Source: Treponema sp.
Lineage (GTDB): Bacteria > Spirochaetota > Spirochaetia > Treponematales > Breznakiellaceae
Direction: 5' to 3'
NCBI GenBank assembly: GCA_031280125.1
Contig: JAITHE010000148.1
Coordinates: forward strand, 1-35,513
DNA: 35,513 bases
The stretch's first letter is position 1; each line of letters opens with the position of its first letter. Shown here one piece after another: positions 1 to 35,513 of the stretch. The notes below the pieces were generated by a model. It saw nothing but the letters and a program-made list of their open reading frames with translations, did no database searches and had not been told where the DNA came from. A program made the translations under genes and the position numbers.

Positions 1-525
1 ATTATTTTTGCTGTAAACACAGGCGGCGGCAAGATTAATCGCCGTCATGAAAAAAGGAAGAACGTTCAGGCGCAGGGTTCCTGTTTGAATGATGCCGTCA
101 GGAGATCCAAGATCCCGGATAAATAAAAAGGATTCGCCCCTTAACGCCCCATACCGTGAAAGAAAATGATATGCCGCTATAAAGAACGGCGCCTGTACCA
201 AAAGTCCCAGGGAACTTCTAAGCGCCATCAGGGGATGATAATGATTTTCCCGGTAGTACATCGCCAAGACCATGTGCTTTTCGTCGCCGCGGAAATTCTT
301 TTTTATGCTGGCCGTTCGTTTCAGCATTTTCTTTTTGATCCGTCCTTCTTCGTTCTGGACAAATTCCGCCTTCGCGTAAAGCGGAAGGCAAATCAGGGTA
401 ACCAGCGCGCTGATCCCCAAAATGGATACGGCATGGTTTTGTTTGAACACAACGATAAGCAAAGCGTAAAAAGACTCGATGATCATTTCCACGGGGAATA
501 TAATTATTTGATACAGGATATTCAT
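1..525 (-). CDS. YidC/Oxa1-like membrane protein (partial, runs off left edge)
   Basis: An open frame of 175 codons begins at ATG 525-523, overlaps the upstream glycosyltransferase stop as ATGA, and stays open to base 1, so the C-terminal part is missing. The protein starts MNILYQIIIFPVEMIIESF. A hydrophobic helix ends in CLPLYAKAE, then a basic cytoplasmic hairpin runs through about residue 95, and a second helix contains LGLLVQAPFFIAAYHFL. This is the order and spacing of the YidC/Oxa1 insertase core, and the LVQAPFF segment matches the family's LIQMPIF segment. There is no N-terminal periplasmic P1 domain or lipobox. In canonical YidC an arginine lies five residues before the Pro-Leu that ends the first core helix; here that position is threonine, so ordinary insertase function is doubtful. 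As the last visible gene of a glycan operon it may act on envelope glycan assembly (inference). Family call fairly sure, function unknown. Confidence 0.72.
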   Translation of the reverse strand, partial: MNILYQIIIFPVEMIIESFYALLIVVFKQNHAVSILGISALVTLICLPLYAKAEFVQNEEGRIKKKMLKRTASIKKNFRGDEKHMVLAMYYRENHYHPLMALRSSLGLLVQAPFFIAAYHFLSRYGALRGESFLFIRDLGSPDGIIQTGTLRLNVLPFFMTAINLAAACVYSKNN

Positions 526-1691
526 GGAGGCGGCAAATGATCCTGAAGGAAAGATTCATAGCGGGCGGCCCAGTCAAAATAATAGTGGGAGGCCCGCTCC
601 GCACACAGGGATCGTACCCTTTGGTAAAAGTCTCCGTCCGTCAGGCAGCGTTCTATTCTGTCCGCGATTTCAGCATAGTTTCCCGGCTTGAAAAGCAGTT
701 CGGGGTACCGGAGTATTTCCAGCGGACCCGCTGCGGAGGAGGCGATTACGGGACAGCCCGCGTGAAGAGCTTCGGTGATAACCTTGCCGAAGGAGTCGTA
801 GAGGGTTGGGTACACGAACAAAGCGCACCTTACAAGATATGGAAAAGGATTTTGGTAGCCCTCGAAGGCAAGCTGATCCGCTATATCCAGTTTTCGTACA
901 AGCTCCATGGTGGGCCCGGTATTTTCAAGTCTCCCCAGCAGATAGTAACGCAGATCACCGTGTCCTCTGGATTTTAAAAGGGCGGCGGCCCTCAGCAGAT
1001 CCCAAAGGCCCTTGCTGGAAGAAACGGTTCCTGCATACAAGATCTGTTTCAAAGATACCGGACGGTTTTTATTTTTGTATTCGTCAGGACAGCCTGGGGG
1101 TCCTATGTGATTGGGAATAACGGCGGTTTTTGCCCCGTAGCAGCGGGTGCGCCTTAAAAAAGACTCCCTGTCGGACTGGTTAAGAAAGGTAAGACAGCGG
1201 GCGTGTTTTGCGGCCTGCTTTTCCCGGCTCCGGTTGATTCCCTCAAACAAAAAAGACAGGGCGTATTCCCCAGGGCGCATATCACCGGCTTTTCGTAAAA
1301 TACGCCCCCGGTCTACATCGCCGGCGCGAAAACCGTGCAGTAAAGCGGCCCCCGTTTTCTTTTTCAAATACAGGGCCGCCTTAAGATGGGTGTCCCCAAA
1401 ATTAACGATATAATCGATCCGGCCGCCGTAAAAAGCAGCCAGCTTGCCGCTGATAGATGTAAAATGTTTTTTCAGGCCTTTTTTGAAAAGGCAGGAAAGG
1501 GGCATGAATTTCCACCGGCGGCGGATTGGAAGATCGAGCCGTGAAAAAAAAGAGGCCCTGTAATCAAAGGCGGCGCTGCAAAGAACCAGAACCTTTATTC
1601 CCCGCGAAGAAAGGCCCTCAAGGATGTCAATGTAGTCTTTGTTTCCGCCGGTTCTGACACCGCCAAGAAGGTAAAGGCCAAGGACGTTCAC
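522..1691 (-). CDS. Glycosyltransferase, family 4 (GT-B fold)
   Basis: A 389-residue protein with the two-Rossmann GT-B layout. Around residues 220-230 the donor domain begins with AGTVSSSKGLWDLL, the usual lysine-containing phosphate-contact region of GT4 enzymes. Residues 299-307 (DSFGKVITE) are the family's EX7E motif, but the first glutamate is aspartate. It probably transfers a sugar from a nucleotide donor to a growing lipid-linked or surface glycan at the cytoplasmic face. The start is GTG at 1691 without a clear Shine-Dalgarno sequence, 31 bp after the stop of the propeller-like gene. Its stop overlaps the YidC-like start by 4 bp. Donor and acceptor cannot be read from sequence. Confidence 0.85.
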   Translation of the reverse strand: MNVLGLYLLGGVRTGGNKDYIDILEGLSSRGIKVLVLCSAAFDYRASFFSRLDLPIRRRWKFMPLSCLFKKGLKKHFTSISGKLAAFYGGRIDYIVNFGDTHLKAALYLKKKTGAALLHGFRAGDVDRGRILRKAGDMRPGEYALSFLFEGINRSREKQAAKHARCLTFLNQSDRESFLRRTRCYGAKTAVIPNHIGPPGCPDEYKNKNRPVSLKQILYAGTVSSSKGLWDLLRAAALLKSRGHGDLRYYLLGRLENTGPTMELVRKLDIADQLAFEGYQNPFPYLVRCALFVYPTLYDSFGKVITEALHAGCPVIASSAAGPLEILRYPELLFKPGNYAEIADRIERCLTDGDFYQRVRSLCAERASHYYFDWAARYESFLQDHLPPP

Positions 1692-1722
1692 TTGATGCCG
1701 GCAGCAGAATGTGAAGGGTGGG

Positions 1723-2577
1723 TCATAAAAAGCTCCTCATGTATCTTGTCTTTATATCCCTCAGCAGAAAGGAAGAACAATAATTAAAGGTATGGGTGCA
1801 GACGGCGTGGAGATTTTTTTCGGGCCTGATAATGCGTACCGTTTTTTCGGCATAGGTTTCCGGGGAAAGGGATGTTACCGCATTGATTCTGATGTTTTCC
1901 CCATAATTGCGCCGGCAGTCCTGGGCCGGCCTGTATAAAACTCCGTCCTCTAAAAAAAAGGAACCCGCCATGCGGCTGTTCGAAGAATCCGAAGACAGGG
2001 GATTGAGGGGATGCGCCTTCCATGAATTTGAAGGAAAAGACTTTGAATAAAAGGCCAATAAATTAGAATTAAATTCTGCCATAGTATTGCCGGTGCTGGT
2101 AAAGATCCACCAAAGGCCCTGGTAAAACAAAAGGGTGCTGTCGTTTGCGGTAATATTTTTTATCAGCGTAGTTTCATGGACCCACCGGCGGGGAAATTCC
2201 TCCGCGGCGTAGAGATCGATGGTGTTGTTTTTATGGCTTTCGGGCACCATGTACCAGCGGCTGCTTCCCTGCCCGGCAGCAGAAAAAACCTGGGGATACG
2301 AGAGGTGGTAGGGTTTTTCCAGAACCGGAACAAACGAAGAATGTTCCATGCCGGGATACAGTTCGATAAAGCCCAATGTACCATTGCCGCCGGCTATTTG
2401 TTCTTCAAGAAAAATATAAAACCGCCCTTCGTGTTCAACGGGAAAAGGATCCGACCAAATACGATCTTTGGGAGGGCTAATTTGTTTTAGGGGTTTCCCG
2501 TCTCTTTCACAAACAAGAAGAGACCACTGTTCCTTAAAGATGGTGCGGATCACTTTATTTTTTATTCTGCGAATCAT
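1723..2577 (-). CDS. GINT1 N-terminal-like five-bladed beta-propeller protein, glycan locus
   Basis: A 284-residue soluble protein with repeated short beta-strand signatures: IWSDPFPVEHEGRFYIFLEE near residue 40, then a tyrosine/tryptophan-rich WYMVPES, NDSTLLFYQGLWWIFTS and GVLYRPAQD. This resembles the glycosidase-clan five-bladed propeller found at the N terminus of glucosamine inositolphosphorylceramide transferases (GINT1-type) and as a stand-alone protein in bacterial polysaccharide loci. No glycosyltransferase Rossmann domain is attached. Its ATG overlaps the stop of the upstream GT2 gene by 4 bp (ATGA), so the two are probably translated together. Acting as a glycan-binding or glycan-modifying partner of the neighbouring transferases is an inference; the biochemical role is unknown. 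Confidence 0.65.
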   Translation of the reverse strand: MIRRIKNKVIRTIFKEQWSLLVCERDGKPLKQISPPKDRIWSDPFPVEHEGRFYIFLEEQIAGGNGTLGFIELYPGMEHSSFVPVLEKPYHLSYPQVFSAAGQGSSRWYMVPESHKNNTIDLYAAEEFPRRWVHETTLIKNITANDSTLLFYQGLWWIFTSTGNTMAEFNSNLLAFYSKSFPSNSWKAHPLNPLSSDSSNSRMAGSFFLEDGVLYRPAQDCRRNYGENIRINAVTSLSPETYAEKTVRIIRPEKNLHAVCTHTFNYCSSFLLRDIKTRYMRSFL

Positions 2578-3590
2578 CCCCGCCCCCTTTTTTGTCTTTT
2601 GTTCTCCCGGCAGGCCGGCTTCCTTTTGTAAGCCAGGAATTTTAGTTTTTGTTTCAGGTCCTTTTTGAAAAATATAAAAGGTGTTTTCCAGAAGGCCCGT
2701 TTAAGGCTGCCAAATAGCTCCAGGTATTTTTTATACTCCGGTAGCAGGTGATCATACCTGCCGGCGCCGTTTTTTATTTTATCTATGTTGAACAGAATAA
2801 CACCGTATAACCATTCTATTTCTTCATTAAACAGTTCTATGTCAATGCTGTGTACCGCCTCTTCTATAATTAGAATCCATGAACGCAGGCTTTCGGTTCT
2901 GTCCGGCGCTGTCATGATTGAATTGGGCGTAATATGGTGGATATAGCAGCAGTCTTTTGTAAAGGCGATGCTGCTTATGCACTTGGCCGCAAAATATTCC
3001 CAGTGATCATCCTCGTGGATGATGCCCTCTTTGAAATACAGCCCGTTCTTTGCTATAAAATCTGTGCGGATCAGTTTGTTCCAGGCGGTGGTTGGTATCG
3101 TTGGTTCCGCGTAATAATGCTGCCTGATCCACCTGGAATCGCCGCTGTATTCGGGAAAATGGCGATCCGTAATATCATAGGTATTTTTTTGGCGCGGGGA
3201 GAGCGGGGACTGGCGGGCGTTTCCCTGGACCAGATCAACCCCCGGATACTTTACGGCAAGCGATGCCAGCGACTGCATGCAGGTTCCGGTTATTTCATCG
3301 TCCGCGTCCAGGAAATATACATAGTCTCCGCCGGCGCGCATAATACCGGTATTCCGTGCGGCGGAAAGCCCTCTGTTTTTTTCGTGCCGTACAAGGGTAA
3401 AGGCCGTTTCGCCTGAATACTCGGAAATTAACGCGGCAAGTTTTTGGCATGAATTATCGGTTGATCCGTCGTCAATAAAAATACATTCCAGATTTTTGCA
3501 GGACTGTTTAACAATAGAACCGAAACATCTGTCCAGGTACTTTTCTACATTGTACACCGGTGTGATGATGGAGATCCGTATCTTTTCCAT
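2574..3590 (-). CDS. Glycosyltransferase, family 2 (GT-A fold)
   Basis: A 338-residue GT2 enzyme. The N-terminal donor domain begins with ISIITPVYNVEKYLDRC, has IDDGSTDNS at about residues 39-47 for the nucleotide, GLSAARNTGI near 74-83, and a metal-binding DADD at 95-98. The downstream HEDDHWEYF segment supplies the acidic residues often used as catalytic base. The start is ATG 3590 with AGGA five bases upstream. The region is clearly AT-richer than the ugd-to-aroB part of the cluster. It probably adds one sugar to the surface glycan; its specificity is not predictable from sequence. Confidence 0.88.
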   Translation of the reverse strand: MEKIRISIITPVYNVEKYLDRCFGSIVKQSCKNLECIFIDDGSTDNSCQKLAALISEYSGETAFTLVRHEKNRGLSAARNTGIMRAGGDYVYFLDADDEITGTCMQSLASLAVKYPGVDLVQGNARQSPLSPRQKNTYDITDRHFPEYSGDSRWIRQHYYAEPTIPTTAWNKLIRTDFIAKNGLYFKEGIIHEDDHWEYFAAKCISSIAFTKDCCYIHHITPNSIMTAPDRTESLRSWILIIEEAVHSIDIELFNEEIEWLYGVILFNIDKIKNGAGRYDHLLPEYKKYLELFGSLKRAFWKTPFIFFKKDLKQKLKFLAYKRKPACRENKRQKRGRG

Positions 3591-3663
3591 AATATCCTGC
3601 TGAAAACGGACGGTTCCGGAAAACTAAATCCTAAAAAAGAAAATCCGCCCTGCCTGGGGGGGG

Positions 3664-4662
3664 TTAAAAGAGACCCCTTAGGGCTTTTCTTGCGGCCCTT
3701 GCCAAAGGACCGTAGAGCAGGCAAAAAACAAACAGGGGGAGTTTTAGGAAGAGCCTGTCCCGGATATTTTTTACATCCCTGCCGTCCAGGGCGGTAAAAT
3801 CTTTCCTGTGGCCGGCAAAGAAATTCCGCAGTTTCTTCCGGTACGCCCCCCTTATGGCGAAGGGATGGCCGCTGTAAAGATCCGCCGCGGAATGAAGAAC
3901 CCTAAGAAAAAGGGTTTTCCGGTCCAGGGCGTCGTCGTCCTTTAATTCCTCGAAACGGGAATAGAAGGCGTCAAATTCCTCAACAGCGGTTTTTATGTTC
4001 CGGGTTGTGGTTATGGATCCTTCCCTTTGGTAATAGTAGTACTTGAACAGGGCGGCGGCGGAAACGGTTCCGGCCCTGCGAAAAATTTTATGCATGATGA
4101 AGCCGTCTTCATACAGCCTGCCCGGGGGAAACTCCAGGTCCTCAAACAGTTTTTTAGCGTAGATCTTGTTCCAGAGATAGCTTTTTATAAGCCCGTCTTC
4201 AGCCAGCAGATTCAGGGCCTCTTCACCGGAAAGCAGGGTGTCGCTGTCAAAGAAGGGCTCTTTTTCAAAGGTTTCCGGCCTTGAGGGATCCCTGACCCGG
4301 TAAAATCCAAAAAGGACAATATCGGCGGAAGATGCCGTAAAGTTGGCAATCAGGGGAGAATAGGCGCCGGGATCGATCCAGTCGTCGGAATCAACAAAGG
4401 AAACGATGGTTCCCAAGGCGGCGGCCAGCCCGAAATTCCGGGCGACGGAAACGCCGCCATGGCTTTTATGGATAACCCTGATCCGGCTGTCCCTTTCCCG
4501 GTAGCGGTCGCAGATATCTGCGCTGCCATCGCTTGAACCATCGTCCACAAGGATTATGTCCAGGTTTGTATACGTCTGGTTTACCACGCTTTCAAGACAG
4601 CGTTCAAGGTAAGGCCGGGTATTAAAAACCGTAATAATAACGCTTAAAAGGGGGGTATCCAC
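3664..4662 (-). CDS. Glycosyltransferase, family 2 (GT-A fold)
   Basis: A 332-residue GT2 enzyme with the same architecture as its neighbour: LSVIITVFNTRPYLERCLES at the N terminus, LVDDGSSDGS at about residues 38-47, GVSVARNFGLAAA near 70-82, and DSDD at 91-94 as the metal/donor motif. LYEDGFIMHKIF carries the later acidic residues. The C-terminal tail is hydrophobic and basic (LPLFVFCLLYGPLARAARKA) and could hold the enzyme at the membrane. The start is GTG at 4662-4660, sharing one base with the ugd stop codon (TAGTG), which indicates coupling to ugd. A 73-bp gap separates it from the next gene. Confidence 0.88.
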   Translation of the reverse strand: MDTPLLSVIITVFNTRPYLERCLESVVNQTYTNLDIILVDDGSSDGSADICDRYRERDSRIRVIHKSHGGVSVARNFGLAAALGTIVSFVDSDDWIDPGAYSPLIANFTASSADIVLFGFYRVRDPSRPETFEKEPFFDSDTLLSGEEALNLLAEDGLIKSYLWNKIYAKKLFEDLEFPPGRLYEDGFIMHKIFRRAGTVSAAALFKYYYYQREGSITTTRNIKTAVEEFDAFYSRFEELKDDDALDRKTLFLRVLHSAADLYSGHPFAIRGAYRKKLRNFFAGHRKDFTALDGRDVKNIRDRLFLKLPLFVFCLLYGPLARAARKALRGLF

Positions 4663-5993
4663 TACCTTCCCACGCCCTGGTAGTAAAAACCCGCTTTCTC
4701 CGTTTCTTCCCGCCCGTAAATGTTGCGCAGGTCAAAAAACCATGGTTTGAACCGGGGATCCATTTCTCCTTTAATCCTGCCCAGGTCCATATTACGGAAC
4801 TGGTTCCATTCGGTAACGATCACCAGGGCGGCGGCCCCCCTGGCAGCGTCGTATTCGTCGGAGGCAAAGTAGATGGAATCTTTGATGTCTTCAAGCCGCC
4901 AGGAGGCTTCCGCCATGGCCGCTGGGTCGTAAACCCGGAGTTTTGCCCCGCCCCCGGCAAGTCCCCGGCAGATTGCAATGGCCGGGGCTTCCCGCATGTC
5001 GCCGGTATTTGCCTTAAAGGCCAGGCCCAGCAGGGCAATGGTTTTATCCGCCGCCGTGCCAAGGCCGGCTTCTATCTTGTCCACCATCAGTTTCTTCTGC
5101 CGGTCGTTGGCTTGTATGGCGGCTTCCACTAGTGAAAGGGGAGATCCCCGGTCCCGGCCTGTTTTGGCAACAGCCAGGGTATCCTTGGGAAAACAGGATC
5201 CCCCATAACCGGGCCCGGGGTGAAGGAATTTCCGTCCTATCCGTCCGTCCCTGCCCATGGCGGCGGCCACGGCCTGAACGTCGGCCCCTACCTTTTCGCA
5301 GAGGCCGGCGATTTCATTGATATAACTAATCTTGACAGCCAGAAAGGCGTTACTGGCGTACTTGATCATCTCCGCCGATTCCAGTCCGGTTTCTATATAG
5401 GGAGTTTCGTTAAGGTAGAGGGACCGGTACACTTCCTTCATCAGATTCCGGGCTTTTTCGCTTTCACCGCCGATTACCACCCGGTCCGGGTGGGTAAAAT
5501 CGTATACCGCCGTTCCCTCCCGGAGAAATTCCGGGTTGGATACTACGTCAAAGGGGAGGTCCTTGCCCCGGTTTTCCAGTTCTTCCTCGATCCACCGCCG
5601 CACCTTCCGGGCGGTACCGATGGGGACGGTGCTTTTGTCTACCACCACGGTGTAGCTTTCCATGGCCCGGCCAATACTCCGGGCAGCCCCTTCCACATGC
5701 TTAAGATCGGCGCCGCCATCCTCCGCCGGGGGGGTGCCGACGGCTATAAATACGGCCCTGGTTCCCCGGACGGCCCCTGCGAAATCCGCGGTAAACGAAA
5801 GCCGTCTTTCCCGGACGTTTCGTTTTACCACGGCTTCCAGTCCCGGTTCATAGATGGGGATCCCCCCCCTTTGTAGCAGCTCGATTTTTTCCGTATCCCT
5901 GTCTACGCAGGTAACAAAATTGCCAAAATCGGCGAGGCATGCGCCTGAAACAAGCCCCACATATCCTGTTCCTATAACCGCTATATGGGCCAT
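4662..5993 (-). CDS. ugd: UDP-glucose 6-dehydrogenase
   Basis: This 443-residue cytoplasmic enzyme oxidises UDP-glucose to UDP-glucuronate using two NAD+. The Rossmann glycine motif GTGYVG is at residues 8-13, followed by VDRDTEKI. The substrate-site lysine lies in IKYASNAFLAVKI (about 210-222), and the catalytic cysteine is C267 in GPGYGGSCFPKD (260-271). ALLGLAFKANTGDMREAP marks the C-terminal nucleotide-binding domain. Length and motifs are those of a normal, intact UDP-glucose/GDP-mannose dehydrogenase. Its ATG directly follows the TAA of the upstream outer-membrane barrel gene. UDP-glucuronate, or sugars made from it, would feed the glycosyltransferases that follow. Confidence 0.95.
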   Translation of the reverse strand: MAHIAVIGTGYVGLVSGACLADFGNFVTCVDRDTEKIELLQRGGIPIYEPGLEAVVKRNVRERRLSFTADFAGAVRGTRAVFIAVGTPPAEDGGADLKHVEGAARSIGRAMESYTVVVDKSTVPIGTARKVRRWIEEELENRGKDLPFDVVSNPEFLREGTAVYDFTHPDRVVIGGESEKARNLMKEVYRSLYLNETPYIETGLESAEMIKYASNAFLAVKISYINEIAGLCEKVGADVQAVAAAMGRDGRIGRKFLHPGPGYGGSCFPKDTLAVAKTGRDRGSPLSLVEAAIQANDRQKKLMVDKIEAGLGTAADKTIALLGLAFKANTGDMREAPAIAICRGLAGGGAKLRVYDPAAMAEASWRLEDIKDSIYFASDEYDAARGAAALVIVTEWNQFRNMDLGRIKGEMDPRFKPWFFDLRNIYGREETEKAGFYYQGVGR

Positions 5994-7247
5994 TTAATTA
6001 TCCAAGATGAATTTGTGATTGAAACTGCCGCTCAGACTTGCCGCAAGCACTATGCTGAAGGGCCTGTTTTCCGTGTCCATGTTATGACGGTAGTAGCCGC
6101 TTTCACGGCTGCCCAGGACCATGGGTACGGTCAAACTAAAGGTTAAAAGATTCCCCGGTTTTAAGCTTATCCCCGGAGCAAGCTGGACCGAGTTTGCATC
6201 CAAGGCGTAAAGGCATCTGCAGAAGATCCGCATCCCCAAAACACCGGGCCTTATGATTACGTTGGCCGCTGCGTTCCATCCTTCAATAAACGGGCTTGCT
6301 TCCGCGTCCCTGATATCGGCTTTTGCCCGCCAATACCACATAAGACCCTTTTCCCCGTTGTAAAAAATCTCGCCGTTCAAGGTTATTTTACTGCCAAAAA
6401 AATCACGGAGAAAACCGGCGCTGCCGGAAAAACTAAGCTCCTCCGGGGCCTTGTAGGGGGCGGCGGCCAGGGCTTCGGCATAAAGTTCCGTATCCCCTAT
6501 GGTGGTTTTAAGGGAAGTAAAAAACCGCATGGGCATGTTCCAGAAGTAAAAAAAACCCATGTCAATATCCGCCCTTTGAAGGGCCAGGTTGTATTTAGCC
6601 CCGTAGGCAAATTCATCAATTTTGGGACTTGCCTGATCTTCCATAAAGCCTTGACGGGTCATGATAAGAAACTGTAGCCCCCCTATTCCGATGGGCAGAT
6701 CCGCCTTGGCAATGTAGGAATTTCCCCTGGCGGATTCCGCGGGAATTCGGGCGGGCAGATTGGTATAGGGATAATTGGTGGATATGCCCCAGTTAATCTC
6801 GTACTGGCCGGCCCGCAGAAAGAAGACGCTGGAGATGTCGTAGTCAAAGTAAAATTCCTTGATGGAAAAAACAGAACTGTCGGGAATGGAAAAATAAAAG
6901 GCGTTCCAGACCCGCAGGTGTTCGGTTATCTGAAAGTCAAGACTCAAGAGGGCTTCCATTTTGGCCCCCAAGATATAGTTGAACTTCCCGTCGCTGTACC
7001 AGGGCGGCTCCGTCCAGCCTGGTGAAAAGCCCCCAAAAAAGTTGTATTCGGCAGCCAAAGTTACCCGGCTTTGTTTTACCGTTCCGCCGAGGATATCATC
7101 CTTTCCGTCAGGATCCTCTCCGGTTTCACCGCCCCCTTCAAAGATCCAGTCAATGTTTTCCCCGGTTCCTGCCGGGGCGGTTCTTCCCTGGGCTGGGAGG
7201 AAACAGCCCAGGCTCACAAGCACAATAAAAAGAACCCCGCGTTTCAC
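5994..7247 (-). CDS. Outer-membrane beta-barrel protein of the Lol-like module
   Basis: A 417-residue exported protein. The signal peptide MKRGVLFIVLVSLGCFLPAQG is followed by alternating hydrophobic/polar strands rich in Tyr, Phe and Trp, such as KEFYFDYDISSVFFLRAGQY, DIDMGFFYFWNMPMRFF and GLMWYWRAKADI. The overall look is a DUF1302-like or alginate-export-like barrel, but no specific family is certain. The start is GTG 7247-7245, overlapping the stop of the LolA-like gene as GTGA. It is tightly coupled to a LolA-like carrier and two FtsX permeases, so it is probably the outer-membrane end of that export path (inference). The substrate is unknown. Confidence 0.7.
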   Translation of the reverse strand: MKRGVLFIVLVSLGCFLPAQGRTAPAGTGENIDWIFEGGGETGEDPDGKDDILGGTVKQSRVTLAAEYNFFGGFSPGWTEPPWYSDGKFNYILGAKMEALLSLDFQITEHLRVWNAFYFSIPDSSVFSIKEFYFDYDISSVFFLRAGQYEINWGISTNYPYTNLPARIPAESARGNSYIAKADLPIGIGGLQFLIMTRQGFMEDQASPKIDEFAYGAKYNLALQRADIDMGFFYFWNMPMRFFTSLKTTIGDTELYAEALAAAPYKAPEELSFSGSAGFLRDFFGSKITLNGEIFYNGEKGLMWYWRAKADIRDAEASPFIEGWNAAANVIIRPGVLGMRIFCRCLYALDANSVQLAPGISLKPGNLLTFSLTVPMVLGSRESGYYRHNMDTENRPFSIVLAASLSGSFNHKFILDN

Positions 7248-8014
7248 CGGTTAACGTTTTCCAGAAAGGTTTTTGAAAAGACCGAGTCGGCTATTTTTTT
7301 AAACGACGGCTTGGCAATGGTTATCTGGGTTTTCTCGTTGAAAAATCTTCCGTCAATCACCGCCCCCCGCAGGGCGTCTACAAAGAGAATCTGTTTGGGA
7401 ATATAGCGGCTGCCGACGCGCCAGTAATCGGCAATTGCCGAAGTTCGCAGAAGCTGCCCCGACAGGCTGTAATCCTCGGTCTTCCTGACCAGTCCATCGT
7501 CGCTGATCCATATTTTCATTTTGGGGTAGGTGATGTCTCCAGTTACCGCTTCCAGGGAAAGGACCCTGCACTTAAAACGGCCCAGCACCGCATCGGTTCC
7601 GGAAACTATCCGGTAATCATCCGCCATGGTGGACCTGGTAAAGTCGGAATTGCGGGCGTTGGTATTTTGAAACCGTTCCTGGCTTGAGGTGGAGTTAAAG
7701 CGTTTACTGGAGGGATCGTAGATCCACAGGGTTTTACCCTGTTTAAGATAACCCTGGCCCCGGCTGATTGCCGGCTGCATGATTACGATCACATAGGTTT
7801 CCCTGGAATCCCGGCGAAAAACGCCTGCCACCGTCCGGGAAGGGCTTTGTCCCGGCTTGTCCTGGACAATCGTGTATTCGGCAGAAAAATCCGTATCCAG
7901 ATAGCTTGCCAGGCTGTCCGCCCGGCGGAGCAGTTCCAGATCGCTGATACCCCACAGGGGAAAGGCCGGGGAGATCAGAACAAATAAACCAGCCAACCAA
8001 CGAAGGATTTTCAA
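7244..8014 (-). CDS. Outer membrane lipoprotein-sorting protein (LolA-like, PF17131 type)
   Basis: A 256-residue periplasmic protein with signal peptide MKILRWLAGLFVLISPAFPLW. The body carries the pattern of this LolA-like family: ETYVIVIMQPAISRGQGYL, then KTLWIYDPSSKRF, then DDYRIVSG, KMKIWISDDGLVRKTEDYS and YIPKQILFVD. The fold is a half-open beta barrel that shields acyl chains. The start is an unusual TTG at 8014-8012, chosen because it overlaps the permease stop (TTGA) and GGAGG lies seven bases upstream. Relatives occur beside FtsX or MMPL permeases and an outer-membrane barrel, as here. It probably carries a lipid or lipoprotein across the periplasm from the permeases to the neighbouring barrel. 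Confidence 0.85.
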   Translation of the reverse strand: MKILRWLAGLFVLISPAFPLWGISDLELLRRADSLASYLDTDFSAEYTIVQDKPGQSPSRTVAGVFRRDSRETYVIVIMQPAISRGQGYLKQGKTLWIYDPSSKRFNSTSSQERFQNTNARNSDFTRSTMADDYRIVSGTDAVLGRFKCRVLSLEAVTGDITYPKMKIWISDDGLVRKTEDYSLSGQLLRTSAIADYWRVGSRYIPKQILFVDALRGAVIDGRFFNEKTQITIAKPSFKKIADSVFSKTFLENVNR

Positions 8015-9324
8015 GGAGCGCCTCCGGAAAGCATCTGGGGCAGGGGAGACCGGGAATTACGGAATACGGGAACCCAGATTGCCAAGGCCAGTATACCAAA
8101 AACGGCAATAATGTTCAGCCCCAGGGTTTTGGGAAGGTACAGGGCGCTGAGCCGTCCGTCCTGCATGAATACCTCAAAACCGGGAAACCAGCGGAATGAC
8201 GTAAAGGAAAGGAACCAGTTAACCGCCAGGGCTATGATAAATCCCGCCGCAAGGGAAAGGATGGCCGCCCCGAAAATCTCGATTTTAAAGATAAGGCGAA
8301 TGTCGGATTCATAGAAACCTATGGCCCGCATGGTCCCGGTTTCCCGGATACGCTCGTGGAGGATCAGCCGGCAGGTAACGGCGGCGCTGACCAGGATGAT
8401 CACCATCATCATCCCCTGGAGTACATAGGAAGCCAGATCGATGGCGTTCATTAACTGGGCTACCTCCGAAAGGTATACCTGCAGGGTAATTAAAAGGGTA
8501 TGGATCCCCTCTCCCAAATTGTCGATTTCATTATCAAAGGCTTCCCGGTCGTAGACCAGGGGGTGGGTGGGTATCCGGAAGCTTAGTTCCCGCTGGAAAG
8601 CCTCCCGCCGGGTTTCAATTTTTGTCCGGTCCGGCAGAAAGAAGCCTATTATGGAACAGTCTTCCGCCGGGAAACCAACCAGATCATTCAGGGCGGTCCT
8701 GGATATGTATGCCTTATAATAGGAAAAAAAGCTGGCGTCCTCTACTATTCCCCCTATTACAAAGGTCCCCGTATTTTTCTGGCCCAAAACGGTCGCCGTC
8801 TCCAGGGTTATGCTGTCCCCCTGCCGGGCCCCCAGTTCCCGGGCCGCCGGGGCGGAAATGAGGATCGAATCCTCCCCCAGAAGGCCGGGCTCTCCGGTGT
8901 AGGCGAGTTTTTTGAAAAATCCCCTTTCCTGCTCCCAGTCTGCCCCCACAATATACTTCAAGATTGCCGAAGCGCCGTTAAAATAAACGGAACCTTCGTT
9001 TCGTCCGATCACCGTGGTGCGCAGCACCGCGGAAGAAACGTCCAGGCCCGCCGTTTCCGCCGCGTCCAGAATGGCCTTTATTTCCGCCGGTGTAAGGTGA
9101 TGGTTTATCTTTCCGCTCCGTTCGTAACCCATGGCGATAATATCCCCCGCATAGTGGGACTGGGCGGAAAGGTAGAGATTTTCCTTCATCCCGTCCTTGA
9201 GGGAGCTAACCACCGTTACCACCCCAAAGCCGAAACCCAGGGCAAGAAAGAGAAAGAGGTAGCGGCGGCGGTAACGCCAGAGGTATTGCAGGGCAATCCG
9301 GAAAAACACGCCCAGCTTCTTCAT
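8011..9324 (-). CDS. FtsX/LolC-type ABC transporter permease (second of pair)
   Basis: A 437-residue inner-membrane protein. A basic N terminus (YLWRYRRRY) leads to one membrane helix (LFLFLALGFGFGVVTVVSSL), then a periplasmic domain of roughly 250 residues, then three C-terminal helices with the FtsX core around LILHERIRETGTMRAIGF. This is the MacB/LolC/LolE topology. The start is taken as ATG 9324 rather than an in-frame codon at 9456, because upstream residues have no membrane-protein character and the preceding permease stops at 9329, four bases before. It should pair with the other permease and the LolD-like ATPase to extract a lipidated substrate from the inner membrane. Confidence 0.88.
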   Translation of the reverse strand: MKKLGVFFRIALQYLWRYRRRYLFLFLALGFGFGVVTVVSSLKDGMKENLYLSAQSHYAGDIIAMGYERSGKINHHLTPAEIKAILDAAETAGLDVSSAVLRTTVIGRNEGSVYFNGASAILKYIVGADWEQERGFFKKLAYTGEPGLLGEDSILISAPAARELGARQGDSITLETATVLGQKNTGTFVIGGIVEDASFFSYYKAYISRTALNDLVGFPAEDCSIIGFFLPDRTKIETRREAFQRELSFRIPTHPLVYDREAFDNEIDNLGEGIHTLLITLQVYLSEVAQLMNAIDLASYVLQGMMMVIILVSAAVTCRLILHERIRETGTMRAIGFYESDIRLIFKIEIFGAAILSLAAGFIIALAVNWFLSFTSFRWFPGFEVFMQDGRLSALYLPKTLGLNIIAVFGILALAIWVPVFRNSRSPLPQMLSGGAP

Positions 9325-9328
9325 CGCC

Positions 9329-10768
9329 TCAGCCCTGCCGTACCGCGGTGATGGGATCGATCCGTACCGCCGTTTCCACGGGGTAGATTGACGCAGCGGC
9401 CCCCAGGAAGAGGGCGATGAGGAAAGACGCCAGGGCCGTGGAGGGCAGAAATCCAATATGGAGAATTTTGGCCCCCAGCAGGGACGCCACCAGATCGTTG
9501 GGGATTTCCAGGGCTAGGGAATTGATCAGCCTAAGAAAACCTGCTCCCCCGGCAACTCCGGCCAGTCCCGCCAGGAGGGCCAGCAGACAGTTTTCTCCCA
9601 TAATCAGGAACCTGATATAGGCGCCGGAGGCACCGATGGCCCGGAGGGTGCCTATCTCCCTGGTCCGGCGGAAAACGGAGATCAGCAGAATGTTTACCGC
9701 CACAATGATCCCGGCAACGCTGACCAGGAATCCTCCCAGATTAAAAAAGCCCTGCAAAAGGAGGATCATAATGGCGGAGGTGCCCGCCGCCGTTCTCCAC
9801 CCCGCGGCATATACCCCCAGGGGGGCAAGTTTTTTGTTTAACCCCTTGATGAACATGGCAGGGGAGATCCCCCGCTTGAGCCGCAGGAGGATAAAATTCC
9901 AGTCCCCCCCGGCAAGCTCCGTCTCCGCCTTTTCCGGGGAACCCAGAAACTCCCTAAGATCTTCCTCGGAAAAACCCTCCCCCGTATAATCGTCTTCGGA
10001 ACCGGTTTCCCCAAAAAGTTCCTCCGGATTATCCGGAATAATCTCTCCCCCCTCTTCAACGGAGACGGAGGCGACTTGAACCGCCGAAAGTACCCGGACC
10101 GTCTGGGGATCAGCGATGACGATTTCGCCCATGAACTGCCCGGGGTTTCTATAACGGAAGATCCCCACCAGGGGCGCCTCCCGTATTTTAAAGCCCGAGG
10201 TTCCCCCCGCGGTAAGGAGTACCGGCATACCCGGGAGGGGGCGTCTGCCTGTTTCCTTTTCCAGCCTGTCCGCCCTTTCGGAGGTGATCATCGCCCCGTA
10301 TTCTTCCCGCCGGAGAAAACGTCCCGCTTCGATTTCTATGCCGGGGAAACAGTCAAAATAGGTCCCGGGATCCACGCCGCAGAGCAGGGCCCCTTCGTCG
10401 CGTCCGCTCAGATCGGGCATTTCCAGGAGGGCCCTGCTGGAAATCTGACTGGTAAGGTGTTCTATCCCTTCTTCGGCGGCGATCAGTTCCGCTATATGTT
10501 CATAGGCGGGCAGTACGGGAATCGTTACGTAGGCGTCGATAACCGGAGAATTCGCGCCGAAAAGGTTCATGCTCATGTCGCCGCTTTTCTGGATCACCAC
10601 GTCCGCGGTAAGGCTGTCTATGTAGGTCTTTTTAAGGCCCTCGTTGGTTTGGCCGATAAGGCTGTTTCCAATAAAAAAAAGAGAAGTGATCAAGGCGATG
10701 AGCAGAAAAATAACCATGCTGTTTTTTTTGTTCCGGATGATGCTGCGAAGGATCATCTGCCAGATCAC
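9329..10768 (-). CDS. FtsX/LolC-type ABC transporter permease (first of pair)
   Basis: A 479-residue permease with one N-terminal helix (SMVIFLLIALITSLFFIG), a large periplasmic domain, and three C-terminal helices including SVFRRTREIGTLRAIGASGA, the FtsX coupling region. The start is GTG 10768-10766: it overlaps the ATPase stop as GTGA and has GGAGG seven bases upstream. The periplasmic domain contains a very acidic stretch (around 9935-10065, with PDNPEELFGETGSEDDY) not usual for LolC/LolE. With its neighbour it forms an asymmetric LolCE-like pair; the cargo could be lipoprotein, lipid or glycolipid. Confidence 0.88.
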   Translation of the reverse strand: MIWQMILRSIIRNKKNSMVIFLLIALITSLFFIGNSLIGQTNEGLKKTYIDSLTADVVIQKSGDMSMNLFGANSPVIDAYVTIPVLPAYEHIAELIAAEEGIEHLTSQISSRALLEMPDLSGRDEGALLCGVDPGTYFDCFPGIEIEAGRFLRREEYGAMITSERADRLEKETGRRPLPGMPVLLTAGGTSGFKIREAPLVGIFRYRNPGQFMGEIVIADPQTVRVLSAVQVASVSVEEGGEIIPDNPEELFGETGSEDDYTGEGFSEEDLREFLGSPEKAETELAGGDWNFILLRLKRGISPAMFIKGLNKKLAPLGVYAAGWRTAAGTSAIMILLLQGFFNLGGFLVSVAGIIVAVNILLISVFRRTREIGTLRAIGASGAYIRFLIMGENCLLALLAGLAGVAGGAGFLRLINSLALEIPNDLVASLLGAKILHIGFLPSTALASFLIALFLGAAASIYPVETAVRIDPITAVRQG

Positions 10769-11472
10769 TTTTTTTCCTCCGACTCCACCATGCCGTCCCG
10801 AAGGAACAGGATGTGTCCTGCGATTTTCCAAATGTCGGGATTATGGGTGGAAAAGAGAAAGGTGGTGGCTTCTTCCCGGTTTACCTTTTTCATCAGTTCC
10901 AGAATCCTTTCTCCGTTGGCGGAATCCAGATTCGCCGTAGGTTCGTCCGCAATGACCAGCTTGGGTCTGGCCACCATGGCCCTGGCGATGGCGGCCCGCT
11001 GCTGCTGGCCTCCGGAAAGTTCCTGGGGCCGGTGGTTTCTCCGGTCCGCCAGGCCCACCTCTTCCAGAAGATACTCAACCCGTTCTCTCCGTTCCGCCCT
11101 GGAAAGGCGCTTTCCACCAATCAGCAGGGGCAGCTCCACATTTTCAAAAACAGTTAGAACCGGCAAAAGGTTAAAAGATTGGAACACAAAGCCTATAAAT
11201 TCCCGCCGCATCCGGGTAAGTTCCCGGGAATTCAGGGATTCGGCTTTCCTGCCCCCCACATGGAGGGTCCCGCCGGAGGGACGGTCGATGAGGCCGATGA
11301 TGTTCATCATGGTGGTCTTGCCCGACCCGGAGGGTCCCGCCACGGCGATAAAATCACCCTCGGCCAGTTCTACGGAAATTCCCTTGAGGGCCTCCACGGT
11401 AAGATCCCCCATGGGGTAGCTTTTTCGTATGTCCTCAAGGATCACAATGGATTTATGTTGTGTCTTTGTCAT
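10765..11472 (-). CDS. ABC transporter ATP-binding protein, LolD/MacB family
   Basis: A 235-residue ATPase that drives the two FtsX-type permeases. Motifs are complete: Walker A GPSGSGKT at residues 46-53, Q-loop Q98, signature LSGGQQQRA from 152, Walker B LVIADEP at 172-178, H-loop H210 in STHN. SYPMGDLTVEALKGISVEL is typical of the LolD/MacB/FtsE group. The start is ATG 11472, two bases after the stop of the upstream barrel gene; an in-frame extension to 11595 lies inside that gene and is not protein-like. Its stop overlaps the GTG of the first permease. LolD and MacB-type ATPases cannot be separated by sequence alone. Confidence 0.92.
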   Translation of the reverse strand: MTKTQHKSIVILEDIRKSYPMGDLTVEALKGISVELAEGDFIAVAGPSGSGKTTMMNIIGLIDRPSGGTLHVGGRKAESLNSRELTRMRREFIGFVFQSFNLLPVLTVFENVELPLLIGGKRLSRAERRERVEYLLEEVGLADRRNHRPQELSGGQQQRAAIARAMVARPKLVIADEPTANLDSANGERILELMKKVNREEATTFLFSTHNPDIWKIAGHILFLRDGMVESEEKK

Positions 11473-11474
11473 GA

Positions 11475-13049
11475 TTAATACAAATGCCCCATGCCCACAA
11501 AAAACTCGCGGTGGATTCCCCCGGGAGGGCTTCCTGTCCGCAGCCATTCCCTGATATTCCAGCCGGCGCTTGCCCGCAGGAAAACGCTGCGCCATTTCAG
11601 GGGAAAGACGATAATCTCCAGGCCCGCGGCGGCAAGAAGATCCTCCGGAATAAAGCTGTAATCCGGCGCGTTCCGGTCCTTGCCTTCAGCATCGGCCAGG
11701 AGCAGATCGACAAAGGCGGACAGGTGCATTTCAAAATCAAGGAAGCCGGTTTTTTCATTGCGCCGGGACGGCAGAAACCGGATAAGCCGGACGGGAAAAT
11801 CCATGTTTAGGGAAAGCCGTTGGGTTGCATCCAGTTGGTTGTCCTTGTACCCCCGGATCACATCCCCCGCCATATCGTGGGAATCCTTAATCCAGCGGGT
11901 ATAGAGGAGCCTTCCGGAAAGGCCAAAAAACCGTGAAAGGACCAGATGTCCCTCGGCTAAAAATCCCGCGGTGTTTTTCCAGCGGCGGTGAAAAAAATTG
12001 TAGTCGTTGCCGTTGAATACCTGTGCTTTAAGGCCCTGGCGGAAATTTTCCCGCCAGTCGATCCTCCCGAAACCTAGGTTATGCATGAACCCGGCATTCG
12101 GTCCCCGGCGGTAATCCCCCAGATCGCCGCCGGGCCGATAGTTTAGGTTTCCGTATATTCCCGGGGTATAACGCAGCGGGCCGAAATTTCCCGCCTCGAT
12201 CCCTGTGGGTATTTCCCAGTCTGCGTAGAGTTTGCTGTAGGCGTAGCCGCTATGATATCCGCCGTCATTTTTAGCATCCCGGTCCTTTTCATGAATAACC
12301 AGCCCCTGTTCAAAACCAAAGGTAAAGACCGTGGACCGGACGGGAAGATCCACGGAGAGCCCCGTAACATTTTTGTAGTACACCGGGGCGTCGAAGTAGT
12401 ACCTAAAATCGTGATCAAAATCAAAATTCCAGTCCAAACCCAGGGCCCGGAAGGGGATATCCGAATTGACAAGAAACCCCGCCATGGATTCCCCCTCTTC
12501 GTCGCCCCCCCAGATAAGATCCAGTTTGAGGGGAGAGAGGGTTCCCAGAAAATTGTAATCCCGGGCTTTCAGGCTCAAGGTAAACCCCGAATTAGAATCG
12601 TACTTGGGTTCGGGCAGGATCAGAAGGTTCCGGGTATCGGTAACAACAAGCTCGATATAAACGGGAATTTCCGGCGGATTTTCCCCGGCCTTTTCTTCGG
12701 CCCCCAGGGTATAGACGATTTCGCTTGCGGAGACATCCAAAGTCCGCATATTGGAAAGTTCCCGTCTTTTTTCATCCACATATTTTTCCAGGGCCTGCAA
12801 ACCGGCAAACCGTTCCCCCCGGCGGATCTTTAATTCCCGGTCCAGGGCGGTAACGGTGGTTCTGCCGTTTATCCGGTATTTCACGGCCTGGACGACGTAG
12901 GTCCTGTCAGCCTCCTCCTGGGGAAAAAGAGCCGCCGGAACATAGATCGCCGATATAAGAATCAGCCAGGGCATTCTTCGTAACGGCCTGGGCCCCTTCG
13001 GCGGCGGGTACCACAAAACGAAGGACGCTCGTTTCTTTTTTCTTGTCAT
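11475..13049 (-). CDS. Single-POTRA Omp85-like outer-membrane protein
   Basis: A 524-residue exported protein. After a long basic N-region and hydrophobic core (PWLILISAIYVPAALFPQ), residues about 48-115 look like one POTRA domain (VVQAVKYRINGRTTVTALDR, then an ALEKYVDEKRRELSNMRTLD helix). The linker PEPKYDSNSGFTLSLKARDY matches the start of BamA/TamA-type barrels, and the rest is beta-barrel-like, ending in FFVGMGHLY. ATG 13049 is preceded by AAGGAGG nine bases away, so this start is strong even though it lies 143 bp inside the aroB reading frame; an internal ATG at 12974 lacks such a site. It probably inserts or passes a substrate at the outer membrane together with the downstream Lol-like genes. 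Omp85 membership is inferred. Confidence 0.68.
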   Translation of the reverse strand: MTRKKKRASFVLWYPPPKGPRPLRRMPWLILISAIYVPAALFPQEEADRTYVVQAVKYRINGRTTVTALDRELKIRRGERFAGLQALEKYVDEKRRELSNMRTLDVSASEIVYTLGAEEKAGENPPEIPVYIELVVTDTRNLLILPEPKYDSNSGFTLSLKARDYNFLGTLSPLKLDLIWGGDEEGESMAGFLVNSDIPFRALGLDWNFDFDHDFRYYFDAPVYYKNVTGLSVDLPVRSTVFTFGFEQGLVIHEKDRDAKNDGGYHSGYAYSKLYADWEIPTGIEAGNFGPLRYTPGIYGNLNYRPGGDLGDYRRGPNAGFMHNLGFGRIDWRENFRQGLKAQVFNGNDYNFFHRRWKNTAGFLAEGHLVLSRFFGLSGRLLYTRWIKDSHDMAGDVIRGYKDNQLDATQRLSLNMDFPVRLIRFLPSRRNEKTGFLDFEMHLSAFVDLLLADAEGKDRNAPDYSFIPEDLLAAAGLEIIVFPLKWRSVFLRASAGWNIREWLRTGSPPGGIHREFFVGMGHLY

Positions 13050-14073
13050 TGAACAATGCCTCCTTAAACGCCCGCCAAAAACCCCGCCCTTCCGGTTCCG
13101 TTTTTCCGGAAAAAAGTGTCAAGGGATAGGAAAGGGAGGTTTCGTAGTTCCAGGCTTTAAGGGTTGCCTGGATCTCCCTTCCCCGTTCTGGGGGGGTAAT
13201 CCCCAGCTTTTGCCCCAGTTCGCAGGAACGGGCCAGCCCCCAGGCCACTGCCTGGCCGTGGCTTACCGTTCCCAGTCCCAGCGCCGATTCCAGGGCATGG
13301 CCGAAGGTATGGCCCAGGTTCAGCAGAATCCGCCCGCCGCCGGTTTCCCGGGGATCCGCCTCCACAATACTTCCCTTGACCCGGACAGCCTTTTCTATTA
13401 AGGCCAGAATCTTCCCCCCGTCTTGGGAAGGAGTTTCAAAAGGCTCCTGGAGCATCGAAAAGAAGGAGGGATCCCTTTCCAGCAGAGCGGTTTTGATCAG
13501 CTCCGCCATACCGGACTTCCATTCCCGTCCGGGAAGGCTGTGCAGGGCTTCGGCCGCTATAAAAACAAGGGCGGCGGGATAAAAGGTCCCCGCCAGGTTT
13601 TTTATGCCCCCCAGATCGAAGCCGGTCTTGCCCCCCAGGGAAGCGTCCACCATGCCCAGAAGGCTGGTTGGGCAGAGTATAAGCCCGGTTCCCCGCATGT
13701 ACACCGACGCCGCGAAAGCGGCAAGATCGCAGACCGCCCCTCCGCCCACCCCGATAAAAAAGCCATCCCTCCCCAGACCCTGCCGCCGGGCGCTTAAGAG
13801 GATCTTTTCCACCGCCTCCCAGCGCTTGTTTTCTTCCCCCGGCTCCAGAACCGCCATGGGGAGTTCCCCGCCCATACTCCGGGCCAGGGGGAGGGTGTTT
13901 TTATCACACACCAGGAGGGCCCCAAAGGCGGAATTTCCCGTTTCAAGGAAACGCCGTAATTCCTCGGGACGGGGGAGGGCTTCCTGGATGATAACTGAGC
14001 TGGAGACCTCTCCAAATTGGAAACAAAAGTGCCGGGACAAAGATACACCTTCCGGGTCCGCCGTCTTGTTCAA
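12907..14073 (-). CDS. aroB: 3-dehydroquinate synthase
   Basis: This enzyme converts DAHP to 3-dehydroquinate in the shikimate pathway. Residues 109-118 (VGGGAVCDLA) bind NAD+, and PTSLLGMVDASLGGKTGF (135-152) plus IKNLAGTFYPA form the active site. The metal ligands are present: E191 in GMAELIK, H255 in NLGHTFGHALE and H272 in SHGQAVAWG; the usual HGE is HGQ here. DKK near the C terminus is also conserved. These features fit true AroB. The frame opens at TTG 14073; an alternative TTG at 14040 has GGAAGG seven bases upstream and may be the real start. The C-terminal 47 codons overlap the next gene. It heads an envelope operon, so co-transcription rather than pathway grouping explains its place. 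Confidence 0.93.
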   Translation of the reverse strand: MNKTADPEGVSLSRHFCFQFGEVSSSVIIQEALPRPEELRRFLETGNSAFGALLVCDKNTLPLARSMGGELPMAVLEPGEENKRWEAVEKILLSARRQGLGRDGFFIGVGGGAVCDLAAFAASVYMRGTGLILCPTSLLGMVDASLGGKTGFDLGGIKNLAGTFYPAALVFIAAEALHSLPGREWKSGMAELIKTALLERDPSFFSMLQEPFETPSQDGGKILALIEKAVRVKGSIVEADPRETGGGRILLNLGHTFGHALESALGLGTVSHGQAVAWGLARSCELGQKLGITPPERGREIQATLKAWNYETSLSYPLTLFSGKTEPEGRGFWRAFKEALFNDKKKETSVLRFVVPAAEGAQAVTKNALADSYIGDLCSGGSFSPGGG

Positions 14074-14164
14074 TGTGGCCCGGTACTAAACGAAAAATGA
14101 ACGGCCAGACCAGCCGCGGGCGGCCGTAACACGCTCCGTGGAAAGAAAAGCCCTATGACTAATG

Positions 14165-14193
14165 AAAATAGCAAAAATAACAAAAATATTCAA
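14165..14193 (-). promoter_or_regulatory. Candidate promoter for the aroB-led operon
   Basis: In the AT-rich gap between the molybdenum-hydroxylase genes and aroB, the minus strand has TTGAAT (14193-14188) and TATTTT (14170-14165) separated by exactly 17 bases. Transcription would start near 14157, leaving a leader of about 85-120 bases before aroB. It is the only extended gap in the 21-kb minus-strand block. The -10 is weak, so this is tentative. The rest of 14074-14258 shows no gene. Confidence 0.35.
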
Positions 14194-14258
14194 TCCGGGC
14201 GGTTCCAAAACATTAGATTGTGGAGCCGTCCGGATAGCTTCCGGTCCTTCCCGAACTT

Positions 14259-15113
14259 TTAGTTCGACAGTTCCAGAAGCCCCGTTTCTATGACGTTAAC
14301 AATTTTGGCCCGGAGCAGGGGATCCGGTCTTCCCAGTCCCCGGAGGTAACTGTTCCACTGTTCACCGTAGTGGATCGCATCCCTGCGATCCAGGGGAAGG
14401 GCCTTTCCTTCCAGAAAACGCTCGCTGTCCTTGTCCATGAAGAGGCCGGAACCGCTTTCCCCGCCGGAAACCGGGGAGGGGATGAAAACAACCTGGATCC
14501 GGGTAAGGATATCCTTCTGGTTCTGTACCAGGATGATCAGCACCCCCCCCTCGCCGCCGGAACCGCCGGGCACAAATTTACGGCACACCGTATAGTTCCA
14601 TGGTTCCAGGGGAATCCTAATGCGGGTAAGGAGCTCCCGGTTTTTCTGTTTTTCCCCCGGTGAAAGCATGGAAAACCGAAACGCGGAGATCCAGCGGCTT
14701 CCTGAGGCGCTCCGCAGTTCATACCGGGCGTCCAGGGCGGCCATGGGGGCCGCCGCGTCCCCGGAGATGTAGAGATTACCCCCTATGGTGGCCAGGTTTC
14801 GCACCTGGGGCCCGCCAATTCCCCGCAGGGCGCCGGTAAAGGCATCGGGAACGGTTTTTCCCAGGGCGATGATCTCCCCAAGCCGTACCATGGTCCCTAT
14901 TTCCAGATACCGCTCGGTCCGGGTAATCCGCCGGAGGTCTTCGATTTTTTCCAGAGACAGGATATTGCCGGGAAGCTCCGGCAGCATCCTGTCCTGAAAA
15001 CGGATCAACGCTGTTCCCCCCGCAAAGGGCACAGCATCGGGAAAACGCCCCCAGAAGGAAAACAGTTCGGAAAAATTTCCGGGCCGGAGTACCTGGTTAT
15101 GCGGAACGGCCAT
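14259..15113 (-). CDS. Molybdenum hydroxylase FAD-binding subunit (XdhB/CoxM family)
   Basis: A 284-residue flavoprotein subunit of the xanthine dehydrogenase/CO dehydrogenase family, passing electrons between the iron-sulfur subunit and an acceptor. The FAD-binding signatures are present: VPFAGGTALI near residue 33 and NLATIGGNLYISGDAAAP near 105-122, the equivalents of AGGTDLL and TIGGN. The C-terminal CoxM-like region is short. The start is ATG 15113, overlapping the end of the iron-sulfur subunit gene by 17 bp; an in-frame extension to 15428 would lie wholly inside that gene. Substrate unknown. Confidence 0.85.
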   Translation of the reverse strand: MAVPHNQVLRPGNFSELFSFWGRFPDAVPFAGGTALIRFQDRMLPELPGNILSLEKIEDLRRITRTERYLEIGTMVRLGEIIALGKTVPDAFTGALRGIGGPQVRNLATIGGNLYISGDAAAPMAALDARYELRSASGSRWISAFRFSMLSPGEKQKNRELLTRIRIPLEPWNYTVCRKFVPGGSGGEGGVLIILVQNQKDILTRIQVVFIPSPVSGGESGSGLFMDKDSERFLEGKALPLDRRDAIHYGEQWNSYLRGLGRPDPLLRAKIVNVIETGLLELSN

Positions 15114-15582
15114 AGATCCTCTTTTGCCGTTCCTCCCCGGCGGATAGTACGCCTTGGTAGAGAGTCTCCGTATCGGTGCAGCCGCAGCGTATTCCCCTAA
15201 AGGAGGCGGTAAATTCCTCCCGGGAGGGCCGCAGATCTTCTTCCAGCAGCATCTCCGCCGCCAGGATCTTTCCCGCGTCGCAGAAACCGCAGCTGTCCAC
15301 CCCGGCCCTGGCAAACCCCGCGGCGATGTCCTGATATTCCATGGTTTGGGAAAATCCTTCCAGGGTGATAATTTCGCTTCCCTGGATACGGAAGGCGGGG
15401 ATAAGGCATGCGGGGGATACGGATCCATTGTAGATCACCGCGCAGGCCCCGCAGCTTCCCTTAAGGCAGCCCTCCTTGGCGGCGGTCAAACTGAACTGAT
15501 CCCGCAGAATATTGATCAGCCGCTGATTCGCCTCGGCGTCTATTTCCATATCCTCACCGTTTAAAATAAACCGTATGGTCAT
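15097..15582 (-). CDS. Molybdenum hydroxylase [2Fe-2S] subunit (XdhC/CoxS family)
   Basis: A 161-residue iron-sulfur subunit. All eight cluster cysteines are present: C39, C44, C47 and C59 for the plant-ferredoxin-type cluster (EGCLKGSCGACAV), and C98, C101, C133, C135 for the helical-domain cluster (DSCGFCDAG and RCGCTD). Length matches the family. Its ATG overlaps the end of the large-subunit gene by 4 bp, so it is translationally coupled. The intact ligand set argues that the complex is still redox-active even though the large subunit is divergent. Confidence 0.92.
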   Translation of the reverse strand: MTIRFILNGEDMEIDAEANQRLINILRDQFSLTAAKEGCLKGSCGACAVIYNGSVSPACLIPAFRIQGSEIITLEGFSQTMEYQDIAAGFARAGVDSCGFCDAGKILAAEMLLEEDLRPSREEFTASFRGIRCGCTDTETLYQGVLSAGEERQKRIYGRSA

Positions 15583-17621
15583 CCTTCTGTTGTTTCCTCC
15601 TCCGGGATTATTTCGGCGGATTCACTTTCCTGGATGCCGGAAAACCGCCGCACCGCCTCCCAGATATCCCCGGATTTAACGGGATATTTTTCAAAGGGGT
15701 AATCCAGGGCCTGGGAAAGAGCCTGGATATAGGCGGCGGGAACGGTATTGATCGCCAGTTCTCCGATACCCTTGATATTTCCCTGGGACCAGAGAAAATC
15801 AATCACCGGAGGAGGTACTTCTTCCGGCCGGTGGGTGGGCGCCAGGGCTTCAAGAACACCCAGGACAGTACTTTTTCTGGCCCGGTCTTCCGCCAGGATC
15901 TGGCCTCCGTCCAGGGCCATCCATATTCCCCGGATTCGGGGGACGTACTCCACCGGATCGATCTCCGTTTCCACCACGGCGCTTCCCCAGCTTAGGGGAG
16001 AAAGGGCGTTTTCGTTACAGATCTGGCCGGACCAGGCAGGGGTCTTCAGGATCTGGCAGTACCGCCTCGCCGTAATGGGCAGGGGATCCCGAAAACGCTG
16101 CCGCCGGATAGCGGTACAGGCCTTTTCAATAAGCCTGGTAAGCAGGATCCCCCGGGAAAGGCAGGCCGGTCCTGATTCGGGGATGGTCCTGTCCGCATCC
16201 CGGGAGGATATACGCAGTTCCTCCACCCCCAAGATCCGGGCCGCCAGAACCTTCCAGGCGTGGATTTGATTGTCCCCCAGGGGAAAGTCGGTCCTGATTT
16301 CCAGGGAACCGTCCTTTTCCAGGGTCAGTTCCACCCCCTCCCTGGCGTCGGCGGGGCTGTAGAGAAAGCCGCTGCCCTGGTAGGCCAGGGCGATTCCTAT
16401 TCCCCGGAGGGGTTCCCTGGGTTTTTCCCGTCGGGGGCGTTCCCGGCGGCTTTTTCGAAGAAGCTCATTGGCGGCCCATTTACGGCAGTAATCACCCATG
16501 GCGGCAACGGCGTCCAGCAGTTCCTCCAGGGGCGGTTCTTCCCGGATTTCGACGCCGATGGACAGTCTATTTCCCTTACGGAGAAAGAATTTTTTCCTCC
16601 ATTCAGAAGGATCTTCCCCCAGAACGTCGGCAATCCGGGAAGCCTGACGTTCGGCGGCAAAAAAGCCCTGGGCCAGGCCAAAACCGCCTATAACCGGAGG
16701 ATTTGTATAACCCCGGGCCCTTAGGCTTACACTTCCATGGCTGTAAGCCCCCAGGGCTCCCAGGGCGATACGGTCTAGAATTTCACCGGCGAAAAGCCCG
16801 AAAGAACCGGGACGGGCGCTTATGTTCACCCGGCTTCCCAGTACCTCTCCCTGTTCGTTCAGGGCGCTTTGTATCCGTATGTCCGCGCCGGCGCTCTCAA
16901 AGAAAAAATCCTCCCGTTTAAGGACGATCTTAACCGGACGGTTTCTGACTCTGGCGGCAACCGCGGCCAGGGCCGCCAAAAAAGAGGGAAACCAGAGCTT
17001 TTCATCGCAGCGGATTCTGCACCGTGTACCGTGGACTTCCACAGATCCGGCCTTGATATTAAGGACCCGGGCCACGGAGTTCCGGATATGACCGGGCCAC
17101 TGGGTTGGGGCATGGATGATCATTTCTCCGCCGGGACCAGGCAGGGCTATGGCCCCCGGCGCTTCGCCGGCCCGGGCCTTGTACAAATCGGCCCTGTAAC
17201 GGCCTTCCACCACCCGGGCCGCCCTTTCAAAGGCCCCCTCCGTATCGCCGTTATGATAGGTCCTTTCCAGCATGATTTCTTGCTCTTCCCCCTCTTGCAC
17301 CAGGACGGTACATTGCCCCGCCAGTTCCCTGAGTTTTGCCGGATCCGGCCCCAGGAGCAGCCCTGCCGGCTGGCCCCGGTGGAGCAGTTTTTTTTCCGCC
17401 AGCAGGGGGATTTTCCGGGATCCCCCGCAAGATCTCTGCGGCCCGGAATACACAAAAAAACCGTTCACCCCGGGAATATCGGCGGCGGTGATTAGGGAGG
17501 TATTTGAAGGAAGCCGGGGAGTCCGTATATCCTCCAAAAGACCCGCCGAGGGGGCGCGGAGGAGGATTCCCGTCAGGCAGTGTTTTATGCTGATGTCATC
17601 CACAAAGGGGGGCTTTTCCAC
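15579..17621 (-). CDS. Divergent molybdenum hydroxylase large subunit (xanthine dehydrogenase family)
   Basis: A 680-residue member of the aldehyde oxidase/xanthine dehydrogenase molybdopterin-binding family, somewhat shorter than the usual 750-780. The order of family landmarks is kept: an N-terminal ALRAPSA-like segment, NRPVKIVLKRED near 227-238, GGFGLAQGFFAAERQA, and the catalytic glutamate in IKGIGE (E621) followed by PAAYIQALSQAL. The cofactor loop normally reading GGGFGGK is replaced around residues 198-208 by GTRCRIRCDEK, and the arginine of the RGFG motif is absent. The start is GTG 17621 with GGAGG four bases upstream, 14 bp after the aminotransferase stop. It may bind an altered cofactor or be inactive; the substrate cannot be assigned. 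Confidence 0.78.
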   Translation of the reverse strand: MEKPPFVDDISIKHCLTGILLRAPSAGLLEDIRTPRLPSNTSLITAADIPGVNGFFVYSGPQRSCGGSRKIPLLAEKKLLHRGQPAGLLLGPDPAKLRELAGQCTVLVQEGEEQEIMLERTYHNGDTEGAFERAARVVEGRYRADLYKARAGEAPGAIALPGPGGEMIIHAPTQWPGHIRNSVARVLNIKAGSVEVHGTRCRIRCDEKLWFPSFLAALAAVAARVRNRPVKIVLKREDFFFESAGADIRIQSALNEQGEVLGSRVNISARPGSFGLFAGEILDRIALGALGAYSHGSVSLRARGYTNPPVIGGFGLAQGFFAAERQASRIADVLGEDPSEWRKKFFLRKGNRLSIGVEIREEPPLEELLDAVAAMGDYCRKWAANELLRKSRRERPRREKPREPLRGIGIALAYQGSGFLYSPADAREGVELTLEKDGSLEIRTDFPLGDNQIHAWKVLAARILGVEELRISSRDADRTIPESGPACLSRGILLTRLIEKACTAIRRQRFRDPLPITARRYCQILKTPAWSGQICNENALSPLSWGSAVVETEIDPVEYVPRIRGIWMALDGGQILAEDRARKSTVLGVLEALAPTHRPEEVPPPVIDFLWSQGNIKGIGELAINTVPAAYIQALSQALDYPFEKYPVKSGDIWEAVRRFSGIQESESAEIIPEEETTEG

Positions 17622-17635
17622 GGAACCTCCGGCGC

Positions 17636-19027
17636 TTATTCATTCTGGAGGGTTTCGATCACCCCCCGGATCACCCGGTCTACCTGGCCGCTTGTCATGC
17701 CGGGCCAGATGGGGAGGGACACGGTTTCCCGGAACCGGGCCAGGGATTGGGGAAGGTCCTCCGCCTTGAGGCCGTACCTGTCTCTATAATAGGGCATAAG
17801 GTGAAGGGGAATAAAGTGGACTGAGGTCCCTATGCCCCGGCGGGCCAGGGCCTCGATAAAGGGATCCCGCTTTTCCGGTTCCCGGAGGCGCAGGGTATAA
17901 AGGTGCCTGGCGCCGCCCGGGGGCGAAAGTACGCAGCCCTCCAGGGGGGCAAAGGCGGCGTCGTACCGGGCGGCGATGGCTTCCCGCATGGCCAGGAGTT
18001 CCCCGGCCCGGCTTAACTGGACCCGGCCCAGGGCCGCCAGGAGGTCCGGCAGGTTGTATTTGAATCCGGGGGCTTGTACCTCGTAGTACCATGAAGCGCC
18101 GGGGGCGGTATAGCGGTTCCAGATCGTCCGGTCTATGCCGTGGCAACGCATGAGGGCGATTCGCTCCGCCATATCCTTCCGGGACGTAACCACCATGCCT
18201 CCCTCCCCGGTGGTGATCGTCTTGGTGGCGTAAAACGAAAAAACCCCGGCGTCTCCGGCGGTTCCCGCCCAGGGCGCTGCGGGGCCCGCATTGCCCCGAG
18301 CCGCCGCGTTTAATTTGGCTGGCCCTTCGGCATTTTCTATGGCGGCGGCTTGTGCCGGGCCTACGCCGTGCGGCGTTTGTTGATCAACATGCTCACCGGT
18401 TCGCATGCATATCCGGGCGGGAAAGGCGTGGGCCGCGTCCTCAATGACGGCGAGGCCCCGGCGGCGGGCGATGGCGAGGATCCCCTCCATGTCGCAGGGA
18501 AAGCCCCCAATGTGGACGGGGATCACCGCCCTGGGCCGGAGGGGGCCCGTACCCGGGCCGCCCAGGGTTTTGCCCGCCGCCACGGCGTCCACCGCCGCCT
18601 CCAGTGCCCGGGGGTCCATGTTGTACGAGTCCGGGGCGATGTCCACAAAGACCGCCTCGGCCCCCAGATAGCGGACCACTTCGGCGGTAGAGGTAAAGGT
18701 GTAGGAGGGGAGAAACACCGCCTGTCTGGGGCCGATCCTCGCCGCTTCCAGGGCCAGGTGCAGCCCCGAGGTGGCGGAGTTCACCGCCAGACAGAACCGT
18801 TCCCCCGGCGGGCCGTCCTGGAGGAAGCGGCGGAATTCCTCCTCGAAGGCCAGGGCTTCCTTTCCCGTGGTAAGCCAGCCGGAACGGAGCACCCGGAGAA
18901 CCGCCGCTTCTTCTTCCGGGCCTATGAAGGGTTTGGCAAAGGGAATATGTTCCCCGCCGCTTTCCAAACAAGATGCTATTGCGGGATCTCCCGGCTTTTG
19001 CGGGGACGGTTCGTTTGTTCCGGCCAT
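17636..19027 (-). CDS. DegT/DnrJ/EryC1/StrS-type sugar aminotransferase
   Basis: A PLP-dependent aminotransferase of 463 residues that probably aminates a 4-keto nucleotide sugar made by the CapD-like enzyme just upstream. HIPFAKPFIGPEEE and SGWLTTGKEALAFEEEF open the fold, CLAVNSATSGLHLALEA binds the cofactor phosphate, VIEDAAHAF carries the PLP-contact aspartate, and the Schiff-base lysine is K269 in FSFYATKTITTGEGG. Between VIEDAAHAF and GDAGVFSFY there are about 50 extra residues, low-complexity and Ala/Gly-rich. The start is ATG 19027, two bases after the preceding stop; TTG 19033, which overlaps that stop, is the alternative. Confidence 0.9.
   Translation of the reverse strand: MAGTNEPSPQKPGDPAIASCLESGGEHIPFAKPFIGPEEEAAVLRVLRSGWLTTGKEALAFEEEFRRFLQDGPPGERFCLAVNSATSGLHLALEAARIGPRQAVFLPSYTFTSTAEVVRYLGAEAVFVDIAPDSYNMDPRALEAAVDAVAAGKTLGGPGTGPLRPRAVIPVHIGGFPCDMEGILAIARRRGLAVIEDAAHAFPARICMRTGEHVDQQTPHGVGPAQAAAIENAEGPAKLNAAARGNAGPAAPWAGTAGDAGVFSFYATKTITTGEGGMVVTSRKDMAERIALMRCHGIDRTIWNRYTAPGASWYYEVQAPGFKYNLPDLLAALGRVQLSRAGELLAMREAIAARYDAAFAPLEGCVLSPPGGARHLYTLRLREPEKRDPFIEALARRGIGTSVHFIPLHLMPYYRDRYGLKAEDLPQSLARFRETVSLPIWPGMTSGQVDRVIRGVIETLQNE
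18266..18418 (-). other. Palindrome-rich in-frame insertion in the aminotransferase gene
   Basis: This roughly 153-bp segment has no counterpart in typical DegT-family enzymes and keeps the frame open. It contains three perfect inverted repeats: TGTTGATCAACA (18378-18389), ACGCCG-TG-CGGCGT (18363-18376), and TGCGGG-G-CCCGCA near 18279-18291. The limits are approximate because they are inferred from the protein family pattern. It resembles in concept the protein-embedded palindromic elements known from Rickettsia. Confidence 0.45.
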
Positions 19028-19029
19028 TA

Positions 19030-20589
19030 TCAACGGATCAATGAGGGGCGTTTAATACGGATCACTTGACCCGGCCCTGTGGCTTCCGCCGCGGCGGTCC
19101 CGGTTCCGGCGGAAGGGGCAGCGGATTTTCGTGCGAGCCCCGGCGCGGCCTCTTCCAGCAGTTTCCGGAGGAGGACGGCGTTCCGGTAATCCCCGGGACG
19201 GCGGGGATCTCTGCGGACCACGGAGGAGAGCCGTTCCAGGAGGACCTCCACATCAAGGCACGCCGCCCCGGGACGGCGCTGGACCTTAAGGATACGGCTG
19301 AACTCCGTGGGGAGCGGTTCCTCCCCGGCGGACCAGAGTTTTTCGTCCAGCCGTTCTCCCTGCCGGGTACCGGTGTATTCAATTTTAATGTCCCGGCCCG
19401 GCTCGAAACCGTAAAAACGGATCATCTGCTCCGCCAGATCCCGGATCAGCACAGGCTCCCCCATGTCCAGGAGGTAGAGCCGGCCGTTTTCACCCACCCC
19501 CCCGGCCTTGAGGACCAGGGAACATGCCTCCGGTATGGTCATGAACCAGCGCCGCATGTCCGGGTGGGTTACCGTTACGGGGCCGCCCTTTTCAATCTGT
19601 TTCTGGAAAAGGAGCATAATCGAGCCCCGGGATCCCAGGACATTACCGAAGCGGACCACTATGAAACGGTTTTCTTCCGATGCGGCAGCGAGGACCAGCT
19701 TTTCGCAGAGGAACTTGGAAACGCCATAGACCGACACGGGATCCACCGCCTTGTCGGTGGTGATGTGGACAAAACGCTTGACCGCTGCGGCCCTGGCGGC
19801 GTCCACCAGGTTTTTAGTTCCAAACAGGTTGTTTTCAACCGCCGCCACAGGATTTTCTTCCATCATGGGGACGTGCTTGTAGGCCGCGGTGTGGAAGATC
19901 ACATCCGCCTTAAGGCGGTCCAGGATATAATGCATGTAATCCCGGTCCTTCAGATCCCCTATGACGGGGACGATCGTGGCTTTTTCACCCACCCCCTCTT
20001 CCTGAAGAAGCCGGAGTTCCCGGTCGATGAGGTAGATCGAATTTTCCCCGTGGCCAAAGAGGTAGAGCCGGGAAGCGCCGCCGGAGAGGAGTTGGCGGCA
20101 GAGTTCGCTCCCAATGGAGCCTCCCGCGCCGGTTACAAGGACCCGCTTGTCCCTAAGGTAGGCCAGGCTTTCCTTAAGGTTTACCGCCACCGGGGTCCGG
20201 CCCAGAAGATCCTGGGGATCAATGGACCGGGTCTGGATAAGGTGGGCTTCCCCCTCAATGATCTGGGAGATCCCCGGCAGTATCCTGATCCGTTGGAACC
20301 CGGCGTTTTTGAGGATGCCGTAGAGTTCCGAAAGGTATTCCCTGGAGGCGCTGGGGATGGCGATGATCGCCTCGTCGGCGCTTTTCATTCGTAAAAGAGG
20401 CGCCGCGTCCCTGATGGGACCCAGTACGGGTACACCTCCGATTTTTTTGCCGATCTTGGCCGGATCGTCGTCCAAAAAGGCTACCACCGTACCAAAGATC
20501 GCCTTGGCCCGGATCTCCGCCGCCAGGGTGCGGCCGGCAAATCCGGCTCCGATGATATACAGTTTTGAAGCTCTGCCGGTTTTTTTCAT
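19030..20589 (-). CDS. CapD/WbpM-like nucleotide-sugar dehydratase/epimerase (no membrane anchor)
   Basis: A 519-residue protein. Residues about 8-135 form an N-terminal Rossmann domain (LYIIGAGFAGRTLA), and residues about 145-430 an extended SDR domain with TGAGGSIG at 153-160, GDLKDRDYM, AAYKHVPMMEENP and ITTDKAVDP. This is the FlaA1/PglF/WbpM/CapD family, which makes 4-keto-6-deoxy sugars from UDP-GlcNAc or epimerises it. The four N-terminal membrane helices of WbpM are missing, so it should be cytosolic. At the position where family members usually have methionine (VMGATK) it has tyrosine (Y288 with K292). ATG 20589 follows GGGGAGGGG. A low-complexity tail ends the protein. The aminotransferase downstream would use its keto-sugar product. 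Confidence 0.88.
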   Translation of the reverse strand: MKKTGRASKLYIIGAGFAGRTLAAEIRAKAIFGTVVAFLDDDPAKIGKKIGGVPVLGPIRDAAPLLRMKSADEAIIAIPSASREYLSELYGILKNAGFQRIRILPGISQIIEGEAHLIQTRSIDPQDLLGRTPVAVNLKESLAYLRDKRVLVTGAGGSIGSELCRQLLSGGASRLYLFGHGENSIYLIDRELRLLQEEGVGEKATIVPVIGDLKDRDYMHYILDRLKADVIFHTAAYKHVPMMEENPVAAVENNLFGTKNLVDAARAAAVKRFVHITTDKAVDPVSVYGVSKFLCEKLVLAAASEENRFIVVRFGNVLGSRGSIMLLFQKQIEKGGPVTVTHPDMRRWFMTIPEACSLVLKAGGVGENGRLYLLDMGEPVLIRDLAEQMIRFYGFEPGRDIKIEYTGTRQGERLDEKLWSAGEEPLPTEFSRILKVQRRPGAACLDVEVLLERLSSVVRRDPRRPGDYRNAVLLRKLLEEAAPGLARKSAAPSAGTGTAAAEATGPGQVIRIKRPSLIR

Positions 20590-20621
20590 TATTTTCCCCT
20601 CCCCAGGTTCCCGCAAATCCG

Positions 20622-21164
20622 CTACAATCGCAGCCTTCGTCCCGCCACGGGTTCCAAGAGCTCAAATCCCAAGTCTATAGTAAACGAATCGTCGTAAAGA
20701 TCAAGTTTTATTTTAGCCCTTCCCTTTCTTTTATCGACCTTGAGGATATTTCCCTCAAGCCCTGCCAGGGGACCGTCCACCACCACGATCCGGGAATTTT
20801 CATCGAAGTAGACCCGGGAAATCCCCGCCAGGGGTCCCGCTTTTTTGATAAAGTGGAGTACCGTTTCCAGATCCCGCCCCCCCAGGGGCTGGATGTTCTG
20901 GTTGGATTTAAGAAAGCGGTAAAAACCTTCGGTTCTGCGGAACTGCCACTGGTGGCTAAAAATTGAATCTTCCGGGTCCAGTTCAAGAAAAATATAACCG
21001 GGAAAAACCGCCAGGGCGTTTTGAACCATGATTCCCTTCCGGCGGATAGAAAGAGTCCGCTGGGGAAAGTATATCCGTACCGTACAGTCAGGGTACAGGG
21101 CGCGGAAAAGACGGACGTACCGTTCTTCTCCTTGGGTTTTTACATGGACCGCATAGTAATTCAT
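20622..21164 (-). CDS. NusG-family processive antitermination factor (RfaH/LoaP type)
   Basis: A 180-residue NusG paralog. The N-terminal NGN domain (YYAVHVKTQGEERYVRLF through FPGYIFLELD) binds RNA polymerase, and the C-terminal KOW domain (RIVVVDGPLAGLEGNILKVD) can contact ribosome, Rho or RNA. Housekeeping NusG normally lies beside secE and ribosomal protein genes. This one is the first gene of a 21-kb co-directional glycan/envelope block, the setting of RfaH, UpxY and LoaP factors. LoaP-type proteins are reported in spirochetes. It probably lets polymerase read through terminators within its own operon (inference). There is no Shine-Dalgarno sequence before ATG 21164, and a promoter-like sequence ends ten bases upstream. 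Confidence 0.88.
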   Translation of the reverse strand: MNYYAVHVKTQGEERYVRLFRALYPDCTVRIYFPQRTLSIRRKGIMVQNALAVFPGYIFLELDPEDSIFSHQWQFRRTEGFYRFLKSNQNIQPLGGRDLETVLHFIKKAGPLAGISRVYFDENSRIVVVDGPLAGLEGNILKVDKRKGRAKIKLDLYDDSFTIDLGFELLEPVAGRRLRL

Positions 21165-21170
21165 ATTGAA

Positions 21171-21176
21171 TATAAT
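21171..21176 (+). promoter_or_regulatory. -10 box for the exported-protein pair
   Basis: A perfect TATAAT on the plus strand would start transcripts near 21183, about 40 bases before ATG 21224. That ATG has AGAGGAG four bases upstream. No convincing -35 was found. The box physically overlaps the minus-strand -10 of the NusG-like gene, so the two promoters may exclude each other. Confidence 0.4.
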
Positions 21177-21183
21177 TGTAACA
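21175..21183 (-). promoter_or_regulatory. Extended -10 promoter for the NusG-like gene
   Basis: On the minus strand the sequence TGTTACAAT ends at 21175, a TGn plus TACAAT extended -10 element. The -35 region at 21203-21198 (TCGGCT) matches weakly, as is common with extended -10 promoters. Transcription would begin near 21168, leaving almost no 5' leader before ATG 21164. It overlaps a plus-strand TATAAT (21171-21176). Confidence 0.45.
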
Positions 21184-21223
21184 TGGGGAAATAAAAAAGC
21201 CGATAGTTAAGTAGAGGAGTACC

Positions 21224-21721
21224 ATGAAAAAGCGGTGTATCGTTTTATTCCTTTTGGCGGGTATTCTGATCCCCCTTCCGGCTGCGACCATTTCCGTGCT
21301 GGTGATTGAAACAGGTCTGCCCCCAGGAATGGGAGCCACCGAATCCGCTTCGGTCTGGGAAAGCGGTTTGATGGACGCTTTTTTTGATGCGGGCCACATT
21401 GTCTCCAATGCTCCTATTCTGCGCCTGGAGGAAACCCCCGGTTCCGAATTCCCTCCGGAGGTACGCCGTGATTTTGACGCCGCCAGGATCGGTGGATCGG
21501 ATTTTTTTGTGATGGTACTTATTAAATACCGGGGTGTTCCGCCCGAAACGGAACAGGAAGAGCCCCGGGAAATAACCATAAAACTGTTCAGCGTTTCCTC
21601 GGGGAAGCTGATTTATGAAATGTCGGCCGCCGCCAAAGCCTGGGGAAGCTCCCAGGAGGCGTTTCTTGACGCCAAGCGGAACGCGGGATACCTTATTCCC
21701 CGCCTGTCTAGAAGGGGCTAG
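21224..21721 (+). CDS. Exported protein of unknown function
   Basis: A 165-residue protein not recognised as a named family. A clear signal peptide (MKKRCIVLFLLAGILIPLPA) is cut near residue 20. The mature part starts with ISVLVIETGLPPG, then an alpha/beta pattern including SDFFVMVLIKYRG and REITIKLFSVSSGKLIYEMS. That layout resembles small periplasmic domains of the CsgG/TolB-N/LpoB kind, but the similarity is only structural impression. AGAGGAG precedes the ATG. It is three bases upstream of the SPOR-domain gene, so the two are probably one operon and may both act at the cell wall. Confidence 0.75.
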   Translation: MKKRCIVLFLLAGILIPLPAATISVLVIETGLPPGMGATESASVWESGLMDAFFDAGHIVSNAPILRLEETPGSEFPPEVRRDFDAARIGGSDFFVMVLIKYRGVPPETEQEEPREITIKLFSVSSGKLIYEMSAAAKAWGSSQEAFLDAKRNAGYLIPRLSRRG

Positions 21722-21724
21722 AAT

Positions 21725-22900
21725 GTGAAAAAGATCCTTTTCTGCCTGCTGACGCCGGCGCTGGTTATCCTTTTTACCGGAGCGTCCGTCTGGGAGGGGG
21801 CGGCGGCGGTTTCCGGCGACTTTCCTGATGCAGGGCTCTACGTGGCCACCAATTCCTTTCCCCGGAATACGGTGGTGGATTTGACCAATTTGGAAACCGG
21901 CAAAACCGTCCGGGTCATCGTTACCGCAGGGCTTGAATCGCCGGGGCTGCTGGCCCTTGTTTCCCGGGAAGCCGCCGCCGCGGTGGGGCTCCAGAGCAGA
22001 ACCATTGGCCGGATCAGGATGATCCAGCCTTCCGATCCGGTGGCCTTTTCCCGTTTTACCGAGGATTATTTCCGTTCCGGCGATCCCGACTACGATCCCC
22101 GGGCGGCGGTGGAAGAAGCGGGCCGTGTTCCCGGTGTTACCGCCGCCCCCGGAACGCCTCCGTCCGGAAAAGAACCTGACAAACCCGCCGCCCAGGAACA
22201 TTCCGCTGCTTCCAGGGAAAGGGAAAAGGATCCCGAAAGCGCCTGGATCGCTTCTTCCCCGGCTGTTCCCCCGGCGGATACGGGCGGTACGGATCCCTAT
22301 GGTCCGGTCTATGAAATGCTGCCCTATCCTCCTGTATCTTCCCTTCCCGCGCAGCCGCCCGTGTCCGTACCGGAAACGATTCCGCCGCCGGCGGCTGTAC
22401 CTGAAGCGCCCCCGCCGCCTGTGTCCATACCAGCGGCGCCTCAAGACGTTCCTGCCGCCGGGGCGGATCCGGGGTATGTCTATATGCTGATCCCTGCCGA
22501 AGAAAGACCGCCCATTAGCTGGGATACCAGCCCTATTCCGCCGCCGGTTAAACCGGACCCAAAGCCGGAACCGCCTCCGAAGCCGGTTCAGCGGGAACCT
22601 GAAAGGATCATCCTTATCCCCGGCGCTGTGCCCGGGACATTCAGCGTTCCTTCGGTGGTTGAACTTGAAACGGGAAAATACTATCTCCAGATCGGGGCCT
22701 ATGGGAGGGTGGAACTGGTGGAAAAGGAACTGGCCAGGATTGAAAAAACATACCCCTTGGCGGTGCAGTGTACGAAAAGCAATGAAAAACCAGTCTACCG
22801 CATACTCATAGGCCCCGTCAACCAGGGGGAATCGGGGGCTTTGCTCCGTTCCTTCAAAATCAAAGGATACGACGACGCTTTTGTCAGAAGGGGAGAGTAG
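21725..22900 (+). CDS. Exported RlpA-like (DPBB) and SPOR-domain cell-wall protein
   Basis: A 391-residue secreted protein. The signal peptide MKKILFCLLTPALVILFTGA is followed at about residues 32-100 by a segment like the RlpA double-psi beta-barrel (VDLTNLETGKTVRVIVTAG, then a REAAAAVGL helix). The middle, about 135-310, is a long Pro/Ala-rich disordered linker with repeated PPP runs. The C-terminal 75 residues are a SPOR domain (YYLQIGAYGRVELVEKELAR, YRILIGPV), which binds denuded peptidoglycan at division sites. The Asp that RlpA uses within its NDRGPF motif is absent, so lytic activity is unlikely. The start is GTG 21725 with AAGGGG upstream; the ATG one base before is followed at once by a stop. 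Confidence 0.82.
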   Translation: MKKILFCLLTPALVILFTGASVWEGAAAVSGDFPDAGLYVATNSFPRNTVVDLTNLETGKTVRVIVTAGLESPGLLALVSREAAAAVGLQSRTIGRIRMIQPSDPVAFSRFTEDYFRSGDPDYDPRAAVEEAGRVPGVTAAPGTPPSGKEPDKPAAQEHSAASREREKDPESAWIASSPAVPPADTGGTDPYGPVYEMLPYPPVSSLPAQPPVSVPETIPPPAAVPEAPPPPVSIPAAPQDVPAAGADPGYVYMLIPAEERPPISWDTSPIPPPVKPDPKPEPPPKPVQREPERIILIPGAVPGTFSVPSVVELETGKYYLQIGAYGRVELVEKELARIEKTYPLAVQCTKSNEKPVYRILIGPVNQGESGALLRSFKIKGYDDAFVRRGE

Positions 22901-22914
22901 TTAACCGATCCTCT

Positions 22915-22957
22915 CCGGGCAGGGTTAGGGCGTACACAATGTTTAAGCCCTGTCCGG
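22915..22957. terminator. Inverted repeat between converging genes
   Basis: CCGGGCAGGG (22915-22924) can pair with CCCTGTCCGG (22948-22957), a ten-base stem with one G-U pair and a 23-nt loop. It lies between the SPOR gene stop and the secA stop, where a two-way terminator is expected. No T-run follows on either strand, so it would be an atypical terminator. A second GC-rich hairpin-capable segment follows at about 22957-22978. Confidence 0.3.
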
Positions 22958-23014
22958 CGGACTTGCCCGCGCCCGCCGTCATAATTGGTCTCCGCCCCTG
23001 GAATGACAGCGTTT

Positions 23015-25804
23015 TTAGCGCCCATGGCAGTGTTTATACTTTTTCCCCGAACCACAGGGGCAGGGGTCGTTGCGGCCTACCTTGGGATTCGCCCGGACCA
23101 CCGTGGCGTTAAGTCCCGCCCCGGACCGGCCGCCCTGATTCTGGCTCCGGACCGGAGGAATCCGGTTCGGAGCGGGACCGGCGGAACCAAAGGCGGTAAC
23201 CGTACCGTGGTTGGCAGACTGGACCCGCGGAGCCGGACGATCCCTGGTTTCCCGGTCCCCCGCGGCCTGAATTCTGACCAGGTGTACCCGGGAGGCAATT
23301 TCCCTGCGGATCGTGTCGATCATCGCATCGAAAATTTGAAAGCCCTCCAGCTTGTACTCCGTTAAGGGATTTTTTTGGGCATAGCCCCGGAGGTACACCG
23401 CCTCCCGCAGGGCCTCCATATTTTCCAGATGATCCAGCCACTGGCGGTCGATAAACTGCAGGTACTGGGCGCGGATAAAGGCGTTAATCGCTTCGGGCCC
23501 CAGGATCGCTTCCTTGCGGTCAATATCCGCTTCCAGTTCCTTCATAAGCTGTTCTTCCAGCGCCTCGGGACTTTTTACCGTTCCTCCGGAGCCGATGGCC
23601 GAATCTTCGCCCATAGCGGGGACATGGTTAAATTTTTCTTTGAGGAAAACCAGCAGCCCCTTGAGGGCTTCCTGGGAATTTTGTTTTCCCAAAGCACAGA
23701 AATCCGCCACCGCCCGGTTTACCATGCCGGCGGTGGCGTCGTTGACCCGCTCTTTTAGCCGGACGTCCCGCAGTATGGCGTCCCGCTGTTCGTAGATAAA
23801 TTTCCGCTGCTGGTTAAGCACGTCGTCGTATTCCAGAAGATGCTTGCGAATTTCAAAATTCCGCTCCTCCACCTTTTTTTGGGCCTTTTCGATGCTCTTG
23901 TTAAGCCAGGGATGGTAGATGGGTTCCCCCCCCTCCATACCCATTTTGGCCATGATCCCCTTGATATTTTCTCCGCCAAAGAGCCGCATCAGGTCATCGT
24001 CCATGGAGATGAAAAACTTGCTCCGCCCCGGATCCCCCTGGCGGCCCGACCGTCCCCGGAGCTGGTTGTCGATCCGGCGGCTTTCGTGGCGTTCCGTGCC
24101 GATCACATAAAGACCCCCTAAAGATTTTACCTCCCCATAGTCGGCTTTCCATTTTTCGTACTCCGCATCGTAGGCCGCCCGGTACACTTCGGGGGCCGCC
24201 TCCGTCCCGGCCCGTTTACGGGCCCGGTGTTCGGGGCTCCCCCCCAGTTTGATGTCCGTCCCCCGGCCGGCCATATTGGTGGCGATGGTTACCGCCCCCT
24301 TCGAGCCGGCCTCGGCGATGATCGCCGCTTCCCGGGCGTGGTTTTTGGCGTTAAGAACCTCGTGGCGGATCCCCCGGCGGGTAAGGAGGGCCGAGACCTT
24401 TTCGGATTTTTCGATGGACACGGTTCCCACCAGCATGGGCTGGCCCTTTTTCCAGGCCCCCTCGATTTCATCGCAGAGGGCACGGAACTTGTCCTCCTCG
24501 TTGAGGTACACCACGTCGTTTTCATCGGCACGGATCGCCTGAACATTGGTGGGGATCACCACCACATCCAGGTTGTAGATCTTGTTGAATTCCACCGCCT
24601 CCGTGTCGGCGGTGCCGGTCATGCCGGAAATTTTTTCGTAGAGCCGGAAATAGTTCTGGAAGGTGATCATCGCCAGGGTCCGGTTCCGCTGGGCAATCTT
24701 GATCCGTTCCTTGGCTTCGATAGCCTGGTGGAGGCCGTCGGAATAGCGCCGGCCGTGGAGGATCCGCCCGGTAAACTCATCCACAATCTGGACCTGGCCG
24801 TCCTGGACCACATAATCCACGTCGATATGGAAAAGCTTGTGGGCCCGCAGGGCCTGGGTAAAGTAGTGGAGGTATTCAAAGTTTTCCTCCTCCACGATGG
24901 CGCCCTTTATCACATGTCGCTTTTGAAGGATCTCCTCGATTTTGGCAAGCCCGGCGTTGGTAAAGGAAATGTTTTTGTTTTTTTCGTTAAGCTTGTAATC
25001 CCCGGTTACTTCCTCCCCCTGGGCTTCGTCGGGGTAGTCGCCGTTTTCTTTTTTGCGGACCTCCTCCAGGGTGGAAAGGAGCTTGTCCACCTCGGCGTAC
25101 TTGAAGGTGTCGTCCTCGGCGGCGCCGGAAATAATGAGGGGGGTCCGGGCCTCGTCGATGAGGATCGAGTCAATCTCGTCCACGATGCAAAAGGGGTGCC
25201 CCCGCTGAACCCGGCGTTCCAGATCCCAGAGCATGTTGTCCCTGAGGTAGTCAAAGCCCAATTCGTTGTTGGTGCCGTAGGTAATGTCGCAGGCGTAGCC
25301 GGCCTTCCGCCGTTCATTGTCCATATCGGAAAGGATGGTCCCCACGGTGATCCCCAGGGCGTTGTAAACCCGGCCCATCCACCCGGCGTCCCGGCCCGCC
25401 AGGTAATCGTTCACCGTAACGATGTGCACCCCCCGGCCGGGGATGGCGTTAAGGTACGCCGCGGCAACACTCATCAGGGTTTTCCCCTCGCCGGTCTTCA
25501 TCTCCACGATCTTTCCCTGGTGAAGGACCACAGCCCCCATGATCTGTACGTCGTAGGGCCGTTCCCCCAGAACCCGGCGGCTCGCCTCCCGGGCCAGGGC
25601 AAAGGCTTCGGGGAGGAGGGCGTCCAGGGTTTCCCCCTCTTCGTAGCGGCGGCGGAACTGTCCGGTGATGTCCGGAAAGGCTTCGGAGGAAAGGGCGGCG
25701 GCCCAGCTTTCTTTGTCGTTAACCTGCCGTACCACGGGGAGAAGACGCTTCACATCCCGTTCATGCTGGGACCCAAAAAGGGCCTTTACCACTGTATCAA
25801 GCAT
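23015..25804 (-). CDS. secA: Preprotein translocase ATPase SecA
   Basis: This 929-residue motor drives protein export through SecYEG. Walker A is MKTGEGKT at residues 102-109, the DEAD-like Walker B is VDEID at 208-212, and [20 protein letters not shown] and [13 protein letters not shown] are conserved helicase motifs. The C-terminal zinc site is C915, C917, H925/C926 in [12 protein letters not shown], preceded by a flexible linker. All parts of normal SecA are present. ATG 25804 has no clear Shine-Dalgarno sequence, and a promoter-like sequence ends six bases upstream, so the mRNA may be leaderless. It diverges from the mre operon across a repeat-bearing spacer. Confidence 0.98.
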
Positions 25805-25810
25805 GATATC

Positions 25811-25839
25811 ACTGTAACCCGTAGTGCCCCGGACGGCAA
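25811..25839 (-). promoter_or_regulatory. Candidate secA promoter
   Basis: On the minus strand, TTGCCG (25839-25834) and TACAGT (25816-25811) are 17 bases apart. The expected start of transcription falls at or next to the A of the secA ATG (25804), which would give a leaderless mRNA. Both boxes match consensus only in part. Confidence 0.35.
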
Positions 25840-25897
25840 GCAGTTCCCGTTAGTTTCCCTGGCGGCTTCCGGCGTAAACCCACATCAGACCGGCCTC

Positions 25898-26044
25898 TTC
25901 TTGCTCAGAAACAGGTTATTCTTACTCAGAACTAACCCGTTTCTGATCAAAAACACCTTGTTCTTAATCAGAACTAACCCATTCTTGATCAGAAACACCT
26001 TGTTCTTGATCAAAAACAACCCGTTTGTAGTCAAGAAGGGGAGG
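25898..26044. repeat. 21-bp imperfect tandem repeat array with palindromic cores
   Basis: Seven consecutive units start at 25898, 25919, 25940, 25961, 25982, 26003 and 26024, exactly 21 bp apart. Each has a 13-base core close to TTCTTGATCAGAA, centred on TGATCA in the best copies, then an 8-base spacer. Spacers alternate: ACACCTTG follows units 3 and 5, while CTAACCCG/A follows units 2 and 4, so a 42-bp higher-order unit is visible. Decayed copies continue in phase at 26045 and 26066. Units are contiguous, unlike a CRISPR array. Confidence 0.9.
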
Positions 26045-26113
26045 GGCTTCACCGGAAAACCCCGGTTTGTCATCACCAAGGGGCTGTTTTGAGGGAAAAA
26101 CGCCCGGCGTCTT

Positions 26114-26160
26114 GTGAGCAAGGCGCTGCCTCCAGGAAACCTGGAGGTGTTCAAGCTCAC
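26114..26160. other. Strong hairpin upstream of the mre operon promoter
   Basis: CCTCCAGG (26129-26136), loop AAA, CCTGGAGG (26140-26147) form a perfect eight-base stem. It is nested inside a second perfect pair, GTGAGC (26114-26119) with GCTCAC (26155-26160). No T-run follows and no plus-strand gene precedes it, so a terminator is unlikely; a protein-binding site or structured small RNA is possible. Confidence 0.6.
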
Positions 26161-26230
26161 GCCGGCGCGGGCCCCGCTTTTTCCCCGCTCCCCGGCGATA
26201 AAAAGGACATCCAGGGGCCCTGGGTTACCA

Positions 26231-26259
26231 TTGACTTTTTATGCCAAACAGTATTAAAT
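26231..26259 (+). promoter_or_regulatory. Promoter of the TPR-mreBCD-pbp2-rodA operon
   Basis: TTGACT at 26231-26236 and TTAAAT at 26254-26259 are separated by 17 bases, a good sigma-70-type promoter. The start site is expected near 26266, which is the A of the first gene's ATG, so this transcript may also be leaderless. Confidence 0.55.
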
Positions 26260-26265
26260 CACGGT

Positions 26266-27198
26266 ATGGCTAAAATGTGGATCGGCGCCGCCGCCGGCAC
26301 TGTACTGAATAGGCGCATTGTGCGGTGGGCCGCGGCTGTTTTTCTGTGTGCCGGGGCGGCGGTCCTCTGTATGGTTCTCTTCAGGGCAAAAACCAGGGAA
26401 CTGCAGACAAAAAGGGAACTGCTGGATTTGTGGGAAGCGAAAAACTACAACGATGCCTATAAAAAAAGCCGGGAAGGGCTCTCCCGCAGGCCCCTGGACA
26501 GCCTCTTCCTGACCGTCAACGGTTTTACTTCCTATCAGGCGGCTGTTTCCCAGATCGATCAGGCCGGGGCCTTTGCCTATGTGGAAGAGTGTATCTGGTC
26601 CCTAAGAAAGGCTCTTTTGGGCAGAAATTCCGATAGGAACGGCAGAATCCGCTATGTTTTGGGCAAAGCATACTATATTAAAGGGCCGGAATACGCCGAT
26701 CTGGCGGTAAAATACCTGGAAGAGGCAAAGGCCGCTTCCTGTGAAGCGGGGGATCTCAACGAATACCTGGGCCTGGCTTACGCCGCCCTCAAGGATTACC
26801 CCAGGAGCGTAGAAGCCCTTACCGGATCCTTGAGTTCCGGAGAGGAGGGATCGGATCTGCTCCTTCTCTCGATAGCCCAGTCCTATATGGGTATGGAAGA
26901 CTGGGATTCGGCCCGGACCTACCTTATACGCTGCGCCGAAGTGTCCAGGGACGAGGACGTGGTCATAAAATCAAGGCTGCTGTTGAGCAGGGCGCTCCGC
27001 GGCGCCGGGGATACCGGAGGGGCCGAAACCGCCCTTGGGTGGATTCTGGAAAACGTTGAAAACGCCGAGGCGGCCTATGAACTGGGGGAAATCTACGCGG
27101 AACGGGGAGAAACTATCCGGGCCAGGGCCGCATGGCGGAGGGCCTACAGGGCCGATCGCAATTACGGACCGGCGCAGATCCGGCTCAATACTATGTAA
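26266..27198 (+). CDS. Membrane-anchored TPR protein, first gene of the mre operon
   Basis: A 310-residue protein with a short cytoplasmic N terminus, one membrane helix (VRWAAAVFLCAGAAVLCMVLF, about residues 21-41) and a TPR-like helical domain. Helix pairs are visible as YADLAVKYLEEAKA, NEYLGLAYAALKDYPRSVEA, LLSIAQSYMGMEDWDSARTY and AAYELGEIYAERGETIRARA. ATG 26266 is preferred over an in-frame start at 26089, because the extra residues would be encoded by the hairpin and promoter region. The next gene is mreB, 39 bp away. A role as a scaffold for the cell-elongation complex follows from operon position only. Confidence 0.8.
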   Translation: MAKMWIGAAAGTVLNRRIVRWAAAVFLCAGAAVLCMVLFRAKTRELQTKRELLDLWEAKNYNDAYKKSREGLSRRPLDSLFLTVNGFTSYQAAVSQIDQAGAFAYVEECIWSLRKALLGRNSDRNGRIRYVLGKAYYIKGPEYADLAVKYLEEAKAASCEAGDLNEYLGLAYAALKDYPRSVEALTGSLSSGEEGSDLLLLSIAQSYMGMEDWDSARTYLIRCAEVSRDEDVVIKSRLLLSRALRGAGDTGGAETALGWILENVENAEAAYELGEIYAERGETIRARAAWRRAYRADRNYGPAQIRLNTM

Positions 27199-27222
27199 CG
27201 TTTAACCGCATACCGGTAAACG
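27199..27222 (+). promoter_or_regulatory. Hairpin immediately before the mreB ribosome-binding site
   Basis: CGTTT, a bulged A and ACCG can pair with CGGT-AAACG around a five-base loop, a nine-pair stem with one bulge. It fills most of the gap between the TPR gene stop and the mreB Shine-Dalgarno GGAGG (27229-27233). It could set mRNA processing or mreB translation. Confidence 0.35.
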
Positions 27223-27237
27223 GCCTTTGGAGGAATT

Positions 27238-28266
27238 ATGTTTGGGGTAAAATCTTCTGATATAGGGATTGATTTGGGAACCTGTAATACCCTTATCTAT
27301 ATCCGCGGCAAGGGAATTGTAATCAACGAGCCTTCCGTGGTGGCGGTAGAGCGGGGAACCAAGAAGGTCATGGCTGTGGGAGAAGACGCCAAGCGGATGC
27401 TCTACAAAACCCCGGGGAATATCATCGCCATCCGGCCCATGCGGGACGGGGTTATCGCCGACCTGGAATCTACGGAAAAGATGATCCGTTATTTTATCAC
27501 CAAGATCCTTCCCCGGTACCGGTTTATCAAGCCCCGGATGGTCATCGGGATCCCCTCCTGCATTACCGAGGTGGAACGCCGGGCGGTGGAAGAAAGCGCC
27601 TACAAGGCCGGAGCCCGGGATGTCCAGGTTATCGAAGAAAGCCTCGCCGCCGCCATCGGGGCGGACATTCCCATCTTTGAGCCCGCGGGCCACATGGTCT
27701 GCGACATCGGCGGGGGAACCACGGAAATTTCCGTCATATCCCTGGGGGGCATGGTGGTAACCAACGCCATACGCCTGGGGGGGGATGAATTTGACGAGGC
27801 GATCATCAAGCACGTCCGCAGCGTCCACAACCTTATCATCGGGGAACAGACCGCGGAACGGCTTAAAATCGAAATCGGCAACGCTTCGCCGGACAAGACC
27901 ATCGAGAAGGTGGAGATCAAGGGAACCGATGCCATCACGGGACTTCCCCGGCGGCTGGAGATCGACTCGGTAGAAGTCCGGGAGGCCCTGAAGGACCCCA
28001 TCACCCAGATCATCGACGAGATCAAGGCGACCCTGGGCCAGACCCCGCCGGAATTGGCGGCGGATATTGTGGAACGGGGAATTGTGATGACCGGCGGAGG
28101 ATCCCTCCTCAAGGGGCTGCCCAAGCTTATCTCCAAGGAGACCGGAGTGCCGGTGATCCTGGCGGAACAGCCCCTGGACTGCGTGGCCCTGGGGGCGGGT
28201 AAGTACTTTGAATATGCCAAGGGCTTTGACAATACCCGGAGCATTTACGACAGCCTTAACGGATAG
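27238..28266 (+). CDS. mreB: Rod shape-determining protein MreB
   Basis: A 342-residue bacterial actin that polymerises under the membrane and guides lateral wall synthesis. The actin-fold signatures are intact: [19 protein letters not shown] for phosphate 1, IGGGTTEIS-type phosphate 2 ([16 protein letters not shown]), and [17 protein letters not shown] for the adenosine motif. Length is standard. ATG 27238 follows GGAGG by four bases, one of the strongest ribosome-binding sites in the window, matching the high MreB level usually needed. Confidence 0.98.
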
Positions 28267-28299
28267 GCGGTGGAAGGGACCGGGCGGAGTTTACCTGGC

Positions 28300-29166
28300 A
28301 TGATTGGGGAAGGTCAAAAAAAAAGAAGGCGCGCCAGCGCAGAGGCCTATGTTTTTGTGGTCCTGAGCCTGGTTTCATTTTCCGTACTGCTCTTTTCCGC
28401 CCGAAGTTTTGTGGTCGATTTCAAAGACATGGGCCTGAGCATGTACTCGGGGTTGAGGGGCAGCCTCTTTAAGCTTACCTCCTTTGTGTCTAGGACCGTA
28501 CTCTCCGTTCAGGAACTGACCTCACTTAAGGAAGACTACGATGAATTAAGGGCCCGCATGACCAGGTACGAACAGCTTGAAAGGACGGCGGCGGATATAC
28601 GGCAGGAAAACAACCGCCTGCGGGAGCAGCTTGATTTTTCCCGGACCATCCGGTACCGCCACGTCCCGGCAGAAATTATCGCCAGCGACCCGGACAACCT
28701 CTTTTCGGCCTTTGTGATAAACAAGGGAAAAAACGCCGGCCTCACCGGCAACATGCCGGTTATCGCCTACCAAAACGGCGTAGAACTCCTGGTGGGCAAG
28801 GTGATCCAGGCCGCCAATCTGGAAAGCCTCATCATGCCCCTCTATGATTCCAGCTCCTTTATTTCCGCCAGGCTCGCCGAATCCAGAATAGAAGGAATCG
28901 TAGAGGGCCAGGGCAGTCCCGAAGAGTCCCTGCTGATGCGTTTTGTCCGGGGGCGGACCAAGGGAGAGATAAGCGTCGGGGAACCGGTGGTTTCCAGCGG
29001 GCTGGGGGGAGTGTTTCCGCCGGGGATAAACCTGGGCAGGGTAAGCAGGGTCATCTATCAGGATAACGATACCTCCATAGAAATAGAACTGGAGAGCAGC
29101 GCCGATTTTTCCCGGCTGGAATATGTCTTTGTCATCGACGCCCGGCAGCCGGCGGGAGGTTCCTGA
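28300..29166 (+). CDS. mreC: Rod shape-determining protein MreC
   Basis: A bitopic elongasome protein linking MreB to PBP2. After a basic N terminus (KKRRRAS) comes one membrane helix (AYVFVVLSLVSFSVLLFSA), a periplasmic coiled coil (about 28490-28640, with ELRARMTRYEQLERTAADI), and two beta domains with GVVGKV-like VELLVGKVIQ, GEPVVSSGLGGVFPPGI and a conserved end. ATG 28300 has GGAG ten bases upstream and gives 288 residues; GTG 28270, four bases after the mreB stop, would give 298 and cannot be excluded. Its stop shares one base with the mreD start (TGATG). Confidence 0.95.
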   Translation: MIGEGQKKRRRASAEAYVFVVLSLVSFSVLLFSARSFVVDFKDMGLSMYSGLRGSLFKLTSFVSRTVLSVQELTSLKEDYDELRARMTRYEQLERTAADIRQENNRLREQLDFSRTIRYRHVPAEIIASDPDNLFSAFVINKGKNAGLTGNMPVIAYQNGVELLVGKVIQAANLESLIMPLYDSSSFISARLAESRIEGIVEGQGSPEESLLMRFVRGRTKGEISVGEPVVSSGLGGVFPPGINLGRVSRVIYQDNDTSIEIELESSADFSRLEYVFVIDARQPAGGS

Positions 29167-29672
29167 TGGTTAAAAATATCGTCTGGGCCGTGGTTTTTTC
29201 CACCATGGCGGCCCTGCTGGAGTCGGTCCTTTTTTCACGGATCAAATTTTACGGGGCGGTTCCGGATCTTTCCCTGGGAATAGTGGTGTTCAGCGCCTAT
29301 GTAAATGGAACTATGACGGGCCAGATCACGGGTTTTTTTTCGGGGGCCTTCTACGATTTTCTTTCCGCCTCTCCCATGGGACTTTTTACGTTTATCAGAA
29401 CTATCACCGGGGCCCTTACGGGGCTTCTCCGGGGAACCTTTTTCCTGGATACGGTAATACTCCCCATGGCTCTCAGCGCCTTGGCCACCCTCTTTAAGGC
29501 GCTGATGCTGCTGGGGCTGCACCTGCTTTTTGCCGGTTCCATACCGGCTTATCAACCCCTGACCAGTACCGTCTTTTGGATTGAACTCCTCCTTAATACC
29601 CTTACGGCCCCCTTTCTTTTCGGCCTCCTGCGGCTCTTTAAGCCCCTGCTTGTTTCAGGGAGAGAAAACTGA
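29166..29672 (+). CDS. mreD: Rod shape-determining protein MreD
   Basis: A 168-residue protein, almost entirely hydrophobic, with about five membrane helices, the usual MreD size and topology. Visible signs are VVFSTMAALLESVLFSRI at the N terminus, PDLSLGIVVFSAYVNG, and GQITGFFSGAFYDFLSASPM, the conserved region with a helix-capping Gly and Asp. It joins MreC and PBP2 in the membrane part of the elongasome. It shares single bases with both neighbours (TGATG at each end). Confidence 0.95.
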   Translation: MVKNIVWAVVFSTMAALLESVLFSRIKFYGAVPDLSLGIVVFSAYVNGTMTGQITGFFSGAFYDFLSASPMGLFTFIRTITGALTGLLRGTFFLDTVILPMALSALATLFKALMLLGLHLLFAGSIPAYQPLTSTVFWIELLLNTLTAPFLFGLLRLFKPLLVSGREN

Positions 29673-31570
29673 TGCCGTCATTTTTCGGACGTTCCTTTGA
29701 TGCCTCTCCCGGCGGCATCGCCGATGAACGGCCCTTGGGAAGGATACGGGTGCTGCAGGTCCTGTTCATCGTTATTTTTATTCTCTATGCCTTCCGCCTT
29801 TTTAACATGCAGATCGTCGGCGGAGACCAGTACCGCAAGCGCTCTCTGGACATCGCCAGAAGAACCACCGTACTCCCCGCCAGGCGGGGAGAAATATACG
29901 ACCGGACCTTTACCGATCCCGTGGTGGTTAACAACGACACCTTCGCCATTGCCGTTACCCCCGCGGAAGTGCCCGAAGGAAAACTGCCGGACCTGATCAC
30001 CCGGGTGGCGGAGCTGATCAATGTGCCCCGCCGGGCGGTGGATGAAAAAATCCCCCCCCAGTACTATTCCTTGTACCAGCCTTTGGAGGTGGCCTCCAGC
30101 GTTTCCTTCGATACCGTGGCGGTCCTGGCGGAAAACGCCGACTCCCTGCCCGGTTTAAGCTGGCAGCCCAAACCCATCAGAAATTACGGGGAAATCGGGA
30201 GTCTGTCCCATATAGTTGGTTATGTGGGGAATATTACCCGGGATGAGCTTATCCAGCTCTATAATCAGGGCTACCAGCAGGGCGACGTGATTGGAAAATT
30301 AGGCATAGAACGGCAGTACGACAGCATACTCCGCGGCCGGGAGGGAATGGAAACCAGAACCGTGGATGTCCGGGGCCGGCGCATCGCCGGGGATCCCAAC
30401 AATATCCGGGTACCCCCGGCGATGGGGAAAAACCTGGTTCTAACCATAGATAGATCCATACAACTTTTGGCCGAAAAAGCCCTGGGATCGAGGATGGGGG
30501 CCGTGGTGGCCATGAAGCCTAACGGGGAAATTCTGGCCATGGTTTCCTATCCCTGGTACGATCCAAATCTGTTCAACCGCAGCAGTATGGCCGAGGAATA
30601 CACGAGGATCATCAACGATCCCAACAAGCCCTTTTTGAACCGGGCCATCCAGTCCAGTTATCCCCCGGCCTCGACCTTCAAGATTCTCATGTCCACGGGG
30701 CTTCTGGCGGAAAATCTGATCAACCCGGAACTGCGGATCAACTGTACCGGCGGTATGGACTACGGCCAGCGGCTGTGGAGGTGCTGGGCCCGGGGAGGCC
30801 ACGGATGGGTAAACCTCCAGCAGGGGCTGGCGGTTTCCTGCGACATCTACTTTTGGGTGGCGGGCCGGGACAATATGGGGGTGGATCGGATCATCAAGTA
30901 CGCCAGGGATTTCGGTTACGGCGAACTTACCGGCATAGACCTTCCCGGCGAAATCGAAGGATTTATTCCCACCCCCCAGTGGAAGGACAGAACCTTCCAT
31001 GAACGGTGGCTGGCGGGGGATACGATGAACATGTCCATAGGCCAGGGGTATACCCTGGTTACCCCCCTGCAGATTACCAACCTGGTGGCGACGGTGATCA
31101 ACGACGGCGCCGGCTACCGGCCCCACATACTCAAGGAAATACGGGATCCCGTTTCGGGGGCTGTGGAAAAAACCGTAACCCCGGAAATAATCCACGACAT
31201 GAGGAACAGCGTCCCCGCCCGGGTGTTTGAAACGGTACGGAATAACATGCGGACCGTGGTAACCCAGGGATCCGCCCGGGTGGACAATATCCGGGTGGTA
31301 GAACTGGCGGGTAAAACCGGAACCGCCGAAGTCGGCCTGCCCGACCGCTGGCACTGCTGGTTTACCGCCTATGGACCCTACAACTCCTCCAACCCCGACG
31401 AGCAGGTTATCGTTACGGTCCTGGTGGAAGCATCCAACCCCTGGGACTGGTGGTCTCCCTTTGCTACGGCGATCATTTTTCAGGGGATCTTCGCCGGCCA
31501 GACCTACGAAGAGGCCGTTACCGCCCTGGGATGGCAGTACCTAAACCCCATACAAGGACGCCGTGAATGA
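29672..31570 (+). CDS. mrdA: Penicillin-binding protein 2 (elongation transpeptidase)
   Basis: A 632-residue class B penicillin-binding protein that cross-links peptidoglycan during cell elongation. One N-terminal membrane helix (VLFIVIFILYAFRLFNMQI) precedes a dimerisation domain with RRGEIYDRTF. The transpeptidase motifs are complete: S334-x-x-K337 in PPASTFK, S389-C-D391 in the SxN position as usual for PBP2, and K548-T-G in AGKTGTAEV. Its ATG shares one base with the mreD stop, and its stop overlaps the rodA start by 4 bp. Also called pbpA or pbp2. Confidence 0.97.
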   Translation: MPSFFGRSFDASPGGIADERPLGRIRVLQVLFIVIFILYAFRLFNMQIVGGDQYRKRSLDIARRTTVLPARRGEIYDRTFTDPVVVNNDTFAIAVTPAEVPEGKLPDLITRVAELINVPRRAVDEKIPPQYYSLYQPLEVASSVSFDTVAVLAENADSLPGLSWQPKPIRNYGEIGSLSHIVGYVGNITRDELIQLYNQGYQQGDVIGKLGIERQYDSILRGREGMETRTVDVRGRRIAGDPNNIRVPPAMGKNLVLTIDRSIQLLAEKALGSRMGAVVAMKPNGEILAMVSYPWYDPNLFNRSSMAEEYTRIINDPNKPFLNRAIQSSYPPASTFKILMSTGLLAENLINPELRINCTGGMDYGQRLWRCWARGGHGWVNLQQGLAVSCDIYFWVAGRDNMGVDRIIKYARDFGYGELTGIDLPGEIEGFIPTPQWKDRTFHERWLAGDTMNMSIGQGYTLVTPLQITNLVATVINDGAGYRPHILKEIRDPVSGAVEKTVTPEIIHDMRNSVPARVFETVRNNMRTVVTQGSARVDNIRVVELAGKTGTAEVGLPDRWHCWFTAYGPYNSSNPDEQVIVTVLVEASNPWDWWSPFATAIIFQGIFAGQTYEEAVTALGWQYLNPIQGRRE

Positions 31571-32877
31571 AACTGCGGGACGTGCTGGAAATAGATTTTC
31601 CCCTCTTCTTTGCCGCCCTTCTTTTAACCCTTTTCGGTATTCTCTTTATCTATTCCTCCGGCCTGGGTTCTTCGGGGCTGGTGGTATCCAGTGAATATGT
31701 CAGGCAGATAGTCTGGGCCGCTGCGGGGGTCATCATGGCCCTGGTGATTTCCTTTGTTAATTTCAGGCGGATCTACGACATTTCCTTCTACCTCTACGGG
31801 GGAACCATCCTGTTGCTTATCTATACCTGTTTTTTTGGGCGGCTGGTCAATGGCGCCAGGGCCTGGATCGGGATAGGCAGTTTCGGGATTCAGCCTGCGG
31901 AATTCGCCAAGATTACCACCATACTTTTTCTGGCCCGGCATCTGGATTCCACAAAGTACAGCCAAAACGCCGTAAGCCGTTTTGTTCTTTCCTGCGTCAT
32001 TGTTGTTATCCCCATGGGTATTGTGCTTATGCAGCCTGATTTCGGAACGTCCCTGGTATTTATTCCGATCCTCCTGGCCATGACTTTTATCGGCGGAATT
32101 GCCATGCGCTATGTGGCTTTCCTGGGGGGGTGTATCGTTATTATGGGGCTGATGATGGTCGGTCCTCTCTGGCAGGAAACGATCCTTAAGGGCGCTCTTC
32201 CCGCTTTGACGGTGCTGACCAACTTCCGCTTTATCCTGGTCAGCATTGGGGTGCTGGGAATCATCAGCCTTATCGCTTTTTTTGGATATTTCCGTTTTAA
32301 AAAACGGCGCTTTTACTGGATATGCTATGCCGCCGTCATGCTGATCGTTTCCCTCTTCGGGTCCTACGCTGCCCACAGGGTGCTTAAAGAATACCAGATC
32401 ATGCGGCTTATTGTCTTTCTCGATCCCAACGTAGATCCCCGGGGTTCCGGGTGGCATATCATACAGTCCATGACCGCCATCGGATCCGGAGGATTTATGG
32501 GCAAGGGTTTTCTCCAGGGCACCCAAAGCCATTACCGCTTTCTTCCCCAGCAAAGTACAGATTTTATCTTTTCGATCTTTACCGAGGAATGGGGGTTTTT
32601 GGGTGGCATCCTAGTGTTCGCCCTGTTCCTCCTCATCTGCCTGCGCCTCATCCGGCTTATGAAGACCACTTCGGATACCTTCGACTCCTATATAGCGGGA
32701 GGTCTGGCGGTGATGTACGCCTTTCATTTTCTTATCAATGTGGGCATGACCATGGGGGTAATGCCCATCACGGGGATCCCCCTTCTCTTTATGTCCTACG
32801 GCGGTTCGGCCCTTATTTCCGCCATGATCGGAATAGGCCTTGCCATGAATATCCACATTAGAAGGTTCCGGCGCTAG
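31567..32877 (+). CDS. rodA: Peptidoglycan glycosyltransferase RodA (SEDS family)
   Basis: A 436-residue membrane protein that polymerises lipid II together with PBP2. Multiple membrane helices are visible. RLVNGARAWIGIGSFGIQPAE matches the conserved family segment, and QQSTDFIFSIFTEEWGFLGG contains the essential Asp and the Asp/Glu-rich loop. The C terminus has PITGIPLLFMSYGGSALISA, the SEDS signature. Between the fifth and sixth helices there are two extra hydrophobic stretches (near 32220-32380), so the loop region is longer than in E. coli RodA. Confidence 0.97.
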   Translation: MKLRDVLEIDFPLFFAALLLTLFGILFIYSSGLGSSGLVVSSEYVRQIVWAAAGVIMALVISFVNFRRIYDISFYLYGGTILLLIYTCFFGRLVNGARAWIGIGSFGIQPAEFAKITTILFLARHLDSTKYSQNAVSRFVLSCVIVVIPMGIVLMQPDFGTSLVFIPILLAMTFIGGIAMRYVAFLGGCIVIMGLMMVGPLWQETILKGALPALTVLTNFRFILVSIGVLGIISLIAFFGYFRFKKRRFYWICYAAVMLIVSLFGSYAAHRVLKEYQIMRLIVFLDPNVDPRGSGWHIIQSMTAIGSGGFMGKGFLQGTQSHYRFLPQQSTDFIFSIFTEEWGFLGGILVFALFLLICLRLIRLMKTTSDTFDSYIAGGLAVMYAFHFLINVGMTMGVMPITGIPLLFMSYGGSALISAMIGIGLAMNIHIRRFRR

Positions 32878-32933
32878 GCGCCTTCCGGATTTTAGAAAAC
32901 AACCCCATACGCCGCTGGGAGGCGGCCGGCAGG

Positions 32934-35345
32934 ATGATCCGTTTTATCGATCCCCTGAATCGCCTGGGTTCCAGGCTTTTGGAGGTGGAAAAACCCGCCC
33001 GCTATACCGGCGGCGAATACGGCGCATTGGCCGGCAAGGAGGCGGCGCTCCGGGCCGCGGTGGTGTTTCCTGATCTCTATGAACTGGGCATGTCCAACCA
33101 GGCCTTCCGGATAATCTACAACGGCCTTAACCGGATTCCGGGAATTTCCTGCGACCGGGCCTTTGCCCCGGCCCCGGATTTTGAAGGGCTTCTGGAAGAG
33201 GAGGGGATTCCCCTCTACGGTCTTGACACGGGCATAGCCCTGGCTGATACGGACCTTCTCCTCTTTAGCTTGGGCTATGAGCTGGGCATGGGCGGCGTAC
33301 TTTCCGTGCTGGATCATGCCCAGATCCCCCTGCACGCCCGGGACCGCCGCCCGCGGGATCCCGTTGTTATTATGGGCGGTCCCTGTGTATCCAACCCGCT
33401 GCCCTACAGCCTTTTTATAGACGCCTTTTGGATAGGTGAGGCGGAGGCGGGGTTTTTTGAGCTCTGCGGGAAACTACTGGAACTAAAACGGGCCGGCGCT
33501 CCCCGGAGGGAACTCCTGGCCCTGACATCTTCCCATCCCCATGTGTGGGTTCCCGGTAAGCCGGGGGTTGTCCGGGCGGTCTGGAACGGTTTTGGCAGGA
33601 CCCGGGCGGAGGCCGCCGTTTTTCCCCTGCCCAACATCAAAATTGTCCAGCACCACGGAGCCGTGGAAATTATGCGGGGCTGCCCCAACGGCTGCCGTTT
33701 CTGCCATGCGGGATTCTGGTACAGGCCCATGAGGCAAAAACCGGCGGCGGCCATTATCAGGGAGGCGGAAGAATGTATCCGCCTGGGGGGCTGGAGGGAG
33801 GTGAGCCTTTCTTCCCTTTCCAGCGGGGACTATTGCGGCGTGGATGATCTTGTTTCCACCCTGAACCGCCGTTGGGGGGAGGAACACGTTTCCTTCCAGC
33901 TTCCTTCCCTGAAGGTCTCCGGTTTTTCCCTCTCCCTGCTGTCAAAGATTTCTGAAGTCAGGAAAAGCGGCCTTACCTTTGCGGTGGAAACCCCGGGGGA
34001 TATGGAGCAGTTGTCCCTGAACAAAAGGGCAGCCCTGGATGAGACGGTTTCGATTATCCGGACGGCAAAACAATCAGGCTGGCGGGGGGTCAAGTTTTAC
34101 TTCATGGTTGGCCTTCCTTTAACTGCGCCAGGATTATCCCCGGATCAGGCGGGGCCGCCGGGAATGCTTGAGGAAGAAAAAATTGTTTCGTTTATCATGG
34201 AGGCGGCGGAACGGACCAGTTCCCGTTTTCACATCAACGCTGGAACCTTTGTCCCCAAACCCCATACCCCCTATCAGCGGGCGGCCCAGCTGGACGAAGA
34301 GGGGGCCTGGAAAAAACTCCACCATATCCAGGATGCCCTAAAATCCCGGGGACATAAGGTCGGCGTCCACAATCCCTTTGTCAGTCTGTTGGAGGGGATC
34401 ATTGCCAGGGGGGATGAAAGGGTAGGGCCGGTTTTGGAAAAGGCCTACCGCCGGGGCTGCCGCCTTGACGCCTGGTCCGAACATATCAATACCGGCGTCT
34501 GGAGGGATCTTGCCGGGGAAGAAGCCCTCCTGGTGAGGGAACTCACCGGGGCGAGGGCTGCCGGGGAAGGACTTCCGTGGTCGGTGATTGAAAGCGGGGT
34601 AGGGGAGGCATATCTGATTCAGGAAGCGGAATATTCGGAAAAATCCAAGCTCACTTCACCCTGTATGAAAAAATGTACACACCCCTGCGGTGTGTGCGGA
34701 GGAGGCGCCGGGATTGTACAAAATATCATACAGAACGAGGTGGAAGATCCTGCCGTAGAAAGGGCTGCCCCGGCCCCGGAAAAACCGGCGGGCGGGGCTC
34801 CAGTATCCGCCGGGCAAACCTTCAGGATGCTCTTTTCTTTTTTTAAGAGGGAGACCGCCGTTTTTGTTTCCCACCTAGGGGTAATTGAGGTGTTTGCCGC
34901 TTCCGCCCGGCGGGCCGGAATCCGGGGATCGTATACCCAGGGCTTTAACCCCCTGCTGCGGCTTGATTTTGCTTCTCCCGCTGCGCTGGGTCTTGGCTGT
35001 GAGGCCGACATCGCTGCCATGGATCTGGAGGTCCCCCTGGATCCGGAAGATTTTATCCGGCTCATGAACGGTGCCCTGCCGCCGGGTTTTGGGATAAACG
35101 CAGCGGAACTCTTTACCGTTCCTTTGGGCAGAAAAAAATATTCTCCGGCGTCACTGCTCTGGGGTTTTAGGTATGCGGACAGCCTGGTTCCGGCAAAAGA
35201 AGAAAAAAACTGGCGTATAAAAAAGGCGGCGGGAAACCTTTTTGGCTTAACCCGGAGGGCGGTTCTTGCATCAGAAAAAGACGCCCCCCCGGAGGATTAT
35301 TTTTCCATTTTCAGGCGGTTTTATAAAACCCCCGGCCCGGGTTAA
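32934..35345 (+). CDS. B12-binding-type radical SAM protein fused to DUF2344 (TIGR03960/TIGR03936)
   Basis: An 803-residue fusion. Residues about 35-200 look like a degenerate cobalamin-binding fold (VVFPDLYELGMSNQAFRIIY, LLFSLGYELGMGGVL). The radical SAM core follows, with the iron-sulfur cysteines C250, C254 and C257 in RGCPNGCRFCHAGFWYRPMR. Near residues 570-580 a second cysteine group reads CMKKCTHPCGVC. From about residue 630 the DUF2344 domain begins (FSFFKRETAVFVSHLGVIEV, RGSYTQGFNPLLRLDFASP). In other bacteria the family often sits beside ribonuclease G and ribosomal protein L21 genes and is linked to RNA modification by association only. ATG 32934 lies 56 bp after rodA. Confidence 0.92.
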   Translation: MIRFIDPLNRLGSRLLEVEKPARYTGGEYGALAGKEAALRAAVVFPDLYELGMSNQAFRIIYNGLNRIPGISCDRAFAPAPDFEGLLEEEGIPLYGLDTGIALADTDLLLFSLGYELGMGGVLSVLDHAQIPLHARDRRPRDPVVIMGGPCVSNPLPYSLFIDAFWIGEAEAGFFELCGKLLELKRAGAPRRELLALTSSHPHVWVPGKPGVVRAVWNGFGRTRAEAAVFPLPNIKIVQHHGAVEIMRGCPNGCRFCHAGFWYRPMRQKPAAAIIREAEECIRLGGWREVSLSSLSSGDYCGVDDLVSTLNRRWGEEHVSFQLPSLKVSGFSLSLLSKISEVRKSGLTFAVETPGDMEQLSLNKRAALDETVSIIRTAKQSGWRGVKFYFMVGLPLTAPGLSPDQAGPPGMLEEEKIVSFIMEAAERTSSRFHINAGTFVPKPHTPYQRAAQLDEEGAWKKLHHIQDALKSRGHKVGVHNPFVSLLEGIIARGDERVGPVLEKAYRRGCRLDAWSEHINTGVWRDLAGEEALLVRELTGARAAGEGLPWSVIESGVGEAYLIQEAEYSEKSKLTSPCMKKCTHPCGVCGGGAGIVQNIIQNEVEDPAVERAAPAPEKPAGGAPVSAGQTFRMLFSFFKRETAVFVSHLGVIEVFAASARRAGIRGSYTQGFNPLLRLDFASPAALGLGCEADIAAMDLEVPLDPEDFIRLMNGALPPGFGINAAELFTVPLGRKKYSPASLLWGFRYADSLVPAKEEKNWRIKKAAGNLFGLTRRAVLASEKDAPPEDYFSIFRRFYKTPGPG

Positions 35346-35446
35346 AAGGGTTCGGAATGTCCGGCTTTATCCTTTCATTCGCAGTGGGGTTTGATACCCA
35401 TAAGCGTTTACTTAGCAAAACATAGAAACACTGATAAGCTGAAGGG

Positions 35447-35513
35447 ATGGGAAGGGAAGAAGCAGGATTTAAGCGGCTGCTGTCAGTGATGCCCGCCGGC
35501 TGGGAAGACAAGG
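35447..35513 (+). CDS. Probable transposase, first 22 residues only (cut by right edge)
   Basis: The frame opens at ATG 35447 after GAAGGG and reads to the last base with no stop: MGREEAGFKRLLSVMPAGW and three more residues. The start resembles, from memory, IS4-like transposases that are numerous in termite-gut treponemes (LLSVMPxGWExK). No inverted repeat of an element end could be fixed in the 100 bp upstream, though GGGTTTGATACCC at about 35384-35396 is a small inverted repeat. Only the N-terminus is visible, so the call is tentative. Confidence 0.45.
   Translation, partial: MGREEAGFKRLLSVMPAGWEDK

Follow-up and report, generated by a model that had tools for sequence, protein, structure and literature searches.

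Plasmid iterons are direct repeats, each spanning roughly two turns of the helix and presenting one face of it, and CRISPR arrays are built of regular repeats separated by unique spacers of about 30 nt. Abundant non-coding satellites are rare in bacterial genomes. The prokaryotic satellites and minisatellites described by Subirana and Messeguer in 2019 (PMC6749651) have units of 10 to 200 nt in at least four copies and are partly intergenic, and in Leptospira interrogans families of them have been transposed between loci. REP, BIME and REPIN elements are small palindromic repeats dispersed between genes (PMC3733652, PMC3116915). The genome of a spirochaete that is an ectosymbiont of Mixotricha has a GC content of 59% and a coding density of 0.69 (PMC12483993).

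Here we describe a class of tandem arrays that do not code for protein, that almost without exception have a period of 21 bp, and that are dispersed between genes in some termite-gut spirochaetes. Such arrays could contribute to the coding density seen in the Mixotricha ectosymbiont. Like iterons, the arrays are direct repeats of two helical turns: among successive core intervals of up to 60 bp, 186 of 189 are exactly 21 bp, one is 42 bp, and two are double hits offset by one base. Unlike iterons, they occupy many chromosomal loci, and no replication initiator was found beside the arrays examined among the flanking genes that could be named (secA, TPR-mre, argR, fapA, mtlD, a SPOR-domain gene and GH43). 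The regularity of the repeats recalls CRISPR arrays, but the 7-bp spacers recur within and between arrays. As in the prokaryotic satellites, there are at least four regular tandem repeats and array families recur at several loci, whereas here an exact 21-bp period is common to most of the non-coding families within one genome, a rule that the accessible text of PMC6749651 does not report. Dispersal, intergenic placement and small palindromic repeats are features in common with REP, BIME and REPIN elements (PMC3733652, PMC3116915), from which the present arrays differ in their strict head-to-tail 21-bp arrangement and in the presence of several unrelated families per genome; moreover, the core unit carries neither the GTAG nor the CGTC tag that marks the 20 to 40 bp REP/REPIN palindromes. 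In the literature we found no description of repeats that differ in sequence yet all keep to one exact period of two turns.

The array between secA and the mre genes

The window, that is, the whole stretch of 35,513 nucleotides that was analysed, is contig 49 of the genome G000, a fragmented MAG of 2.43 Mb in 172 contigs that is 77% complete. Positions 25898 to 26044 of the window, to which no strand is assigned, comprise seven 21-bp units that start at 25898, 25919, 25940, 25961, 25982, 26003 and 26024 and carry the family core TTYYTGRYCARRAA-YRNNNYR. The two-unit pattern TTYYTGRYCARRAA-N7-TTYYTGRYCARRAA, allowing up to three mismatches, has five matches in the window, every one inside the array, and none in 100 dinucleotide shuffles of the window. 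TRF scored a 42-bp period (160, with 81% matches) above a 21-bp period (87), and this preference confirms that the spacers alternate with a 42-bp period. Three decayed 21-mers, likewise without strand, follow at 26045 to 26107, starting at 26045, 26066 and 26087; they stay in phase with the array, and each keeps 10 of 14 core positions. The original prediction had claimed exact 21-bp spacing of seven units, alternating spacers produced by growth in 42-bp steps, decayed copies continuing in phase, and palindromic cores in helical phase, and all of these are supported by the present analysis. Its description of every core as of the TGATCA type is loosely true, although an exact match to the degenerate core occurs in only three of the seven units. 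Directly beside the decayed copies, on the side towards the TPR gene and upstream of it, lies a 96-nt near-perfect hairpin (26090 to 26185; MFE -49.8 kcal/mol, z -3.9), and elsewhere in the window a 30-bp tandem repeat (22354 to 22431) is found within an ORF (21245 to 22444) that has no Pfam or NCBIfam match.

The neighbouring genes are those that had been named beforehand. The 5' end of secA, on the minus strand at 23015 to 25804, faces the array; on the plus strand follow a TPR-repeat gene (26266 to 27198), which is the first gene ahead of mreB, and then mreB and mreC (27238 to 29166). In six relatives the divergent neighbour of secA is a lipoprotein-like gene rather than the TPR gene. The TPR gene, for its part, is preceded by the series dnaG-rpoD-coiled-coil gene in at least five relatives. 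Among the genomes compared, secA and the TPR gene are adjacent in G000 only. The lipoprotein-like and coiled-coil genes of G000 sit on a separate contig, C169, on which the start of the lipoprotein-like gene abuts a 14-unit array that belongs to a second family and has a GH43 gene after it. The gene order in the relatives, together with the arrangement on C169, indicates that secA and the TPR gene were joined by a lineage-specific rearrangement. Arrays are present at two of the three junctions visible in G000; with a fragmented MAG that shows three junctions, and with an array at argR/fapA that is accompanied by no rearrangement as a counter-case, a role of arrays as marks of rearrangement junctions is suggestive only.

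The core family at other loci and in other genomes

Core-family arrays in G000 are present in the window and on four other contigs, at unrelated loci. Exact core pairs number 27 across these five loci and zero in the reversed control, and the flanks of the loci have no sequence in common except array-like sequence. A search of related genomes for the core at 21-bp spacing, as suggested with the original prediction, found core pairs in 6 of 200 genomes of the family, which we read as Breznakiellaceae; these belong to 6 of the 57 genera sampled, and the core takes a somewhat different form in each. The named records that contain the core pattern in a public collection are mostly Spirochaetaceae of the termite-gut type or Treponema MAGs. 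Over 211 units from the six genera the columns of the unit read TTYYTRRYYARRAAYRNNNYR. Purine or pyrimidine identity is kept at 18 of the 21 columns, with exceptions of 0.6 to 6.9%, and columns 17 to 19 are free. Because an R/Y-degenerate pattern was used to collect the units, transitions are favoured at the core positions. The same R/Y pattern appears in spacer columns 15, 16, 20 and 21 and in a pattern-free clustering, both of which are less exposed to this collection bias.

Single core sites in genomes without arrays are generally not above the reversed control (the exception is G021, with 10 versus 2). They thus give no hint of a regulon that has been conserved, and a conserved single-site regulon was rejected as an explanation. 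Beyond the family, period-21 arrays with similar cores occur in three single MAGs, assigned to Pyrinomonadaceae (L056:5580-5719), Bacteroidetes (L057:5622-5926) and Prevotellaceae (L071:7592-7699), which are possibly cases of convergence. Two further sets of matches were set aside as coding: those in Campylobacterota and Sulfurovum fall in one conserved gene, read as elongation factor Ts, and a pattern pair in L079 lies within an ORF.

At one of the other G000 loci a core array lies between the divergent genes argR and fapA. It is flanked by an aligning argR-side region (TGCATAAATATACA in the relatives) and by a GCCGATACT motif, which is read as a putative flagellar-sigma -10 element; the likely start of fapA, with a promoter-like motif that is conserved, lies downstream of the array. 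Since relatives keep this gene pair without the array and with both flanks conserved, the array was gained while neither side was disturbed. Absence of the array from close relatives with intact promoters had been put forward as evidence that would tell against the prediction; such a case is found, in spirit, at argR/fapA.

The divergent arrangement of the genes around the window array, and of those around the argR/fapA array, is what a multi-site operator or upstream element governing secA and the mre operon would lead one to expect. We regard this reading as improbable, because the same core lies upstream of unrelated genes and recurs at four other G000 loci, because the secA-TPR adjacency is itself a rearrangement unique to G000, and because arrays in a relative, G008, show no preference for promoters. 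In G008, arrays occupy 3 of 14 convergent, 10 of 68 tandem and 2 of 13 divergent gaps, with no preference of orientation, and period-21 stretches overlap 7 of 157 called genes; these counts come from a home-made gene caller and include some loci that were fetched because they bear arrays. An apparent preference for convergent gaps in a first gene calling of G008 disappeared after repeat masking and the addition of more loci. The array family is thus confined neither to one regulon nor to promoters, and the earlier proposal of an operator at the secA and mre promoters is not sustained. A length-variable element for phase variation is suggested by a tandem array with 42-bp duplications between divergent genes; like arrays are also found in convergent and tandem gaps, and we consider this function very improbable indeed.

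Coding and RNA readings

Core-family arrays have an open frame 0 on either strand, as would be expected if they encoded a heptapeptide repeat (FLIKNxx) on either strand, and the original prediction had noted such a 7-residue repeat on both strands. The properties of the arrays contradict this reading. Of 74 arrays, 4 lack a stop-free frame, where column-permuted arrays would give 4.6, and in none of 73 arrays is there a codon-phase bias at p < 0.05. Position 9, a degenerate third codon position, is C in 99% of the G008 units, whereas the residue-changing positions 7, 8 and 11 vary freely. The location of the argR/fapA array upstream of a promoter-like motif and the likely fapA start also argues against translation. 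The 7-residue repeat is a by-product of repeat symmetry and not a coding signal, and it is hardly credible that the arrays are peptide-coding genes.

A second possibility is that the units form tandem RNA hairpins, for example in a transcribed spacer RNA, that are maintained by base pairing. Each unit can indeed be written as a 9-bp stem whose 3-nt loop coincides with the free columns, but C-A mismatches between paired columns are at or above the level expected from independence, covariation is absent, and no Rfam match was found within the window. Without covariation, and with C-A combinations tolerated, the columns are not explained by an RNA stem, and we give this reading little credence. 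An origin from phage or plasmid was also rejected: no viral contig contains the pattern and there is no plasmid match, the sole phage match being a coding heptapeptide repeat in the single-stranded DNA-binding protein of a Tenacibaculum phage.

The 21-bp period and its possible basis

When tandem repeats were surveyed by TRF and by lag analysis, the 21-bp period dominated across many unrelated sequences. In 129 kb of G008, 3,993 bp per 100 kb (about 4%) lie in period-21 arrays and none in arrays of 20, 22, 23 or 24 bp; in 712 kb of G000 the corresponding value is 273 bp per 100 kb, versus 11 to 52 at the other lags from 18 to 24. Most other genera, in small samples that include two complete genomes, have few or no period-21 arrays. 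G026 contains, besides 21-bp arrays, two with a 22-bp period and one with a 23-bp period (23- and 22-bp arrays are found at L156:996-1203 and L159:9712-10027), so that 21 bp is dominant there and not absolute. A second family, TTGTCtnnaGACAAcggggca, occupies at least four loci in G000 and occurs in 22 of 200 genomes and 15 of 57 genera of the family. At the L058 locus of G008 several array families follow each other in succession and keep one 21-bp register throughout. Dyad symmetry among 33 non-redundant arrays exceeds that of shuffles (z 5.5), and a perfect 12-bp palindrome is present in about 15% of non-redundant arrays versus 1.3% of random 21-mers, while most families are not palindromic. 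A 5-4-5-7 stem architecture common to all arrays was rejected, as only a minority fit it.

A two-turn period that stays fixed across unrelated sequences, the scarcity of indels, the dyad symmetry and a unit whose R/Y identity is constrained across six genera point to some constraint that is linked to the double helix. We therefore tentatively favour, with confidence that falls a little short of even, the view that these arrays are a dispersed, mainly intergenic and non-coding satellite class locked to 21 bp, in which the unit is kept by a putative phased DNA-binding protein and the array serves as a scaffold rather than an operator. Arrays would grow by slippage or unequal exchange, one or two units per step; a putative dimeric or oligomeric protein would contact every module of two turns from the same side of the helix; and the array might then act as a phased nucleoprotein scaffold that is not dedicated to the control of one gene. 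Of the functions offered in the original prediction, a nucleoid-protein platform is the most plausible candidate. The non-palindromic nature of most families and the 22- and 23-bp arrays of G026 count against a scaffold, and a single sequence-specific protein would not explain unrelated families that are alike in period alone.

The main rival is that the arrays are functionless satellite DNA, in which two helical turns are duplicated per copying event and units spread between loci, by slippage, by template switching eased by dyad symmetry, or by recombination, and collect where they are least harmful. We take this to be a serious possibility, if a less than even one. It accommodates the many unrelated unit families alike in period only, the mostly intergenic placement without orientation bias in long gaps (array-bearing gaps have medians of 840 to 960 bp), the composite arrays, and the assembly breaks at contig ends. 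The near-absence of indels in diverged arrays and the fact that genera agree in R/Y identity at 18 of the 21 columns while the other three are free look instead like constraint, and one and the same unit recurs in many genera. The evidence does not decisively separate the scaffold from functionless satellite DNA. It is rather unlikely that the arrays constitute a chromatin-like bacterial satellite, whose two-turn modules would have spread through the genome, present R/Y identity and dyad symmetry to a putative structural protein, and mark or promote rearrangement breakpoints.

If a protein enforces the period, phased chromatin could be put to the test in a bacterium with these spirochaetes; if the copying mechanism sets it, duplication would proceed in steps of the helical repeat. 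On either reading the arrays matter for termite-gut genomes, because they break assemblies and can give rise to spurious repeat ORFs. Several contigs of array-bearing MAGs begin or end in arrays or a few hundred bases from them (L067, L074, L075, L076, L077 and L080), and since contigs break at or near arrays, the number and length of arrays are probably underestimated. Two second-family arrays of G000 have a 166-bp flanking segment in common (L252:1695-1860 and L253:1682-1847, 96% identical), as would result if each array had been duplicated along with its flank.
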